From: Myxococcales bacterium
Lineage (GTDB): Bacteria > Myxococcota_A > Polyangia > JAAYKL01
NCBI GenBank assembly: GCA_012522445.1
Contig: JAAYKL010000092.1
Location: 1 to 64,000, forward strand
DNA length: 64,000 bases
Direction of reading: 5' to 3'
Both the position numbers and the translations under genes were made by a program. A model generated the notes under the pieces. The model searched no databases and had not been told where the DNA came from. It worked only from the letters and a program-made list of their open reading frames with translations. Positions 1 through 64,000 of the stretch are shown one piece after another (the first letter of the stretch is position 1; each line of letters opens with the position of its first letter).

Positions 1-486
1 GAGATGCGCGGGTGCCATTACGAAAAAACCGGCTGCCAACTAAGGCCCACCGAAAGGTCCAGCCTAGCCACAACTGCCCGATGGTCCATTGTGGGCTTCC
101 GGCCGGTGCGGACGATCCTCGAATAGCCCTTCGCGAAGCGTGCTAAAGTCGGCTTTATGACTTTTCATTTCATGACTTTTCATCATCCAATGCCAAAAAT
201 GATCCACCAGCATCAGCGACAATTGTTCTTCTGCCTGACTCTCCTGCTCTCTGCTTGCACGGAAAGCCCGACGGAAAATCACTCTCTGAAAGAATCCTAA
301 GGGAGTCGCTGTCACGGTTCTTCCTTTCGGAGAAGCCGCCGCATGCATGGCGAAGCGTTAATCACCATCCCCAAAAACCAAACGCCTCACACCATCGCTG
401 ACTCTCGTTCTGCCTCGTATAGAATGGAGCTTTGCATGCAAAACAAAACGCCGTGGTTAGCCTGTGGATAGAAAGCAGGTAATGCC
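1..486. other. Region with little coding signal at the window edge
   Basis: No convincing full-length gene is visible here. The stretch holds one short plus-strand frame with a lipobox (157-300), described separately. A 94-codon minus-strand frame (64-348) overlaps it and has low-complexity, unconvincing sequence. I see no tRNA, repeat or transposase remnant. The last 50 bases lead into the lipoprotein gene at 487 and should carry its ribosome binding site (an AGG about 8 bases before the ATG). Confidence 0.4.
157..300 (+). CDS. Possible 47-residue lipoprotein-like peptide
   Basis: This is a short frame that translates to a charged, His-rich start, a hydrophobic run (LFFCLTLLL) and a clean lipobox LSAC, followed by only about 14 polar residues. 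That is the layout of a very small lipoprotein of the entericidin or lysis-peptide size class, or of the beginning of a broken lipoprotein gene. Translation could instead begin at the internal ATG codons at 190 or 199, which would give a more normal signal peptide. No strong Shine-Dalgarno sequence is visible. Function is unknown. The frame might be fortuitous, so the call rests on the signal peptide plus lipobox alone. Confidence 0.28.
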   Translation: MTFHFMTFHHPMPKMIHQHQRQLFFCLTLLLSACTESPTENHSLKES

Positions 487-1785
487 ATGACAAAAATCAT
501 GAAAAAAATATCGTTTTTGATACTGGTTCTTCTGTCGAGTGCGCTGGCCAGCGGCTGTCTGCCCTACCTCACCGAGCAGCGCGCCAAGGCCATCGTCGAC
601 AACCTCGACGTCGACCAAACCCTCCCCATCGCCGAGGCCGAGCTGAAGCGTGGCGGCATGGGCAGCCAGCTCACCCTCTGGGCCCTGCGCGACCAACACA
701 TCACTGCGGACCAAGCCCAGCAAATCGCCGCGCTCTACTTTGCGTACATCGACAAGATGGCGAGCCGATTTGACACCTGGCACCTCACATGGGCCATCTC
801 CAACATGTACCGCCTGGGCGACGACAGCGTAAAGGCCGCGCTGGAAGAGGCCTACCGCGACGCCACGAGCCGGGCTGCCGCCATCGGCGGGGTCACCGAC
901 AAATTGGTCAACGGCGACAAAATCAAGATGGGCGACGCCCACGGCGGCGGACGCGCCTACGCCAAAGGACACCTGGTGGCGCCGGGCAACCCCGCCTACT
1001 TGCAGTCCATGCAGGACTTTGAATGGCGTAAGGGGCTGAGCGAGACCCACGACCCGTTTTGGGGACCGCCCGACAGCCGCGACTTTACGCCCCAAGGCCA
1101 CGTGCCCCAGCCGTCCTATGTCGCCGGCGGCGGACAGTTGGCCAAAAACGAACGCGCCCTGCTGCTGTACCTCGACGGCGAGCTGCTGCCCCCGGCCGTA
1201 ATGGTGGGGTATCGCTACGGCCTCTTGTACTGGTGGGAGGTGGGCTTGGATGTGGGCGGTGACTACGGCGTCTTTCAAGCGCTGCTCAACACCAAAATGG
1301 AAAACTTCAAAACACTGCGCACCGAGCGCTTCTATTGGGGCACCGCCTACCGGACGGGCTACAAGTACCACCGCGCCGAGCTGAACGACGACCTCGTCTT
1401 CGACGACAACTCCTGGGTGTTCATCTTCGACAACTATTTTTCACTGCGCCTGGGCGAGGCGAAGAAACACGCGCTGTACCTGGCCACGCAATTTTACATC
1501 GATATCGACTTGCGCACGCCGCGCCGCCAAACCGATTACTACGTCGCCCCCGCCATGCTGGGCTACGAACAGAGCATCCGCTCTTACGGCAACTTCTTTA
1601 TTCAAGCGGGCGCCGCCTATGCCATCAACGGCATGGACACCGGCGACGAGGTGCGTTACCGAAAATCTTGGTTCCCCGTGGTGCAGCTCGGCATGGCCTA
1701 TCGCAGCGGCGATCGCACCGCCATCCGCTACACGTCGCAGACGCGCCACATGGCGGGCAAAAAGGCTGGAAAACTCGCCAAATAA
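487..1785 (+). CDS. Lipoprotein of unknown function with barrel-like C-terminal half
   Basis: The 432-residue product begins with a Lys-rich start and a hydrophobic segment ending in the lipobox LASGC (Cys24), so it should be lipidated and sorted to an envelope membrane. Residues 30-150 look helical. From about residue 210 onward the sequence alternates aromatic and polar residues in short blocks (YRYGLLYWWEVGLDVGG, FYWGTAYRTGYKYH), as in outer-membrane beta-strands, and it closes with a basic tail. I do not recognise a named family. The ATG at 487 is preferred over the one at 499 because an AGG lies at normal spacing before it. It stands alone, separated by about 220 bases from the two-component/efflux operon. 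Confidence 0.75.
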   Translation: MTKIMKKISFLILVLLSSALASGCLPYLTEQRAKAIVDNLDVDQTLPIAEAELKRGGMGSQLTLWALRDQHITADQAQQIAALYFAYIDKMASRFDTWHLTWAISNMYRLGDDSVKAALEEAYRDATSRAAAIGGVTDKLVNGDKIKMGDAHGGGRAYAKGHLVAPGNPAYLQSMQDFEWRKGLSETHDPFWGPPDSRDFTPQGHVPQPSYVAGGGQLAKNERALLLYLDGELLPPAVMVGYRYGLLYWWEVGLDVGGDYGVFQALLNTKMENFKTLRTERFYWGTAYRTGYKYHRAELNDDLVFDDNSWVFIFDNYFSLRLGEAKKHALYLATQFYIDIDLRTPRRQTDYYVAPAMLGYEQSIRSYGNFFIQAGAAYAINGMDTGDEVRYRKSWFPVVQLGMAYRSGDRTAIRYTSQTRHMAGKKAGKLAK

Positions 1786-1861
1786 CTGCTGTTGGGGTTG
1801 CAGATCTCTGCGACATCGCCAAAGGAGATGGGGGCTGTGAAGGTCGGCGCTCTATAGATGC

Positions 1862-1877
1862 GTTACGTTTTGTTACA
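1862..1877 (+). promoter_or_regulatory. Candidate RstA-type response regulator box
   Basis: Positions 1864-1877 read TACGTTTTGTTACA. This differs at one defined position from the E. coli RstA box as I recall it (TACATNTNGTTACA). Seen differently, it is two GTTAC half-sites (1862-1866 and 1872-1876) exactly 10 bp apart, the geometry typical for OmpR-family dimers. It lies about 130 bases before the start of an RstA-like regulator gene, which suggests autoregulation of the operon. A further pair of TTTACGA words at 1969-1975 and 1980-1986 might be a second, weaker site. Confidence 0.5.
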
Positions 1878-2006
1878 AAAGCGCGATAAATCGACACGGA
1901 CACTTGGCCATTTCCGCATTATCCATAGAGTGTGCCACCACACAGGTGGCGAGCGCTGCAAGCGCTTGTTTACGATTTATTTACGACGCGAAAAGAGCTG
2001 GCTCCC

Positions 2007-2723
2007 ATGTCTACCGAAAAAACAACCCCCACCATCCTCCTCGTTGAAGACGATGAAAAGCTCGCCGCCTTGGTAGGCGATTATCTCTCATCCACCTTGG
2101 GCGTTCGCGTGAACATCGAAACCCACGGCGATACAGCGGTGGCGCGCATTTTGGCTGAAACGCCGGACATGGTCATCCTCGACATTATGCTGCCGGGAAA
2201 GGACGGGCTCACCATCTGCCGCGAGGTCCGTGCGCAGTACCGCGGCCCCATCTTGATTTTGACGGCCTTGGGCGACGAAGTTGACGAAGTCGTGGGCCTG
2301 GAGATCGGCGCCGACGACTACATCGCCAAACCCACCAGCCCGCGCCTGCTCGCCGCCCGCGTCAAAACCCTCCTGCGCCGCTTCGCGCGCATTCCCTCTG
2401 CCGACGGCGAAACCACCACGCGCAAAATCAGCGTGGGGCGCATCGCCATCGACGCCGCCCAGCGCACCGCCTGGATCGACGGCGCTCCCTTGCAACTCAC
2501 CACCGGCGAATTCGACCTGCTCTGGTTTCTGGCCGAAAACGCCGGCCACGTGGTTTCGCGCGACCAACTGTACCAAGAGCTGCGGGGCATCGAATGGGAC
2601 GGCCTCGACCGCTCCATCGACCTGCGCATCGCCCGGCTGCGCAAAAAGCTCGGCGACGACGCGCAAAATCCCTTAATCATTCAGTCGATCCGCGGCGCGG
2701 GTTACCAATTGGCCGAGGGCTAA
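2007..2723 (+). CDS. rstA: OmpR-family response regulator, RstA-like
   Basis: The 238-residue protein has an N-terminal receiver domain with the acidic pocket (E14-D15-D16), the phospho-acceptor D59 in DIMLPGKDG, and the conserved Lys in DYIAKP. A C-terminal winged-helix DNA-binding domain follows (LTTGEFDLLWFLAEN, DRSIDLRIARLRKKLGDD, IRGAGYQL). The stretches DIMLPGKDGLTICR and DGLDRSIDLRIARLRKKL are very close to E. coli RstA. The ATG at 2007 gives a normal receiver start, whereas the frame upstream to 1932 is unconvincing. The stop codon abuts the kinase ATG, so the two are co-translated, and the operon continues into an RND pump. It probably regulates that pump and itself (see the box at 1862-1877). 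Confidence 0.92.
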   Translation: MSTEKTTPTILLVEDDEKLAALVGDYLSSTLGVRVNIETHGDTAVARILAETPDMVILDIMLPGKDGLTICREVRAQYRGPILILTALGDEVDEVVGLEIGADDYIAKPTSPRLLAARVKTLLRRFARIPSADGETTTRKISVGRIAIDAAQRTAWIDGAPLQLTTGEFDLLWFLAENAGHVVSRDQLYQELRGIEWDGLDRSIDLRIARLRKKLGDDAQNPLIIQSIRGAGYQLAEG

Positions 2724-4082
2724 ATGAGACGACTCTTCTTCCGCGGCGCGCTGATCGTCTTAGTAGCCATGCTGGCCTCTTTTTCGGCGCGCATTTGGCT
2801 CACCCACCACCAAATCTTTCAACAGTGGGAAAGCACCCCGCCCGAGGTGGCCGAAATGCTCGGCGTGCTCTTTCGAAAAGCCTCCGCCGACATGGATGCC
2901 ACACAGCGCGAAGGGCTCGTGACCGAACTGCAATCCCACACGCGCGCTCCCATGCGCCTGGTGTCCATGGACAGCCCCGAGCTTTCCGACGCGCTCCGCG
3001 AGCGCATCCGCGCCTACGCCGCTGTGATGCACAAGCAGCCCAGAGATGAAAAACGGTATGGGCTGCGCCACGAAATGCACGTTTTCATGCCGACCCAAGA
3101 CGAATCCCACGTGCTGGACATCGCCCTCGTAGGTCCCCCCACCAACTTCACCTGGCTGCACTGGTTACAACAATTGTCGACGGTGCTGGTCATCGTCGTT
3201 CTCACGGCCTTGCTGCTCTTTTTTCCCCTTTACCGCCGCCTGCGCAACCTCGAGACCGCCGCCCTGCGCATCGCCGATGGCGACCTGAGCGCCCGCGCCG
3301 AAGTCCGCTCGCGAGACGCCGTCGGCTCCCTGGCCAAAACCTTCAACCACACCGTGTCGCGCCTGCAGGAGTTGCTCGAAAACCAGCGCCACCTCATACA
3401 GGCCGTGGCCCACGAGCTGCGCACCCCCATCTCCCGCATTCGCTTTGGCATCGAAATGATCGAAATGAAAATTCAGGCCACCGATGCAGACACCATTCGC
3501 GAGCGCCGCGTCGCCATCGAGGCCGACCTAAACGAACTCGATCACATGGTGAAAGAGCTGCTGCTCTACTCGCGCTACGACTGCGGCCAAGAAAATTTAG
3601 CGCCCATACAAGTCAGCCCCCTGCAAGTCGTGCAAGATCAGTTCACACGCCTGTCCATTCTCTATCCCGACTTGCAAACGAGCGTCGTCTCGGCCCTGGA
3701 TGCCGACGCGCACATCGTGCTGGATCACGCCTCCTTCGACCGGGTGTTGCGCAACCTCACCGAGAACGCCGCGCGCTACGCCAAACAAAAAATGGAGGTG
3801 CATCTGCAAGTGCAAGACAACGCGTTCACCTTTGCCGTCCACGACGACGGCCCCGGCATTCCCGCCGCCGACGCCGAGCGCATTTTAGAACCCTTTGTCA
3901 GGCTCGACGACAGCCGCAGCCGCGCCTCGGGTGGCGTGGGGCTGGGCCTGGCCATTGTCGCCCGCATCCTGCAGCGCAATGCGGGGACCATCAGCATCAC
4001 AATATCACCGTTGGGCGGCGCGGCCGTTGCCACAAGATGGCCCTTGCCCGCGGCAACCGAGACAACAACCGATTCTGCCTGA
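2724..4082 (+). CDS. rstB: Sensor histidine kinase, RstB-like
   Basis: The 452-residue inner-membrane kinase begins directly after the response regulator stop codon. Membrane segments lie near residues 5-25 and 150-170, with a periplasmic sensor of about 125 residues between them. A HAMP linker follows (about 171-222), then the H-box VAHELRTPISRIR with phospho-His about 230, and a C-terminal ATPase domain with N-, G1- and G2-box motifs (LRNLTENAARYA, DDGPGIP, GVGLGLAIV). E. coli RstB shares the phrases FVRLDDSRSR and GLGLAI in the same order. It is expected to phosphorylate the upstream regulator. The inducing signal is unknown; the neighbouring pump suggests envelope stress or toxic compounds. 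Confidence 0.9.
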   Translation: MRRLFFRGALIVLVAMLASFSARIWLTHHQIFQQWESTPPEVAEMLGVLFRKASADMDATQREGLVTELQSHTRAPMRLVSMDSPELSDALRERIRAYAAVMHKQPRDEKRYGLRHEMHVFMPTQDESHVLDIALVGPPTNFTWLHWLQQLSTVLVIVVLTALLLFFPLYRRLRNLETAALRIADGDLSARAEVRSRDAVGSLAKTFNHTVSRLQELLENQRHLIQAVAHELRTPISRIRFGIEMIEMKIQATDADTIRERRVAIEADLNELDHMVKELLLYSRYDCGQENLAPIQVSPLQVVQDQFTRLSILYPDLQTSVVSALDADAHIVLDHASFDRVLRNLTENAARYAKQKMEVHLQVQDNAFTFAVHDDGPGIPAADAERILEPFVRLDDSRSRASGGVGLGLAIVARILQRNAGTISITISPLGGAAVATRWPLPAATETTTDSA

Positions 4083-4113
4083 GGGCGGATGGCTTTTTTA
4101 AGGAGATTTTATC

Positions 4114-5379
4114 GTGAACACCTTGGCACATACACACACGCACCGTAATGCAGTCATCGCATGGTTGCTCCTGGGGCTCTTTTCCGCCCTCGCCCTCTCC
4201 GGGTGCGACAAGGCCGCTCCAGGACAGGCCAACGCCGCGGCAACCCAAAATATGCGCCGCAATGTTGAGTTCACCACCATCACCACCGGAAAAATTGAAG
4301 ACCGCCGCGTGTACACCGGTGGCCTCAAGGCTTCGGCGACCGTGGCCATGTATCCGCTGCTCTCGGAGCGCATCGTGACCTTTCCCGTCGAAGAGGGCAC
4401 CGAAGTCAAGGCGGGCGAAGTCATCGCGCAAATTCGCGCCACCGGCATTCGCCAGAGCACCAACCAAATGAAGGCGCAAATCGAGTCTCTCGACGCCACG
4501 CTGGCGGGCATGGATCGCGAGCTCTCCCGCACGCGCGACCTGTACGAACACCGCATCGTGCCCCAGCAGGCCCTCGACCAGCTCGAGGCCACGTACCAGG
4601 CCAACCTGGCGCAACACAAGGCGCTCCAGGCCGGATTGGGACAGCTCAAGGTCACCGCGGGCAACGCCTACATCCGCGCGCCCTTCGCCGGCGTCATCTC
4701 GGGCAAGCTCCTCGAAGAGGGCGATGTGGCCTCGCCGCAGGTGCCGCTGTGCCACGTCGTGCAGATGGATCCCATCCGCTTCGAGATGTCGATCATCGAG
4801 CGCGACATCCCGGTGGTACGCCTGGGCATGCGGGTGGACGTCACCGTGGACGCCTGGCCGGGCCGCACCTTCGAGGGCGAGGTCACGCGCATTTTGCCGG
4901 TGCTCAATCCCGGCACCCACACCAACGATGTGCGCATTGAAATCCCCAATCCCACCGATCCCGAAATCGGCGGGCGTTGGCTCAAGCCCGGCATGTTCGG
5001 CCGCGCCGCCATCATCGTAGATGTCCGCGAAGACACCCCGGTGGTGCCCTCACGGGCCCTCATGATCGACCCCCAAGGACGCGAAGGGATTCGCCGCGTC
5101 ATGGTGCTGGAAGACGGCGATATCGTGCGGGAGCGCGAGGTGCAGCTCGGCATCACCAACGACGACGTCCTTGAAATCAAAGGTGGTCTGAGCGTGGGTG
5201 AACGCATCATCGTTCGCGGACAATTCGGTATCAGAGATGGCGAGGCCGTCAGCGCCCAGGTGGCATCGGCTGACATCTTGCCGGCCGCGCTCCGTGCGAC
5301 CACTTCTCCCTCGACCACTCCGACCACTGCATCCGTTGAGGAGACCGAAGCGGTGGCTTCCGAAGGAGACGTCCAATGA
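4114..5379 (+). CDS. RND efflux periplasmic adaptor (membrane fusion) lipoprotein
   Basis: The 421-residue protein starts at GTG, with AAGGAG at 4099-4104. A hydrophobic signal ends in the lipobox ALSGC (Cys31), which anchors it in the inner membrane. After that come the family's usual parts: a lipoyl half-motif (EEGTEVKAGEVIAQI), an alpha-helical hairpin (about residues 110-175), the second lipoyl half (AYIRAPFAGVISGKLLEEGDVAS), and beta-barrel and membrane-proximal domains (residues 205-370). The C-terminal tail of about 45 residues is rich in Ala, Thr and Ser. It should bridge the pump encoded next and the TolC-like channel. The stop overlaps the pump start by 4 bases (ATGA), which indicates coupling. 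Confidence 0.93.
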   Translation: MNTLAHTHTHRNAVIAWLLLGLFSALALSGCDKAAPGQANAAATQNMRRNVEFTTITTGKIEDRRVYTGGLKASATVAMYPLLSERIVTFPVEEGTEVKAGEVIAQIRATGIRQSTNQMKAQIESLDATLAGMDRELSRTRDLYEHRIVPQQALDQLEATYQANLAQHKALQAGLGQLKVTAGNAYIRAPFAGVISGKLLEEGDVASPQVPLCHVVQMDPIRFEMSIIERDIPVVRLGMRVDVTVDAWPGRTFEGEVTRILPVLNPGTHTNDVRIEIPNPTDPEIGGRWLKPGMFGRAAIIVDVREDTPVVPSRALMIDPQGREGIRRVMVLEDGDIVREREVQLGITNDDVLEIKGGLSVGERIIVRGQFGIRDGEAVSAQVASADILPAALRATTSPSTTPTTASVEETEAVASEGDVQ

Positions 5380-8300
5380 ACCTCTCCACTCTTTCGGTGA
5401 AGCGTGGCGTCACCTTCTCCATGATCTTCGCCGCCATTTTCGGAGCGGGCATTTACTCCCTCAACCAGCTCCAGCTCGACCTGTACCCCGAGATGAACTT
5501 CCCGATCATCCTCGTCCTCACCAACTACCAGGGCGCGAGCCCCGAGGACATGGAGACCCTCGTTACGAAGCCCATCGAGTCTGCCGTGGCCTCCGCCAAG
5601 GGCGCGACCAAGATCACCTCCAACTCCAAGCAGGGCACATCTTTTGTCGCCATCGAATTTGACTGGGGCCAAGACATGGACTTGGCGGAAACAGATGTCC
5701 GCCGCAAGCTCGACATGATCAAACGCCTGCTGCCCACTGACAGCGACGATCCCCTGGTCATCGCCTTGGATCCGTCGATGCAACCCATCGTCATGATGAC
5801 CGTCGAAGGGGCCTATCCCCTAGACGAGCTGCGCAAACTCGCCGAAGACGACATCTGCGACCGCGTAAGCCGCCTAGACGGCGTGGCAGCCTGCGAGGCC
5901 ATCGGCGGCCTGGAACGGCAGATCCGCGTCATCCCAGACCCCGCGAAACTGTCGGCCTATGGCATCGACGCCCTCACGGTGTTTGGCGCCGTGGGCTACA
6001 ACAACGTTCAGGAGCCCGGCGGCTACATCGAAGAAGGCTCCTTTGCCTTCACCATCCAAACCCACACGCGCCTGCAAACCGTCGAAGACATCCGCAACGT
6101 CATCGTCGCCTCGCGCCCCAATGCCAGCGGCGTTCCCTCTCCGGTCTACCTGCACCAAGTGGCCGACGTGGCCGACTCCTTTAACGAACCCACCCGCAAC
6201 ATTGAAGTCAACGGACAACCCGCGACTTGGATTGTCGTGCGCAAACAGGCTGGCGAAAACACGGTCAAGGCTGTCGATGCCACCATGGCCGAGCTCAAAA
6301 AATTTGAACTCGAATCCGAAGGCCGGGTGCATTTTGGCACCATCTTCAGCCAAGGTGATTTCATCAAGGACGCCTTAGGCAACCTCTCCAGCAGCGCCCT
6401 GCTCGCCGTGGGCATCACCTTCATCGTGCTGTTCACCTTCTTGGGGAGCCTGCGCAGCGCCAGCATCGTGGCCACGGCCATCCCCCTATCGGTGGTCGCG
6501 ACCTTCTTCGTCATGGACCGCATCGGCATGACCCTCAACGTCATCTCCATGGCGGGTCTGGCGCTGGCGGTGGGCATGCTGGTGGACAACGCCATCGTCG
6601 TGCTCGAAAACATCTTTCGCTTGCGCCAAGAGGGCGTCCCCCTGCGAGAGGCGGCCATCCGCGGTGCGGGCGAAGTATCACTGGCGGTCACCGCCTCCAC
6701 CCTCACCACCGTATCGGTCTTCGTACCGGTGCTCTTCGTACCGGGCATCGCCGGCATTCTCTTTAAAGACATGGCGGTCACCATCTGCTTCGCCTTGCTG
6801 GTGTCCTTGCTGGTGGCCATTAGCTTCGTTCCCCTGGCCGCCTCGCGCCTCCTCGTCAGGCGCCGCGGCAAAGAAGGTGTCGCGGGCCTGGCGCGCTGGA
6901 ACCCCGTGGCGCCCTTTCTCGATCCCTACACGCGCTTCCTTCGATCGCTGCTGCGCCGTCGATGGGTGGTGGCCGTAGGCTTGGTCGCGACCATCGCCAT
7001 CACCGCCCTGATCGCCACCACATTGCCCACCGACTTCATGGCAGAGCAAGACCAATCCATGATCGCTCTGACCCTCGAAACCCCCGTGGGCAGCAACCTG
7101 GACGAAACCACCCGCGTCGCCAAAGAAGCCATCGAAATCATCAAAGAGGTCGTCCCCGAAAAAGATCGCAAGCTCATCTCCATGGAAACGGGTATCGGTG
7201 ACGGCTTCGCTTCCATCTTCTCCAAGGGCATGCACTCGGGCATGGTGCGCGCGCCCCTCACCTCGGTGACCAAGCGCGACACCACGCAGATGCAGTACAC
7301 AGACACACTGCGCGAAAGACTCAGAGAGATCCCCGACCTCAAAGTGTCCGCTGCCGGCGCCGATATGTTCGGTTCCGACATTCAGCTCGAGCTGCGCGGC
7401 CACGATCTCAACACGCTGCGTTCCCTGGGCAACGAGCTCGAAACAAAACTGCTCACCTTCAACCAAGTGGGCGAAGTCACCTTTTCCTTCGCCGAACCCA
7501 CCCCGCAACTCTCGGTCGACTTCGATCGCGAAAAGGCCCTGGGCATGGGCATCAGCATGTCGCAGCTCGGCCAGGCCGTGGCCACCAGTTTTCTCGGTCG
7601 CACCGCGGGGTTCTTCTTCGAGGACGACGACGAAATCCCCATCGTCGTACGCTACGACAAATCCAACCGCGCCGAAGTCGATGAGCTGGGCCGCATCCCC
7701 ATGGCCCTGCCCACGGGCAACAGCGTGCCCATCCGCCACGTGGCCGACATCCGCTTAGAGCCCGGTCCGGTGGCCATCGAGCGCATCGACCAAGAGCGCG
7801 CCGCCACCCTCGACATCAAGCTCAAGGACAGCTACATCGACGAGGGCGGCAAACAGCGTCGCAAAGACCTGGGCAAGGCCATCGGCGTCATCGAAAGCTC
7901 GCTAAAAGACTTCCCCTGGCCCGATAATTTCGGCTACGAGATCGGCGGCGCTGCCGAGGACTTCCTTAAGTCCTTTCGCTACCTGGGCATCGCCCTCATC
8001 ATCTCCGTGCTGCTGGTTTACATGGTCATGGCCAGCCTCTTCGAGTCCTTCCGGCAGCCCTTCATCATCCTATTCACGGTGCCCCTGGCCCTCATCGGCG
8101 TGGTGCTCACCTTCGCGCTCACGGGCAACCAACTCGACGTCTCCGCCCTCATCGGGGTCATCATGCTCATCGGCATCGTGGTCAACAACGGCATCATCAT
8201 GATCGACGCCGCCAACCAGCAGCGCGAGCAGGGCAAAGATCGCCTCGAAGCCATTATCATCGCCGCCCGCAACCGTCTGCGCCCGGTGCTCCTGACGAGC

Positions 8301-8474
8301 GTGACCACCATCACGGCGATGATCCCCTTGGCGCTAGAGATCGGCGATGGCTCCGAATCTTGGGCGGGCATGGCCCAGGCGGTCATCGGCGGCCTCACGT
8401 TCTCCACCGTGCTCACCTTAATCGTCGTGCCGACTTTTTACACTTTTCTCGCCCACAAGGAGGTGCCCGCGTGA
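5376..8474 (+). CDS. RND multidrug efflux pump, inner-membrane subunit (AcrB/HAE1-like)
   Basis: The 1032-residue length is typical for AcrB/MexB relatives. The N-terminal membrane helix is followed by the porter-domain signature (QLQLDLYPEMNFPIILV, GASPEDMETLVTKPIE). The two halves are repeats, each with a large periplasmic loop. The proton-relay helix TM4 reads GMLVDNAIVVLEN, so it keeps the first Asp (D404) but has Asn at the position of the second AcrB Asp, a common variant in this superfamily. It acts as a proton-driven trimer exporting hydrophobic or amphiphilic compounds; the substrate cannot be told from sequence. It lies between the adaptor and the channel genes with overlaps at both ends, so this is a complete tripartite system under an RstAB-like two-component pair. 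Confidence 0.94.
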   Translation: MNLSTLSVKRGVTFSMIFAAIFGAGIYSLNQLQLDLYPEMNFPIILVLTNYQGASPEDMETLVTKPIESAVASAKGATKITSNSKQGTSFVAIEFDWGQDMDLAETDVRRKLDMIKRLLPTDSDDPLVIALDPSMQPIVMMTVEGAYPLDELRKLAEDDICDRVSRLDGVAACEAIGGLERQIRVIPDPAKLSAYGIDALTVFGAVGYNNVQEPGGYIEEGSFAFTIQTHTRLQTVEDIRNVIVASRPNASGVPSPVYLHQVADVADSFNEPTRNIEVNGQPATWIVVRKQAGENTVKAVDATMAELKKFELESEGRVHFGTIFSQGDFIKDALGNLSSSALLAVGITFIVLFTFLGSLRSASIVATAIPLSVVATFFVMDRIGMTLNVISMAGLALAVGMLVDNAIVVLENIFRLRQEGVPLREAAIRGAGEVSLAVTASTLTTVSVFVPVLFVPGIAGILFKDMAVTICFALLVSLLVAISFVPLAASRLLVRRRGKEGVAGLARWNPVAPFLDPYTRFLRSLLRRRWVVAVGLVATIAITALIATTLPTDFMAEQDQSMIALTLETPVGSNLDETTRVAKEAIEIIKEVVPEKDRKLISMETGIGDGFASIFSKGMHSGMVRAPLTSVTKRDTTQMQYTDTLRERLREIPDLKVSAAGADMFGSDIQLELRGHDLNTLRSLGNELETKLLTFNQVGEVTFSFAEPTPQLSVDFDREKALGMGISMSQLGQAVATSFLGRTAGFFFEDDDEIPIVVRYDKSNRAEVDELGRIPMALPTGNSVPIRHVADIRLEPGPVAIERIDQERAATLDIKLKDSYIDEGGKQRRKDLGKAIGVIESSLKDFPWPDNFGYEIGGAAEDFLKSFRYLGIALIISVLLVYMVMASLFESFRQPFIILFTVPLALIGVVLTFALTGNQLDVSALIGVIMLIGIVVNNGIIMIDAANQQREQGKDRLEAIIIAARNRLRPVLLTSVTTITAMIPLALEIGDGSESWAGMAQAVIGGLTFSTVLTLIVVPTFYTFLAHKEVPA

Positions 8475-10015
8475 CACCCTTCCACCGTCTTTTTCATCCG
8501 ATGCTCCTGCTGCCCGGTGTCCTCCTGTTGCTGCTCTCTGGACCCCTAGCGGCCGAGGCGACGACGCCCGCACCGACGGCCCCCGACTCTGTCGCACCCT
8601 CCGATTCCCCCGGTGAAGCGACGAGCGCCCCTGCCAACACCAATGTCAGCGACCTCATCCCCGATGCGGCCGACCTCGACAACCTGCTCAAGCCACGCAT
8701 CACCACGCTGGGCCTCGATGACCCCGCGCGCACCCCGGTGACCCTCGACGAGGTGCTGAAGCGCGTCAAGGAGCGCAACCTCACCATCCAGCAAATCGAG
8801 GCCGACATGCGCCAGGCCGAAGCCCAACTGCGCAAGACCCGGTCCATGCTCGTGCCCACCATCACGGCATCGCTCAACTACACGCTCTTGGATCGCGCCG
8901 ACGTCTTGGACACCTCCAACATGATGAGCGGCATTCCCGAAGGCCTCTTGCCCGAAAGCGACCCCATCGTCATCCGCCACAAACACGATCTCGGCGGCGT
9001 CCTGCAGGCCCAGATGCCCCTCATCAATTTCGCCCTGTGGAAGGGCATCCGCACGGCGCGCTCCGGGGTGGCTGTAACCGAAAGCGCGGTCGAACAAGTG
9101 CGCTACGCCCTGTGCTACGGCACGGCCCAGGCCTTCTACATGGCCATCATGGCCCGCGCGATGATCGAACTGCAGGAGGAGCAAATCCGCTCCACGGCCT
9201 ACCAGCTCGAAGTGGCCACCCGCCGCGAAGCCACCGGCGCCGGCCTGCGCATCGACGTGTTGCGCGCCAACACCTTGCTCGAACAAACCCGGCAGGCCCT
9301 CGACGACGCCTATCTCTCCTTGGACACCGCTTGCGATGCCCTGGCCGTCCTCATGGGCGACACCGGGCTGCCCATGCCCGCCGCCCCCGACGTCCCCCAG
9401 GACCCCGACGCCCAAGCCGCGACGGATTGGCGCGACGGCGATCCGGTGCAACGCCCCGACCTCGACACCCTGCGCAGCAGCCGCGATCTCGCCAAGGACC
9501 AAGTGCGCGGGGCGCAATTCTCGCTGCTACCTTCGGTAAACGGCGTGTGGCGCGGCACCCACCAGTTCACCGAGATGTCCGCCATGGGCGATCAAACCCG
9601 CAGCCGCTGGTCCATTATGCTCATGCTCGACATCCCGCTCTTTAACTGGAGCAGCTACGAAAACGTCCGCGTCCAGCGCGCCGCCCTCGAAAAAGCCGAC
9701 CTGCAACTCCAGGACGCCGAACAAAACGCTGCCCAAGAAATCCGCCAAGCCCGGCGCAACTACGAGTCGGCCCTGCGCGAACTCGACACCTCGCAAGTGC
9801 AAGTGGCCCTGGCCCGCGAAGCCCTGCTCATCGCCACCAAGTCCTACGAGTCCGGCGCCGCCACCTCCCTCGACGTGACCGACGCCCGCCGCGTCTCCTT
9901 CTCCGCTGAAGTCGGCCAACTGGCCGCCGCCCTCAAGGTGCGCCTCTCCCTGCTGGCCCTGTGGCAGGCCACCGGCGAAGAACCCACCCGCCTCTTGCAG
10001 CTCGCCCAAAAGTAA
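8471..10015 (+). CDS. TolC-family outer-membrane efflux channel
   Basis: Translation most likely starts at the GTG at 8471, which overlaps the pump's TGA (GTGA). This gives a 514-residue precursor with a signal peptide ([19 protein letters not shown]). The frame is open further upstream but is only pump sequence read out of frame. Two internally repeated OEP domains are visible: long Gln/Ala/Glu-rich helices ([38 protein letters not shown]), each with short strand segments, as in TolC/OprM. The linker at residues 24-60 is Ala/Pro/Thr-rich. It forms the exit duct of the pump encoded upstream. Confidence 0.92.
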
Positions 10016-10064
10016 TTACAGTGTTCCGCACAGCACCTGCGCTGTACCCAAAGGAGCACACACC

Positions 10065-10238
10065 ATGAGCAAAGAAAAAGTATTGGCAACGATGAAGAAA
10101 GCCGCCGAGCCCCTCAACGCCGGCAAGGTCACCGAACTCTCGGGCCTCGATCGAAAAGAGGTCGACAAGGCGATGAAGGCCCTCAAAGAAGAAGGCAAAA
10201 TCGTCTCCCCCAAGCGCTGCTACTGGCAGCCCGCCTGA
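10065..10238 (+). CDS. Small winged-helix-like protein, 57 residues
   Basis: A 57-residue frame with AAGGAG about 8 bases before the ATG. The sequence is highly charged and fits one helix-turn-helix plus wing: helix ([14 protein letters not shown]), recognition region ([26 protein letters not shown]) and a short strand ending ([13 protein letters not shown]). Similar stand-alone mini-wHTH proteins, often labelled MarR-like, occur in deltaproteobacteria and archaea; I judge this by pattern, not by search. It follows the efflux channel gene by 49 bases on the same strand, so it may be the last gene of the pump operon. Its 3' end overlaps the convergent aspartate kinase gene by 19 bases. Confidence 0.72.
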
Positions 10239-11629
10239 TCCGCTCCAAAAAACGCCCGCTGAATCGCCGTCTGCGCACGGGACACGTCCGCCTTGGCGAT
10301 CACCAGAGAGATGTTCAACTCGTTGGCCCCCTGGGCAATGGCCACCACGTTGACCCCCGCCTCTCCCAACGCGCAAAACAGCCGCCCGGAGATGCCCGGA
10401 CGCCGCCGCATGTTTTCGCCCACCACGCCCAGCACGCTCACACCGGGCTCCACCCAAGGGGCCTCCATGGTGCGCCGCGCGATCTCCCGAGCGAACTCTT
10501 CGGCGATGTGCACCACCGCCCGCTGCGCGTCTTCGGGCAGCAAGGCCACGCAAATCGACTGCTCCGAGGAGCCCTGCGTGATCAAAATTACGTTGATGTC
10601 ATGAGCGGCCAACACGCCGAAGAGCCGCGCCGCCGTGCCCATCACGCCGGTCATGCCGCTGCCGCCGATGTGCAACAACGACACGTCGCAAATGGTCGAT
10701 ACGCCGGTGACGCTGCGCCCTTGGGCCGCGCCCTCCCCCACCCGCGTACCGGGTGCGTCCGGCTGGGCAAAGCTGCGAATCCACAGCGGGATGCGCGCAT
10801 CCTGCAAGGGCTGTAGCGCATGGGCGTGCAAGACCGACGAGCCGTAGTGCGACAGCTCCATGGCCTCGGCAAAGGACATCTGCGCGATCACGTCGGCGTT
10901 CTTTTGGGCCGCGCCGCCCACCTGGGACACCCCCGCCCCCTCGGTGAACAACTGCGCGCTCTTGGCCTCCAGGGCCGATGCCACCAGCGACATCGTGTAG
11001 TCGGCGCCGTTGCGCCCCAGGTCTGTGGGCAGCCCCTTCTCCGTTGCCCCCACCGAGCCCGCCAGCACCGAGACGCCGCTGTCGCGCCCTAGGTGTTCGC
11101 GCAGCGCTTCTCGGGTGGCCGCCCCATCGACGTGGGCCGCACAAAACTGGTCGTCGGTGACGATGAGCTGCCGGGCATCGCGGTACGTCGTCTCGAGGCC
11201 CATCGCTGTGCACGCCGCCTGGAAGAGCGCCGCCGACGCGTTGGGACCAAAGGCCAAAATGCGCGCCAACACCTTGTCCGACAGCTCGCCCAGGTCGAAG
11301 ACGCCGGTCAATATGTCGCGAAGGGCTTGGGCTTCGACGCGCCAAGACGCCGCCGCCTCATCGGGGGAAGCGCCCGGGACATCACTGGCCAACGCGCGCG
11401 CCATGTCGACGTGTCGCTCCACCCAAGCCTCGTAACGCGCCGCCCACCCCGCATCCTTGGCCGCCGCCGCCGCCGACAGAGAGCGCAGTTCATCGCGCCC
11501 CCCGAAGATGGCGGAGAGCACCACGCACACCGCGCTGCCGTTCTGCGCCATCTCGGCGACGATCTGCACCGCGCGCTGAAACGCCGCTGCGTCCCGCAAC
11601 AACTTGCCGCCAAACTTCACTATCTTCAT
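10220..11629 (-). CDS. lysC: Aspartate kinase
   Basis: The 469-residue enzyme phosphorylates L-aspartate at the entry of the Lys/Thr/Met pathway. It opens with [11 protein letters not shown], a variant of the family's KFGGTS signature. It carries the amino-acid kinase fold with [16 protein letters not shown] and [10 protein letters not shown], and then the [19 protein letters not shown] segment. Two ACT domains at about residues 310-465 ([67 protein letters not shown]) imply allosteric feedback by an end product. Monofunctional length, but the ACT region resembles the aspartokinase half of ThrA. The start at 11629 is fixed by AAGGAGTT just upstream. The next gene upstream on this strand is the MerR-TPR regulator. 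Confidence 0.9.
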
Positions 11630-11717
11630 GGGAACTCCTTCATCGCATGCTGGAACAGCGCAATGCCCGGACAACGTCCGCGGCCGCCACCGGCGCTTCG
11701 GCGCCACGCCAGCACGG

Positions 11718-12590
11718 TTAGATCTCTGCCAAGCGAGAGCGGGCGATGTCCGCCCACTGCCCCGTCGACTCCAAGGCGAGGTAGCGCTTGAAGTGGTCTT
11801 TGGCCGCGCTGCTCTCGTCGAGCATCATGAGGGTCATGCCCAGGTTGAACTGCGCATCGGCAAAGGTCGGATCCAAAAATGACGTCTTCAAAAAACACTC
11901 GCGAGCCTGCCGCAAGTCGCCCACTTCAAAGGCGATAAAGCCCAGGTTGTAATGCGCCTCAGCGCTGCCCGCGTCGAGCTCAACGGCCTTGTGATACAGG
12001 ACCCGGGCGTCGGTGGGGGCGCCCTGCCGATAGCGCAGATTGCCCAGGTTGATGTAGGCATTGGCCAGGGTGGGATCGAGGTGAATGGCCCGGAGATAGG
12101 CGGCCTCTGCCATGTCCTGGGCAGCGTCGTCATCCTCGAAGGCGCAACCGGCTAGGTACCACTCGAAGGCGCTGCGCTGCGGAACCCGCGCGTGGCGGTC
12201 CGGCAGCTTTTCAACGATCTCTTGCTGGAGGGCATCCACCGAGAAGTCCATCACGGTCTGGCCGGACTCGGGCTCAAAGAGGCGCTCTCCCGCCACCACC
12301 ACCACGCCGCCCCCATCGCTGCAAATGCGCAGTTGGCTCAGCGGATGGGCGGTGCGCGGCAAGTCGTCTTGCAGTTGCTGCAGCATGCGTCGCACGCGCC
12401 GCACCGATACGCCGTGCTCCATGAGCGCGCGGGCCGAGCGGATGGCGATCAAGTCTTGAAAGGTGTAGCAGCGCCGCTGGCCCTGCATACCCGAGGGCGA
12501 GATGAACCCCGACTGGTCCCAATACTTGAGGCGGCTCTCGGTCATGCCGAAGAGGCGGCACACCTCGGCGCGGGTGAAGACATCGCTCAT
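11718..12590 (-). CDS. MerR-type DNA-binding domain fused to TPR repeats
   Basis: The 290-residue product starts with a MerR helix-turn-helix (FTRAEVCRLFGMTESRLKYWDQSGFISPS, then the second helix around GVSVRRVRRMLQQL). After a linker, at least three TPR units occupy about residues 145-285 (AYINLGNLRYRQGAPTDARVLYHKAVELD; AHYNLGFIAFEVGDLRQARECFLKTSFLD; AQFNLGMTLMMLDESSAAKDHFKRYL). It is probably a transcription regulator with a protein-interaction tail, a combination typical of myxobacterial-type genomes. The chosen ATG has GGAG 7 bases upstream. A longer in-frame start at 12755 overlaps the upstream gene's stop (ATGA) and would add 55 residues without clear domain character. Target genes are unknown. 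Confidence 0.82.
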   Translation of the reverse strand: MSDVFTRAEVCRLFGMTESRLKYWDQSGFISPSGMQGQRRCYTFQDLIAIRSARALMEHGVSVRRVRRMLQQLQDDLPRTAHPLSQLRICSDGGGVVVVAGERLFEPESGQTVMDFSVDALQQEIVEKLPDRHARVPQRSAFEWYLAGCAFEDDDAAQDMAEAAYLRAIHLDPTLANAYINLGNLRYRQGAPTDARVLYHKAVELDAGSAEAHYNLGFIAFEVGDLRQARECFLKTSFLDPTFADAQFNLGMTLMMLDESSAAKDHFKRYLALESTGQWADIARSRLAEI

Positions 12591-12751
12591 CGCCGTCTCC
12601 ACGGGGTGCGCGCCCGGCACGCGGTACAGGCTGGCCAAGATGTCGGGAGGGAATTGGATTTTGACTGGCGCGGCATCGGCTCTCAACACTCCTTCACGCC
12701 CCCGGTGCAACCCGGCGAACGATACAAAGACCACTTCGTTTCGCGCGGCGT

Positions 12752-13216
12752 TCATCGCATGCCCCCAGGAGCCACATCGCCTTCTACCGGCGGTGCCGCC
12801 CGCAGCAGAGCGCCCATCACGTCTATATCAATCAAAAGCTGCGCGCCTTCAATCTTGAACTCTAGTTCAGTCGTCACGGTACTCAGGGAAAACGGGGCGC
12901 ACCGGCGCTCGGATTCGGCACGCGCCAACCGGAGCAGCTTCATGCGAAAAAACAGCGAGCGCTGCAACTGGACCATGAGCAAGCGCAGGCCCTCAGGACC
13001 GCCCTCCCAGTCGATGCCCGGGATCCGCTCCGGCACGGTTAGCATCACGCTGCCGTGGTACACGGGATGCGCCGCGGCGGTGTCCACCACCTGGCCCTCC
13101 ACGAGAATATCGGCGCTGGCCAGCACCGCATCGCTGGCCCAGCTCGTGAGCGCAATGCCGGAAATGCGTTGCAACAACGGGGCGCGGGTGGCTTTTTTTG
13201 GCGAATGTAGTCTCAT
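12752..13216 (-). CDS. Conserved-looking protein of unknown function
   Basis: The 154-residue protein has no family I can name. It has no signal peptide or membrane segment. The middle (SADILVEGQVVDTAAAHPVYHGSVMLTVPERIPGIDWEGG) looks like beta-structure, followed by an amphipathic helix (LRLLMVQLQRSLFFRMKLLRLARAES) and a strand-rich end. The gene ends 4 bases into a possible upstream start of the MerR-TPR gene, so the two are probably co-transcribed. It is divergent from leuS across a 159-base intergenic region. Confidence 0.55.
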   Translation of the reverse strand: MRLHSPKKATRAPLLQRISGIALTSWASDAVLASADILVEGQVVDTAAAHPVYHGSVMLTVPERIPGIDWEGGPEGLRLLMVQLQRSLFFRMKLLRLARAESERRCAPFSLSTVTTELEFKIEGAQLLIDIDVMGALLRAAPPVEGDVAPGGMR

Positions 13217-13262
13217 GTAGGCATTTTACGCCTTACCGCCATGGCTTTGCAAATATACGGCC

Positions 13263-13291
13263 TTGCGGGGCGCCCATCGTCTGTTTATATA
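13263..13291 (+). promoter_or_regulatory. Candidate sigma-70 promoter of leuS
   Basis: TTGCGG (13263-13268) is followed after 17 bases by TATATA (13286-13291), facing leuS, with a leader of about 75 bases. I looked for T-box features in the leader and saw none. Confidence 0.45.
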
Positions 13292-13375
13292 AGGGCAGCC
13301 GCGACGGGCAGGACGCTCGCGCGTGCGACACATCCGCTCCCCAAAACACGGGCAAACAACAATGGCAGAGATCCC

Positions 13376-15994
13376 ATGAAAACACCCTACGATCCCCACG
13401 CACTCGAAACCAAATGGCAGTCCCGCTGGGACGACGCGCGCCTCTTCGAAGCGCCCGACAGCGATCCCAGGCCCAAATTCTACATGCTCGAGATGTTCCC
13501 CTATCCCTCGGGGCGGCTGCACATGGGGCACGTGCGCAACTACTCCATCGGCGATGTGGTGGCCCGCATCAAAAAGAAGCAGGGCTACAACGTCATGCAC
13601 CCTTTTGGCTGGGACGCCTTCGGATTGCCCGCCGAAAACGCCGCCATCGAGCGCGGGGTTCATCCCGCCGAGTGGACCTACCAAAACATCCGCGAGATGC
13701 GCGGGCAGCTCAAGCGCCTGGGCCTGGGCTACGACTGGACCCGCGAAATCGCCACCTGTCACCCCGAATATTACCGCTGGGAGCAGCTCATCTTCATCCG
13801 CGCCCTCGAAAAGGGCCTGGTCTACCGGCGCAAGGCCCTGGTCAACTGGTCCGAAAAAATGCAAACCGTGCTGGCCAACGAGCAGGTCATCGACGGTCTC
13901 GACTACCGCTACGGACTGCCCGTGGTGCAAAAAGAGCTCACCCAGTGGTTCTTCAAAACCACCGATTACGCCGAAGAACTCCTCAGCGCCATCGACGACC
14001 TCGAAGGGCACTGGCCCGAGCGCGTCCTCCTCGAACAGCGCGCCCGCATCGGCAAGAGCCACGGCACCCTGGTCAACTTTCAGCTCACCCCGCCCGTAGA
14101 TGGCCAGAGCGTCCTGCCGGTCTTCACCACGCGCCCCGACACCCTGTACGGCGTCACCTTCATGAGCCTGGCCCCGGAGCACCCCATGGCCCTCAAGCTC
14201 GCCCAGGGCACGCCCCACGAAGCGGCGGTCAACGCCTTTGTGCAAAAGGCCCTGCAAGAGGACAAACACAAGCGCGGCACCGACGCGGGCAGCCAGGGCG
14301 ACATCTTCACCGGACGCACCTGCATCAACCCCATCAACGGCGCCGAAGTGCCCATCTACATCGCCAGCTACGTGCTCATGGATTACGGCACCGGTGCGGT
14401 CATGGCCGTCCCCGCTCACGACCAGCGCGACTTCGACTTCGCCCGCCGCTTCGACCTGCCCGTCCAGGTGGTCATCAATCCTCCGAACGGCACCGCCCTC
14501 GCCCCGGCCACCATGACCGAGGCCTATGCCGACGACGGCGTGCTCGTCAACTCCGGCCCCTTCACCGGCCTGCCCAACCGCGAGGCCATGACGCGCATCA
14601 CCGAGCACCTGGCGCAAAACAACCACGGCGCGCAAACCATCCACTACCGCCTGCGCGACTGGTGCGTCTCCCGCCAGCGCTACTGGGGCGCCCCCATCCC
14701 CGTGGTCTACTGCGACCGCTGCGACGTGGTGCCGGTGCCCGAATCCCAACTGCCCGTCACCCTGCCCGAAGACGTCGACTTCCGCTCCGAGGGCGGCTCC
14801 CCGCTGGCGCGCTGCGCGTCCTTTGTCACCACCACCTGCCCCCAGTGCGGCGGCCCGGCGCGGCGCGAAACCGACACCTTCGACACCTTCGTCGAGTCCT
14901 CCTGGTACCAGCTCCGCTACGCCTCGCCCCGCTGCGACACCGGCCCGGTCGACCCCGCCCAGGTGCAGCAGTGGCTCCCCGTCGACCAGTACATCGGCGG
15001 CATCGAGCACGCGGTGGGACACCTGATGTACAGCCGCTTCTACCACCGCCTCATGCAGGACTTGGGCTTCTTCGGCCCCGAGGTGCCCCGCGAGCCCTTC
15101 CAGCGCCTGCTCACCCAGGGCATGGTCTGCAAGGAGACCCTCTTCACCCGCGACGCCAACGGACACATCCAATGGCACACCCCCGAACAAGTCGATGAAG
15201 ACGGCAACAGCCGACAAAACGGCCAACCGGTCGAGACGGGACGCGCCGAAAAGATGTCCAAGTCCAAGCACAACGGCGTCGACCCCGAAGAGATCATCAA
15301 CCGCTACGGCGTCGACTCGGCCCGGCTCTTCGTGCTCTTCGCCTCGCCCCCAGAAAACGACCTCCTCTGGAAGGACGAAGGCGTCGAAGGCGTCCACCGC
15401 TTCTTGGGCCGCGTGTGGCACTTCGTCACCCAGCAACGCGACGCCATCGCCGGCGCGCCCCACACCGTAGATGCCGCCGCCCCCCTCGACGACGCCCAAA
15501 AGGAGATGCGCCGCGCCATCCACCGCACCATCGAACAGGTGAGCACCGACGTGGACGGCCGCTTCCACTTCAACACGGCCATCGCCCGCTGCATGGAGCT
15601 CACCAACGCCCTGACCCGCTTTCGCCCAGACCAAAGCGACGCCCTGGGCCTCGCCATCCAGCGCGAAGGCGCCATCGCCCTGCTCCAGCTTTTGTCACCC
15701 TTTGCGCCGCACATCTGCGAAGAGCTCTGGGAGCACCTGGGGCAACCGGGCTTCATCGCCGAAGCGCCCTGGCCTAGCTTCGACCCCGCCCTGGCCAAGG
15801 CCGACACCCTCACCATCGCCGTGCAGGTCATGGGCAAGATGCGCGGCACGGTGGAAGCCCCGGCCGACTGCGACACCGAGGCCATGAAAGATTTGGCCCT
15901 GGCCCACCCCAATGTGCAAAAACACATCGCGGGCAAGTCCATCCAAAGAGTCATCGCGGTGCCCGGAAAGCTGGTCAACATCATCGCGCGCTGA
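13376..15994 (+). CDS. leuS: Leucine-tRNA ligase
   Basis: This 872-residue class I aminoacyl-tRNA synthetase charges tRNA-Leu. The ATP-binding HIGH-type motif is PYPSGRLHMGHVRNY (HMGH at 49-52). The CP1 editing insertion spans roughly residues 220-420, including the threonine-rich motif region (VFTTRPDTLYGVTFMSLAPEH) and GTGAVMAVPAHDQRDFDFA. The catalytic KMSKS loop is EKMSKSKHNGVDP (Lys626). A C-terminal anticodon-binding helix bundle and a small tRNA-recognition domain (LTIAVQVMGKMRGTVEAPADC) complete it. The start at 13376 matches the usual N-terminus (YDPHALETKWQ). It leads a plus-strand run of housekeeping genes. Confidence 0.97.
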   Translation: MKTPYDPHALETKWQSRWDDARLFEAPDSDPRPKFYMLEMFPYPSGRLHMGHVRNYSIGDVVARIKKKQGYNVMHPFGWDAFGLPAENAAIERGVHPAEWTYQNIREMRGQLKRLGLGYDWTREIATCHPEYYRWEQLIFIRALEKGLVYRRKALVNWSEKMQTVLANEQVIDGLDYRYGLPVVQKELTQWFFKTTDYAEELLSAIDDLEGHWPERVLLEQRARIGKSHGTLVNFQLTPPVDGQSVLPVFTTRPDTLYGVTFMSLAPEHPMALKLAQGTPHEAAVNAFVQKALQEDKHKRGTDAGSQGDIFTGRTCINPINGAEVPIYIASYVLMDYGTGAVMAVPAHDQRDFDFARRFDLPVQVVINPPNGTALAPATMTEAYADDGVLVNSGPFTGLPNREAMTRITEHLAQNNHGAQTIHYRLRDWCVSRQRYWGAPIPVVYCDRCDVVPVPESQLPVTLPEDVDFRSEGGSPLARCASFVTTTCPQCGGPARRETDTFDTFVESSWYQLRYASPRCDTGPVDPAQVQQWLPVDQYIGGIEHAVGHLMYSRFYHRLMQDLGFFGPEVPREPFQRLLTQGMVCKETLFTRDANGHIQWHTPEQVDEDGNSRQNGQPVETGRAEKMSKSKHNGVDPEEIINRYGVDSARLFVLFASPPENDLLWKDEGVEGVHRFLGRVWHFVTQQRDAIAGAPHTVDAAAPLDDAQKEMRRAIHRTIEQVSTDVDGRFHFNTAIARCMELTNALTRFRPDQSDALGLAIQREGAIALLQLLSPFAPHICEELWEHLGQPGFIAEAPWPSFDPALAKADTLTIAVQVMGKMRGTVEAPADCDTEAMKDLALAHPNVQKHIAGKSIQRVIAVPGKLVNIIAR

Positions 15995-16028
15995 CGCACA
16001 CCCTGTTCTTTACTAAGGAGGCATCCCC

Positions 16029-16811
16029 ATGGCCAACATCACCCTCAAGAGCCCCGCCGACATCGAGAAAATGCGCGCCGCCTGCCGCTTGGCCGCGCAA
16101 ACCCTCGAGGAGACCGCCAAAATCCTGCGCGTGGGCATGACCACCGAAGAGATCAACACCTTTGTCCACGAGTACACCCTGGCCCACCACGCGACGCCGG
16201 CCACCCTGGGCTACCGGGGCTATCCCAAGAGCGTGTGCACCTCGGTCAACGAGGTCATCTGCCACGGCATCCCCGGCAAGCAGGTGCTCCAGGACGGCGA
16301 CATCATCAACATCGACATTACCTCCATTCTGGACGGCTGGTACGGCGATGTCTCGGCCACCTTCTACATCGGCACGCCCTCCCCCGCGGCCAAAAACCTC
16401 GTGGAGACCACCCGCGAATGCCTGCAGCGCGGCATCGACGTCGTCTCGCCCAAGGCCCGCCTCGAAGACATTGGCGCCGCCATCCAGGCCCACGCCGAGG
16501 GGCGCGGTTTCTCCGTGGTGCGCGAGTTTGTGGGGCACGGCATCGGCCGCAACTTTCACGAGGCCCCCCAGGTGCTGCACGTCGGCCGCAAGGGACGCGG
16601 CATCCGCCTGTTGCCCGGCATGATCTTCACCATCGAGCCCATGATCAACCAGGGGATGTGGCAGGCGCGCATCCTGGACGACGACTGGACCGCCGTCACC
16701 GCCGACGGCAAACTCTCGGCCCAATTCGAGCACACCATCCTGGTGACCGACACCGGCTGCGAGGTGCTCACCGCCTTTGCGGCCCCCCTGGCCAACAGCG
16801 AAATTTTCTAG
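16029..16811 (+). CDS. map: Type I methionine aminopeptidase
   Basis: The 260-residue enzyme removes the initiator methionine from nascent proteins. The pita-bread fold shows the metal ligands in the expected places: DGDIINIDITSILDGWYGDVSATF (two Asp), the conserved His in VGHGIGRNFHEAPQVLH, Glu in FTIEPMIN, and the last Glu in SAQFEHTILVTD. The substrate-side His is in NEVICHGIP. It lacks an N-terminal zinc-finger extension, so it is the bacterial short type. AAGGAGG sits 7 bases before the ATG. It follows leuS by 34 bases on the same strand. Confidence 0.96.
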   Translation: MANITLKSPADIEKMRAACRLAAQTLEETAKILRVGMTTEEINTFVHEYTLAHHATPATLGYRGYPKSVCTSVNEVICHGIPGKQVLQDGDIINIDITSILDGWYGDVSATFYIGTPSPAAKNLVETTRECLQRGIDVVSPKARLEDIGAAIQAHAEGRGFSVVREFVGHGIGRNFHEAPQVLHVGRKGRGIRLLPGMIFTIEPMINQGMWQARILDDDWTAVTADGKLSAQFEHTILVTDTGCEVLTAFAAPLANSEIF

Positions 16812-16901
16812 TTTCGGGGCATTTTTTCCACCCCGCAAAGACCGCGGCCGGATGCAAAGCCATGATTGACGCCCCCGCAGCCGCTCATTTATGATGCCAC
16901 C

Positions 16902-17498
16902 ATGAAAAAACACACCGCTTATATCGCTCCATTTGCGCTGGCCTGCGCCCTGGCTGTGCTGGCCCTTCCCCACAACGCCAACGCCGAAACCCCGGTCAAC
17001 GACAAGGTCTTCGGCCTCGGCATCCAGCTCGGCGATCCCACGGCCCTCACCATGAAGCTGCTCTTCACCGAAAAGTTCGGCATGCAGATGCACGTCGGCG
17101 GCGGCTCCTGGTGGCGCTGGGAAAACATGTTCATGACCGGCCTCGACGCTGTCTGGCACCCGGTGATGCTCTACGACGGCTGGAAGACCTGCGCCCTCAA
17201 CCTCACCTTGGGCGTGGGGGGCGGCCTGGGCCTCTACCGCTGGCACTGGCATCGCTGGCACTGGTACGACGGGCACTATGTTCCCGACGACCCTTACTGG
17301 CACGACTGGGGGCGGCGCACCCACCCGGCGGGCTATGTCCGCATGGTCACCGGGGTGAGCCTCTGGTTCAAAAAGTTTCCCCTCGAGGGCTTCATCGAGC
17401 TCGATCCGGCCATTATGTTTTTCGGCGACAACCCCTACAACCAGCGCGCTCTCTTCCACATGCAGTGGGTGGGCGCCGGAGGCCGCTGGTACTTTTAA
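16902..17498 (+). CDS. Exported outer-membrane-type protein with Trp/His-rich loop
   Basis: The 198-residue precursor has a signal peptide (FALACALAVLALPHNANA, cleavage near residue 28). The mature part begins FGLGIQLGDPTALTMKLLF, a pattern seen in small barrel proteins such as the DUF3996-like family (pattern judgement, not a search). Alternating hydrophobic strands continue to the end, which terminates in aromatic WYF, fitting an outer-membrane beta-signal. Residues 112-136 contain a striking cluster of Trp, His, Tyr and Asp (YRWHWHRWHWYDGHY) that could sit in an extracellular loop and bind metal. It is monocistronic and convergent with the NFACT gene. Confidence 0.75.
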   Translation: MKKHTAYIAPFALACALAVLALPHNANAETPVNDKVFGLGIQLGDPTALTMKLLFTEKFGMQMHVGGGSWWRWENMFMTGLDAVWHPVMLYDGWKTCALNLTLGVGGGLGLYRWHWHRWHWYDGHYVPDDPYWHDWGRRTHPAGYVRMVTGVSLWFKKFPLEGFIELDPAIMFFGDNPYNQRALFHMQWVGAGGRWYF

Positions 17499-17549
17499 TT
17501 CCGCCCCGTTCGCTGCCCCGCTGCCGCAGCCGCGCTCCCACGCCCATTT

Positions 17550-19046
17550 CTATCGCTGAACCGCCGGGTTCGCCGCGTCGCTGCGCGCCAAAATACCGCG
17601 CAACCGCTGGGCGTCCACCTGCAGCACAAAGGTCTTCTCCTGCAGCAGGCGCACCATGCCCGGCGCAAAGCCCTTTGGTTTTTGCACGTAGCGGCGCAGC
17701 GCGTAGCTCACCTCCACCTTGGCCTCGTGGCGCAAAGACGAAAAATGCGCGGCCAGATGAGCGGCGTCGATGAGTTCGTCTTGGCCAAACACCTCGCCCC
17801 GCTGCAGCGACACCACCACGTGACTGCCCTGGGCCCCGCGGACGTGCAGCCACAAGTCCCACGGACGGGCGTGGTGCAGGGTGAGGGCGTCGTTGTCCCG
17901 CGCGCTGCGCCCCACCCGGGCCACGCGGTCTTTGGCGATGCGGTACTCGCGATACGGCAGGCGCATCGGCGTCCCGGTCTTGCCAGGCCCGGAGCCGCGC
18001 GGCCGCCCCGCTGACTGCCCGCGCCACCAGGTTTTCGCCGCCGCCATCGCCTCGCCAACATCGCCGTCCCCCGCAGGAGACACCGCTTCGGACAGGCGCT
18101 GCTGCCACTGCGCCAAGGCGTCCCGGCGCTCCCGGGCCTCTTGCAGGCGCGCCTCGATGGTTGCCAGGGCCCGCTGCCAACGCCGCGCCTTGTCGTACAT
18201 GCGCTGCATGTTGGCCACCGCGTCCAGCGCTGGATCGAGGGGAATGGTCATGGGCGCCCCGGTGAAGTCGCGCGTCGAAAAGAGCGCGGCCCCCTTGGGC
18301 ACCTGCGACAAATGCGCCTGCAGCACATCGGCCTGGGACCGCAGCGATTCGTGCTGGGCGGCGTGGTCGCGATCGCGCTGCAAATTCTCCACAAGGCGCT
18401 CGGTCTTTTGCTGCGCCCGGCGAAACTGCGCGCACAGCGACTGGCGCTCGGCGTCGCGAGAGGACTCCCGGGTGTTTGGCGCGCGAGACGGCCCAAAGTG
18501 CGCGTCCACCAGTTGCGCGGCCGCAAAGCGCGCCTCGGGCATCGCGAACTCCGGGGGTTGCGGGGGCGGGCTCCAGGTGGTGCCGCTCGCCAGACCGCGG
18601 CGCTTGGCCCGCTCCGGATAAAAACTGCCCAGCACCTTCGCGGCAACATCAATGAGATAGAGATTGCTGTGGTGCCCCGTCAGCTCGGCGACGATCGAGG
18701 CGCTGGCATCGGCCCGGGCAAAGTCGAAGATGAGGATGCGGTCGCGGGGAATGACGCGCACCGCTGCCAACGGGGCGTTGCCGAGGTGCTTGCGCAGCAA
18801 CATGGCGAAGGGGTGGGCGTTGGGGGCCTTGGGGGGGGCTTGGGGCAAGTGGCCCGCCGCGCCGCCCCGGGGGGTCAGCGACAGGTGCAGCCACAGGTTT
18901 TGTCCCGGCGTGCGGATGCCCAGCACCAGGCGATGGGGAATCTTGGGGGTGAAGGCCTCGCGCAACACCCCGGGCACCAAGTGTTGCTGCCAGTGCGTTG
19001 CCAACAACGCAATCTCCGCCGCATTGAGCTCCATGACATCATCCAT
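17550..19046 (-). CDS. rqcH: NFACT-family protein, RqcH/Rqc2-like ribosome quality control factor
   Basis: The 498-residue protein has the NFACT layout: an N-terminal NFACT-N domain, a central pair of coiled-coil helices (about residues 200-320, Gln/Arg/Glu/Ala-rich), and a C-terminal NFACT-R domain (YREYRIAKDRVARVGRSARDN, then HARPWDLWLHVRGAQGSHVVV). In bacteria RqcH binds obstructed 50S subunits and recruits tRNA-Ala to add alanine tails. The Asp-Arg pair needed for tRNA binding in RqcH appears to be present (D102-R103 in IPRDRILIFDF). Older annotations call such genes fibronectin-binding protein. It is divergent from nadK with 52 bases between the starts. Confidence 0.85.
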   Translation of the reverse strand: MDDVMELNAAEIALLATHWQQHLVPGVLREAFTPKIPHRLVLGIRTPGQNLWLHLSLTPRGGAAGHLPQAPPKAPNAHPFAMLLRKHLGNAPLAAVRVIPRDRILIFDFARADASASIVAELTGHHSNLYLIDVAAKVLGSFYPERAKRRGLASGTTWSPPPQPPEFAMPEARFAAAQLVDAHFGPSRAPNTRESSRDAERQSLCAQFRRAQQKTERLVENLQRDRDHAAQHESLRSQADVLQAHLSQVPKGAALFSTRDFTGAPMTIPLDPALDAVANMQRMYDKARRWQRALATIEARLQEARERRDALAQWQQRLSEAVSPAGDGDVGEAMAAAKTWWRGQSAGRPRGSGPGKTGTPMRLPYREYRIAKDRVARVGRSARDNDALTLHHARPWDLWLHVRGAQGSHVVVSLQRGEVFGQDELIDAAHLAAHFSSLRHEAKVEVSYALRRYVQKPKGFAPGMVRLLQEKTFVLQVDAQRLRGILARSDAANPAVQR

Positions 19047-19098
19047 TCGCCGCTGATTCCGGCTTGTTTGCCCGTGCGGGCGGGCTTACAGTCGCGCC

Positions 19099-20016
19099 AT
19101 GAACCATACGCGCATTTTGGTGATTCACAAACAATCGGGCATCTCCGAGATGCGGGCCACCGGCCACGCCGCCGCAACCCGCGCCCAACAAGCCTGTGAC
19201 GACCCGGTCTTTGCCCCCATCGTCGCGCCCTTGCTCGCGGCCCATGACGCCCACACCGAGGCCATGGCCCACGTCCGCAAGGTGCTCAAGTCCCACCGCC
19301 ACCTCCGCGTCGTGTGGCGCCACAACCTGAGCGGCATCATCCCCGACAGCTTCGATCTCGTGATCACCATCGGCGGCGACGGCACCATCCTGCACGCCTC
19401 CCACGCCATCGGGCGCACGCCCATCCTCGGCATCAACTCCTCCCCCGCCACCTCCGTGGGCTACTTCACCGCCGGCGACGCGCAGCAAATCTCGGCGCTG
19501 CTCACCGCCTTCCTCGACGGCGGCGCGCGCACCCGCAATTGCTACCGCATGGAGGTCCGGGTCAACGGCGAGGTGGTCAACTCCCGCGTACTCAACGACG
19601 TGCTCTTCTGCCACGAGTGCCCGGCCTCCACCACGCGCTACAAGCTCATCCACGACGATTACCAAGAGATGCAAATCTCGTCGGGCATGTGGATTGCCAC
19701 GGCGTCGGGGTCCACGGCGGCCATCCACGCGGCGGGCGGCACGGTGATGCCCCACGCGGCCAAGGAACTGCAATACCTCGTGCGCGAACCCGCCATCTCG
19801 GCTTCAGACAAGGGCTTTCTCCCGGCCCAGCGCGTCCGCGGCATGGTGGGGTGCGACGACACCTTCGCCATTCAATCCACCATCGCCTCGGCCCGGCTCT
19901 ACGTCGACGGGCCCCACGTGGCCATCCCCATCCGCTTCGGCGACATCGTCACCTTTCACGGCGGCGCGGCACCGCTCACCCTGCTGGTCGGACCAGCCCC
20001 GGCCACCCCCCGCTGA
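19099..20016 (+). CDS. nadK: NAD kinase
   Basis: The 305-residue enzyme phosphorylates NAD to NADP. The diagnostic GGDGT motif is in DLVITIGGDGTILHASHAI. It is followed by LGINSSPATSVGYFT (in place of the common NxGxLGFL), the NDV segment (VLNDVLFCH), and the Gly-rich ATASGSTAAIHAAGG region that closes over the substrate. The first 85 residues form the variable N-terminal lobe. It is somewhat divergent from model NadK proteins but has all the core motifs. It is transcribed with the ribosomal protein genes or just ahead of them, separated from rplU by 202 bases with its own promoter. Confidence 0.9.
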   Translation: MNHTRILVIHKQSGISEMRATGHAAATRAQQACDDPVFAPIVAPLLAAHDAHTEAMAHVRKVLKSHRHLRVVWRHNLSGIIPDSFDLVITIGGDGTILHASHAIGRTPILGINSSPATSVGYFTAGDAQQISALLTAFLDGGARTRNCYRMEVRVNGEVVNSRVLNDVLFCHECPASTTRYKLIHDDYQEMQISSGMWIATASGSTAAIHAAGGTVMPHAAKELQYLVREPAISASDKGFLPAQRVRGMVGCDDTFAIQSTIASARLYVDGPHVAIPIRFGDIVTFHGGAAPLTLLVGPAPATPR

Positions 20017-20124
20017 TCCCCCGCCCCGCTCACTGCTGTGCGGCGACTGCGGAAAGCGGCGACGGTGACGGGCCAAAAGCCGTGCAAAAGCCGTCTAAAA
20101 TGCGTGCAAAAAGGAAGATAAAGC

Positions 20125-20152
20125 TTGATTTGAACGCGCCGAAGTGTAGTAT
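20125..20152 (+). promoter_or_regulatory. Candidate promoter of rplU-rpmA
   Basis: TTGATT (20125-20130) and TAGTAT (20147-20152) are separated by 16 bases and point toward rplU. The surrounding sequence is A/T-richer than its environment. A leader of about 60 bases containing a strong hairpin follows. Confidence 0.5.
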
Positions 20153-20153
20153 G

Positions 20154-20197
20154 CCGTCGCTCTACTCACCCGGAAGCACCGGGCCGAGTACCGACGG
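20154..20197 (+). ncRNA. Candidate structured leader (hairpin) of the L21 operon
   Basis: Three nested complementary pairs surround one AAGCA loop: CCCGG/CCGGG (20169-20173 with 20179-20183), TACTC/GAGTA (20163-20167 with 20186-20190) and CCGTCG/CGACGG (20154-20159 with 20192-20197). Small internal loops lie between the tiers. It lies between the promoter and the rplU start, the usual place for an autoregulatory ribosomal-protein leader. If transcription starts about 7 bases after the -10 box, part of the outermost stem would be missing from the RNA. No family assignment can be made without a covariance search. Confidence 0.4.
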
Positions 20198-20218
20198 AAA
20201 GAGCAGAAGGAACACGCT

Positions 20219-20530
20219 ATGTACGCAGTAATCGCCACCGGTGGCAAGCAATACCGGGTATCCGAAGGCGACAAAGTTCGCATCGAAAAACTCATCGGCG
20301 ACGTGGGCGACAAGGTCACGCTGGACCGCGTCCTCATGATCGGCAACGGCGACAAGTCCAAAATCGGCACCCCGGTTGTGGCGGGCGCCAAAGTGGACGC
20401 CACCATCGTCCAGCAGGCGCGGGCCCGCAAAATCATTGTGTTTAAGTTCAAGCGGCGCAAAAAATTCCGCAAAAAACACGGCCACCGCCAGCCCTTCACC
20501 GAATTGCAAATCAACAAAATCAACGGCTAG
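20219..20530 (+). CDS. rplU: 50S ribosomal protein L21
   Basis: The 103-residue protein matches L21 throughout: [25 protein letters not shown] at the start, [29 protein letters not shown] in the middle and the basic [24 protein letters not shown] tail that contacts 23S rRNA. AAGGAA lies about 8 bases before the ATG. It is followed by rpmA after 11 bases, the standard L21-L27 operon. Expression may be controlled by the leader hairpin just upstream. Confidence 0.98.
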
Positions 20531-20541
20531 GAGAACACGCC

Positions 20542-20799
20542 ATGGCACATAAAAAAGGACAGGGTTCATCCCGCAACGGTCGCGACACCATCGGCAAACG
20601 GCTCGGCGTCAAACGATACGCCGGACAGGCCGTCGTCCCGGGCAACATCCTCGTGCGCCAACGCGGCACCACATTTCACGCGGGGCGCGGCGTTGGTTGC
20701 GGCCGCGACTACACGCTGTTCGCCCTCGCAGAAGGCGTCGTCGCGTTTCGCACCACCAACAACCGCAAGTACATCGACGTCGTCGCCCGCGACGCCTAA
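20542..20799 (+). CDS. rpmA: 50S ribosomal protein L27
   Basis: The 85-residue protein starts [43 protein letters not shown], typical of L27, whose N-terminal tail reaches the peptidyl transferase centre. There is no Firmicutes-type N-terminal cleavage extension. AGGAG precedes the ATG. obgE, often the next gene in this operon, is not here; a convergent minus-strand gene follows instead. Confidence 0.98.
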
Positions 20800-20834
20800 T
20801 TTCACTCCCCCACACGCAAGCGCTCTGTTGGCTG

Positions 20835-20851
20835 TCGGTCGATAAGACCGA
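20835..20851 (+). terminator. Weak hairpin between convergent genes
   Basis: TCGGTC and GACCGA (6 bp each) flank a GATAA loop just after rpmA. There is no clear T-tract on the plus strand, so termination activity is doubtful. Confidence 0.25.
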
Positions 20852-20865
20852 TGGCGGCGCTGTTG

Positions 20866-21822
20866 TTACGCCCGCACGCCGCGGCCCACGGCGACAAAAT
20901 GTCCGCCAGCGGGAATGACCCGCGCCACGCGAATGCCCACGTCCGATGCGCCATCTGAAACGGCGCCCACCGACGGGCAGTGCAAGGGCGTCCCCACGGG
21001 GGCGTCGTGCGCCTCTGGCACCATGAGGAGCCGCCAGGGCAGGCGCTGCGCGTGATCGATGAGCGGCCACAACTGCGCCTGTGCATCGCCCAGCTCTCCG
21101 ACGCGACAATCGCCCGCGACGGTCCATTGATGGGCCTCGCGCACCTGCACCCAGAGCCGCAAGTGCTTAAAGCCCGGGTCATGGCCGAGCACTTTTTCGA
21201 GCCGGGGCAAATCCGCCACGACGTGCTCGGGATCCGGGAAGGACAAGACATTCACGTGCGCCGCCGTCACCCAGGCATCGCGCTGTTCGGCGTCGTGCGG
21301 GATGAGCGCGGCGCTGCCCTGGGGCGCGAAGGAGATCACCAGCGCGGCACCGGAGAGCAACGCGCGCAACGCGGCTTCATCGGGCTGAAACTCTTCGGCG
21401 GCACGGGCCGCGGACACGACATTTACGGCGACACCGGTCTCGGTGCCCTTGCGCACCAACATCGCCTGCAGCAAGCGCCCCACACCGCGCGGCGGCATGC
21501 CAAACCCCACGTACACCAAGCTCGCCCCCGGCGCCTGGCGAGACAGCAGCTCGATGAGCGTGGCGGCCACGTTTCCGCCCAGCTTGCCGCCCCGGCGATC
21601 GATGAAGAGCACCGCGGGCGCCTCGGGCACACCGGACGACTCCCAAAGGGCGGCGACGCTCTCGCGCAGCGCGGCCCCGCAGACAAACTCCTCCATGGCG
21701 TCGAAGGGCGCGAGCAGGTGGCGCGCAAAATGACCTGCGTGGGGGGTTGGGGATGGGGATGGAGAGTCGGAGAGAAATTGATCGAAGCGTTTGGCCAGCG
21801 CGAGGGTGTATTCCATTTTCAA
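20866..21822 (-). CDS. Protein of unknown function, coupled to an AblB-like acetyltransferase
   Basis: The 318-residue protein has no signal peptide and no membrane helix. The N-terminal region (FDAMEEFVCGAALRESVAALWES) is followed by alternating strands and helices (APAVLFIDRRGGKLGGNVAATLIELLS, GASLVYVGFGMPPRGVGRLLQAMLV, AALVISFAPQGSAAL), which suggests a Rossmann-like alpha/beta core. The C-terminal third is strand-rich. I cannot assign a family. Its ATG overlaps the stop of the upstream acetyltransferase gene by 4 bases (ATGA), so the two are translationally coupled and probably act together. It is convergent with rpmA. Confidence 0.6.
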   Translation of the reverse strand: MKMEYTLALAKRFDQFLSDSPSPSPTPHAGHFARHLLAPFDAMEEFVCGAALRESVAALWESSGVPEAPAVLFIDRRGGKLGGNVAATLIELLSRQAPGASLVYVGFGMPPRGVGRLLQAMLVRKGTETGVAVNVVSAARAAEEFQPDEAALRALLSGAALVISFAPQGSAALIPHDAEQRDAWVTAAHVNVLSFPDPEHVVADLPRLEKVLGHDPGFKHLRLWVQVREAHQWTVAGDCRVGELGDAQAQLWPLIDHAQRLPWRLLMVPEAHDAPVGTPLHCPSVGAVSDGASDVGIRVARVIPAGGHFVAVGRGVRA

Positions 21823-22781
21823 GGCATGAGCTTGAGGGTCCAGAGGATTTGGTCTTTCGCTTCGCCGTCACAGATGACGTGGCGGTTGAGCCAGCCGCTC
21901 TGCTTGAAGCCGCACGCCGCGTACACGGCGTTCATCTCTTTGTTGTCGGCGTTCACCAGCGAGAAAATGGCCACGGCGCCTACGTCCTCGAGCCACTTCA
22001 CAAACGAGTTGAGCCCAAAGCACGCCAGCGCGATGTCTGTCTTGGTTTTGAAGGTGTCGAAGTACAGGGTGACCTTGGCGTTGCCAAAGCAGTCCTGGTA
22101 CTCGGCGGAGTACACATTGGCCTGGCCGCTGCGCTTGTTGACACACAAATAATGGTAGTGCTCGACGTCGCGGCCAAAGGGCATCTGAATGGGAAACACT
22201 TCGAAATCCGGAGGCGGCGGCGGTGCGTCTTCGGTCTTGGCGGGCGCCTTGGCTTTGGCCTTGGTTTTGGCGGCGGGCTTTCGGGCTGGCGCGCTGCGGC
22301 GTTCGTGTTCACGGCGCAAAATCTCGGGGGTCTCCTCTTCGGTGATGCTCTCGGCCTTGTACCCCGTGGTTTTGATCTCCGCGTACTCCTTGGCCAATTC
22401 GCGGATTTCATTGAGGTACTCTTTGCGCTCTTCGGAGTCCTCGTTCACCGAGTTGGCGTCCCAGCCGGGCTCGCGGATGTGGCCCATGATGTAGGCGTCG
22501 GAGCGCTTGTAATAGCCGGGGATTACGCCTTCGCGCAGGTATCCGGCGCGCTGCCATCCCGCAATGTCGTCGCGTTCAATGAGGGTGAACACTTTGCGGA
22601 TGCGCTCGCTGACCTGGATTTTTTCGAGGTAGACCTGCTTTTGCTGCAGATTGCCGCCGCGGAAGTCCACCACGCGCAGGGTGGCGTTTTGCGCATCAAA
22701 CAGCAGACAGCAAAAGATGTCCTCATTTCGGACGGTTTGTTCGCGTAGGGTGTTGGTTGGAATATCGACGAAAGCAGCCAT
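21819..22781 (-). CDS. Two-domain GNAT acetyltransferase, AblB (beta-lysine acetyltransferase)-like
   Basis: The 320-residue protein resembles AblB in both halves by pattern. The N-terminal part ends IRKVFTLIERDDIAGWQRAGYLREGVIPGYYKRSDAYIMGH, like the GYxxEAxIPGFY motif that precedes the AblB catalytic domain. The C-terminal part has the GNAT ending MNAVYAACGFKQSGWL. A Lys/Ala/Pro-rich linker (about residues 165-190) separates the halves. In AblB the reaction acetylates beta-lysine to make the osmolyte N-epsilon-acetyl-beta-lysine, but the partner lysine 2,3-aminomutase gene (ablA) is not in view and the substrate may differ. AGGAGG about 10 bases before the ATG at 22781 fixes the start. Confidence 0.6.
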   Translation of the reverse strand: MAAFVDIPTNTLREQTVRNEDIFCCLLFDAQNATLRVVDFRGGNLQQKQVYLEKIQVSERIRKVFTLIERDDIAGWQRAGYLREGVIPGYYKRSDAYIMGHIREPGWDANSVNEDSEERKEYLNEIRELAKEYAEIKTTGYKAESITEEETPEILRREHERRSAPARKPAAKTKAKAKAPAKTEDAPPPPPDFEVFPIQMPFGRDVEHYHYLCVNKRSGQANVYSAEYQDCFGNAKVTLYFDTFKTKTDIALACFGLNSFVKWLEDVGAVAIFSLVNADNKEMNAVYAACGFKQSGWLNRHVICDGEAKDQILWTLKLMP

Positions 22782-23002
22782 GTAATAATGAGCCTCCTGC
22801 TCTGGCCTAAGTGCCGAAAAGGGCAAAAATAATAGCACCTTTGCCCCCGGCCCATCAATGCCACATGCATATATTGGTCTTTTCAAAGCATTGTCAAGAA
22901 GGGGCGCCGGTTTCGCCGAGGTGCGACAAAATTGGGGGCCTGCCTTGCACCGCCACCGCGGCGCGCTACGCTCCATCCATTTTCAAAACCCCGGAGGGAA
23001 AT

Positions 23003-24454
23003 ATGTGCGCAACCACCGTCGCGAAAAGCACCACCGCCACTTTCAAACGCCGCCAGGACGACGCCGACGCGTTCGACTTCGCCGGGGCCACGCCGCCAAA
23101 GAGGACGCCGAGGCGAATACCGGCTCACAACCAGCAACCGCTGCGCCCCAGGGAGCGGGACGCCATCATCCAGTCGTTGCGCGCTGGTGTAACGCCGCGC
23201 TGCGGGCTGCCACACATCCAGGTGGGGCGCGATGGAGAGATTGCGGCGATGCGGGAAGACATCGAGCGCATCCAAGACGGCGGGGCGTCGATTCGCTTCA
23301 TCATCGGGGAATACGGCTCCGGCAAGAGCTTTTTCCTACAATTGACGCGCGCCATCGCCCTCGAAAGCGACCTGGTCACCTTGCACGCCGATCTCGCTCC
23401 GGACAGACGGCTCTGCGCCACCCAGGGGCAAGCGCGCAACCTTTACGCCGAGCTGGCGCACAACATGGCGACCCGCGCCAAGCCGGAGGGCAACGCCATG
23501 AAGAGCGTGGTCGAGCGGTTTGTTGCGGCGGTGCGCAAACGCGCAGATGCCACCGGCGTGTCCGTGGCGCACCTCATCTCAGCGCAGCTCGCGCATTTTT
23601 CCGAGCATGTGGGCGGATACGATTTTGCCAGCGTCATCCACGCCTATTGGGAGGCTTGCGAGCGCGGCAACGAAGAGCGGAAAAACAACGCCGTGCGGTG
23701 GCTGCGCGGCGAATTCACCCACCGAGCAGATGCCCGCAACGCCTTGGGGGTCCGTAGCATCGTCGACGACGACCGCATGTACGACCACCTGAAACTGCTC
23801 GGCCTCTTTGTCCACCAGGCCGGATATGGCGGCCTACTGGTGTGCCTCGACGAAATGGTCAACCTGTACAAACTCGCCAACGGGCCGGCCAGAATGGCCA
23901 ACTACGAACAGGTATTGCGAATATGCAATGATTGCCTGCAGGGCAGCGCCGCGCACATCGGCTTCTTGATGGGGGGCACACCGGACTTCCTTTTCGACCC
24001 GCACAAGGGGCTGTACAGCTACGAAGCGCTGCACTCGCGCCTGGCAGAAAACACCTTTGCCCGCAACGCCGGCGTGGTCGACTACACCGCGCCAACCCTG
24101 CACCTCGCCAACCTGAGCCCCGAAGACCTGCTCGCGCTGCTGCACAACATCCGGCATGTGTACGCGGCTGGAAATGCGAGCCAGCGCTTGCTCCCGGACG
24201 AAGCCCTGCACGCCTTTTTGGCGCACTGTGCCCTGTGCATCGGCCAGGAGTACTTTCGCACCCCCCGCAACACCATTAAGGAGTTCGTAAATCTCTTGGC
24301 GGTGTTGGCGCAAAACCCCGCGCTGCACTGGTCGGAGCTGCTGCCGCAGGTGTGCGTATCTCCGGATCGCGAGAGCGGCATGAGCGACGCCTTGGGTGAC
24401 GACATGTCCCAGCGCGCCACCGACGACAGCGGGCTCGTCAGCTTTCAATTGTGA
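23003..24454 (+). CDS. P-loop ATPase, BrxD-like (DUF2791 / BREX ATP-binding family)
   Basis: The 483-residue protein has a Walker A motif GEYGSGKS (102-109) and a Walker B GLLVCLDE (277-284). It starts, after a basic disordered stretch, with RDAIIQSLRAGVTPRCGL..IQVGRDGEI, the opening typical of the BrxC/BrxD-type (DUF2791) family. Later conserved-looking segments are IGFLMGGTPDFLFD, HSRLAENTF and HLANLSPEDLLALLHNIRHVY. In type 2 and 6 BREX phage-defence loci brxD is paired with the helicase gene brxHI. Here the same pair occurs alone, with no pglX, pglZ or brxC in view. GGAGGG before the ATG at 23003 supports the start. It ends 7 bases before the helicase gene. Confidence 0.75.
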   Translation: MCATTVAKSTTATFKRRQDDADAFDFAGATPPKRTPRRIPAHNQQPLRPRERDAIIQSLRAGVTPRCGLPHIQVGRDGEIAAMREDIERIQDGGASIRFIIGEYGSGKSFFLQLTRAIALESDLVTLHADLAPDRRLCATQGQARNLYAELAHNMATRAKPEGNAMKSVVERFVAAVRKRADATGVSVAHLISAQLAHFSEHVGGYDFASVIHAYWEACERGNEERKNNAVRWLRGEFTHRADARNALGVRSIVDDDRMYDHLKLLGLFVHQAGYGGLLVCLDEMVNLYKLANGPARMANYEQVLRICNDCLQGSAAHIGFLMGGTPDFLFDPHKGLYSYEALHSRLAENTFARNAGVVDYTAPTLHLANLSPEDLLALLHNIRHVYAAGNASQRLLPDEALHAFLAHCALCIGQEYFRTPRNTIKEFVNLLAVLAQNPALHWSELLPQVCVSPDRESGMSDALGDDMSQRATDDSGLVSFQL

Positions 24455-24461
24455 GGCAGAA

Positions 24462-26654
24462 ATGAACCCGTCTAGCGCCTTTCACCTGTTGCACCGAGAT
24501 GTCCAGCGATGGGTTTGGGCACAGCGCTGGAGCGCCCTGCGCGACATTCAGGAGCGCGCCATTGCGCCGATCTTGCGAGGAGACCGCGACGTCATCATCA
24601 GCGCCGCCACCGCCGCCGGAAAGACAGAGGCCGCCATGTTGCCCGCCTGCTCCTACATGGCGCAGAGCGACACCCACGGCGTGGGCATCTTGTACGTCTG
24701 TCCGCTCAAAGCGCTGATCAACGACCAGCACCGCCGCCTGCACAGCTTGGGCGAGTCCCTGGACATCCCCATCACGCCGTGGCACGGGGACGCGCGTCAG
24801 GCGCCGAAGAATCGGCAAAAGAAGAGCCCCAGCGGCATCATCTTGATCACCCCGGAGTCACTGGAGTCGCTGTTGCTGCACCACCCCAAGTGGCTCGCCT
24901 GGGCATTGTCCGCGCTGCACCACATTGTCATCGACGAGTTTCACGTGTTCATCGACACAGAGCGCGGTTACCAACTGCAGTCGCTGCTGCACCGCCTCGA
25001 GCACACGCTGGGGCGCTTCGTGCCGCGCATCGCCCTCAGCGCGACCCTGTCGGATTTGCCGCAAGTGGCCACCTATCTGCGCCCCCATGCACAACGCCCA
25101 CCCGCGGTGTTGATACGCGCAAACCCCTGCCCGTCGGAGATACGAATGCAACTGCGGGGCTACCTCGACCCACCTCCGCACAGCGGCACCGCTCCCCGTG
25201 ACAACTCTCCAGCGGCATTGGCGTGCATCGCCGACGACCTCTTTGCGCTATTGCGGGGCAAGTCCCACCTGATCTTCACCAACAGCCGCGAGTGCACCGA
25301 AGAACTCGCAGTGAAGCTCTTGGAGAACGGTCTGGCGCACGGCGTGCCCAACGAGTTCTTTCCCCACCACGGCAGCTTGGCCAAACCGCTCCGCGAATAC
25401 GTGGAGACGAGAATGGCGGCGGGAAACCTGCCCACTTCGGCGATTTGCACCGCGACGCTGGAGTTGGGACTGGACATCGGAAACGTCGATTCCATCGCCC
25501 AGATATCCGCGCCCCACTCGGTGGCGAGCTTGCGGCAACGCCTGGGCCGCTCGGGCCGACGGAGCGAACCGGCGACGCTGCGGCTGTTCATTCCCGAAGT
25601 GAAACTCAACGCGACGACCCACATCAGCGACCGCCTCCGGCTGGACACGGTGCAGGGCGTGGCCATGGTCAACTTGTTGCTACAGCGCTGGTGCGAGCCC
25701 GTGCCCGAACCGCGCTACCACTTCTCCACCCTGGTGCAGCAAATCCTGTCGGTCATCGGCCAACACGGCAGCGCGCGGGCCCACCAACTCTGGCACCTGC
25801 TGTGCAAGACCGGTCCGTTTTCCCTGGTCGACGCCCCTGCGTTTGCCACCTTGTTGCAGGCGCTCGGCGCACGCGGTCTGGTCGGCCAAATGAGCGATGG
25901 ACAACTCGTGCTCGGGCGCCAGGGCGAGCGATATATCCATCACCACCATTTTTACGCCGCCTTCCAAACCCCAGCGGAGTACCGACTGTTGTGGGAGGAC
26001 AAGACCCTGGGCACCATTCCCATCACCCGCGCGCTGGCCGAGGGACAACGCATCGTATTTGCGGGGCGGCGTTGGGAGGTACTGGAAATCGACAAGCGCA
26101 AAAGAATCATCCACCTGCATCCCGACGATGCGGGCTTGGCGCCCAAATTTATCGGCAAAGGGCAAGCGGTGCACAGCGCGATCCGACGGGAGATGCGCCG
26201 CATTTACACCGAACAGTCGATGCCCAGCTATGCGGACAACGCCGCCGCAGAAACGCTAAAGGGGGGCTTCGCGCTGTTTCACGAGCTGGGATTGCAGGCG
26301 ACCGACGTGTGGTCCACCGATAGCAGCGTCTACCTCTTTCCCTGGCAAAGCGATGCCGTCGCCAACGCCGTCGCTGTCTTCTTGCGTCGAGCGGGCATAA
26401 AAGCCGTCGCCTTTAGAGGCGTAATCGAGATGCACCAGTACACGCGCGCACAGGTTGGCGCCGCACTGCAACACGCGCTGCAAAACCCGCCACCCACCCC
26501 AGAGGAAATGGTCGTCTTCGAACCGGAGATCGCTGAGGAAAAACACGACCCACTCCTGCCACACGCTTTGCAGGCATTGGCCTACAGCCAAAAACACTTC
26601 GACGTCGACGGCGCGCGCCGGTGGTGCGAGACGGTGCTCCCCCAGATGAACTGA
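24462..26654 (+). CDS. DEAD/DEAH-box helicase, Lhr/BrxHI-like
   Basis: The 730-residue superfamily 2 helicase has motif [11 protein letters not shown] (Lys54), Ia [11 protein letters not shown], the DEAH-type motif II IDEFH (158-161), motif III SAT (193-195), and the C-terminal RecA domain with [14 protein letters not shown] and motif [13 protein letters not shown] winged-helix and further C-terminal domains follow (residues 400-730), as in Lhr-type DNA helicases. Domain order and its partner gene make it a BrxHI-like protein. It probably translocates on nucleic acid in an ATP-dependent process with the upstream ATPase, possibly in phage defence or DNA repair. The start at 24462 lies 7 bases after the partner's stop. 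Confidence 0.85.
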
Positions 26655-26727
26655 GCCCGGCGAACCAGCGGCACCTCGTCGGCACAATACGCGCAAAACA
26701 CTTCACTTGCGGGCATTGGTTTCGCTT

Positions 26728-26755
26728 TTGTCGCGGTGGTGCTTTGCGGTATAGT
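26728..26755 (+). promoter_or_regulatory. Candidate promoter of the kds-kps operon
   Basis: TTGTCG (26728-26733), a 16-base spacer and TATAGT (26750-26755) lie 73 bases before the kdsA start, after the end of the helicase gene. This would give the kds-kps operon its own transcription start. Confidence 0.45.
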
Positions 26756-26827
26756 GCTTTCTTTGCGCGGCAGCACGTACGGCGCGCACAACAGCAACGC
26801 CATCGGCAAACACAAGGCACAGACACG

Positions 26828-27661
26828 ATGCAGCTCAACAACATGATCGTCGGCAACGACCAACCGCTCTTCCTCATCGCCGGGCCATGCGTCATCGAAA
26901 GCGAGGCCATGACCCTGGAGACCGCCGCCGCGCTCAAAGAACTCACCGGGCGCCTCGGCGTGTCCCTCATCTTCAAGTCGAGCTTCGACAAGGCCAACCG
27001 CACCTCGGCCGACGCCTTCCGCGGTCCGGGCATCGAGGCGGGGCTGCGCATTTTGGAGCGCGTCAAAACCGAACTGCACCTCGGCGTCATCACCGATGTC
27101 CACGAGGACACGCCGGTAGACGAAGTGGCCCAAGTGGTCGACGTACTGCAAACCCCGGCCTTCCTCGCCCGGCAAACCAGCTTCATCCAACGCGTGGCCA
27201 AGGCCGGCAAACCCATGAACATCAAAAAGGGACAATTCATGGCGCCGTGGGACATGGAGCACGTGGTGGCCAAGTGCAACGCCGTGGGCAACGACCGCAT
27301 CATGCTCTGCGATCGCGGCACCTCCTTTGGCTACAACGCGCTCATCTCCGACATGCGCGGCCTCGCGGTGATGCGGCGCACCGGTTGTCCCGTCGTTTTC
27401 GACGCCACCCACTCGGTGCAAGAGCCCGGCGGACAAGGCACCTGTTCTGGCGGCAACCGCGCCATGGTGCCGGTGTTGGCACGGGCAGCCGTGGCCGTGG
27501 GCATCGCGGGGCTCTTCATGGAGATCCACCCCGCCCCCGAGCGCGCCCTGTGCGATGGCCCCAACTCCTGGCCCCTCGACCGCACCGAAGAGCTGCTGCA
27601 AATGCTGCTCGAGATCGACCGCGCCACCAAGTCGCGCCCCTTCATCGAAGACACCCTGTGA
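26828..27661 (+). CDS. kdsA: 3-deoxy-8-phosphooctulonate synthase (Kdo-8-P synthase)
   Basis: The 277-residue cytoplasmic TIM-barrel enzyme condenses phosphoenolpyruvate with arabinose-5-phosphate to make Kdo-8-phosphate. Signature parts are [71 protein letters not shown] and [12 protein letters not shown]. The KANRTS version and the Cys-containing GPC segment match the family. The start at 26828 matches the normal length. It opens the kdsA-kdsB-kpsC-kpsS series. kdsD and kdsC, needed for the same pathway, are not in the window. Confidence 0.96.
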
Positions 27662-27672
27662 GGCCGCACCCC

Positions 27673-28458
27673 ATGTCCACGTCCCTGCCCCATTTTTACG
27701 TCGCCATTCCCGCCCGCTACGCCTCGACGCGCTTTCCGGGCAAACCCCTGTGCCTCATCCGCGGCAAAACGATGATCCGCTGCGTCCTCGAAAATGCCGT
27801 TCAGTCCGGCGCCGCGCAAACCGTGGTGGCCACCGATGACCAACGCATCGTCGACGAGGTGGCGCAGCACGGCGGACAGGCGATGATGACCGCCCCCACC
27901 CACCGCTCCGGCACCGACCGCGTGGCCGAAGTGGCCCAGGTGCACGCCTGGAACGAAGACGCCATCGTCGTCAATGTGCAGGGCGACGAACCCGGGGTGA
28001 CGCCCGCGCTCATCCAATTGGTGGCCCGGGCCTTAAATGAAAACCAGGACGCCGCGGTGGCCACCCTGGCCTGCCCCATCGCCGAAGCCAGCGACCTCTT
28101 CAATCCCAACGTCGTCAAGGTGGTGTGCGCCGATGACGGACGCGCCCTCTACTTCAGCCGGGCGCCCATCCCCTGGGTGCGCGACCTCTTCGCCGCCTGT
28201 GGCCACGGTCACGACCCCGCCGCCCTGCCCGCCCTGCCTGCCGACGTGCCCTTCTTGCGCCACATCGGGCTGTACGCCTACCGCGTGCGCGCCCTGCGCC
28301 AAATCGTCGACGCGCCCCCCGCCGCCTGCGAAGTCGCCGAGTCCCTCGAACAACTGCGCGCCATGGCGCTGGGGCTCTCCATTCACGTCACGGTGGTGCC
28401 CGAGGCCCCCCAACACGGCGTGGACACCGAAGCGGACTGGCAGCGCTTGAACGCGTAA
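27673..28458 (+). CDS. kdsB: CMP-Kdo synthetase (3-deoxy-manno-octulosonate cytidylyltransferase)
   Basis: The 261-residue enzyme activates Kdo with CTP. The nucleotide-binding start AIPARYASTRFPGKPL is diagnostic, followed by ATDDQRIVDEV, THRSGTDRVAEV, VNVQGDEPGV and LYFSRAPIPWVRD, all in family order. The sugar-binding end HIGLYAYRV..LRQIV and ESLEQLRA is intact. It starts 11 bases after kdsA and ends 3 bases before kpsC, so the three are one operon. The product CMP-Kdo feeds both lipid A core assembly and the KpsC/KpsS transferases downstream. Confidence 0.96.
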   Translation: MSTSLPHFYVAIPARYASTRFPGKPLCLIRGKTMIRCVLENAVQSGAAQTVVATDDQRIVDEVAQHGGQAMMTAPTHRSGTDRVAEVAQVHAWNEDAIVVNVQGDEPGVTPALIQLVARALNENQDAAVATLACPIAEASDLFNPNVVKVVCADDGRALYFSRAPIPWVRDLFAACGHGHDPAALPALPADVPFLRHIGLYAYRVRALRQIVDAPPAACEVAESLEQLRAMALGLSIHVTVVPEAPQHGVDTEADWQRLNA

Positions 28459-28461
28459 CCG

Positions 28462-30549
28462 ATGCTCGACTTGCGCGACAAAGGTGTGGGGATATTTTCG
28501 CGGGGCATCGCTCGCATTCCCCACCTCTCCACCTTCTTGGGCACCACCGACCTGGTGCGGCACCCCACCGATCAACAGGCCGCCTCCCTCAGCGCTGTCG
28601 TGGGCTGGGGCGCCAAGCCCAACACCGACATCGCCCGCAACTTTGCCGCGCGCCACCGCTTGCCCTACATATCCCTCGAAGACGGCTTCCTGCGCTCCGT
28701 CGACCTGGGGGTGAACGGCGCGCCACCCCTCGCCATCATCCTGGACGCGCAGGGCGTGTACTACGACGCCACAGGGCCCTCCGATCTGGAACAACGGCTC
28801 AACGACACCGGCCCCGACGCCCCCCTGGCCGACGCCGAACTCTTAACGCGCGCCACACAGGCCATGCAGCGCATCGTCACCAGCGAGCTCTCCAAGTACA
28901 ACAACAGCCCCCCCGCACCCCTGCGCGACCTGCCGGGGCAGCGGCGCGTTCTCGTGGTCGACCAAACCGCTGGCGACATGTCCATCGTGCGCGGAGCCGT
29001 GCCGCCCGGGGCCTTCGGCGCCATGCTGGAGGCCGCCCAGCGCGAGCACCCCGACGCCGACATCTTCATCAAGACCCACCCCGATGTGCTCTCGGGCAAG
29101 AAGCGCGGCCACTTCTCGCCGGCGCATCACCAGGGACCGCGCGTTCATTTTTTAACCGACAACGCGAACCCCGTGGCCCTGCTCAAGCAAATGCACCACG
29201 TCTATGTCGCCACGTCGCAGATGGGATTCGAAGCCCTGATGGTCGGGGTGCCCGTCACCTGTTTCGGCGCCCCCTTCTACGCCGGATGGGGCCTCACCGA
29301 CGACCGCGTTGCCATCCAGCGGCGCACCGCCCAGCGCACTCTGGCGCAAATCTTCGCCGCCGCCTATCTCTGTCAGTCGCGCTACATCCACCCCGACACC
29401 GGCGCCTTAGGCACCCTCGAAGACGTCATCGAACACCTGGAGGCCCAACGCGAGATGTTCGCGCGCAACACCGGCACCTTTTACTGCCTGGGCATCTCCT
29501 TGTGGAAACACCGCGACGTACGCGCTTACCTGCGCGCCCCGGGAAACGACGTGCGCTTTTGCCGCCGCCTGCCGCCGCCAAATGCATTGCCCGCCGATAC
29601 CCGCGTGCTGGTGTGGGGCCGCAACCCCGAACGCGCCGCCGTGGAGGCCGACTGCCGCCAGCAGGGCATCCCGTTTTACCACATGGAGGACGGCTTCTTG
29701 CGCTCGGTGGGCCTGGGCTCCGATCTCACGGCACCGGCGTCGTTGGTGGTGGACAGCCGCGGCCTCTACATCGACCCCGCGTTCACCAGCGACCTCGAGC
29801 ACATCCTCGAACACAGCGCGTTCTCCGAGGCCGAGTTGCAGCGCGCCGCAGCGTTGCGGACCGCCATCGTCGATCTCAAAGTAAGCAAGTACAACGTCGA
29901 CGGCGGCGACCGGTTGTCCCAAGCACCGCCCCAAGACGCGCGCGTGTTGCTGGTGCCCGGGCAAGTCGAAGACGACGCCTCCATCCAACTGGGCACGGTA
30001 GATGTGCGCACCAACCTGGCGCTGCTGCAGGCCGTGCGCAACGCCAACCCCGACGCCTTCATCCTCTTCAAGCCGCACCCCGATGTGGTGAGCGGCAACC
30101 GCAGAGGCCACCTGCCCGATGACCTGGCCCGCAAGTACGCCGACGCCATTCTCTACGACGCCTCCATCGCCCACTGCCTGGACATGGCCCACGAAGTCCA
30201 CACCATGACCTCCCTCGTGGGCTTCGAGGCCTTGATGCGCGGGCTGGTGGTCCACGTGTACGGCCGCCCCTTTTACTGCGGCTGGGGCCTGACCCACGAC
30301 CGGCATCCGGTGCCCCGGCGCACCCGCCAGCACACCCTCGATTCCCTGGTGGCGGGCACCCTCATCCGCTACCCGCGCTACCTCCACCCCCAAACGATGG
30401 CCTTTACAACGCCCGAATTTATTGTTTTAAAGCTCCGCGAGTTGACCGATGGCAGCCCCAACCTCTCCACCCGGGCCTTTCGTCCGGTGCGGCAATTGCG
30501 CAGACTGGCCAACCTGCTGCAAGGCATAATCCATGCTCGAAAAATTTAA
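28462..30549 (+). CDS. kpsC: KpsC-type beta-Kdo transferase (capsule lipid linker)
   Basis: The 695-residue protein is an internal duplication. Each half holds a GT-type module with the repeated phrases YISLEDGFLRSVDLG / YHMEDGFLRSVGLG, SKYN, LVVDQTAGDMSI / LVPGQVEDDASI, IKTHPDVLSGKKRGH / FKPHPDVVSGNRRGH, and GVPVTCFGAPFYAGWGLTDDR / GLVVHVYGRPFYCGWGLTHDR. This dual-domain arrangement is that of KpsC/LipB, which builds the poly-beta-Kdo linker on lysophosphatidylglycerol for ABC-exported capsules. The end overlaps kpsS by 17 bases. Capsule transporter genes (kpsMTED) are not in view. Confidence 0.94.
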   Translation: MLDLRDKGVGIFSRGIARIPHLSTFLGTTDLVRHPTDQQAASLSAVVGWGAKPNTDIARNFAARHRLPYISLEDGFLRSVDLGVNGAPPLAIILDAQGVYYDATGPSDLEQRLNDTGPDAPLADAELLTRATQAMQRIVTSELSKYNNSPPAPLRDLPGQRRVLVVDQTAGDMSIVRGAVPPGAFGAMLEAAQREHPDADIFIKTHPDVLSGKKRGHFSPAHHQGPRVHFLTDNANPVALLKQMHHVYVATSQMGFEALMVGVPVTCFGAPFYAGWGLTDDRVAIQRRTAQRTLAQIFAAAYLCQSRYIHPDTGALGTLEDVIEHLEAQREMFARNTGTFYCLGISLWKHRDVRAYLRAPGNDVRFCRRLPPPNALPADTRVLVWGRNPERAAVEADCRQQGIPFYHMEDGFLRSVGLGSDLTAPASLVVDSRGLYIDPAFTSDLEHILEHSAFSEAELQRAAALRTAIVDLKVSKYNVDGGDRLSQAPPQDARVLLVPGQVEDDASIQLGTVDVRTNLALLQAVRNANPDAFILFKPHPDVVSGNRRGHLPDDLARKYADAILYDASIAHCLDMAHEVHTMTSLVGFEALMRGLVVHVYGRPFYCGWGLTHDRHPVPRRTRQHTLDSLVAGTLIRYPRYLHPQTMAFTTPEFIVLKLRELTDGSPNLSTRAFRPVRQLRRLANLLQGIIHARKI

Positions 30550-31807
30550 CGGACACCGCATATTGCTGCTTCAAGGCCCCCTGGGGCCCTTCTTTCAACG
30601 CCTCGCGCAAGAGCTGCGCAGCCACGGCGCCGAGGTCATCCGCATGCATTTCTGCGGTGGCGACGCCTGGTTCGGCGGCGGCGGCGACCGCTCCATCGCC
30701 TACCGCGGCCCCCTGTACAATTGGCCCGACCGCTTGAAGAAAATCATCCGCGAAGAAAAAATCGACGACATCTTCTTGCTCGGAGACCTGCGCCCCTACC
30801 ACCGCGTCGTGCCCGACGCCATCAAGGGATTCAGCACCAAACTCTACGTCTTCGAAGAGGGCTACCTGCGCCCCGATTACATCACGCTGGAGCCCGACGG
30901 CGTCAACGGCAACTCGCGCATGAGCCGCTACCCCGACTTTTATCTCAAGCAGCAATGGCCACCGCTCCCCGAGCCCCTGACCGTCGGCGCGACCTTTGGC
31001 ATCTCGGCGCGCTACACCATCACCTACTACTGCGCGACATTCCTCGCGGGGCTGCGCTACCGCCACTACGTCCATCACCGCGACACGGGGCCCCTCTGGC
31101 ACGGCTTTCGCTGGGTGCGCGGCCTGTTTCGCAAGTACTACTATCAGTTCAAAGAAAAGAAGCTCCTGCCCACCCTCACCGACAAATGGTCCAAGCGCTT
31201 CTTCCTGTTTCCGCTGCAGGTCCACAACGACTACCAGTTTTATCACGCCGACTTTCCCGACATCGAAACCTGCATCAATGAGGTCATCTCCTCGTTTGCC
31301 AAGCACGCCCGCCGCAACCAATTGTTGGTCATCAAGCACCACCCCGCCGATCGCCCCTACCGCGACTACAGCGCCCTCATCGAGAGGCTCGCCATCGCCG
31401 CCGATCTGCGAGACCGCATTCTCTACGTGCACGATCTGCACCTCCCAACGCTGCTCAAACACGCCCGCGGCACCGTGGTCATGAACAGCACCACGGGGCT
31501 GCAGTCCATCCACCACGGCACCCCGGTAATGGTGTTGGGACGCGCCATCTACAACATCGAGGGCCTGACCGCCCGCGGCACACTCGACAAATTCTGGCGC
31601 CATCCGCCCGAAGTCAACGCAGCGCTCTACCGCGCCTTTCGGTGCTGGCTCGTTCACAACAACCAATTCAACGGAAACTTCTACCGCCGCATCAAGGGCT
31701 TGCCCAACCCCACCGGCGTGTTGTGGGACGCCGCGCCATTGCCCGCAGAAGCGCCCGCGCCCGCCGTGTCTCCTACGCCCTCGTCGCCGCCTCTGCCGTC
31801 GGCATAA
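30533..31807 (+). CDS. kpsS: KpsS-type beta-Kdo transferase (capsule linker initiation)
   Basis: The 424-residue protein matches KpsS in layout: RILLLQGPLGPFFQRLAQELRSHGAEVIRMHFCGGDAWF at the start, FEEGYLRPDYITLEPDGVNGNSRM, LVIKHHPADRPYRDY and VVMNSTTGLQSIHHGTPVMVLG. In E. coli KpsS adds the first beta-Kdo to lysophosphatidylglycerol and KpsC extends the chain, so the pair should make the capsule anchor here. The C-terminal 35 residues are an Ala/Pro/Ser-rich tail, probably disordered. The start overlaps kpsC. It is the last gene of the kds-kps operon, convergent with a cation exporter gene. Confidence 0.94.
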   Translation: MLEKFNGHRILLLQGPLGPFFQRLAQELRSHGAEVIRMHFCGGDAWFGGGGDRSIAYRGPLYNWPDRLKKIIREEKIDDIFLLGDLRPYHRVVPDAIKGFSTKLYVFEEGYLRPDYITLEPDGVNGNSRMSRYPDFYLKQQWPPLPEPLTVGATFGISARYTITYYCATFLAGLRYRHYVHHRDTGPLWHGFRWVRGLFRKYYYQFKEKKLLPTLTDKWSKRFFLFPLQVHNDYQFYHADFPDIETCINEVISSFAKHARRNQLLVIKHHPADRPYRDYSALIERLAIAADLRDRILYVHDLHLPTLLKHARGTVVMNSTTGLQSIHHGTPVMVLGRAIYNIEGLTARGTLDKFWRHPPEVNAALYRAFRCWLVHNNQFNGNFYRRIKGLPNPTGVLWDAAPLPAEAPAPAVSPTPSSPPLPSA

Positions 31808-31837
31808 TCTGCTTCGACGCCGCGCCGACCGCGCACA

Positions 31838-32752
31838 TCACACGCTGTCTGGCTTGGCTTGCTGGCACACGATGTCGCCGGCGCGCTCCATCTGAATGGT
31901 GATGTGAACGATGCCGAACCGGTGCATGAGATCGGCCTCGATGCGGTGCAGCAAGCTGTTGTCGATTTGGTTGAGGCACACTTCGAGGTGGGCGGTCAAC
32001 ACGCACTCGGTGGTGCTCATCGACCAGATGTGGAGGTCGTGAATGGCCGTCACCTCGGGCAAACCGCGAAGGTAGTCCTCGACTTTTTGCGGGTCGATGT
32101 GGGGCGGCACGCTGTCGATGAGCAGCGCAAACGAGTCGCGGAGCAAGTGCCAGGTGCCGATGAGAATCACGACCACGATGACAATGGAGATAACGGGATC
32201 GATGAGGTGAAACCCCGTGAGGGCGATGAGCGCGCCGGAGATCACCACGCCCAACGACACCGCAGCGTCGGCCGCCATGTGCAAGAACGCACCGCGGATA
32301 TTGAGATCGTGATGAGAGCCCCGCATGAACAGCATGGCGGTGGCCGCGTTGACGACAAAGCCCACGCCGGCGACCATCATCATCGCGGTACCGCTGACGG
32401 GCAGGGGATGTCGGACGCGATCGACGGCCTCCCACAGGATGATGCCCAGGGCCATCAACAACATGATGCCGCTGACAAAGGACGCGAGGATGGTGACCCG
32501 CCGAAACCCATAGGTGCGTCGCGGCGACGGCGGGCGCTTGGCCAACCAAATCGCCCCCCAGGCCAGCAACAGACTGGCCACATCGCTCAGGTTGTGTCCG
32601 GCATCCGCCACCAAGGCCAGCGAATCGGTGAGCACGCCAAACACAAATTCGACCGCCACAAAAATCGTGTTGAGCACCACGCCAATGGCGAAGGCCCGCG
32701 AAAAGTCCATCGGCGCGTGGTGATGCGCGTGACCGTGATGCGTGTCGGTCAT
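31838..32752 (-). CDS. Cation diffusion facilitator (CzcD/ZitB-like metal exporter)
   Basis: The 304-residue inner-membrane protein begins with a His-rich stretch (TDTHHGHAHHHAP), common in zinc exporters. It has about six membrane helices and the two metal-site motifs: DAGHNLSDV in the second helix and HMAADAAVS in the fifth. The C-terminal cytoplasmic domain (IDPQKVEDYLRGLPEVTAIHDLHIWSMSTTECVLTAHLEV) fits the CDF dimerisation domain, including the HDLHIW motif. It exports Zn2+ or related divalent metals in exchange for protons. The start at 32752 is chosen to begin at the His-rich segment. It lies 31 bases after a barrel-like protein gene on the same strand. Confidence 0.93.
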   Translation of the reverse strand: MTDTHHGHAHHHAPMDFSRAFAIGVVLNTIFVAVEFVFGVLTDSLALVADAGHNLSDVASLLLAWGAIWLAKRPPSPRRTYGFRRVTILASFVSGIMLLMALGIILWEAVDRVRHPLPVSGTAMMMVAGVGFVVNAATAMLFMRGSHHDLNIRGAFLHMAADAAVSLGVVISGALIALTGFHLIDPVISIVIVVVILIGTWHLLRDSFALLIDSVPPHIDPQKVEDYLRGLPEVTAIHDLHIWSMSTTECVLTAHLEVCLNQIDNSLLHRIEADLMHRFGIVHITIQMERAGDIVCQQAKPDSV

Positions 32753-32783
32753 GTTCGTTGGGCCTCGGGCGAGGGGTGCCGCA

Positions 32784-33548
32784 TCAGGGGAATCGCCCCT
32801 GGACGCCCAACCCATATGTCAGGTCGAAGCGAAACTCAGAGACGAACGAAAAGTTGGGGGCGACCTGCAAGTAGAGGCCGAACCAGCGCACAAAGTCCCA
32901 CTGTGCCGAGATGGGAATGTGCAGCAAGAAGTCGCGGGCATCGGAGTGCAGGCGCTTGGAGAGGTCGACCATGGGCACCACGCCCACCCCCATTTTGAAC
33001 AGGGAAGCGGCGGGCACATAAAAGCGCACCCCGGCGCCCAGCAAGCGCAGCAACGGACGCCCCAGTTCTGCCGACTGCAGCCCCTGGCGATACAAGACGA
33101 GCAGTTCGATGCCGGGCGTCAGGCCGTAGCCGCCGAGGATGTCGAGGTGCAGCGCCGAAGCCGCCGAGCACACCGCCTGGCTTTCGCCTCTCTTGTCGTA
33201 ACCGCAGGCCTTGGCGGGATCGTTTTTGTCGTAGGGCGCCGCGATGTACCAGCCGGCGCCGAAGAGCAGGTTGATGTTGCCCTGGCGGTGGTGGTCGCGG
33301 ATGTGTTTGCGCGGCAGTTGGGGGTTGGACGATTCGGCGGTCGCGTCGGCGTTTTCTCGGGTGTCTTCGCGGGTGTCTTCGCGGACGTCGCCGACAGTTT
33401 GCTCGCCATCAAGGGCCAGCGCCCCGCCGCTCACCAGCCAAACAGAGACGCCCAGCGCCAAGGTGCACAGGCATCGCCAACGCCGTTGTCGAACGCGAAC
33501 ATCGCCGCGCGCCGCGGTGAAAAGATGTGCATGGGGGTTCGTGTTCAT
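32784..33548 (-). CDS. Exported outer-membrane-type protein of unknown function
   Basis: The 254-residue precursor has a basic N-terminus and a hydrophobic core (LCTLALGVSVWLVSGGALA), a likely signal peptide. The first part of the mature chain is acidic and repetitive (REDTREDTREN), likely disordered. From residue 90 on, alternating strands (INLLFGAGWYIAAPYDKND, LHLDILGGYGLTPGIELLVLY, GLYLQVAPNFSFVSEFRFDLTYGLG) suggest a small beta-barrel, ending in the Phe-Pro of GVQGRFP. Two Cys (ACGYD, VCSAA) may form a disulfide. It is upstream of the CDF exporter on the same strand and may be co-transcribed. No named family is recognised. Confidence 0.65.
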   Translation of the reverse strand: MNTNPHAHLFTAARGDVRVRQRRWRCLCTLALGVSVWLVSGGALALDGEQTVGDVREDTREDTRENADATAESSNPQLPRKHIRDHHRQGNINLLFGAGWYIAAPYDKNDPAKACGYDKRGESQAVCSAASALHLDILGGYGLTPGIELLVLYRQGLQSAELGRPLLRLLGAGVRFYVPAASLFKMGVGVVPMVDLSKRLHSDARDFLLHIPISAQWDFVRWFGLYLQVAPNFSFVSEFRFDLTYGLGVQGRFP

Positions 33549-33621
33549 ATGGCACACTCCGGTGGCCAATGCGCGTGACTGGCCTTGTGGGCGTCACTAT
33601 AAAGCCGATGCCAAATGCCCG

Positions 33622-34623
33622 TCAATGGCCCGGGCGAATGAGCAGGAAGGAGATGTCGCCCTCGATGGCGTTGACGCGCACATCGCCGCTCAGGCAGGCG
33701 GGCACGAGCAGGCAACCCCCGGCACGCAAGGTCTCGGCATGCTCGCCGCTCTCCACGCGCAGTTGTCCCGAACCGGACACCGCGAGCAAAATGAGGGGCA
33801 CATCGCCGTCCTCGTCCATCTGCGCGGGGGCCTCCGAAGGGGTGAGTGCCCACTTCTCGATGGCAAACGAACGGCAAGACAGCCCCGGCCGTCCCGATGC
33901 GGGGGGATCCGGCATTTCGGAGTGGCTGGCCTTGTAGTGAATGGAGCGCATGGCCTGCGCGATATGCAGCTCGCGGGGATGCCCCGCAGCGTCGACCCGA
34001 TGCCAATCGAACAAGCGATAGGTGGTGTCCGAGGGCTGCTGAATCTCCGCCAGCAAGATGCCGGCCCCGATGGCGTGCACCGTGCCCGCCGGCACAAAGA
34101 CAAAGTCTCCGGGGCGCACGGCGACTTTGCGCAAGTAGCGCTCCAGGGTACCGGCGATGGCCGCCGCCTTAAACGCCTTGGCCGACACCAGCCCTTCGAA
34201 GCCCACGTAGAGCACGGCGTCGGGCTCGCAGTCGATGATGTACCAGGCCTCGGTCTTGGGCTGGGCGTTTTGGCCGATTTGCCACGCGGTCTGGCTGTCG
34301 GGATGCACTTGCACCGACAGGGTTTGGTGGGCGTCGATGAATTTTACCATCAGGGGAAACAACCCCTCTTTGGCGGTGGCCGCGCCGAGGAGCGCCTGCG
34401 GATACTGGGCCACCAACGACGAGAGGCTCTGGCCGGCGAAGGGGCCAGCTTCCACCACCGAAGCATGCCCCGGCAAATCGAAGATCTCCCAGGATTCGCC
34501 GATGGGCTCGGCGTTGTCCGCCCCGCGTGCGAAATGCTGCCGAATGCGGTGGCCGCCCCAGATGGGGTGTTGGTAGATGGGAGAGAATCGCAACAGTGGC
34601 AATGGTGAGGATGTTTGCTTCAT
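33622..34623 (-). CDS. manA: Mannose-6-phosphate isomerase, class I
   Basis: The 333-residue cupin-fold zinc enzyme interconverts mannose-6-phosphate and fructose-6-phosphate, which feeds GDP-mannose and surface sugars. The zinc-site motif is KFIDAHQTLSVQVHPD (Gln and His ligands), with Glu in PKTEAWYIID and the later His in VPAGTVHAIG. The first residues PIYQHPIWGGHRIRQHF are typical for the short ManA type found in Firmicutes and Bacteroidota rather than the long enterobacterial form. The start at 34623 is the first reasonable ATG. It is divergent from the GH18 gene. Confidence 0.92.
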   Translation of the reverse strand: MKQTSSPLPLLRFSPIYQHPIWGGHRIRQHFARGADNAEPIGESWEIFDLPGHASVVEAGPFAGQSLSSLVAQYPQALLGAATAKEGLFPLMVKFIDAHQTLSVQVHPDSQTAWQIGQNAQPKTEAWYIIDCEPDAVLYVGFEGLVSAKAFKAAAIAGTLERYLRKVAVRPGDFVFVPAGTVHAIGAGILLAEIQQPSDTTYRLFDWHRVDAAGHPRELHIAQAMRSIHYKASHSEMPDPPASGRPGLSCRSFAIEKWALTPSEAPAQMDEDGDVPLILLAVSGSGQLRVESGEHAETLRAGGCLLVPACLSGDVRVNAIEGDISFLLIRPGH

Positions 34624-34763
34624 ATCACAACGCAACGAGAGCCTTTTTATATGCTTAAATACAGCTCTGAAATACAGCAGCCAGTAACCAAGACGAACCG
34701 TACAAATTTTACCCTTTGAAGTCAATTCCCGGGAATGACGCGCCGCCGCCCCCGTGGCGGGTC

Positions 34764-34780
34764 GACAAAATCATTTTGTC
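34764..34780. promoter_or_regulatory. 17-bp palindrome, candidate operator
   Basis: GACAAAAT and ATTTTGTC form perfect 8-bp arms around a single C. The right arm overlaps the predicted -35 box of the GH18 gene promoter, the position expected of a repressor operator. The binding protein is unknown. Confidence 0.45.
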
Positions 34781-34804
34781 CCGCGCGGGCAGTGCGCTTA
34801 TAAA
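34776..34804 (+). promoter_or_regulatory. Candidate promoter of the GH18 lipoprotein gene
   Basis: TTGTCC (34776-34781) and TATAAA (34799-34804) are separated by 17 bases. The gene's ATG is 35 bases downstream and GAAGGAGA provides its ribosome binding site. Confidence 0.5.
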
Positions 34805-34838
34805 AAGAATGTCACAACGCCCAACGAAGGAGACAACC

Positions 34839-36047
34839 ATGCCCCATCGCTTCCCCCAATGGATGTTTTGTGTCGCCTGGATGGCCCTACTGGCCACCGC
34901 CTGCAGCGACGACAACACCCGCGACAACAACGACGCGTGGAACAACCCGCCGCAGAGCACCGACACCGGGAACAACCCGCCGCCCAGCACCGACACCGGG
35001 AACAACCCGCCGCAAAGCACCGACTCCTGGAACCACCCGCCGCAAAGCACCGACTCCTGGAACAACCCGCCGCCCAGCACCGACTCCTGGAACAACCCGC
35101 CGCCCAGCACCGACACCGGGAACAACCCGCCGCCCGACACCGACACCGGGCCGGACAAAAACCGCGGGCTCATCTTTGGCTGCGCCCCCGAATACCGCCC
35201 CGAGCCCACGCTCGAGCAGCTCCAGCGCCTCACCCACATCATCCCCTTCTCCTTGCAGGTCAACGAGAACGGCACGCTCAACCAAGGCACGGTGCCCCCG
35301 TGGCTCACCAGCGCCTTTGTCACCAAGGCCCACAACGCCGGCGTGCGCGTCGACATCATGGCGGGCGGCTGGGGTCGCTCCTGGGGATTTTCCAGCGCTG
35401 TCGCCAACCACCGCGCCACCTTGGTCGCCAACTTTGTCGCCTACGCCAACGGACTCAACCTGGACGGCATCAACATCGACTGGGAGTTCCCCCAGCCCAG
35501 CGAGATGAACGCCTTCGGCCAATTCCTCACCGAGCTCAAGGCCGCCATGCGTCCCGAGCAACAGCTCTCCATCGCGGTGGGCGGCTTTCACGATCCCAGC
35601 GAGTTCCCCGACAGCGTCTTCGCAGCCGTCGACTTCATCCAGCTCATGGCCTACGACATGAGCAGCCACTGGCCCAGCCACTCCGATTACAACGAGTCGA
35701 TCAAGCTCATCGACCGCTGGTGGAACTACGCCCAAGACAAGGGCCTCGAGAAAACCGGCCTCGTCCTGGGCGTGCCTTTTTACACGCGGCCCAGCGAACA
35801 GCTCTGGTCCGATTTCATCGCCGCGGCTGGCGCCAACGCCTCCCAGGTCATCGCCACCGACGTGTGGAACGGCCAGGAATACAACGGCATCACCACGATG
35901 AAAAACAAAACCGCCCACTGCTACAACAACGGCTACGGCGGCATCATGTTCTGGGAGCTGGGACAGGACACCGCCGCCACCCACCAATACTCCCTCCTCA
36001 ACGCCATCAGCGAAGAAACCATCGCCTTGCGCGGCTCACTCCGCTAG
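34839..36047 (+). CDS. GH18-family glycoside hydrolase-like lipoprotein
   Basis: The 402-residue precursor has a signal peptide and lipobox LLATAC (Cys22), then a 70-residue repeat linker (residues 35-104, seven 10-residue units of NNPPxSTDTG type), then a GH18 TIM-barrel. The catalytic motif is DGINIDWEF (D209 to E216, matching DxxDxDxE), preceded by the substrate-site Ser-like GGW region and followed by QLMAYDMSSHW and GVPFYTRP, both GH18 hallmarks. It probably hydrolyses a chitin-like or peptidoglycan-type beta-1,4-GlcNAc bond at the cell surface, with the linker holding the domain away from the membrane. The barrel appears complete. It is monocistronic. Confidence 0.88.
   Translation: MPHRFPQWMFCVAWMALLATACSDDNTRDNNDAWNNPPQSTDTGNNPPPSTDTGNNPPQSTDSWNHPPQSTDSWNNPPPSTDSWNNPPPSTDTGNNPPPDTDTGPDKNRGLIFGCAPEYRPEPTLEQLQRLTHIIPFSLQVNENGTLNQGTVPPWLTSAFVTKAHNAGVRVDIMAGGWGRSWGFSSAVANHRATLVANFVAYANGLNLDGINIDWEFPQPSEMNAFGQFLTELKAAMRPEQQLSIAVGGFHDPSEFPDSVFAAVDFIQLMAYDMSSHWPSHSDYNESIKLIDRWWNYAQDKGLEKTGLVLGVPFYTRPSEQLWSDFIAAAGANASQVIATDVWNGQEYNGITTMKNKTAHCYNNGYGGIMFWELGQDTAATHQYSLLNAISEETIALRGSLR
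34941..35150 (+). repeat. Seven tandem copies of a 30-bp coding repeat
   Basis: Units begin AACAACCCGCCGC and encode NNPPxSTDTG or NNPPxSTDSW. Units 1, 2, 6 and 7 end in GACACCGGG and units 3 to 5 in GACTCCTGG, so copies have been amplified in groups. The repeat is a Pro/Asn/Thr-rich spacer and could vary in copy number by slippage or recombination. Confidence 0.9.
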
Positions 36048-36102
36048 CCAACAGATCAGAAATATCGGGAAAGGGAAAGAATGCGGGCGGACGGCGGGGA
36101 AG

Positions 36103-37347
36103 CTACTTCGCGTCGGCCTTGGCCTTGGCTTCTGCCAGCTCCTTGAGCTTGCTCGCCACTTTGTCCCGAACGTGCTTCACGTGAGTGCCCTCCATTTTGT
36201 CGAGCTGCTTGCCCAGGGCTTCCAGTTGCTTAACGGTGCCCCACTTGGCGATTACGTCCACCGCCGAAGTGCGCCCCAACCAGTTGGCGTCGTTGTCCAA
36301 TGCGATCTCTGTCATCACGGCCAAGTATTCGGCAGGCTTGAAATACGTAGCATTTTTCTTCCAGGCCTCGATGGTCCGATCGCTGGTGCTGCGCAGCCCA
36401 CCCACCGAATTCCACGCCGGGATGTTTTCGCTGCGGGGCGTCTTCTTGAAATACGCAACCTGGGCATTGTAAGCGGCCTCGCTCAGGTTTTCGTGGAAGG
36501 GAAACTGGAACCACATGTACTCCAAACCATCGACGCAGTTGCTGTGGATTTTGTGCTCCTCGGGGTTGTCCAGGATCGCCGTGATGGTCTCGATCACTTG
36601 GTCGTCAGCCAGTTTGCCAGCGCCAGCACACGCCGCGCCGCGCACTTTTTGATCCGCGTCTTTCATGAGTTCGATAATTGCTTCGACTGCACCCTCCACT
36701 CCCTTCGACCAGGAGTTGCCAATGGCCCGGGCCGCCTCACGGCGCAAGATGGCGTCCTCGTGCTTGGCGTGTCCAAAAATGTAACCTGCCGCCTCGGGCT
36801 TTTTCATTTCATTGGACAGCAAGCGAATCGTGGCGCCAATGACGACTGGATCTTTGTCGTCTTTCACAATGTTGAGGAGTTCTTTTACGCTGTCAGCGCT
36901 CTGTCCAAAAAGGCTACCCCGGTTCATGATCAAATAAGACTTCAACTTCCCCCCAGCCGTCGGAAACAAGCGCTCGCCGATGGCTGTTCTGTTAACGCCT
37001 TGCGCCAACACGAAATCTTCTTCCTTGATTAAGTGCACCTTGCGCAACACCACCAATGCCGGACACGCCTCTTTGAGGATGTGGGTCTCCTCTGTCACGT
37101 CGCATTTGTCGATGCCCAACAACAAGGCTTCGTATTCCGTCTCGGAGATGGCCTTGGGGTCCTTAAAAATTTTGTACAGCCCTTCTTTGGTGAACTCCGC
37201 ACCATCAATTAGGGCTTGCGCCGGGCTCACTTCTTTTTTGGGTGCTTTCTCCGCGCCCTCTGCGGCATCGGTTGCGGGTTCTGCCTTGCCTCCACAGGAC
37301 GCCAATAAAATTGCGAACAACAACAAACCAATACGTGTCAACATCAT
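36103..37347 (-). CDS. HEAT-repeat-like lipoprotein
   Basis: The 414-residue precursor has a signal peptide with lipobox LLASC followed by an acidic Ala/Glu-rich stretch. The body is helical, with HEAT-like pairs between about residues 150 and 280 (VKDDKDPVVIGATIRLLSNEM; AILRREAARAIGNSW; MKDADQKVRGAACAGAGKLADDQVIETITAILDN), and it ends in a Lys/Ala/Glu helix. It is probably a periplasm-facing scaffold; no enzyme motif is visible. Two adjacent ATGs (37347 and 37344) are possible starts; GGGAG is better spaced for the second. The gene is slightly A/T-richer than its neighbours. Confidence 0.75.
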   Translation of the reverse strand: MMLTRIGLLLFAILLASCGGKAEPATDAAEGAEKAPKKEVSPAQALIDGAEFTKEGLYKIFKDPKAISETEYEALLLGIDKCDVTEETHILKEACPALVVLRKVHLIKEEDFVLAQGVNRTAIGERLFPTAGGKLKSYLIMNRGSLFGQSADSVKELLNIVKDDKDPVVIGATIRLLSNEMKKPEAAGYIFGHAKHEDAILRREAARAIGNSWSKGVEGAVEAIIELMKDADQKVRGAACAGAGKLADDQVIETITAILDNPEEHKIHSNCVDGLEYMWFQFPFHENLSEAAYNAQVAYFKKTPRSENIPAWNSVGGLRSTSDRTIEAWKKNATYFKPAEYLAVMTEIALDNDANWLGRTSAVDVIAKWGTVKQLEALGKQLDKMEGTHVKHVRDKVASKLKELAEAKAKADAK

Positions 37348-37476
37348 CTTCTCCCTTTCTTGGTATGCACCATGCATCCAACAGTTTTGTATTTATGTGC
37401 GAAGAAAATACACCGATTGAAAGCCCAAATGCAATATGGCAAATCAGAAAGACTTTACCGCATTGCCGAGGAGCCC

Positions 37477-37896
37477 ATGAAAACACTGAAAATCAGCCAC
37501 ATTGGCATCGCCGTGCCACGCATTGAAGAACAACTGGCCTTTTACCGCGACACCCTCTCCTTGCCCCTCGTCGGCGTTGAGGAGGTGCCGTCCCAACAGG
37601 TGCGCGTGACCTTCTTTTCCGTTGGCGAATCCAACATCGAACTCTTAGAGCCCACAACTCTAGAGAGCCCCATTCAAAAATTTCTCGACGCCAACCAGGG
37701 AAAGGCGCGCATTCACCACATCGCTTACGAAGTCGAGGACATCGAAGCCGCCCTGGCCGAAATGAAGCGCCAAGGGTTGCGACTGGTGGACGAAACACCC
37801 CGAGAGGGCGCGGGAGGCGTGCGCATCGCCTTTGTACACCCGCGGGCGGCTGGCGGCATCTTGACCGAGCTGTGCGAGCACCCCAAGGCCCCGTAA
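37477..37896 (+). CDS. mce: Methylmalonyl-CoA epimerase
   Basis: The 139-residue protein of the glyoxalase/VOC superfamily has two beta-alpha-beta-beta-beta modules. Metal-ligand positions fit the family: His in ISHIGIAVPRIE, Glu in SNIELLEPT, His in IHHIAYEVEDI and Glu in GILTELCEH. The phrase IHHIAYEVEDIEAALAEMK is characteristic. It interconverts (S)- and (R)-methylmalonyl-CoA on the route between propionyl-CoA and succinyl-CoA. The mutase genes are not in the window. GAGGAG precedes the ATG at 37477. Confidence 0.9.
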   Translation: MKTLKISHIGIAVPRIEEQLAFYRDTLSLPLVGVEEVPSQQVRVTFFSVGESNIELLEPTTLESPIQKFLDANQGKARIHHIAYEVEDIEAALAEMKRQGLRLVDETPREGAGGVRIAFVHPRAAGGILTELCEHPKAP

Positions 37897-37908
37897 CGCC
37901 CGCCCCTT

Positions 37909-39576
37909 TTAACGGGACGCGCCGGGGCGAAAATGCAGCGAGATGCGGTGACTGGCGCCGCTGAGGCTCTTGGCAAAAAGCCACCCCGTCGCCTTCTTGC
38001 GGATGCAGCGCGCCAGGGCCGGTGGCACATCGCCGAGCACGGTTGCCTCTCTCACGAGGCCATCCGGCAAAATCTCCAGCGCCAAGATGCCCGTGATTTC
38101 CTGCTCTGTATTGAGCGCCGCGTAACACGCCTGCACCTGGGAGCGATACTTTTGGTAGTCCTGCGCGATGAGGCCGGGGGTGAGCGTTTTGTACAGCGAC
38201 ACCTTCTTGGGCGCCTTTTGCATTTCAACGACGATGTCGCGGTCCGCGTCGGGCGTGAAGGAGAGTTGATACGGGCGATGGTCCGGCGCCTCCACGCGCA
38301 ACTGCACCAAGACGCTGCCTTTGTGCAAGTGAAACGGGTTGTCGGCCACTGCGCTGTCGTCGATGTAAAACCGCGCCGCGTCGGGCAAGTTGTGCAGCAC
38401 AACGCGCACATGGTCGGAGACATCGGCCGTCGTCGTCTTGGCTTCGGTGTCAACGCGCCACGGCGCACGGCGCCACATATATCCGCCCGCGAGCAACAGC
38501 AGGAGCAAGAGCGCCAAGGCGGCCACGCGCAGCGGACCGCGCAATCCCAACGGAGCAGCCTGTGCCGGGCCCGGCAACATGACGGTGGGTGCGTCGTGCG
38601 TCACATGGGAGGCGATCATCGGCGCGAAAGTTGGCGTCCCCAGAGACCCCGTGGCCGTGGTCAGCACCTCGATGGAGGCCCCCAACTGCGCCAGCCCAGC
38701 GTCTCGCTCTTCCCATGCGGACATCTGCGACAACGCCGCCAAAAACGCCTGCGCAGACGCGTAGCGCTCGGCGGGTTCCTTCTCGAGGGCGCGCAGCACA
38801 ATGGGCACCGCTTCCGGTGGAAAGTGCGGGTTGACCGCCAAGGGCGGCTTGGGCGGCTCGGTCAAAATGCTGAGGATGAGGGCGTTGTAATTGTCGCCGC
38901 GAAAGGGCAGCGCCCCTGCCAGCATTTCATAAAAAATACACCCCACCGAAAACAGATCTGACGCCGCCGAAATCTCTCCCTTTCCCCGGGCCTGCTCCGG
39001 AGACATGTAAGCGGGTGTGCCCAGCAGCGCGCCGTCAGCCGTGAGCCGCGTCAGATGCGCCGTGTCAGTGGGCAGGGTGTGCGAGATGCCAAAGTCGATG
39101 ATCTTCACCACTGGCGGTCCATCCGGGGGGCGCGTGATAAAGATGTTGTCGGGCTTGAGGTCGCGGTGAATGACGCCCTGTTCGTGCACCTGCGCCAGCG
39201 CGCTCAGCACCTGCGATAAAATGCCCACGGCCGCCGCAACGGGAATCGTCTGCAAGCGTCCCAGCATCAGCTCCAGGCTCTCTCCCTCCAAGTACTCCAT
39301 CACCATGTAGGGCTCGCCCCACGGCGCCTTCCCCACGTCGCGCAGCGCGATGATGTTGGGGTGAATGATGGCCGCTGTGGTCTCGGATTCGCGTTGAAAG
39401 CGCTTCAAGATTTTCTCATCTGCCAACAGCGCCGCATGCAGCAATTTCACCGCCACCTTGTCGCCGGTTTGCAAGCAGATCCCCTGGTACACCTCCCCCA
39501 TGCCGCCGGATCCCACGACACCGACAAGCTGGTACTTGCCGTCCAAAATTTCTGCGATGCGGTCTTCACTACTCAT
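37909..39576 (-). CDS. Transmembrane Ser/Thr protein kinase with PEGA-like and AgmX/PglI-like C-terminal parts
   Basis: The 555-residue protein has a complete Hanks-type kinase domain: GSGGMGEVY, catalytic Lys44 in VAVKLL, HRDLKPDN (Asp139), DFG (Asp161), and TPAYMSPEQARG. A single membrane helix (ALALLLLLLLAGGYMW, about residues 350-370) separates the cytoplasmic kinase from an extracytoplasmic part. That part has a PEGA-like strand repeat (VRVVLHNLPDAARFYIDDS) and a terminal domain with QACYAAL..ITGILALEILPDGLVREATVLGD, reminiscent of AgmX/PglI or TonB-like C-terminal domains. It probably transduces an envelope signal into phosphorylation. It is divergent from the pilT gene. Confidence 0.9.
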   Translation of the reverse strand: MSSEDRIAEILDGKYQLVGVVGSGGMGEVYQGICLQTGDKVAVKLLHAALLADEKILKRFQRESETTAAIIHPNIIALRDVGKAPWGEPYMVMEYLEGESLELMLGRLQTIPVAAAVGILSQVLSALAQVHEQGVIHRDLKPDNIFITRPPDGPPVVKIIDFGISHTLPTDTAHLTRLTADGALLGTPAYMSPEQARGKGEISAASDLFSVGCIFYEMLAGALPFRGDNYNALILSILTEPPKPPLAVNPHFPPEAVPIVLRALEKEPAERYASAQAFLAALSQMSAWEERDAGLAQLGASIEVLTTATGSLGTPTFAPMIASHVTHDAPTVMLPGPAQAAPLGLRGPLRVAALALLLLLLLAGGYMWRRAPWRVDTEAKTTTADVSDHVRVVLHNLPDAARFYIDDSAVADNPFHLHKGSVLVQLRVEAPDHRPYQLSFTPDADRDIVVEMQKAPKKVSLYKTLTPGLIAQDYQKYRSQVQACYAALNTEQEITGILALEILPDGLVREATVLGDVPPALARCIRKKATGWLFAKSLSGASHRISLHFRPGASR

Positions 39577-39706
39577 GCTTCGCGTGTCATAACAGAAAGG
39601 CGCGCCAGCGACACGCCGCTTGTGTTATTTCGAAAGCCTGGCAGCACCAAAAGTTCTCGCCCCAATGAAAATGCCCTTGTTTCCACGAGAGGAAATCGCG
39701 TCAACC

Positions 39707-40783
39707 ATGGAAAAAGAACAGTTCAACCGCTACTTGCAAGCCTCGGCCCAACACCGCGCCTCCGACATCCACTTTCGCATTGGCTCCGCGCCTCTCTTTC
39801 GCGTGCGCGGCGTCCTGCGCCCCCTCAAGCAGCCGCCCCTCACCGAAGAGGACACCCTGGACATCGCCCGCATCGTCATCTCCGACGAAGCGGTGCTCGC
39901 CCAATTGCACAAGCTCCAAGACCACGACACGGCCTACGTGCTACCGGGCGTCGCGCGATTTCGCATCAACGTCTACCGCCAACGCGGCTCGCTGGCCTTT
40001 GTCTGCCGCGTCATCTCCGAGCAAATCCCCACCTTCGAAGATCTGCTGCTGCCGCCCCAGATGCACGAACTCGCCGACTACCAGCGCGGACTGGTGCTCA
40101 TCACCGGCGCCGCCGGAACCGGCAAGTCCTCCACCCTGGCCGCCATCATCCAGCACATCAACGAGCAGCGCGCCGCCCACATCATCACCATCGAAGACCC
40201 CATCGAGTTCATCCACCACGACATACAATCGTCCATTTCGCAGCGCGAAGTCGGGCAAGACACCGAGGACTTCAACCGCGCCTTACGCGCCGCGCTCCGC
40301 CAAAACCCCGACGTCATCTTGGTGGGCGAGATGCGCGACCTCGAGACCATCGACATCGCCCTCAAGGCCGCCGAAACGGGCCACATGGTTTATTCCACCG
40401 TGCACACGCCCGATGCCACGCGCACCATCGGCCGCCTCATCGCCATGTTCCCGCAATCCGAACAGCAAATGGTCCGCGTGCGCCTCGCCGAAAACCTGCG
40501 GGCGACGATGAGCCAACGCCTAATTCAACGCAAAGACGCGCAGGGGCTGGTGCTGGCCACCGAAATCATGAAGGTCACGGGCTCCGTCGAAGACGCCATC
40601 CGCAACCCCGAGCTCACCGGCACGTTGAAAGACATCATCGAAAAGAGCCGCGAGCAGTACGGCATGCAATCCTTCGACCAGTGCCTCACCGACCTGTACC
40701 ACGGCGGTCTCATCTCCTTGGATACAGCGCGGCGCGCCTCGTCCAACGCCTCCGACTTCGAACGCGCGCTGAATTTCGAATGA
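39707..40783 (+). CDS. pilT: PilT/PilU-family twitching ATPase
   Basis: The 358-residue hexameric ATPase powers retraction of type IV pili. It has the N-terminal PAS-like part ASDIHFRIGSAPLFRVRG, Walker A GAAGTGKSS, the Asp box ITIEDPIEFIH, Walker B PDVILVGEMRDLETI, the His box TGHMVYSTVHT, and an AIRN segment near the end (VEDAIRNPELTGTLKDII) corresponding to the PilT AIRNLIRE motif. The ATG at 39707 gives the usual N-terminus, although in-frame ATGs at 39665 and 39671 exist. No other pilus genes are nearby. PilU is an alternative assignment. Confidence 0.88.
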   Translation: MEKEQFNRYLQASAQHRASDIHFRIGSAPLFRVRGVLRPLKQPPLTEEDTLDIARIVISDEAVLAQLHKLQDHDTAYVLPGVARFRINVYRQRGSLAFVCRVISEQIPTFEDLLLPPQMHELADYQRGLVLITGAAGTGKSSTLAAIIQHINEQRAAHIITIEDPIEFIHHDIQSSISQREVGQDTEDFNRALRAALRQNPDVILVGEMRDLETIDIALKAAETGHMVYSTVHTPDATRTIGRLIAMFPQSEQQMVRVRLAENLRATMSQRLIQRKDAQGLVLATEIMKVTGSVEDAIRNPELTGTLKDIIEKSREQYGMQSFDQCLTDLYHGGLISLDTARRASSNASDFERALNFE

Positions 40784-40923
40784 CTCTGAACGCCTCCCCA
40801 AACAGGCTCCCCAAATCCTCCCCAAATCACTCTGAACGCCCCATTTTTTCACCGCCCAAACCGGGACAACATCTGTCTCGCGACGGGACACTTTTTGGCC
40901 GAACTTCAAAAAACGCAAAATAA

Positions 40924-40968
40924 TGTGCAATAATTTCAAAGGGTTGCACAGTGCACATATGTGCACTG
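40924..40968. promoter_or_regulatory. Cluster of inverted repeats (TGTGCA/TGCACA words)
   Basis: A perfect 20-bp palindrome, CAGTGCACATATGTGCACTG, covers 40949-40968. Overlapping its left edge, TGTGCAA (40924-40930) and TTGCACA (40944-40950) form another exact inverted repeat with a 13-base spacer. The two share the TGCACA word, which suggests two adjacent binding sites for one dimeric regulator. It lies about 160 bases upstream of the ilvC -35 box. Confidence 0.5.
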
Positions 40969-41126
40969 ACATTTTCTCCCGCGCATCGAACGGCGCCCAG
41001 GCGGGCTTTTTTATGCATCCAAATGCCGTGAAAATCCTCCGCCCGGTACTGGAGAAGAGACCTGCATTGAACCACATCCCCGCATCCCTGTCCATTTCCG
41101 CGCGCCCCACACGGCCAATTCTTTTC

Positions 41127-41154
41127 TTGCACAAAGATATTCTAATCTTATAAT
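41127..41154 (+). promoter_or_regulatory. Strong candidate promoter of ilvC
   Basis: TTGCAC (41127-41132), a 16-base spacer and a perfect TATAAT (41149-41154) make the best sigma-70-type promoter I found in the window. Transcription would begin near 41161, about 73 bases before the ilvC start. Confidence 0.65.
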
Positions 41155-41233
41155 GCCACGAAAATTGTCGTCGTCAGATGTCGCAAACCAACTGATGACC
41201 CAACCCAACACTGTTTTGCAGGAGAAACCCAAC

Positions 41234-42334
41234 ATGGCTACTATCGATTTTGGCGGCGTAAAAGAAACCGTAATTACGCGCAAAGAGTTCCCCATTAGCC
41301 GCGCTCGCAGAGTGCTGAAAAACGAAACCATCGCCATCATCGGCTATGGCGTGCAAGGCCCGGCCCAGGCCCTCAATCTCAAAGACAACGGCTTCAACGT
41401 CATCATCGGACAGTCCAAAGAGTTCATCAAAGACTGGAACCGCGCCAAGGCCGACGGCTTTGTTCCCGGCAAGACCCTCTTCGAAATCGAAGAAGCCGCC
41501 AAGCAGGCCACCGTTATCCAAGTGCTGGTCTCCGACGCCGCGCAAAAGGCCATCTGGCCCAAATTGAAAAAGTGCCTCAACCCCGGCGACGCCCTCTACT
41601 TTTCGCACGGCTTCTCCGTGGTCTACAGCGACCTCACCAAGGTCATCCCCCCAGATTTTGTCGACGTCATCATGGTCGCCCCCAAGGGTTCGGGCACCTC
41701 TGTGCGCCGCAACTTCTTAACCGGAGCGGGCATCAACTCCAGCTACGCCGTCTACCAGGATTACACCGGCCGCGCCGAAGAGCGCTGCTTGGCCCTGGGC
41801 ATCGGCGTGGGCTCGGGCTACCTATTTCCCACCACCTTCGAAAAAGAAGTTTACAGCGATCTCACCGGTGAACGCGGCGTGCTCATGGGCGCCTTGGCGG
41901 GCATCATGGAAGCCCAGTACGACGTACTCCGCCAAAACGGCCACTCCCCCAGCGAGGCCTTCAACGAGACCGTCGAAGAACTCACCCAGAGCCTCATCCG
42001 CCTGGTGGACGAAAACGGCATGGACTGGATGTATTCGAACTGCAGCGCCACAGCCCAACGCGGTGCCCTCGACTGGCGTCCGAAGTTCAAAAAAGCCACG
42101 CTGCCGCTCTTTAAAGACCTCTACAAGTCCGTAAAATCCGGCGCAGAGACCCAACGCGTATTGCGGGTCTGCGGCGGCAAAAACTACAAAGAGCGCCTCG
42201 ACAAAGAATTGTCTGCCATGGGCAACTCCGAAATGTGGCTCGCCGGCAAAGCGGTGCGCACGCTGCGCCCCAAGACCACCGGAAAAGGCATCACCAAAGC
42301 CACCAAGGGCGTTGCCGGTCGCAAATCCAACTAA
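41234..42334 (+). CDS. ilvC: Ketol-acid reductoisomerase (NADP+)
   Basis: The 366-residue enzyme performs the isomeroreductase step of valine, leucine and isoleucine synthesis. The Rossmann start is IAIIGYGVQGPAQALNLKDNGFNV. The Mg-binding and catalytic acids lie in EVYSDLTGERGVLMGALAGIMEAQYDVL and the later NETVEELTQSL / GMDWMYSNCSATAQRGALDW region. The start MATIDFGGVKETVITRKEFP, the long APKGSGTSVRRNF insert and the C-terminal WxxG..VRxLRP ending are very close to KARI of Bacteroidota, unlike the class I form of most Proteobacteria. GCAGGAG precedes the ATG at 41234. The other ilv genes are absent. Confidence 0.95.
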   Translation: MATIDFGGVKETVITRKEFPISRARRVLKNETIAIIGYGVQGPAQALNLKDNGFNVIIGQSKEFIKDWNRAKADGFVPGKTLFEIEEAAKQATVIQVLVSDAAQKAIWPKLKKCLNPGDALYFSHGFSVVYSDLTKVIPPDFVDVIMVAPKGSGTSVRRNFLTGAGINSSYAVYQDYTGRAEERCLALGIGVGSGYLFPTTFEKEVYSDLTGERGVLMGALAGIMEAQYDVLRQNGHSPSEAFNETVEELTQSLIRLVDENGMDWMYSNCSATAQRGALDWRPKFKKATLPLFKDLYKSVKSGAETQRVLRVCGGKNYKERLDKELSAMGNSEMWLAGKAVRTLRPKTTGKGITKATKGVAGRKSN

Positions 42335-42370
42335 CCCCTCCACCACCACGCCCCGCCACATTGCCACGCC

Positions 42371-43333
42371 ATGGATAGATACAGCGCACACATGGATCGT
42401 AGCTGGGATCTGTTGAACCAGGGACAAACCCACGCCGCTCGCCTCTCCGCCCAAAAGGCCCTCGAGATCAAGCGCAACGCCCCCGATGCCCACAACCTGC
42501 TGGGTTACATCTATGCCCTCGAAGGTGCGTTTGACGCGGCCCTAGAGCACTACCGCACGGCCATGGAACTCGATGAGTGGTTTCTCGATCCCATTTTGAA
42601 TGCCGCCGAGCTTCTCGCGCACCCCGACGCCGATCCCAACGAGGCCATTCGGCTGTGCCGCAATGCAGCCGACAACATGGAGCTCTCTGCCGAAGAGACC
42701 GCCGATGCGGCCCTCATCGAAATCGAGGCCCTGATGAGCCTCAACAATGAAGCAGAGGCGTGCAGCCGGGTGTACGAGGCCTTGTCTCATCCCGAACCGC
42801 TGAGCGAAACCTATGTGACCATGTTCGGCCGCATCCTGTACGAGTGCGGCGACATCCTGGGCGCCACCCAATTGATACAGCGCCTCGATGATGTCACATC
42901 GCCAACAGCCGATACATGGTACTTGCGCGGACTGCTGGCACGCGAACAGGGGCACCGCATCGACGCGGTCAAGGCATTTTCGGCCACGCGCGACGCCGAC
43001 CTGCTCCTCCCTCCCGTCGAGTGGGCCCCGAGCCCCGACGAATGGCTTCAATCCCTGCGCGCCGCCATTCAGTTGTTGCCAGCCCAACAACAAGACAGCC
43101 TCATCAACGCCGAGGTTCACGTCTTCCCCTACCCCACCCAAGCCATGGTCCAAGACGAACAAGACCCCCGGCAAATCCTCCGCCTGCGCCACGTTCTTCC
43201 CGAGCACAATGCCTTTGGCGAAATTCTCTTCTTCACCCGCAACGCCGAACGCATGCTCTCTCCCCTGCACCCCGAGGCTGATCTGGCGCGCTACTTGGCT
43301 GGCGAGTTGGATCCCATCGAGACCGAGCACTAA
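42371..43333 (+). CDS. TPR-repeat protein
   Basis: The 320-residue soluble protein has TPR units in the first 140 residues (DLLNQGQTHAARLSAQKALEIKRNAPDAHNLLGYIYALEGAFDAALEHYRTAMELD), followed by more loosely helical repeats (TADTWYLRGLLAREQGHRIDAVKAFSATRD). The last 90 residues (INAEVHVFPYPTQAMVQDEQDPRQILRLRHV..GEILFFTRNAERM) look like a separate alpha/beta domain, reminiscent of the zincin-like metallopeptidase-type tails in TPR proteins but without an HExxH motif. There is no signal peptide. The start is uncertain (42371 or 42392). It precedes a small unknown gene and a Ser/Thr kinase on the same strand. Confidence 0.75.
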   Translation: MDRYSAHMDRSWDLLNQGQTHAARLSAQKALEIKRNAPDAHNLLGYIYALEGAFDAALEHYRTAMELDEWFLDPILNAAELLAHPDADPNEAIRLCRNAADNMELSAEETADAALIEIEALMSLNNEAEACSRVYEALSHPEPLSETYVTMFGRILYECGDILGATQLIQRLDDVTSPTADTWYLRGLLAREQGHRIDAVKAFSATRDADLLLPPVEWAPSPDEWLQSLRAAIQLLPAQQQDSLINAEVHVFPYPTQAMVQDEQDPRQILRLRHVLPEHNAFGEILFFTRNAERMLSPLHPEADLARYLAGELDPIETEH

Positions 43334-43418
43334 TTCTCCCAGAAGCACTCTATACAAGCGCGATACAATCAAGTAATTTTGGAAGAGTATTTGCACTGTT
43401 TGCAAGGAGCGTAACGCC

Positions 43419-43835
43419 ATGGGCACCAACCGCATGTTCTGGCCACAAGCACAAATGGATGAGTGGGTCCTCGACGAAAAAGCCGTCATCGCCGACAATG
43501 TGCTTTCCCTGCATGATGACCCGTTAAAATACGCGCTGCACCAAGCCTTGCATTTCGTCGCCGATGTAGCGGACGGCACCGATCCGCACCAGCTCGTCGG
43601 CAAGGTGAAAGAAGTCCAAACCGTATTGGAGATGGGCGCTGAGCACTACATGGACTCCGTTATTTTGGGAGATGCCGCATACCAAGTGGTGCAGGGATTC
43701 ACCGGCGTGCCCATTTTCGAACCAGCCACAGCGCCGTCTGTTTCCAATATTTCACAAGCGGTCAAAAAACAAACCGGCGATGCCGAACAAGATGAACGAG
43801 AACTGTTGGCCAACTTTCTTTTAGAAAAGCTCTGA
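43419..43835 (+). CDS. Small protein of unknown function next to a Ser/Thr kinase gene
   Basis: The 138-residue acidic protein has no membrane segment. Residues 15-75 are helical (VIADNVLSLHDDPLKYALHQALHFVADVADG), and the C-terminal 35 residues are polar and end in a leucine-rich helix (LLANFLLEKL). AAGGAG lies before the ATG, which supports translation. It is followed after 59 bases by the kinase gene and could be its partner or substrate; this is inference from position alone. Confidence 0.55.
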   Translation: MGTNRMFWPQAQMDEWVLDEKAVIADNVLSLHDDPLKYALHQALHFVADVADGTDPHQLVGKVKEVQTVLEMGAEHYMDSVILGDAAYQVVQGFTGVPIFEPATAPSVSNISQAVKKQTGDAEQDERELLANFLLEKL

Positions 43836-43894
43836 CCCGAAGTTGAAGCAAGAAGTTGAAGCAATCCACATGCAGCACATCAAGGACTTGACCG

Positions 43895-45583
43895 ATGAAA
43901 GACCGATTACTGGGCCGCGTCATTGCTGATCGCTACCGCTTAGAATCCCGCTTGGGCGTCGGCGGCATGGGCGCTGTCTACCGCGCGCGTCACCTGCTCA
44001 TCGATCGCGCCGTGGCGATCAAAATTCTGCAACCCGAGAGACGCGGTGAAGAGCATTTCCGCGCCTGGTTTCTCCGAGAGGCCCGCGCCGCCAATCGCAT
44101 CAACCACGCCAACATCGTCGACATCACCGACTTCGGCGAAACCGAAGATGGGCTGGCCTACCTCGTCATGGAGCTGCTGGTGGGCGAAAGCCTCTCCACC
44201 CTCATCGCGCGCGGCCCCATGCCCCTAGATGTCACCCTCGACATCATGGAACAAACCACGGCGGCCCTGGCCAGGGCGCACGACCTGGGCGTCGTCCACC
44301 GCGATCTCAAGCCCGACAACATCTACCTCATCAACCGCGCGGGCCGAAAAAATTACGTCAAGGTCATCGACTTTGGTCTGGCGCGCCTATCGCAAGATGG
44401 CCGCCTGGCCGCCAAGGGAGCGGTCTTTGGCACCCCCGAATACATGTCCCCCGAGCAGGCCCGCGGAGAAGACGCCACCCCGGCATCCGATCTCTACAGC
44501 ATCGGCGTCATCATGTTCGAGATGCTCACCGGGCGCTTGCCGTTCAACGCAAAAGATCGCGACGGCTTCATCGAGAGCCACAAACACGCCAAGCCACCGC
44601 GGGCCGACATGTTCAACAAAGACCTCGACCCCAACATTGTCGAGATCATCGCGACGCTCTTGAGCAAGCCGCCCGAAGAGCGCTTTCGAGACTCCCACCA
44701 CTTCCTCGAAGTGCTCAAAACCCTGCAGCGCCGCGTTGCCCCCGTATCGCCCTGGGACATCCGCCAACAGTCCGCAACCCCGCCGCCGCAATCCGCACAA
44801 CCCCTGGCCTCCATGATCGCCTCCACCCTCAACGAAGTGGCGGCCTGGGCCCTGCGCGCCACCATCTTCGGGCGCATGGTGTCCACGGCTTACTCCGGTG
44901 GCGCCGGTCCTGCGCCGGTCATGGAAGCCATCGAGTCCCTCTGGCGTCTCACCGCCGCCTCCGCCAGGTTGGATGGCGAACTCCAAGCCGATGCCAAGCG
45001 CAACGAAGAACTCCTGCGGCGTGGGCGCGATTTTTCGGCCCAAGTGGGACGACGCATTGAAGACCTGTCGCGCGAACAGTCGCGCATCAAGCGCGAGGTG
45101 GCCACCGCCAAAGTCGATCTGGAGCGCCTCAGCGCCGATTACCACAGGGCCGATAAAGAGCTGCAAAACGCGCGCAAAATCATTGCCACCATCGACAAAA
45201 ATCGCGACGAAATGACCGAGGAGCTCCGCCAAGCCTACGAACGTGCCGGCGCCACTGCCGCCAGACGCCAAGCGCGCTCCGAAGCCGTGTCCAAGGTCCA
45301 AGCCAAAATCACCAAGTGGAAAGAAGACATCGCGCGCATTGAAACACAGGTGGTCGAGTACCGCAGCCAACTGGAGCGCCACTCCTCAGCCATCGACGAC
45401 GACTTGGGCTCTAGCCGCAAACGCCTCGACGCCAAGGTACAGGAACGAGAAGCGTACAACCACCGCCTGGAACAAGCGGCACAGTTTTTGTCCGAACACT
45501 TTCGCGGTCGCCCCGAATGCCTCGCGCTCTTTAAAGAACTCGAAGAGCTGGATCGCACCAGCGTGGTCATCGAACCGCGTTAA
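43895..45583 (+). CDS. Ser/Thr protein kinase with long coiled-coil C-terminus
   Basis: The 562-residue protein has a full Hanks kinase domain: GVGGMGAVY, Lys43 in VAIKIL, HRDLKPDN (Asp137), DFGLAR, and GTPEYMSPEQARG. It has no obvious membrane helix. From about residue 345 to 545 the chain is a nearly continuous charged coiled coil (EDLSREQSRIKREVATAKVDLERLSADYHRADKELQNARK; EDIARIETQVVEYRSQLERHSSA), so it is probably a cytoplasmic kinase that dimerises or docks through the coil. The last 20 residues return to non-coil sequence. The substrate is unknown. Confidence 0.9.
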   Translation: MKDRLLGRVIADRYRLESRLGVGGMGAVYRARHLLIDRAVAIKILQPERRGEEHFRAWFLREARAANRINHANIVDITDFGETEDGLAYLVMELLVGESLSTLIARGPMPLDVTLDIMEQTTAALARAHDLGVVHRDLKPDNIYLINRAGRKNYVKVIDFGLARLSQDGRLAAKGAVFGTPEYMSPEQARGEDATPASDLYSIGVIMFEMLTGRLPFNAKDRDGFIESHKHAKPPRADMFNKDLDPNIVEIIATLLSKPPEERFRDSHHFLEVLKTLQRRVAPVSPWDIRQQSATPPPQSAQPLASMIASTLNEVAAWALRATIFGRMVSTAYSGGAGPAPVMEAIESLWRLTAASARLDGELQADAKRNEELLRRGRDFSAQVGRRIEDLSREQSRIKREVATAKVDLERLSADYHRADKELQNARKIIATIDKNRDEMTEELRQAYERAGATAARRQARSEAVSKVQAKITKWKEDIARIETQVVEYRSQLERHSSAIDDDLGSSRKRLDAKVQEREAYNHRLEQAAQFLSEHFRGRPECLALFKELEELDRTSVVIEPR

Positions 45584-45646
45584 CCCATCTGAACGCGCCG
45601 CACCCCCACAAAAAAAGAAAATGTCTTGGAGAGGGAATGCCCTCGG

Positions 45647-46723
45647 TCAATCGACCTTGGCATCAATGGGGCGTCGCTCACCCGGGCGAATATTGACCAT
45701 GCGCAGGGTGCGCTTGCCCGCCGAAACAAATACGACTTCGTGCAGTCCCTTGTTCAGCTCCACTGTCAATGGCGCGACGCCGTGTCTCTTCTTGTCGATG
45801 AAGACTTCGATGGCGCCCGTCGCCCCTGCGGGGGCCCGCACCACCAAGGTACCGTGTTCGGTGTTCGCCCCTGTGGGCGTGTCTTCCGTCGCGGGTTTCG
45901 GGGGAGCGGGTTTTTCGGCGGGTGCGGCTGCCGGAGCCGGTGCCGGAGCCGGTGCTGGCGGTGGAGAGACGGACGCGGGTGGCGCAGCAGGCGGTGGCGG
46001 CGCGGCAGGCGGCGCTCCGGCGGCATCAGCCACAGGTTGTCTCGGCGGTGGCGGGGCGGACGGTTCCGACGCTGTGGGAACATCGGGGGATGGCCTGTCC
46101 GCTGCTGTCTTGCGCGGCGTAGGCGTCGCGGATGCCAGCTTGTTTTTGCGCGGCAATGCCTCCTTGGGCCCAGCGGCAACTTGCGGGCTTTCCACCTCAA
46201 AAACGATTTCATTGTCCGCATCGTCGACGGCGTCTGGCTCGGTCGCAATCCCCCCTGGCGCCGGAACATCCAAACGGCGCAACTTCACTTTGATGAGCTG
46301 TGTATCTTGCAAGCGCACATCTCGCGTCAGCGACTCGTAGCCATTTGCCGCGATCTCAATGCTCCGGAAAACATCATCGGCTTCGAGCTCAATGCTGGGC
46401 GGCGTTCCCTCCAGCGCCACACCATCTAGCTTTACCGCCGCATCTGGTGGAAACACATTCACGGTCAACACAATGCGACGAGACACAGCGGACGCATCGC
46501 TGGGCACCGCGGTATCTTTCAGCAGCGCAACCACCTCAAAGGACACCAGCCCCAGCAGCGCCAAAAAGAGCAACGCGAGGCCCAGGCGCTTCAACGCGCG
46601 CACCATTTTTCGGCGACGCAAATAATCGCCAATCTCCGGCATATCGATAATAACGGCGGGTTGATGCAGCTCAGCATCGGAGCCGGTCGGCGGGGGAAAA
46701 TGGATGAAGGGTTCCGTTGTCAT
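45647..46723 (-). CDS. Membrane-anchored PEGA-domain protein with Pro/Ala-rich stalk
   Basis: The 358-residue protein has one membrane helix (LGLALLFLALLGLVSFEVVALL, about residues 47-68) and then two PEGA-type modules: one at about 85-155 (RIVLTVNVFPPDAAVKLDGVALEGTPPSIELEADDVFRSIEIAANGYESLTRDV) and one at the C-terminus (LVVRAPAGATGAIEVFIDKKRHGVAPLTVELNKGLHEVVFVSAGK). Between them lie about 120 Pro/Ala/Glu-rich residues, a probable wall-spanning stalk. It is the last gene of the sigma-factor operon (21 bases after the barrel protein gene). It probably presents PEGA domains to the cell wall. Confidence 0.75.
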   Translation of the reverse strand: MTTEPFIHFPPPTGSDAELHQPAVIIDMPEIGDYLRRRKMVRALKRLGLALLFLALLGLVSFEVVALLKDTAVPSDASAVSRRIVLTVNVFPPDAAVKLDGVALEGTPPSIELEADDVFRSIEIAANGYESLTRDVRLQDTQLIKVKLRRLDVPAPGGIATEPDAVDDADNEIVFEVESPQVAAGPKEALPRKNKLASATPTPRKTAADRPSPDVPTASEPSAPPPPRQPVADAAGAPPAAPPPPAAPPASVSPPPAPAPAPAPAAAPAEKPAPPKPATEDTPTGANTEHGTLVVRAPAGATGAIEVFIDKKRHGVAPLTVELNKGLHEVVFVSAGKRTLRMVNIRPGERRPIDAKVD

Positions 46724-46744
46724 AAGGTAAAAACTGTAGTGCGG

Positions 46745-48133
46745 TCAGTATGAAAAGACAACCCCGACGCCACTGGAAAATTCATTGCGATGGGCGGGCA
46801 TACCGGTGGCAATGCTGCGAAAGCGCCGCTGCCATTCGGCGAACCAACGCAGGGGGCCCAGGAACTGTTGACCGATGGCCAAGCCCATGAGCGCTTCCCC
46901 GGAAAAGATACCTGCGCCACCCGCGATATCCTGGCCGGCGTAAAAGCCATTCACAAACCACCGAGGGGTGGGCGTGATCGACAATTGCAGCAGCAACCAG
47001 TGCGGGCGATGTCGGTTCAAATAATCGTAGCGGATCAAAAAGTTTGTCTTGGTGCCAAAGTTCATGCGGGACTCCAGCATCAAGCCGTGTGCATTTTTCG
47101 TGTCCATCCGCGGGTTGGCGAGGTGTTCGGCAAAGGTGTTGTGCATGCCTGTCCCCTCGTCCACCGAAAACCAGTGGCGGTTGTAATCGTAAAAAGGGTT
47201 CACGAAGGCGGGGTAATAATCTTCCCCCGCATAGCGATACTCGGCCTGTGCCGACAAGCGAATGTCGCGATTCTCCGAAAGCAAAAAAGTACCCGCCAGC
47301 CCCAAATGCACACCACCGCTGCCGTCCATGACACCCCAGTCCACGTACACACTCGTAAATGCACGGGGCAAATCGACAAAGCGAAACGCCGCATCGAATC
47401 CCACGACGACCAGCGCGGTTCTACCTGTTTCCAGCGCCCGGTGGGGCACACCCCGGTCGCCAAACAACGTCATTCCCAACGCAAAGCGCTGTGCCATCGG
47501 AGCGTCCAAGAACCACGCCAGCGGTGCGGTCTCCAAACGCCCCGCAAAGAGCGCGGGCTCCACGACATTGCTCATGAAAAACGACACGCCCAAGTGCGAT
47601 ATCTGCACATCGACATCGAGTCCGCCTTGGTAGTAGTCCATGTCGGTAGAGTTAAAATACTGCCCGATCAACGCCCCGTGCCCCATGGACACGCCATTGA
47701 GTTCGCCCAGCTCCAACGAAATGCGCAGATCATCCCGCTGATGCTGGAAAGACAACATGCGAACAATGCGCGCCCAGTCCGATGCCTGATCCCAGTCTTG
47801 CTCGCGCAGCCCAGGTGAATCACTCGGGGCATTGTCGCGAACGCGAAAGCGAAGCGGCGCGCTGAGTTGCAACAAAAAGCCCTTGTGCGCAAAACTCTGC
47901 TCTGCGTGCAACATCAAGAAGAGGTCCTCACCGATGGCGCCAAAAGAAAAATCAGCGTGAGATTGAAAGCGCGGGTTTTGGGGCTCCGTCGCACCATCAG
48001 GGGGAGCGGAAACGGCGGTCTCCGATGCCGCAGCAGATTGCGGCTCCACCGCTACAGTCATCGCTTCAGCCGCTGTCGCTGTCAGCGAGACAGCCCCCAC
48101 AAGAGCAATTGAAACGAAAAACAGCCAGCGCAT
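46745..48133 (-). CDS. Exported outer-membrane-type protein in the ECF sigma operon
   Basis: The 462-residue precursor has a signal peptide (LFFVSIALVGAVSLTATAAEA). The mature body has long amphipathic strands, for example FLLQLSAPLRFRVRDN, LRISLELGELNGVSMGHG, RFALGMTLFGDRGVPHRA, RLSAQAEYRYAGEDYYPAF, GLMLESRMNFGTKTNFLIRYDYLNRHRPHWLLLQLSITP, and it ends SGVGVVFSY, a terminal aromatic typical of outer-membrane barrels. I infer an outer-membrane protein of unknown role. An alternative GTG start at 48163 overlaps the upstream gene's stop. It sits between a secreted protein and a PEGA protein in the sigma operon. Confidence 0.7.
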   Translation of the reverse strand: MRWLFFVSIALVGAVSLTATAAEAMTVAVEPQSAAASETAVSAPPDGATEPQNPRFQSHADFSFGAIGEDLFLMLHAEQSFAHKGFLLQLSAPLRFRVRDNAPSDSPGLREQDWDQASDWARIVRMLSFQHQRDDLRISLELGELNGVSMGHGALIGQYFNSTDMDYYQGGLDVDVQISHLGVSFFMSNVVEPALFAGRLETAPLAWFLDAPMAQRFALGMTLFGDRGVPHRALETGRTALVVVGFDAAFRFVDLPRAFTSVYVDWGVMDGSGGVHLGLAGTFLLSENRDIRLSAQAEYRYAGEDYYPAFVNPFYDYNRHWFSVDEGTGMHNTFAEHLANPRMDTKNAHGLMLESRMNFGTKTNFLIRYDYLNRHRPHWLLLQLSITPTPRWFVNGFYAGQDIAGGAGIFSGEALMGLAIGQQFLGPLRWFAEWQRRFRSIATGMPAHRNEFSSGVGVVFSY

Positions 48134-48159
48134 GAGTATCCTGACAGTGTCTTGGGGAA

Positions 48160-48633
48160 TCACGGATGGTGCACGGGCATCGCTGTGCGGCGACAGAGCA
48201 CCACAAACACCCAGCGTCCTTGTTCGCTTTTCAATCCGCCGGCCATGAAAGGTACACCGGGGGTGGCCCGCCCCGCCAAAATCACCGGCATGCGCTCGTC
48301 GCGTTGCAACACCAGCGCGATGTTCAATTGTCCTGCGCGCATCCCTTGAAATTCAAGCGTCCCGCGGATGCCCTGTGGCAACACCAACGCCGTGGGCGCT
48401 CCCAATGCCAACGCGTATTGCCGTTGCTCCACCAAGCGAAAGGTGTCGAACTGCGAAAACGGCGCCGCGCGAAATATCGACGCCCAATCGGACAAGGCTG
48501 GGTCGATGCCCTGTGCATTGGCCGTGGCCTCAATGGTCAGCAAATCGCAGGTGGTGTCAGACGCATTGACAGCAAGGGGAAATCCCCACAGCAGCAGTGT
48601 CAAACAGGCGATGATCCGTATCAATTTCGTCAC
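48160..48633 (-). CDS. Small exported protein in the ECF sigma operon
   Basis: The GTG at 48633 is preferred as start because GGAGGT precedes it at ideal spacing. It gives a 157-residue precursor with signal peptide (LIRIIACLTLLLWGFPLAVNA). The mature part has two widely spaced Cys (TTCDLL and VLCRRT), possibly a disulfide, and strand-rich sequence (QLNIALVLQRDERMPVILAG). I do not recognise a family. The gene lies 25 bases after the anti-sigma gene and its stop overlaps a possible GTG start of the barrel protein gene, so it belongs to the same operon. Confidence 0.65.
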   Translation of the reverse strand: MTKLIRIIACLTLLLWGFPLAVNASDTTCDLLTIEATANAQGIDPALSDWASIFRAAPFSQFDTFRLVEQRQYALALGAPTALVLPQGIRGTLEFQGMRAGQLNIALVLQRDERMPVILAGRATPGVPFMAGGLKSEQGRWVFVVLCRRTAMPVHHP

Positions 48634-48658
48634 AATTACAACCTCCACACTGCGCCCG

Positions 48659-49204
48659 TTACTCGTCAATCCAAATCACGCCGATCGATGCCCCGTTTGC
48701 GGCAGCGATTCGATACGTTGTCGCATGGTGCTGACTGGCGTTGCTAATGGCGATTTCCGATACCGCCGCCACAGGTGCGCTCGCCGCCTGCCATGTATTT
48801 TCGGTGCTCTGCGGGCTATGCGTCTCTAAAACGCGGTGCGTCATGGGCACCATGATCAGCCATGCCGCCGCTGCCATCCCGGCAACCGAAACCGCGGGAA
48901 TCCACATGCGTTTGCGGTGACGGAAAAACTCAGACAAGCCAACGGACCACCGCTCGCGTCGGGATGGGCGCATTTTTTCTTGCCGCACCATATCCATGAC
49001 CGCGCTGTCGACGCCTTCAAAGGAAGCCTCCGCCACGCCATCTTCCGCCATCAACTGCATCAAACTTCCGATGCTTTTCAGGGAAGCGAGCTGCGCGGCA
49101 CTGGGTGGTTCTGCCTGCAACATCCGTTCGACCCGGCGGCGCTGCGAAGGCGACAATTCTCCGTCGTAATACCGAGAGATCAATTTTTCTTTGCTTTCGT
49201 TCAT
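48659..49204 (-). CDS. Putative anti-sigma factor, membrane-anchored
   Basis: The 181-residue protein begins with the short helical motif typical of anti-sigma domains (KLISRYYDGELSPSQRRRVERML) but has no zinc-type HxxxCxxC. A single membrane helix lies at about 101-120 (WIPAVSVAGMAAAAWLIMVP), with a small extracytoplasmic tail of about 60 residues. It should bind the ECF sigma factor in the cytoplasm and release it on an envelope signal, as in ECF pairs generally. Its ATG shares one base with the sigma gene's stop (TGATG), strong evidence for coupling. Confidence 0.82.
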   Translation of the reverse strand: MNESKEKLISRYYDGELSPSQRRRVERMLQAEPPSAAQLASLKSIGSLMQLMAEDGVAEASFEGVDSAVMDMVRQEKMRPSRRERWSVGLSEFFRHRKRMWIPAVSVAGMAAAAWLIMVPMTHRVLETHSPQSTENTWQAASAPVAAVSEIAISNASQHHATTYRIAAANGASIGVIWIDE

Positions 49205-49872
49205 CAGCGCACCACCATGTCTCCATCCAGATAAGGTTCGAGGATTCGTTGCAATTTTTGCCGGGCGTGATGCAAGCGTGACATCACGGTTCCTTTCGAG
49301 ATTTTTAATGCATCGGCCATTTCGGCGTAGGACATTCCCTCCACTTCGCGCATCAAAATAACGGCGCGGTGATAAGGCGGTAAGGTTTGTATGGCCTCTT
49401 GCATCACTTGCGCCAATTCCTTTCGCCCCAAGTTTGTCGATGGATTGACACCCAAATCCGAAGAGAGCACCGCGCGTTGATGGCGATGCGGTCTTCCGTG
49501 CATTTTCTCGTCATACTCATCGTGTCCAGCCTTTCGCGACTTGCGAATGTGATCGATGCAAAGATTCACGACAATGCGATACAGCCATGTGTAAAAACTA
49601 GAAGTGCCCTGAAAGTTTCCCAAGTAACGATAAACTTTGACAAAGGCTTCTTGGGTAATGTCCATGGCGTCGTCCGGGTTTTTCAACATGCCTAGGGCAA
49701 TCGCATATACCCTGCGCTGATAGCGTGTCACCAGTTCGTTGAATGCGGCGTCGTCTCCTTTTTGACAACGCGACACCAAGTCGAAATCGCTGTCTTTTTC
49801 AGCGGCCCGAGCCGATGACAAGCTTGAAGGAGTGGACTGATTTGGGGTTTTGTTATTCACTTTTGTAGGCAT
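49204..49872 (-). CDS. ECF-type RNA polymerase sigma factor
   Basis: The 222-residue protein has region 2 (FNELVTRYQRRVYAIALGMLKNPDDAMDITQEAFVKVYRYLGNFQ, then FYTWLYRIVVNLCIDHIRKSRK) and region 4 (LPPYHRAVILMREVEGMSYAEMADALKISKGTVMSRLHHARQKLQ) with no region 3, hence an extracytoplasmic-function sigma factor of the RpoE-like group. A polar N-terminal tail of about 30 residues precedes region 2. It heads a five-gene minus-strand operon (anti-sigma, exported protein, barrel protein, PEGA protein). The start at 49872 is a choice; the longer frame to 49977 runs into the divergent promoter region. Confidence 0.93.
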   Translation of the reverse strand: MPTKVNNKTPNQSTPSSLSSARAAEKDSDFDLVSRCQKGDDAAFNELVTRYQRRVYAIALGMLKNPDDAMDITQEAFVKVYRYLGNFQGTSSFYTWLYRIVVNLCIDHIRKSRKAGHDEYDEKMHGRPHRHQRAVLSSDLGVNPSTNLGRKELAQVMQEAIQTLPPYHRAVILMREVEGMSYAEMADALKISKGTVMSRLHHARQKLQRILEPYLDGDMVVR

Positions 49873-49942
49873 GGTGCGATGTGGGTTTTGTCTCCATGCG
49901 GCACTGTAGCACCAAGTCGAGACCAACCGCAATGCTGCGGCG

Positions 49943-49971
49943 TTGACAATCGAAAAGCCGCGCGGTAGCTT
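49943..49971 (+). promoter_or_regulatory. Candidate promoter of the Crp/Fnr gene
   Basis: TTGACA (49943-49948), 17 bases and TAGCTT (49966-49971) face the Crp/Fnr gene, whose ATG is at 50003. The -35 is a perfect match to consensus. Confidence 0.5.
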
Positions 49972-50002
49972 TTGCACTCACAACGCCAACAACACAAATC
50001 AC

Positions 50003-50716
50003 ATGAGCACAGATATCCGGACATTGCTGCACCAATTCACGGTCTTCACCGAAGTTCCCGAGGCGCGGTACACCCAACTGACCGAGGCCACCATCACGCT
50101 ACGATTCAGCAAAGGCGACCGCATCTGGGAGGAAGGCGACAACAGCAAATACCTGTATTTTATTGTTTCAGGCTCTGTCAAAATCATCAAACATTCCGAA
50201 ACTGGCAAGGATGTCATCATCGAAATTTTTGGCCCGCGCGACGCCATTGGCGTGTCCGCCATGCTCGTGAGCAAACCCTACATCACCGAAGCGGTTTGCC
50301 TCTCTCCCGTAACCGCGCTCTCCATCCCCAGCGAAATAATCCTCGAATTGCTCGGAGAGGTTCCCGGGATGGCGCTGCGCTCCCTCAAGGGTATGGCCCG
50401 ACGCCAGCGCATGCTCATGCAAAAAGTCAAGGAGATGGCCGGTGGTGGTGTCGAATACCGCATCGCACATCTACTGCTGAAACTCGCCAACCGCATCGGT
50501 GCTGCCGAAGCCGAAAACCAAATCAGCATCCCCATCAACTTATCGCGGCAAGACATCGCCGACCTCGTCGGCACGACGGTTGAAACGGCCATCCGCGTTA
50601 TGAGCCGCTGGCGCAAGCTCAAAATTGTCGACAACGATCGCACCGGTCTGGTGATTCTCGATCGCACCTCACTCGAAAACGTCGCCGCTGGCCTCACGCT
50701 GGATTCCGACGTGTAA
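50003..50716 (+). CDS. Crp/Fnr-family transcription regulator
   Basis: The 237-residue protein has an N-terminal cyclic-nucleotide-binding-type beta-roll (RFSKGDRIWEEGDNSKYLYFIVSGSVKIIKHSETGKDVIIEIFGPRDAIGVSAML), a long dimerisation helix (LLGEVPGMALRSLKGMARRQRMLMQKVKEM), and a C-terminal winged helix with SRQDIADLVGTTVETAIRVMSRW. There is no cluster of N-terminal Cys for an Fe-S cluster as in FNR. Whether it binds cAMP is unclear: the RxS phosphate-site pattern is not obvious. It is divergent from the ECF sigma operon and upstream of the minus-strand AIM24 genes. Confidence 0.9.
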   Translation: MSTDIRTLLHQFTVFTEVPEARYTQLTEATITLRFSKGDRIWEEGDNSKYLYFIVSGSVKIIKHSETGKDVIIEIFGPRDAIGVSAMLVSKPYITEAVCLSPVTALSIPSEIILELLGEVPGMALRSLKGMARRQRMLMQKVKEMAGGGVEYRIAHLLLKLANRIGAAEAENQISIPINLSRQDIADLVGTTVETAIRVMSRWRKLKIVDNDRTGLVILDRTSLENVAAGLTLDSDV

Positions 50717-50814
50717 TCCCACGCAGCAACCGCAGCACACGCCCAAATGCTCGAAGCGATGTGCGCAAGCGCAAACGTCGTTTTGACAGCGTCGCCAAAC
50801 GACAATCGGACGTG

Positions 50815-51492
50815 TTATTTGTTGTTTTTCACAGGTCGGAAGGGGTGCAAAAAGCTGGCAAACGCACTGGGACTGCGCGTCTGTGCGTACACCATGCCCT
50901 CGCCCGTAAACTTGGCCACCAAGCCTTCGCCGCCCAAGAAAAGCGACTTAATGCCTCCCACCTTGGTGATGGTGTACTGCACCGAGTCCTGAAAGGCCAC
51001 GATGTGGTCGGTGTCCAAAATGTATTCGCCGCTGCAGCGCTTGGGATAAATCGCCCCATAGGACGAGACGAACACGGTGCCCGGTCCCGTGGCCTTGAGC
51101 AAGAAGAGGCCCAGGCCCGAAAAGAACCCCTTGGCGCCGCCCCACTTGGTGTCGAGCACAACGTCGGGCGTGGCCGCCACATAAGCGGAGGACTGAATCA
51201 TGAGCGAACGCCCCGCCTCCAACTCAAAGGGAATGATGTCTCCAGGGCATCCGGGGGCAATCATCACGACGCCCTCTCCGCCCTCGGCTGTGAACGTGTT
51301 TTGAAAAATCGATTCGCCGCCGAGCAACTTTCGCTTGGCTGCCGCAAACACACCGCCGCGCGCCTCTGTCTTGATTTTGATATTTGACGACATGGCGATC
51401 ATGGCGCCGGATTCGGCTACCACCGACTCGCCCGATGCCAACGTAAATTCCACCATGGCAAAATCGGGAGAACTTTTGATCTCGTATGACAT
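50815..51492 (-). CDS. AIM24/TIGR00266-family protein, copy 3 of a tandem array
   Basis: The 225-residue protein of the AIM24 (DUF124) beta-helix family has FTLASGESVVAESGAMIAMSSNIKIKTEARGG at the start, NTFTAEGGEGVVMIAPGCPGDIIPFEL, and VSSYGAIYPKRCSGEYILDTDHIVAFQDSVQYTITKVGGIKSLFLGGEGLVAKFTGEGMVYAQTRS at the end. No catalytic residues are known for the family, and its function in bacteria is unclear; the mitochondrial AIM24 shapes the inner membrane. GAGGAGG precedes the ATG. It lies 15 bases after copy 2 in the minus-strand operon. It is a diverged paralogue of the two neighbours. Confidence 0.88.
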   Translation of the reverse strand: MSYEIKSSPDFAMVEFTLASGESVVAESGAMIAMSSNIKIKTEARGGVFAAAKRKLLGGESIFQNTFTAEGGEGVVMIAPGCPGDIIPFELEAGRSLMIQSSAYVAATPDVVLDTKWGGAKGFFSGLGLFLLKATGPGTVFVSSYGAIYPKRCSGEYILDTDHIVAFQDSVQYTITKVGGIKSLFLGGEGLVAKFTGEGMVYAQTRSPSAFASFLHPFRPVKNNK

Positions 51493-51507
51493 TTTTTACC
51501 TCCTCAA

Positions 51508-52194
51508 TTAATTTTCTACCGGCGGCAGTCTGGGACCAAGCAATTGGCCAAATTCATTGGGATTCCGCGTTTGGATGAACAGTTTTCCCTTGCCGGTAAA
51601 GCGGCAGACCAAACCCTCGGAGGAAAAGAATGTCGAAAACCAGGACCCCACCTTTTTAATGGTGAAGTCGAGGGTGGGCTCAAAAGCGACGATGTGCCCC
51701 GTGTCGATGATGAAGTTGCCATCGACTTCGATTTCCTTGATGGCACCAAACGCATTGAGGGCCAGTGGTCCCGTCCCATAGGCGCGGATCCAAAACATTT
51801 TCCCCTCGCCAAAAAAGCTTTTGAAGCCACCCCATTTGGCTTGAATCTCAACCGTTGTGGCCGATGCGAGATACGCTTGTTGCTGCACGATGAGCTCGCC
51901 ACCGGTCATCTCGTAAACCATAATATCGCCCGGCAAACTCGGCGCGAAAGTCACTTCACCCGGCGCATTGTCCGCATGAAAGGTGTTGCGGAAAAAGGAC
52001 TCGCCCAAAAGCATGGCGCGGCCAAGGCCTTTCAATAAGCCACCGACACCCTTGCCCTGAGAGGCCGAGGTCTCCATGCGAATGTGGGCGTCTTGCGACA
52101 CCATGGCGCCGCTCTCCGCCATGACCTTGTCACCCACGTCGAGGCGCGCAATGGCCAGTGCAAATGTGGGACTAAATTCAACATCAAACTTCAT
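51508..52194 (-). CDS. AIM24/TIGR00266-family protein, copy 2 of a tandem array
   Basis: The 228-residue paralogue has the same layout: FALAIARLDVGDKVMAESGAMVSQDAHIRMETSAS at the start, NTFHADNAPGEVTFAPSLPGDIMVYEMTGGELIVQQQAYLAS in the middle, and FIIDTGHIVAFEPTLDFTIKKVGSW..SEGLVCRFTGKGKLFIQTRN at the end. AAGGAG precedes the ATG. It is flanked closely on both sides by the other copies (15 and 21 bases), so all three are one transcript. The sequence differs enough from the others that they may form a hetero-oligomer rather than serve as backups. Confidence 0.88.
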   Translation of the reverse strand: MKFDVEFSPTFALAIARLDVGDKVMAESGAMVSQDAHIRMETSASQGKGVGGLLKGLGRAMLLGESFFRNTFHADNAPGEVTFAPSLPGDIMVYEMTGGELIVQQQAYLASATTVEIQAKWGGFKSFFGEGKMFWIRAYGTGPLALNAFGAIKEIEVDGNFIIDTGHIVAFEPTLDFTIKKVGSWFSTFFSSEGLVCRFTGKGKLFIQTRNPNEFGQLLGPRLPPVEN

Positions 52195-52215
52195 GATGAC
52201 ATTCTCCTTCTTGGA

Positions 52216-52914
52216 TCAAGACTTCAGCCTCGGCAAAATCCAACCGATGGTGGCGCCGAGATCCCGGGTTTGTATGTAGAGCTTTCCGTGTCCCAAAAAT
52301 TCGCAGACCAGTCCTTCTCCCGACATCAAGGTAGCTTTAAAGCCGCCAGCGGTCTTGATTTTGTACGTCAGCGAATCCTCGTAGGCCACGATGTGTCCGG
52401 TATCCACAATGAAAGAGCCCTGCACGTCAATGGCGTGAATGGCCCCGTAGGAGTTCACCCACAGATCGCCCGACCCAGAAGCGTGAAGCCAAAATGCGCC
52501 TTCCCCAGAAAACAAGCTCTTAAAGCCACCAAACTTGGTTTTCACCCTCACCGCCCCAGCGGAGGCGAGGTAGCTCGAGGCCTGCACCATTAGGGCGCGC
52601 CCTTCGGCCATCTCGTAGTGGGTGATGTCGCCGGAAATGGCCGGTGCAAAAAGCACCTTGCCCCCTTGGCCAACCGGGGGCGTGTACGTGTTGAGGAAAA
52701 AGGATTCTTTGGCAAAAATCTTTCGAATCACAGCCATGAAGAAGCTGCTGACCCTGCTAAAGAAGCCGCCGAGATTGCTGCCAAAACCCGTCTTGATGAT
52801 CATGCCATCGCTCATGCCAACCATGGAACCCGCCTCAACCGTGAGGCTCTCTCCTGGCGCCAACTCCACTGTGGCCATGGCAAAAGCTGGACTGAATTCG
52901 ATCGTCTGCTGCAT
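52216..52914 (-). CDS. AIM24/TIGR00266-family protein, copy 1 of a tandem array
   Basis: The 232-residue member (start at 52914, with AAGGAGG just upstream) reads FAMATVELAPGESLTVEAGSMVGMSDGMIIKTGFGSNLGG, then NTYTPPVGQGGKVLFAPAISGDITHYEMAEGRALMVQASSYLAS, then FIVDTGHIVAYEDSLTYKIKTAGGFKATLMSGEGLVCEFLGHGKLYIQTRD. It is the promoter-proximal gene of the three and is separated by about 160 bases from the convergently placed MCP gene end. Function is unknown. Confidence 0.88.
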   Translation of the reverse strand: MQQTIEFSPAFAMATVELAPGESLTVEAGSMVGMSDGMIIKTGFGSNLGGFFSRVSSFFMAVIRKIFAKESFFLNTYTPPVGQGGKVLFAPAISGDITHYEMAEGRALMVQASSYLASAGAVRVKTKFGGFKSLFSGEGAFWLHASGSGDLWVNSYGAIHAIDVQGSFIVDTGHIVAYEDSLTYKIKTAGGFKATLMSGEGLVCEFLGHGKLYIQTRDLGATIGWILPRLKS

Positions 52915-53073
52915 GAAAACCTCCTTCGCCTCAAAGCGGCAAAAAACAAAACTTCCGATATTAATCGGGGACTGTAACACAATGGATCGGCGCTTCAAGC
53001 AGAAGATTCTCGCAACCAAATGCCGATGTGCGGCGCCGAAAGCGGTGCTGTATTAATGAGAGATGAGACAACG

Positions 53074-54864
53074 CTATGCCTTGTCGTTGCGCGGCGCATC
53101 TTCGCCCAAAGACGCGAGAGAGGGCGGCGCGACACGTGCATCTTCCGCCTCATTCGCCGGCGTGGTGATCCAGATGTCCACCAACATTTGCAGCTCGGAA
53201 ATGGCATTGGCCATTTGCCGCGTGCTGTCCTCAATGCGCTGAGAGATCGATTGGTTTTCCATGGCGCTAATATTGATTTGCTCCACCGCAGAAGCGATTT
53301 GCGACAACCCCAGGGATTGCTGATTTACCGAGCTATTAATCTCATTGGCCACCGCAGATGCCTCCATAATGGCCTCGCTCAGATCGTTGACAATGGCGCC
53401 CGCATTCGACACCGCCGTCACGCCTTCCAATGTGCGCGCTTCGCCGTTTTCGGCTGTCTCCACCATGCCTTCAATGGCCTGTCGAATTGTCGTCAATGTG
53501 TAGGTGATTTGCTCTGTGGCCTCTTTGGACTGGCCGGCAAGCTCCTTGACCTCCTGCGCCACCACCGCAAACCCTACGCCGTACTCGCCGGCCTTCGCCG
53601 CTTCAATGGACGCATTGACAGCCAAAATTTTGGACTGCTCAGCGATGGCGTTTACGGAGTTAATGATGTTGCCAATTTCCTCCACGCTGGAGAGCAGCCC
53701 CTTGCTCTTTTGGAAAATATTTTGCGAGTCCGCCTTGATGCGCACCATGATTTCGCTGGCTGTGTCCACGGCGCTCCGCCCACGGGCCGAACCTTCCGAA
53801 GACTTTTCAGCGGCTTCGACAATGCGCCCCGCAGCCAACGACACGCTCTTACCTGTCTTTTCCATCTCTTCGACGGTGGCAGCGGTTTCCGCGACGGCGG
53901 CGGCTTGCTCAGAGGCCGACACCGACAAATTGGCCATCACCTTCACCGTCTCGAGCGAGACACCGGAGACCGTGGCTGTCAGCGATTGCACCGTGGTGAC
54001 CTGCTCGTGAAAGGCCCGCCCCAAATCTTGAATCGATTTTGACAGCACGAACATCTCGGTCAGGCCGGATTCCAATTGACCGAAATGTGTCAAATCGCCG
54101 TCGGCAATGCGCGCCGCAGTTTGGGTAATTCTCGTCATGGGACGCGCCGCAGAAGTGCCGATGAAGAACACCAGAATGGCCACGACGATCAGCGATACGA
54201 CGAATGTGATGACCATTGAGAGCGCGAAACGAGACTGGTAGTCCTGGTACTCTTTGACCGACTCGGCATACACCAGGTAACCGAGCAGGCGCTCTTCCAG
54301 CAGCACCGGCACACCGGCCAAAACCAGATCGCCCTGAATGATGTTGGCGGTGCCCAGCATGCCGTCCTTTTTCCATTGTCCCATTTGCGCCAGCGGCACC
54401 GACATAAACAAATCGATGAGCTGCGTGTATACCGCCTGTTCGGAGGCCTGCATGCGCCCCAGCTCTTTCGGCAATATGGCAACAAAATCGCTGCGAGAGG
54501 CATCGCCGATGATGTCGTCGGGGCGCCGAAGCGCTCCGCGTTTCTTGGTTGCGGCTTCTTCCCGAACCAAAAATACAGCCACCCCCTCCATCTCGCTCCG
54601 CGAACGCATCGCGGCGGCCAACTGCTCGCGCAGCGCTTGCTGGTCATCAACGCTAGATGCGGCAATTTGCATGTCGAACCGCCATCTGTTGACAAAGGCT
54701 TCTGCGGTTGCAGCGGCGCCACGCTCAATGACATCGAAAGCGCGTGCTTGCATCCCGGGATTGAAAACGGTGAGAAACAACGCCATCGTAACGATGGCCT
54801 GCAGCACGACTACGGATAAAATGAGCGCGGTCAGGGTTTGCCCCAATGTCAGTTGGCGTTTCAT
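53074..54864 (-). CDS. Methyl-accepting chemotaxis protein
   Basis: The 596-residue receptor has two membrane helices (about 10-30 and 207-232) around a periplasmic sensor of about 175 residues with helices as in a four-helix or Cache-type domain. A HAMP linker (TSAARPMTRITQTAARIADGDLTHFG) and the cytoplasmic signalling coil follow, with the conserved hairpin tip region (NAIAEQSKILAVNASIEAAKAGEYGVGFAVVAQEVKELAGQSKEAT). There is no C-terminal CheR-binding pentapeptide. It is divergent from the cheY gene, so it probably feeds the adjacent CheA complex. The ligand is unknown. A longer start at 54906 is possible. Confidence 0.93.
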   Translation of the reverse strand: MKRQLTLGQTLTALILSVVVLQAIVTMALFLTVFNPGMQARAFDVIERGAAATAEAFVNRWRFDMQIAASSVDDQQALREQLAAAMRSRSEMEGVAVFLVREEAATKKRGALRRPDDIIGDASRSDFVAILPKELGRMQASEQAVYTQLIDLFMSVPLAQMGQWKKDGMLGTANIIQGDLVLAGVPVLLEERLLGYLVYAESVKEYQDYQSRFALSMVITFVVSLIVVAILVFFIGTSAARPMTRITQTAARIADGDLTHFGQLESGLTEMFVLSKSIQDLGRAFHEQVTTVQSLTATVSGVSLETVKVMANLSVSASEQAAAVAETAATVEEMEKTGKSVSLAAGRIVEAAEKSSEGSARGRSAVDTASEIMVRIKADSQNIFQKSKGLLSSVEEIGNIINSVNAIAEQSKILAVNASIEAAKAGEYGVGFAVVAQEVKELAGQSKEATEQITYTLTTIRQAIEGMVETAENGEARTLEGVTAVSNAGAIVNDLSEAIMEASAVANEINSSVNQQSLGLSQIASAVEQINISAMENQSISQRIEDSTRQMANAISELQMLVDIWITTPANEAEDARVAPPSLASLGEDAPRNDKA

Positions 54865-55051
54865 GTCGTTCTGTGCTCCCCGTGCGGAAATGGCGTTTGC
54901 ATCCATTTATAGCACGTCCCAAAGAATTCACCATTTGGCTATTTTTAAAATTACACTGCAAAAAAAACAACGCACAATTGACCAAACCTACTGTATCCTT
55001 CAAAGTTATAAACAGTAGCGCACCGTATTTTGTCTGTCTGGGGAGATGCCA

Positions 55052-55447
55052 ATGACCAACAAGATCCTCATTGTGGATGACACAGAAACAATGCGAATGA
55101 CGCAACAGATGATGTTGGGCGACGAGGGGTACCAAATTGAAATGGCGACCAACGGCGTTGAAGCACTCGAAATGGTGCACCGCAACAAACCCGATCTCAT
55201 CCTCATGGACATCATGATGCCCTTGATGGACGGCATTGAATGCTGTCAGCGCATCAAATCCGACGAGCAGCTCAAAGACATCAAAATCGTCATGGTCACG
55301 ACACGCAGTGAATACGCCCGTGTCAAAGAGGCGTTTGCGGCGGGCTGCGACGACTACATCAACAAACCCATCAACAAAGAGGAACTGCTCACCAAAGTAA
55401 AAGATCTCCTCAAGTTCGTCAGCCTTCGAAAACTTTTGCGCAACTAA
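55052..55447 (+). CDS. cheY: CheY-like single-domain response regulator
   Basis: The 131-residue receiver domain has the acid pair in ILIVDDTETMRM (D9-D10), phospho-acceptor Asp53 in LILMDIMMP, the Thr in VTTRSEY and the Lys in YINKPINK. It has no output domain, so it is either the motor-type signal or a phosphate sink of the chemosensory pathway. The ATG at 55052 is preferred over that at 55046 because GGGGAG then sits 6 bases upstream. It opens the cheY-cheW-cheR-cheW-cheA-cheB operon. Confidence 0.92.
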   Translation: MTNKILIVDDTETMRMTQQMMLGDEGYQIEMATNGVEALEMVHRNKPDLILMDIMMPLMDGIECCQRIKSDEQLKDIKIVMVTTRSEYARVKEAFAAGCDDYINKPINKEELLTKVKDLLKFVSLRKLLRN

Positions 55448-55486
55448 ACCGATGGCGCAGCGCACTCTTGCGCAAAGGGACAAGAC

Positions 55487-56080
55487 GTGACACCAGCTTC
55501 CATCGAAAAATTGGCTGAACTGAAAGCCCGCCTCGCGGAAATTCACGCGCTGGAGCAGCAAGCCCGCGAGCTCAAAAATGCGCTCGTCAAAGAGGGGGCC
55601 CTCTCCCGTGACGAGGCCCTCGACAAGCTGGATTTTTTGCTGCTGCAATCCGCTGATCAAGTCTTGGCGCTGCCCCTGACCTACGTCACCGAAGTCATCG
55701 ACATGCCCCTGCTCCGCCCCTTGCCCGCGCCCCGTCCGCCGGTGTCTGGGCTGGTGAACTACCACGGAGATTACCTGGCGGTTATCGACATCCGCCCCCT
55801 CGTGGGACAACCCGAAACAGCGGCGCGTCCCCACCAGGTCCTCGCCATCTGCGAAGTCGCCCCAAAGCGTTTCGCGCTAAAAGCCGACGATGTCCACGAG
55901 GTCATCACCGTCGCAACCGAGGCCATCTCCATCGCCGATCACGTGCTGCCGGGCGTGCTGCACCAAGCGGGCATGTTGCGCATCAACGCGCACCAAAGCG
56001 CCGTCATCCTCAATCTCCCCCACATCGCGTTGACCACCCCGCTACCCAACGATGAACCCACGGTGCCCGCAGAGACATGA
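55487..56080 (+). CDS. cheW: CheW-like coupling protein with extra N-terminal helix
   Basis: The 197-residue protein starts at GTG. The N-terminal 45 residues form a charged helix (KLAELKARLAEIHALEQQARELKNALVKE), then a CheW domain (LLLQSADQVLALPLTYVTEVIDMPLLRPLPAPRPPVSGLVNYHGDYLAVIDIRPLVG, FALKADDVHEVITV, HQSAVILNLPHI). It should link receptors to CheA. The stop overlaps cheR (ATGA). The Glu/Lys-rich N-terminal helix is not part of standard CheW and might add an oligomerisation or receptor contact. Confidence 0.85.
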   Translation: MTPASIEKLAELKARLAEIHALEQQARELKNALVKEGALSRDEALDKLDFLLLQSADQVLALPLTYVTEVIDMPLLRPLPAPRPPVSGLVNYHGDYLAVIDIRPLVGQPETAARPHQVLAICEVAPKRFALKADDVHEVITVATEAISIADHVLPGVLHQAGMLRINAHQSAVILNLPHIALTTPLPNDEPTVPAET

Positions 56081-57471
56081 TGCCCTGGTCCGCCCAACGA
56101 GAAGCCCAAATCACCGACGCCGAATTGACCGAGCTGCGCGCCTGCATCTTGCAAAAAACCGGCATCTACATCTCGGAGTCAAAGTCTTTCGAGTGGCACA
56201 CAAAGCTAGGACCACACCTGGCCACGCTCCCAGCCGACGAGCGAAAAAACTTTGTCTCCCGCGTGCACAGCGAGCCCGACTACCGACAAAAAATCATCAA
56301 CTTGCTCACGGTGGGCGAAAGCTATTTTTACCGCAACCACCCGCACTTCGAAGCGCTGGAACACCGCATTCTCCCCGCGCTCATCGAAGACAACGCGCCG
56401 ACAAAACGCCTGCGCATTTGGAGCGCCGGGTGCGCGGCCGGCGAAGAGCCCTACTCTTTGGCCATGCTCTTGGATCGCGCCTTCCCAGAGCTCAAGACTT
56501 GGCATGTCACCATTTGCGCCACCGACATCAACACCGCTTTTTTGGCGAAGGCCGAACAGGGCATTTACACCCCCTGGTCTTTTCGCGGCGTCCCCGAAGC
56601 GCTTCGCACGCGCTACTTCACCCCGATGGATGCGCAGCGCTATGCCATCGCCTCCCACATACGCAGCCAGGTACAGTTCGAGTACTTCAACCTGATCACG
56701 CACCCCATGCGCCCTCCCCGGGGCGCGCAATACGACCTCATTTTGTGCCGCAATGTGCTCATCTACTTCCCGCACGACCTCGCTGTACGCGTCACCGCCA
56801 ACTTGGAAAACGCGCTCTTCCCCCGAGGGTTTTTGATCCTCGGACACTCGGAGTCTTTCTCGGCCCACACCGCCCTCGAAACCATCTACTCGCACGCCAC
56901 GTTCTATTATCGAAAGCCCCCCGTCTCCGGGGCAACAGCTCCCCCGACCCGACATTCCCATTCCCTGATTCCGGGCATTCTTCCGGTTATGCCCGCGAAC
57001 GACAGCGCGCCCCCGAACAAATCCAAAGACACCCCGCTGGCGCCGACGCATCCACCCGCCCGCGAAAACACCCTCTCGCTCATCCAGCTCGCCGAGGAGC
57101 ACGCCATCATGGGCGAGCTCGATGCCGCCGAGCGCATTTTGGACGAGCTGGCCCTGCGCGCCTCGCGCCCACATCACCGCATCGAGTTTTTGCGCGCGGT
57201 CATCGCCGATCAACGCGACGACGCGTCCGCCTCGTTGCAACATTTGAAGCAAGCGATTTTTCTCAACAAGGACTTCACCATCGCGCATTATTATCAAGGC
57301 GTCATCGCCGAACGCGAAAACGATCGCACCGCGGCCAAGCGTGCATACCGCAACACCATCGCGCTGACGGCCACCATGCCTCCCGACGCCAAAGTCGATA
57401 GCAGCAGTGGCATCACCGCGTTGCGGTTGCACGAGATCGCCGCCGAGCGCCTCAAAGAATTGGATTTTTAA
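56077..57471 (+). CDS. cheR: CheR methyltransferase with C-terminal TPR-like tail
   Basis: The 464-residue protein has the N-terminal helical subdomain and the SAM-binding fold: KIINLLTVGESYFYRNHPHF, IWSAGCAAGEEPYSLAMLLDRAF, ATDINTAFLAKA, FNLI and DLILCRNVLIYFPHDLA. From about residue 320 a helix-rich tail with TPR-like spacing (NTLSLIQLAEEHAIMGELDAAERILDELALRASRPHHRIEFLRAVIADQ) is added. It methylates glutamates on receptors. The TPR tail may replace the pentapeptide tethering used by enteric CheR, consistent with the receptor lacking one. Confidence 0.92.
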   Translation: MMPWSAQREAQITDAELTELRACILQKTGIYISESKSFEWHTKLGPHLATLPADERKNFVSRVHSEPDYRQKIINLLTVGESYFYRNHPHFEALEHRILPALIEDNAPTKRLRIWSAGCAAGEEPYSLAMLLDRAFPELKTWHVTICATDINTAFLAKAEQGIYTPWSFRGVPEALRTRYFTPMDAQRYAIASHIRSQVQFEYFNLITHPMRPPRGAQYDLILCRNVLIYFPHDLAVRVTANLENALFPRGFLILGHSESFSAHTALETIYSHATFYYRKPPVSGATAPPTRHSHSLIPGILPVMPANDSAPPNKSKDTPLAPTHPPARENTLSLIQLAEEHAIMGELDAAERILDELALRASRPHHRIEFLRAVIADQRDDASASLQHLKQAIFLNKDFTIAHYYQGVIAERENDRTAAKRAYRNTIALTATMPPDAKVDSSSGITALRLHEIAAERLKELDF

Positions 57472-57473
57472 TT

Positions 57474-58013
57474 ATGGGCACCACCCTCTCTGACATCGAA
57501 CGCAAATTGCTTGAAGCCAGGGCCCAACGCCTGGCCGCGCCCATCGAGCGCCAACAGCAAAAATCACATGCCCATGCGCTGCTGCTCTTCAACAGCGTCG
57601 ATACCAACTTCGCCATCCAGCTCTCCCACGTAGAAGCCGTTATGCGCATCGCCGATATCTTCCCGATACCCCACACGCCCGCGCACATCTCCGGAGTCAT
57701 TCGGCGCCATGGCCAAACCTTTGCGCTGGTCAATTTGCGGCGCTTCTTCTACCCGCAAACCGAAGCCCTCATCGACGAAGACTTCGCCATTGTCGCCACG
57801 ATCCACCGCAAAACCATCGCGCTGCAGGTCACGGAAATTGAAGGCGTGACGCAGCTCTCCCAGGCGACGTTTTTGCCACCCCCAGAAAATCTCGACAAAG
57901 CCCTCGCGCCCTATGTCACGCACACCACAGCCCAGGGACTCCTCCTGCTCGACCTCAGCGCGCTGGTCTTAGCAGAGGGATTCGGCACAACGAAAATTGA
58001 AGGTGCACCATGA
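57474..58013 (+). CDS. cheW: CheW-like coupling protein (second copy)
   Basis: The 179-residue protein has a standard CheW domain after a helical N-terminus (DIERKLLEARAQRLAAPIERQQQ): ALLLFNSVDTNFAIQLSHVEAVMRIADIFPIPHTPAHISGVIRRHGQTFALVNLRRFFY, IALQVTEIEGVTQL and GLLLLDLSALV. It starts 2 bases after cheR and ends with an ATGA overlap into cheA. With the first CheW it may form mixed receptor-kinase lattices. It is diverged from that copy. Confidence 0.88.
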   Translation: MGTTLSDIERKLLEARAQRLAAPIERQQQKSHAHALLLFNSVDTNFAIQLSHVEAVMRIADIFPIPHTPAHISGVIRRHGQTFALVNLRRFFYPQTEALIDEDFAIVATIHRKTIALQVTEIEGVTQLSQATFLPPPENLDKALAPYVTHTTAQGLLLLDLSALVLAEGFGTTKIEGAP

Positions 58014-60253
58014 AGACCCCCGAAGGCTTTACCCGGGCGCAGATCGAGCAGCTATCCGAAATTTTTCGCACAGAGGCCATCGAACACGTGCGCAACATCG
58101 CCTCGGTGCTCTTCTCCATTGAAGACGGGAGAACCGACATCCCCGAGTCGATATCCCACGCCTTTCGCGATGCCCACAGCCTGAAGGGTTCGGCCAATAC
58201 GCTCGGCTTCCTCCGCGTCGCCATCATGGCCCACCACTTCGAAGATGCCCTGGGCACCATCCGCGATCAAAGGCGCTCTCTGAGCGTTGCCGATCTCGAC
58301 ACGCTCCTCAACACGCTGGAGGCCATTCGCGCGTCCATCTACGCCAGTGAACCGGGCGACGACCAACTGTCAGAAAATGAAAACCAAACCCTGCAGCAGT
58401 TGAACGCGACATTCTCGTTGCAGCCCCCCCGCACCACCGCGTCTTCCCCGCCCGCGCATGTCCCCTCTCCGCCGAACGCCGCCCCGTCCGCAGATACCGC
58501 GCAAACCACCGGGGGCTTTTCCAAAGAGGACGAGGCGGGGAAACAAGATTTCGTTCGGGTTTCCGAACGGCGCATCGACAACGTCATCAATCAGTTTGGC
58601 GAGCTCTTCGAATCCAGCCTGCAGTTCGAGTCTGTCGGACACGACTTGGCCACCAATGTCCACGAGAGCGATCGCCTCGCCGAGGCCCTGCAAAAGCACC
58701 TGCAGAAGCTCTCGGGTTCTGCGCTGGAAGCCGACGTTATCGAGTTGCTGGGCATGGCCAAAAACCTCGCCATCCTCTCGCGGTCGGCGCAGCACAACTT
58801 CTTCTCCGAAGAGCGACACCTCCAAAAGCTCCTGCTGCGCACACAAGATGGGCTGCGCGCCATTCGCATCGCCCCCATCTCCAATCTACACATCACCATC
58901 CGCAACCAAGTGCGCGAGGTCGCGCGCGCCGTGGGCAAAAAAGTCGCATTGGAATTGGCCGGTGGTGAATACGCCGTGGATCGCGCCATCCTCGACGCCC
59001 TCGAAAAGCCCCTCATTCACTTGCTGCGCAACGCCGTCGATCACGGCATCGAGCCGCCCGAACAACGGCGTAAAGCGGGGAAGCGCGAAAGCGGCACCAT
59101 CGCCGTCGTCGCCCGCCACATGGGAGACGCCGTGGAGCTCTCCATCGAGGATGACGGCCGCGGCATCTCTCCGGAGGGCATCAAAGAAGTGCTCCAAACC
59201 AACTTTTCCCTCTCAGAGACACAGATCGCAGAGCTCTCCACCGACCAATTGTACGACTATCTCTTCGAGTCTGGGTTCTCCACCACCACCAGGGTCTCCC
59301 AAATTTCGGGACGCGGTGTGGGCCTCGATGTGGTCAAGCACACCGTGGAACAATTCGGCGGCGAGGTCAGCCTGCGGAGCACCCCGGGAGAGGGCACGCG
59401 CATCGCCCTGCGGCTGCCGCTGACCATGTCGTCCATCCGCTGTCTTCTGTTTGGGGTTGGCTTGCAAACCATGGCCGTCCCGGCGGCCAACATCGAAAAG
59501 GTCTTGGTCCTCCTCGAAAAGGACATCCAAAAGGTGGGCGGCGGAGACGTCATCAACTATGCCGGCGGACACCTGCCACTGTCCTCGTTTCAAGAGGTGC
59601 TCCAGCTCTCCAATGCAGCTCACATGTCGGCGCAACAAAACACCGGGTTCGCAGCGGTTCTCCGCTTTGGCGAGCGCCGCTTTGCCTTTGCCTTCGACCA
59701 AATCTTCGAATACACGCAGCTCATCATCAAACCCTTGGGCGATCTACTGGAGCGCGTCCCCAATGTCTCGGGCCTCGCCCTGTTGGGCACCGGAAAGCTG
59801 GCCCTGGTGCTCAACCCCGCAGACCTCATACGCTCGGCATCTGGCCTCTCCGCCACCAAGCTACCCACCGTGCCCCCCGCCGCCATCCAGCAACGCACCG
59901 TGTTGATCGTCGACGACTCCATTGCGGTTCGCACCATGCAAAAAGCCTTGCTCGAATCCTCTGGATTCAAAGTCCTGAGCGCCTCCGACGGGCTGCAGGC
60001 GCTGCAACTGCTGGCTTACAACACTGTAGATGCGGTGTTGTCCGACGTGCAGATGCCCAACATGGACGGCTTTGAATTGACCCGCGTCATTAAGTCCCGC
60101 GACAAAACCAAGAACATCCCCGTCATTCTGGTCACGTCCTTGGGATCCGACGCCGACATTCAGGCGGGGCTGGCATCAGGCGCCGATGGACACATCATCA
60201 AAAAGGAACTCACGCGCAGCGAGTTGTTAAAGACCATCAATCAACTCATTTAA
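58010..60253 (+). CDS. cheA: CheA histidine kinase with C-terminal receiver domain
   Basis: The 747-residue hybrid kinase has an N-terminal HPt domain (phospho-His56 in FRDAHSLKGSA), a Pro/Ser linker, the dimerisation helices, an ATPase domain with PLIHLLRNAVDHGIEPPEQRRKAGK, DDGRGIS and ISGRGVGLDVVKHTVEQFGGEV, a CheW-like regulatory domain, and a C-terminal receiver domain (VLIVDDSIAVRTMQKAL, Asp in LSDVQMPNMDG near residue 679). The attached receiver may act as a phosphate sink, and separate CheY and CheB are encoded nearby. No P2 domain is obvious. This kind of hybrid CheA is usual in chemosensory systems that control functions other than flagellar motility. Confidence 0.94.
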   Translation: MKTPEGFTRAQIEQLSEIFRTEAIEHVRNIASVLFSIEDGRTDIPESISHAFRDAHSLKGSANTLGFLRVAIMAHHFEDALGTIRDQRRSLSVADLDTLLNTLEAIRASIYASEPGDDQLSENENQTLQQLNATFSLQPPRTTASSPPAHVPSPPNAAPSADTAQTTGGFSKEDEAGKQDFVRVSERRIDNVINQFGELFESSLQFESVGHDLATNVHESDRLAEALQKHLQKLSGSALEADVIELLGMAKNLAILSRSAQHNFFSEERHLQKLLLRTQDGLRAIRIAPISNLHITIRNQVREVARAVGKKVALELAGGEYAVDRAILDALEKPLIHLLRNAVDHGIEPPEQRRKAGKRESGTIAVVARHMGDAVELSIEDDGRGISPEGIKEVLQTNFSLSETQIAELSTDQLYDYLFESGFSTTTRVSQISGRGVGLDVVKHTVEQFGGEVSLRSTPGEGTRIALRLPLTMSSIRCLLFGVGLQTMAVPAANIEKVLVLLEKDIQKVGGGDVINYAGGHLPLSSFQEVLQLSNAAHMSAQQNTGFAAVLRFGERRFAFAFDQIFEYTQLIIKPLGDLLERVPNVSGLALLGTGKLALVLNPADLIRSASGLSATKLPTVPPAAIQQRTVLIVDDSIAVRTMQKALLESSGFKVLSASDGLQALQLLAYNTVDAVLSDVQMPNMDGFELTRVIKSRDKTKNIPVILVTSLGSDADIQAGLASGADGHIIKKELTRSELLKTINQLI

Positions 60254-60272
60254 CGAGGGCACGAAACAAACC

Positions 60273-61397
60273 ATGATGCGCATTCTCATCGCCGAAGACT
60301 CCACCACTGTACAGCGAACGCTGGTGTCATTGCTGGCGCAGGAGCCCGGCATCGAAATCGTCGGCATCGCCAACAATGGACTCGAGGCCGTCGCCCAATG
60401 CCACCGCCTCAAGCCCGACCTGATCACAATGGACATCTTCATGCCCCAAATGAACGGGCTGGAGGCCACGAGAACCATTATGGCCGAATGCCCCACGCGC
60501 ATTGTGATCATCAGCTCCATGGTGGGCTCGCGCAACATCACATTGGCGTTTGACGCCATGCGCGCCGGGGCCGTAGAGATCATCGAAAAACCCGGCGGGG
60601 TGCTCACGGGCAACTATGCCGAGGTGAAAAAAACACTGCTGAACGTCATCCAAAAGGCCCGCGCTTCACGTCCGACAGCGCAACTGAGCTGGCTGCCCCC
60701 TCCGGCGTCGTCCTTTCCTCCCGCCCCGCTCCCCAAACTGTCCACGCCCGCGGCGAATGCACACCGCCACCAGGGAGCGCCATCTGGCACCGAAAAGTTC
60801 CGGCTGGAAAAATTTCCCACGTCCCTGATCTGCATCGGCGGCTCCACCGGTGCCCCAACCGTCATCATGGAAATACTCGCCCAGTTGCCGGCCGACTTCA
60901 GCCTCCCCATTGTCATCGCCCAGCACATCTCCCGCGGCTTTGCCAAGGGCATGACCGCCTGGCTCGACAACGCGTGTGCGCTGCCAATTCGCTTGGCCTC
61001 ACCCGATGAACGCCCCGCAAAGGGAACGGTCCTCGTGGCCCCCGACGACTGCCACACCGCGTTCAACGACGACGGGCGACTCCTGTTCCGCGCCGCCCGC
61101 AACGATGGCCACATCCCCTCCATCGACGGCCTGTTTGAAACCGCCGCCCGCACTTTTCGCGCCAAAGCCGCGGGCATCTTGCTGTCCGGCATGGGCAAGG
61201 ACGGCGCCAACGGACTGTTGCAAATGCGCACCCAGGGCGGCCTCACCATTTGCCAAAGCGAGGCCACCTCAGTGGTCTACGGCATGCCACGGGTCGCCAA
61301 AGAGCTGGGAGCTGCCCACCTGGTGCTCTCCCCCCACGAAATCGCCACCACGCTATTGCAGCTCGACCAAATCACCCGGCGGCAACGCGCCCAGTGA
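60273..61397 (+). CDS. cheB: CheB protein-glutamate methylesterase
   Basis: The 374-residue protein has a receiver domain (acidic DS region in ILIAEDSTTVQRTL, phospho-Asp54 in DLITMDIFMP), a Pro-rich linker, and the methylesterase domain with the catalytic Ser in ICIGGSTGAPTV, His in IVIAQHISRGFAKGM and Asp in GMGKDGANGLLQM. It reverses CheR methylation and deamidates receptor glutamines. It is the last gene of the chemosensory operon, 19 bases after cheA. Confidence 0.94.
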   Translation: MMRILIAEDSTTVQRTLVSLLAQEPGIEIVGIANNGLEAVAQCHRLKPDLITMDIFMPQMNGLEATRTIMAECPTRIVIISSMVGSRNITLAFDAMRAGAVEIIEKPGGVLTGNYAEVKKTLLNVIQKARASRPTAQLSWLPPPASSFPPAPLPKLSTPAANAHRHQGAPSGTEKFRLEKFPTSLICIGGSTGAPTVIMEILAQLPADFSLPIVIAQHISRGFAKGMTAWLDNACALPIRLASPDERPAKGTVLVAPDDCHTAFNDDGRLLFRAARNDGHIPSIDGLFETAARTFRAKAAGILLSGMGKDGANGLLQMRTQGGLTICQSEATSVVYGMPRVAKELGAAHLVLSPHEIATTLLQLDQITRRQRAQ

Positions 61398-61403
61398 CAG
61401 CGA

Positions 61404-61423
61404 CTGGCCAACCAATCGGCCAG
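61404..61423 (+). terminator. Hairpin after cheB
   Basis: CTGGCC and GGCCAG (6 bp each) flank an 8-base loop just after the cheB stop. No T-tract follows, so it is at best a weak or factor-dependent terminator. Confidence 0.25.
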
Positions 61424-61480
61424 ACAGCCAGGGCTTCGACACGGGGCTCATCGGATGTGTGCGTTTTCGGGTGTGCGCGT

Positions 61481-62005
61481 TCAATGACGGCGAATGGTCA
61501 ACCGCCGAACCGCTGGGCCATCGTCTTTGCCGCGGTGGACAAATTCCTCGAAGGAGAGGTCGTGGACAACGCTGATCTCTTCGTCGTCCAGATCGATTAA
61601 AAACGATATGCTGTGCGGCTTCTTTTGCCAGGTGGCGTCGCGTTTTTCATTCAACCAGGTTTTGAGGGTCGAAAAATGCACGTCGGAGAATTGTGCCCGC
61701 AACTCGTTGCGGATGCTGCGCACCATCGCAAAGACCGTCACCGCATAGCGCGACGGGTACACGCCATCCTCGGGTTCGACATCGGGCCAAGGCGCAAAAC
61801 TCGCTGTCAGCACCGCCAGTTTTCGCTCCTGGCGGACAAAGCGCTCATAAGCGGACTTCACCTCGCTGGGATCGTCGCTGAAACGCAGCACCAGATCGCC
61901 AATGCAGCGGCAATCGGCGAGCTCTCGCGTCAGGTCGTCGACGTTTACGAAGTAGGTTTGCTCCTTGCTGAGTTTCGTTTTGTGAACAACTGGCAATCTT
62001 TCCAT
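61481..62005 (-). CDS. Protein of unknown function
   Basis: The 174-residue soluble protein starts at 62005, where GAGAGGGAG lies upstream. The N-terminal 60 residues form a helical part (NVDDLTRELADCRCIGDLVLRFSDDPSEVKSAYERFVRQ), then an alpha/beta region (YAVTVFAMVRSIRNELRAQFSDVHFSTLKTWLNEK; HSISFLIDLDDEEISVVHDLSFEEF). No known motif. It is convergent with the chemosensory operon and divergent from the oxidoreductase gene. Confidence 0.55.
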   Translation of the reverse strand: MERLPVVHKTKLSKEQTYFVNVDDLTRELADCRCIGDLVLRFSDDPSEVKSAYERFVRQERKLAVLTASFAPWPDVEPEDGVYPSRYAVTVFAMVRSIRNELRAQFSDVHFSTLKTWLNEKRDATWQKKPHSISFLIDLDDEEISVVHDLSFEEFVHRGKDDGPAVRRLTIRRH

Positions 62006-62099
62006 GGCACTCCCTCTCGCAAAAAAAACAAAGCAAAATGATATAATTTCTACCGGGCGAATGCGAGCGCAGAAGTGTGACGAAATGTGGCAAGACTCT

Positions 62100-62129
62100 T
62101 TAACTGAAGTATATTCCATTCAATATAAT
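62100..62129 (+). promoter_or_regulatory. Candidate promoter of the OYE-family gene
   Basis: TTAACT (62100-62105), 18 bases and TATAAT (62124-62129) occur in an A/T-rich intergenic stretch, about 98 bases before the oxidoreductase ATG. The -10 is perfect, the -35 weak. Confidence 0.4.
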
Positions 62130-62226
62130 ACACCGTATGTAAGTCACTCTACACACTAATCCACGTCACGCATTTCTCTGTGAACAAGAACAGGACCCGG
62201 CGCAGAAATTCCGCTAGGATGGCGCC

Positions 62227-63414
62227 ATGAAAACCGCCTTTACACCATACACACTGGGCAACATCGAATTGCGAAACCGCTTCATCCGCGCGGGCTGTTT
62301 TGAGGGCATGGCGCAAGAGGGCCAGGTCACCGATGCGTTAATCGAACACCACGAGGCCCTGGCGCGCGGCGGCATGGCCATGACCACCGTGGGCTATCTC
62401 TCCGCCAGCGAGGACGGCCGCGGATTTGGGCACGAGCTGTGGGCCAATCCCGCCATCCAGCCGCGGCTGCGGCAACTCACCGACGCCGTGCACCGCCACG
62501 GCGCCCTCGCCTCGGTGCAAATCGTGCATTGTGGTTTTTTTGCCAGTCCCTGGGTGACGGGTTATCCCACCTACGGCGCCTCCAAAAAGCTCTGCCTGTT
62601 TCGCCTCTCCATTTGCCGCAAAATGACCCTCTCTGACATCCGCGAGAAGGTCGACGACTTTGTTCGCGCCGCCCAACTGGCTCGAGACAGCGGCTTCGAC
62701 GCCATCGAAGTGCACGCCGGACACGGCTACTTGCTCAGCCAATTCCTCTCGCCCTGGACCAATCGCCGCGACGACGAATTTGGCGGCAGCCTCGACAACC
62801 GCCTCCGCTTTCCCGTCATGGTCATCTCCGCCCTGCGCGAGGCCCTGGGCCCCGACTTCCCCGTCCTGGTCAAAATGAACCTCGAAGACGGATTTCGCGG
62901 CGGCGTGACCCTCCCGGAGGCCGTCATCATCGCCCGCGCTTTTGCCGACGCCGGCGCCACGGCCCTCATCCCTAGCTGCGGCTTCACCGCGCGTACGCCA
63001 TTTATGATGTTGCGCGGTCGGGTGCCCGCCAAAGAGATGATCCGCAACCAGCCCGAGTGGTTCATGCGCTTGGGCCTCATCTTCTTTCGCCGCCTGGTGG
63101 TGCGCACCTATCCCTTTTCGCCCCTGTTTCTGCTCAACGGCGCCCGGGAAATCCGCAACGCCGTATCGATTCCCGTCATTTACATCGGCGGCGTGCTGTC
63201 CGCGTCCCACATCGCCACCCTTATGGCCGAGGGCTTTCCCCTGTGCCAACTCGGCAGGGCCACCATCGAAAACCCCAACATCGTTCAACAACTGGGCCAA
63301 AACGCCGTGCAATCCTCCGACTGCGATCAATGCAACCGCTGCGTCGCCACCATGGATGCCCACGGCGTCTACTGCGTCACGGCCGAAGAGCGCCGCCAAT
63401 CAAACGCCCGCTAA
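62227..63414 (+). CDS. Old Yellow Enzyme-family NADH:flavin oxidoreductase with C-terminal cysteine cluster
   Basis: The 395-residue TIM-barrel flavoprotein has the OYE signatures: LGNIELRNRFIRAGCFEGMA, SVQIVHCG, HAGHGYLLSQFLSPWTNRRDDEFGGSLDNRLRFPV, VLVKMNLEDGF, NGAREIRNAVSIPVIYIGGV and FPLCQLGRATIENPNIVQQL. It uses FMN to reduce activated alkenes or related substrates. At the C-terminus CDQCNRC plus a later Cys (spacing C-x2-C-x2-C-x10-C) resembles the Fe-S site of dienoyl-CoA reductase-type OYEs but with slightly different spacing and without the FAD domain. AGGA precedes the ATG. The substrate is unknown. Confidence 0.88.
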   Translation: MKTAFTPYTLGNIELRNRFIRAGCFEGMAQEGQVTDALIEHHEALARGGMAMTTVGYLSASEDGRGFGHELWANPAIQPRLRQLTDAVHRHGALASVQIVHCGFFASPWVTGYPTYGASKKLCLFRLSICRKMTLSDIREKVDDFVRAAQLARDSGFDAIEVHAGHGYLLSQFLSPWTNRRDDEFGGSLDNRLRFPVMVISALREALGPDFPVLVKMNLEDGFRGGVTLPEAVIIARAFADAGATALIPSCGFTARTPFMMLRGRVPAKEMIRNQPEWFMRLGLIFFRRLVVRTYPFSPLFLLNGAREIRNAVSIPVIYIGGVLSASHIATLMAEGFPLCQLGRATIENPNIVQQLGQNAVQSSDCDQCNRCVATMDAHGVYCVTAEERRQSNAR

Positions 63415-63467
63415 TCCCGCACGCCGCAAACTTGTCGCGCGCCGCGTTTGGGTCTACAATTCCACAC

Positions 63468-63932
63468 ATGAACACGACAGGCATCAGAGAATTTCGCCTC
63501 GGAGAAACGATCATCCGGGTTTGTCCGGCATGCGGCGTGGTCAACCCGCAAGGACCGTCCAATGGCTGCCCCCACCTGCAGTTGGTGCGATTTAACGGGG
63601 TCCCCGCATCTCTCGAAACCGTATTGATGGATGTGGCGACGCTGCGCCGCGCGTATGTTGAAAAGCTCAGCTCCCTCAAACAGCGCGTGCGGGATGCCGT
63701 GCAAACCGGAGAGGGGCACATTGAGGTTCCGCGACAAATTCGCGCGCAAGATGTCGACACGCTGTACTCCAAGGCCAACGACGCCGTCTTTGCGCTGTCC
63801 AACCCCGGGATGTCATCCGCCACCCCCAAGGCCGATGCGCCGCGCGCCCGCAAAAGCGCCCCGCGCAGCAAGCCCCTCGACGACCGCCAGCTCGATCTGC
63901 TGCTCTTGGCCCACCCCAAGGGCGAGGCCTGA
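63468..63932 (+). CDS. Small protein with zinc-ribbon-like N-terminus
   Basis: The 154-residue protein starts with a Cys motif (RVCPACGVVNPQGPSNGCPHLQ: C-x2-C, then C and H spaced about 11 residues on) likely to bind one zinc. A helical middle (AYVEKLSSLKQRVRDAVQTGEGHIEVPRQIRAQDVDTLYSKAND) and a basic Arg/Lys/Pro/Ala tail follow, with the end LDDRQLDLLLLAHPKGEA. It could be a nucleic acid-binding or adaptor protein; no family is recognised. It lies 53 bases after the OYE gene. Confidence 0.6.
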   Translation: MNTTGIREFRLGETIIRVCPACGVVNPQGPSNGCPHLQLVRFNGVPASLETVLMDVATLRRAYVEKLSSLKQRVRDAVQTGEGHIEVPRQIRAQDVDTLYSKANDAVFALSNPGMSSATPKADAPRARKSAPRSKPLDDRQLDLLLLAHPKGEA

Positions 63933-64000
63933 CCGCGCGATCACGGCTGGTTTGACTCTCGCATTATCTTTTGTTTGGCGCTGCGCACTTGCACCACGAA

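Follow-up and report, generated by a model that had tools for sequence, protein, structure and literature searches.

A sigma factor, anti-sigma factor and exported protein triad recurring across Myxococcota: a candidate sigma-E/RseA-type envelope-stress switch

Three adjacent genes, encoding an RpoE-type ECF sigma factor, a membrane anti-sigma factor and an exported protein (designated exp), recur in the same order across the phylum Myxococcota. We consider it slightly better than an even bet that they form a widespread envelope-stress switch of the sigma-E/RseA type, in which exp takes the place of RseB without being related to it. A more far-reaching version is put forward tentatively, at somewhat below even chances. 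It holds that in much of the phylum a periplasmic sensor that modulates the anti-sigma factor, with an origin independent of RseB, occupies the exact place of RseB in the sigma-E operon and connects a single conserved envelope-stress switch with wall, kinase or porin modules that differ by lineage.

The triad was analyzed in a window of 64,000 nucleotides, the whole stretch of DNA under study, from a Myxococcales bacterium. The window genome and most of its relatives are draft or metagenome assemblies, and the ORF starts of the relatives were set by simple rules. In the window the triad opens a group of five tightly packed minus-strand genes, followed by the genes for a predicted barrel and a PEGA protein (Table 1). 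The preliminary description of this packing, and of a TGATG junction in which the sigma stop codon and the anti-sigma start codon share one base (49204), was correct to the base. The anti-sigma stop codon is followed after 25 nt by the GTG start of exp (48633), with a GGAGG ahead of it, and the PEGA gene begins 21 nt past the end of the barrel gene. Terminator-like sites between 45500 and 50100 numbered 11 compared with 6.3 in shuffles, and marked no clear operon end. A divergent CRP/FNR-type neighbor was present in 6 of 12 loci of the same family, and the convergent kinase gene may be linked to the operon.

Table 1. Features of the operon and its neighbors in the window.
Feature	Position	Strand	Basis and remarks
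Promoter-like site TTGCGR-N15-TGNTANAGT	49903..49932	-	30 nt ahead of the sigma start codon ATG; common to most same-family relatives; exact pattern once in the 3.1 Mb genome
RpoE-type ECF sigma factor, 222 aa	49204..49872	-	Pfam, identity to E. coli RpoE, tree
Membrane anti-sigma factor, zinc-less, conserved periplasmic tail with VIWIDE end	48659..49204	-	Topology by reading
Exported protein exp, probably periplasmic, two conserved cysteines here	48160..48633	-	Start set by the GGAGG site
Predicted outer-membrane beta-barrel, about 20 strands	46745..48133	-	Likely ATG at 48133; alternative GTG at 48163 overlaps the preceding stop
PEGA membrane protein, Pro/Ala linker; corresponds to kinase-PEGA proteins of relatives but lacks the kinase	45647..46723	-	Pfam and comparison
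Ser/Thr protein kinase, convergent, HRD and DFG intact	43895..45583	+	Pfam; neighbor also in L055, L061, L064, L065 and L066
CRP/FNR-type regulator, divergent, same intergenic region	50003..50716	+	Pfam; start chosen by reading; the listed ORF begins at 49943

The sigma factor carries the two domains expected of an ECF sigma factor (Sigma70_r2, 1e-21; Sigma70_r4_2, 2e-17; both over the Pfam cut-off) and shares 36% identity with E. coli RpoE across 193 aa. It scored 151.6 bits against the RpoE equivalog model NCBIfam TIGR02939, which has a cut-off of 236.15, and by this model it is RpoE-like and outside the equivalog. In the computed tree it grouped with E. coli RpoE and apart from eight ECF paralogs of its own genome. 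The triad sigma factors and E. coli RpoE formed a group of 60 rows with moderate support (88/64), inside which RpoE was nested among the triad sigma factors (94/91), so that a single orthologous triad sigma factor is not strictly established. Myxococcus xanthus RpoE1, a myxobacterial ECF sigma factor, could represent the same locus. RpoE1 is named in two papers (PMC6791715, PMC4320627).

The anti-sigma factor had been described as lacking the usual zinc site, and this held: reading of the sequence found no HxxxCxxC motif, and zf-HC2 stayed below threshold (20.4 bits, Pfam cut-off 22.2). The loss was dropped as a special feature, as the zinc site is patchy among relatives; the same-family genome G005 has HVAACPQC, Archangium has HxxxCxxC, and the motif occurred in 3 of 34 anti-sigma factors of the phylum sample. 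Pfam reported no RseA domain on the window protein at E up to 1. Its N-terminus aligned with RseA in hhalign with E 4.7e-4 and a probability of 32%, over 65 columns only. The order of sigma factor, zinc-less membrane anti-sigma factor and third exported protein is that of E. coli rpoE-rseA-rseB, and the envelope role may be similar, while other genes stand in place of rseC downstream.

The third protein differs from its E. coli counterpart. exp is about half the size of RseB and unrelated to it by profile (hhalign probability 0.2%, E 0.29). The RseB family itself gave matches in 14 of 188 Myxococcota genomes (11 over the cut-off, best E 1.8e-7) and none in the window genome, and the E. coli control was found. 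exp has a signal-peptide-like start (by reading), the two cysteines first reported lie after it, and an alpha/beta sheet fold is predicted. Pfam gave no match at E up to 1 and Foldseek no relative at E 0.001 or better; secretins, with top VIA rows of Z 8.7 and rmsd 6.1, lay near the tool's "common" range and were left unused. As exp has no clear structural relative, its role is read from its position. Both cysteines are invariant across the 17 sequences of alignment A1. At 27 of 40 loci of the phylum, however, no cysteine occurs among the final 150 residues of the frame that matched, and redox sensing by the cysteines was rejected as the core mechanism.

The conservation of the triad was computed across Myxococcota genomes. 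With scoring limited to the top 10 candidates of each genome, the exp profile matched 270 of 377 sampled genomes, with a single match in each apart from three genomes, and gave no match in the other 107; when all candidates were scored, exactly one match was found in each of 34 chosen genomes. A same-strand sigma gene lay upstream of exp in 27 of the 30 strongest loci (three of these only at the locus edge) and in 26 of 30 loci with weaker matches. Among 40 loci spread over families, hand-picked from the better-scoring matches with one to a few per family, 39 had an RpoE-type sigma gene immediately upstream in the same orientation, and 34 had an anti-sigma gene. Some genomes occur in more than one of the three locus sets. 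The downstream partners vary by lineage and comprise PBP1, an AsmA/GT51 transglycosylase, Ser/Thr kinases or a barrel; in many of the 40 loci no recognized envelope gene followed. Within the family, all 12 loci show the sigma, anti-sigma, exp and barrel genes in an identical order on one strand, at about 30–70% protein identity. These loci were fetched via the barrel, and a separate search with the anti-sigma factor reached the identical 12 genomes and contigs. This gene order is not due to chance, and conservation in relatives, which had been proposed as a check of the operon, is thus borne out within the family. Phylum-wide, it is the first three genes that are conserved, not the barrel or the stalk.

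It is less probable, but still a serious alternative, that exp is an effector outside the switch, e.g. a periplasmic chaperone or an envelope-biogenesis factor, and that the sigma/anti-sigma pair acts alone, with exp as its oldest target gene. The small size, the export and the predicted fold of exp would suit such a role, as would the envelope-synthesis genes that follow the triad in several other lineages. However, exp keeps its position as third gene whereas the other partners vary, and at 10 of 34 loci the reading frame of the anti-sigma gene overlaps that of exp by 4 nt (longest-ORF starts), which suggests translational coupling. Both observations fit a regulator better.

Self-regulation had been proposed, and a dedicated promoter of the operon is likely: most family relatives share a promoter-like site ahead of the sigma gene. 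The exact pattern was found once in the window genome, ahead of this operon, which suggests a narrow, self-regulated unit. In 14 family genomes 10 of 13 matches precede this operon, compared with 10 matches of the reversed control, the pattern having been derived from these same upstream regions. It is degenerate or unrecognizable in G005, G007 and G008. The TGnTAnAGT portion looks like an extended -10 element of the housekeeping type. A TTGACN form of the pattern had 19 matches in 13 family genomes versus 59 in the reversed control, indicating that the site ahead of the operon does not merely represent a frequent promoter form in these genomes, and no sigma-70 consensus promoter was found between 45500 and 50100 (1.6 in shuffles). 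A phylum-wide motif was rejected: when 39 upstream regions were scored with the family matrix and compared with 100 single-base shuffles, 4 came out below 0.05, where about two would be expected.

The favored reading, a switch that includes exp, would work as follows. At rest, the membrane anti-sigma factor would keep the sigma factor bound, and exp may bind or read the conserved periplasmic tail of the anti-sigma factor. An envelope disturbance would alter this contact, and the anti-sigma factor would then be inactivated, most likely by regulated proteolysis; the window genome has six M50 protease matches. The freed sigma factor would transcribe its own operon, yielding more switch together with a lineage-specific envelope module. 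Here this module would consist of the outer-membrane barrel and a PEGA protein with kinase-bearing relatives, elsewhere of PBP1, a GT51 transglycosylase or a kinase.

The first description as a PEGA protein was confirmed; it has two PEGA stretches (Pfam 7e-9; 35.9 bits, cut-off 20.8) and a Pro/Ala-rich part between them. In 6 of 12 same-family loci it is absent or displaced, and in 6 of 12 the barrel is succeeded by a degenerate kinase-PEGA protein. The family relatives have a degenerate catalytic loop, and the kinase domain is gone in the window and in L055. The juxtamembrane QPxVIxDMPE of the kinase-bearing relatives is kept in the window protein, which is the membrane/periplasmic part of a receptor kinase, without the kinase domain. 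PEGA proteins of this topology are inner-membrane/periplasmic proteins. Nothing was found in favor of the surface assembly initially proposed; since neither the barrel nor the PEGA protein is conserved together with the triad, it was abandoned as the central idea.

It is improbable that an associated Ser/Thr kinase gates the switch by phosphorylating the anti-sigma or sigma factor, the PEGA protein being a leftover sensor half that acts with the convergent kinase. An intact kinase with a zinc-ribbon-like start directly follows exp in three loci (L116, L124, L125), and the degenerate kinase-PEGA proteins and the surviving juxtamembrane motif would also fit; PMC8999054 describes phosphorylation of an anti-sigma factor by PknB. 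Yet a kinase adjoins the triad downstream in only 6 of the 40 spread loci, and the degenerate family loop and the lost domain likewise speak against it. ECF43 and other kinase-linked groups (EcfP/PknT, EcfK/PknS) also have a Ser/Thr kinase gene near the ECF sigma gene, as in some lineages here. The ECF43 criteria, as given in the same paper (PMC8999054), comprise the lack of an anti-sigma factor and a replaced DAED motif, whereas the window operon has an anti-sigma factor and its sigma factor carries DAMD at the expected DAED position (by reading). ECF43-type activation was thus discarded.

The barrel-like character noted at first was extended by an AlphaFold2 model of about 20 strands (mean pLDDT 84.5); that the protein is an outer-membrane beta-barrel is predicted. 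Foldseek ranked porins and further outer-membrane barrels highest (best E 7.8e-7), with TM-scores of only about 0.2–0.3 and rmsd mostly above 10, and the VIA rows (Z 11.5–13.8, rmsd 4.5–8.3) mixed porins, TOM40, VDAC and BamA/TamA. The protein ends with a C-terminal Y (GVVFSY). It distantly matches the Leptospira ImpL63 family NCBIfam NF047543 (E 6e-14; 51.5 bits, far below the family cut-off of 1000). ImpL63 serves as an inner-membrane-associated reference protein in PMC2698987, which fits badly with the outer-membrane reading. It is very improbable that, as initially suggested, the sigma factor monitors how far its own barrel or PEGA stalk is assembled, with GVVFSY mimicking an unfolded porin tail: a barrel follows exp in all 12 family loci and in L130, and lies close to the triad at f7 and f10 loci (where read, an AsmA/GT51-like gene stands between them) and in Archangiaceae, but among the 40 spread loci the barrel profile matched only at L130, and the PEGA protein is missing or displaced in half of the family loci as given above. 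Sensing is thus more plausibly performed by exp and the anti-sigma tail, the barrel and the PEGA protein being interchangeable clients.

Searches of one open-access collection listed no paper with a title or opening of the abstract that describes the triad; a group number may already exist in the 2021 ECF reclassification. Myxococcota are a large phylum with complex life cycles and many ECF sigma factors. The protein exp is a conserved, usually single-copy, uncharacterized exported protein worth study. If the proposed switch is real, Myxococcota would have a conserved core envelope-stress switch and the job of RseB would have an independent solution, which would allow a testable comparison of the signals that gate RseA-type anti-sigma factors and of the rewiring of one switch to different envelope modules.

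Direct reading confirmed the preliminary description of five genes on one strand, encoding an ECF sigma factor, a membrane anti-sigma factor, a small exported protein, a predicted outer-membrane beta-barrel protein and a PEGA protein. The first two genes overlap by 1 nt, and the gaps after the anti-sigma, exported protein and barrel genes are 25, 26 and 21 nt; with the alternative barrel start GTG 48163, the exported protein and barrel genes overlap by 4 nt. Pfam matches over the cut-off were obtained for the sigma factor and PEGA, the zinc-finger match of the anti-sigma was sub-threshold, and the exported protein and the barrel had no Pfam match. The assembly comprises 3.1 Mb in 143 contigs and is 88% complete. 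The CRP/FNR gene is divergent from the sigma gene, as in 6 of 12 family loci. Three AIM24-family genes (Pfam PF01987, E 2e-68 to 2e-60) form a tandem array. Of two further Ser/Thr kinase genes near the operon, one is convergent to it and retained in relatives at about 70% identity.

Coordinates of the operon, its neighbours and features of the related locus L025
Feature	Sequence	Position	Strand	Remark
Operon	window	45647-49872	-	five genes
Barrel	window	46745-48133	-	
Exported protein	window	48160-48633	-	two cysteines
Promoter-like site	window	49903-49932		single exact match in the window's genome
CRP/FNR regulator	window	49943-50716	+	
AIM24-family genes	window	50815-52917	-	three
Ser/Thr kinase	window	37909-39576	-	
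Ser/Thr kinase	window	43895-45583	+	convergent
Membrane protein	L025	1962-4946		about 1000 aa
GT51 domain protein	L025	7100-9478		

By computation, the architecture and conservation of the operon were established. Same-family relatives were metagenome assemblies of Deltaproteobacteria or Myxococcota, and barrel and anti-sigma homologs were present in 12 of the 13 other genomes searched, the exception being the 71% complete G009. The proposed conserved arrangement held: sigma, anti-sigma, exported protein and barrel genes had the same order on one strand in 12/12 family loci (L055-L066). A kinase-PEGA protein followed the barrel in six (L060, L061, L062, L064, L065, L066), and in L055 a PEGA-only protein was encoded some 3.6 kb further downstream; in the other five no PEGA gene was recognised after the barrel within the stretch examined.

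The triad of sigma, anti-sigma and exported protein extends across Myxococcota. The exported protein profile A8 matched at least 270 of 377 sampled genomes (180 of the 235 better ones), with one match each in all but G111, G232 and G354; scoring was restricted to each genome's 10 best first-look candidates, which makes 270 a minimum and leaves the single copy less certain. When all candidates were scored, 34/34 chosen genomes again had one match each. An RpoE-type sigma gene was located upstream, in the same orientation, in 27 of the 30 strongest loci, in 39/40 loci spread over families (exception L146) and in 26 of 30 loci from 34 weaker-scoring genomes. Among the strongest, it was missing from the flank in L100, L103 and L107 and only at the edge in L109, L111 and L112; all six belong to family f33, of which loci L131-L133 have the sigma gene 1.2-1.5 kb away. 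The four weaker-scoring exceptions (L181, L192, L193, L209) are below full length and were therefore probably cut by contig ends. The anti-sigma was recognised in 34/40 spread loci. Among the carriers are Archangium violaceum, A. lansinium and one further Archangiaceae assembly (sigma about 55% identical); the barrel directly follows the exported protein in L082, and an opposite-strand gene call intervenes in L077 and L078. A literature search, with the main ECF classification paper outside its range, found no description of the triad.

Over 193 aa, the window's sigma factor shares 36% identity with E. coli RpoE; its score stays below the NCBIfam RpoE cut-off. In a 68-row tree, 59 triad sigmas and RpoE formed one group (support 88/64), with eight further ECFs from the window's genome falling outside it. 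The window family made up a 13-row clade (100/100). Because RpoE is nested among the triad sigmas and the tree has several long branches, the triad sigmas are classed as RpoE-type, and strict orthology is not claimed. The N-terminal part of the anti-sigma aligned with RseA (E 4.7e-4, probability 32%). At the periplasmic end of the anti-sigma a V-x-W-I-like tail is conserved, as it is in many phylum loci.

The third partner differs from RseB, the exported third protein of the E. coli rpoE-rseA-rseB operon: the two did not match. Across 188 phylum genomes, the RseB family matched 14 (best E 1.8e-7), and 11 of these passed its cut-off; the window's genome gave no match, and the E. coli control was detected. 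The exported protein model (mean pLDDT 87, 15-row alignment) shows a signal-like start followed by one strand, one helix and then seven more strands, and a PDB search gave no convincing match. In the family, the two cysteines are placed at the first strand's start and the last strand's end, which makes a disulphide plausible.

Upstream of the sigma gene, TTGCGR-N14/15-TGNTANAGT was common to most same-family genomes. The exact pattern had 13 matches over 14 family genomes, 10 of them ahead of the operon; a reversed control gave 10 in all, so the remaining three are at chance level. As the pattern was derived from these very regions, its informative value lies solely in how rare it is elsewhere; that rarity argues for a narrow, probably self-regulated unit. 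A TTGACN version was not enriched in the family genomes, and the motif was not recognisable phylum-wide.

Alignment with the kinase-PEGA relatives revealed that the window's PEGA protein shares their transmembrane segment and PEGA domain, begins just ahead of their juxtamembrane stretch QPxVIxDMPE, and lacks the kinase part. The catalytic loop reads NLDLSPxD in 5/6 relatives and NYYLSPTD in L062, and L064 has DIG in place of DFG. In class relatives L116, L124 and L125, the gene directly after that of the exported protein encodes a kinase that is intact (HRDLKPxN, DFG) and begins with a zinc-ribbon-like part. The kinase may thus have decayed and then been lost in the window, a direction we infer from few loci and not from a kinase tree.

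The barrel model has about 20 strands (pLDDT 84.5), and its structural matches were outer-membrane barrels at low TM-score. A distant match to Leptospira ImpL63 counts against a simple outer-membrane reading, because that protein serves as an inner-membrane-associated reference in PMC2698987. Homologs in L029, L030, L031, L067 and L069, with no window-sigma match on the stretch examined, place the barrel in a wider uncharacterised family.

Downstream genes of the 40 spread loci were assigned by profiles and single queries. PBP1-like genes were found in seven (L116, L117, L123, L124, L125, L127, L129), AsmA/GT51-like genes in five (L120, L122, L123, L126, L129), a kinase at or near first place after the exported protein in six (L115, L116, L124, L125, L133, L143) and a barrel in one (L130); many had other genes, or none recognised, adjoining the triad. 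In L025, the AsmA-like gene matched Pfam Transgly and weakly DUF748, the next but one gene SpoU methylase, and PBP1 Transgly and Transpeptidase. The GT51 transglycosylase domain there is preceded by a weakly DUF748/AsmA-like N-terminus. A membrane protein of about 1000 aa is encoded divergently from the triad in L025, with similar divergent genes in L119-L123, L134 and L135; it had no clear Pfam match, and we take it to be DUF4175-like.

The downstream partners recognised are consistent with an envelope role. The evidence best supports an envelope switch of the sigma-E/RseA type whose third component is an exported protein other than RseB. For this switch we infer binding, signal, proteolysis and autoregulation; in the window, it would drive the barrel and a kinase-less PEGA protein.
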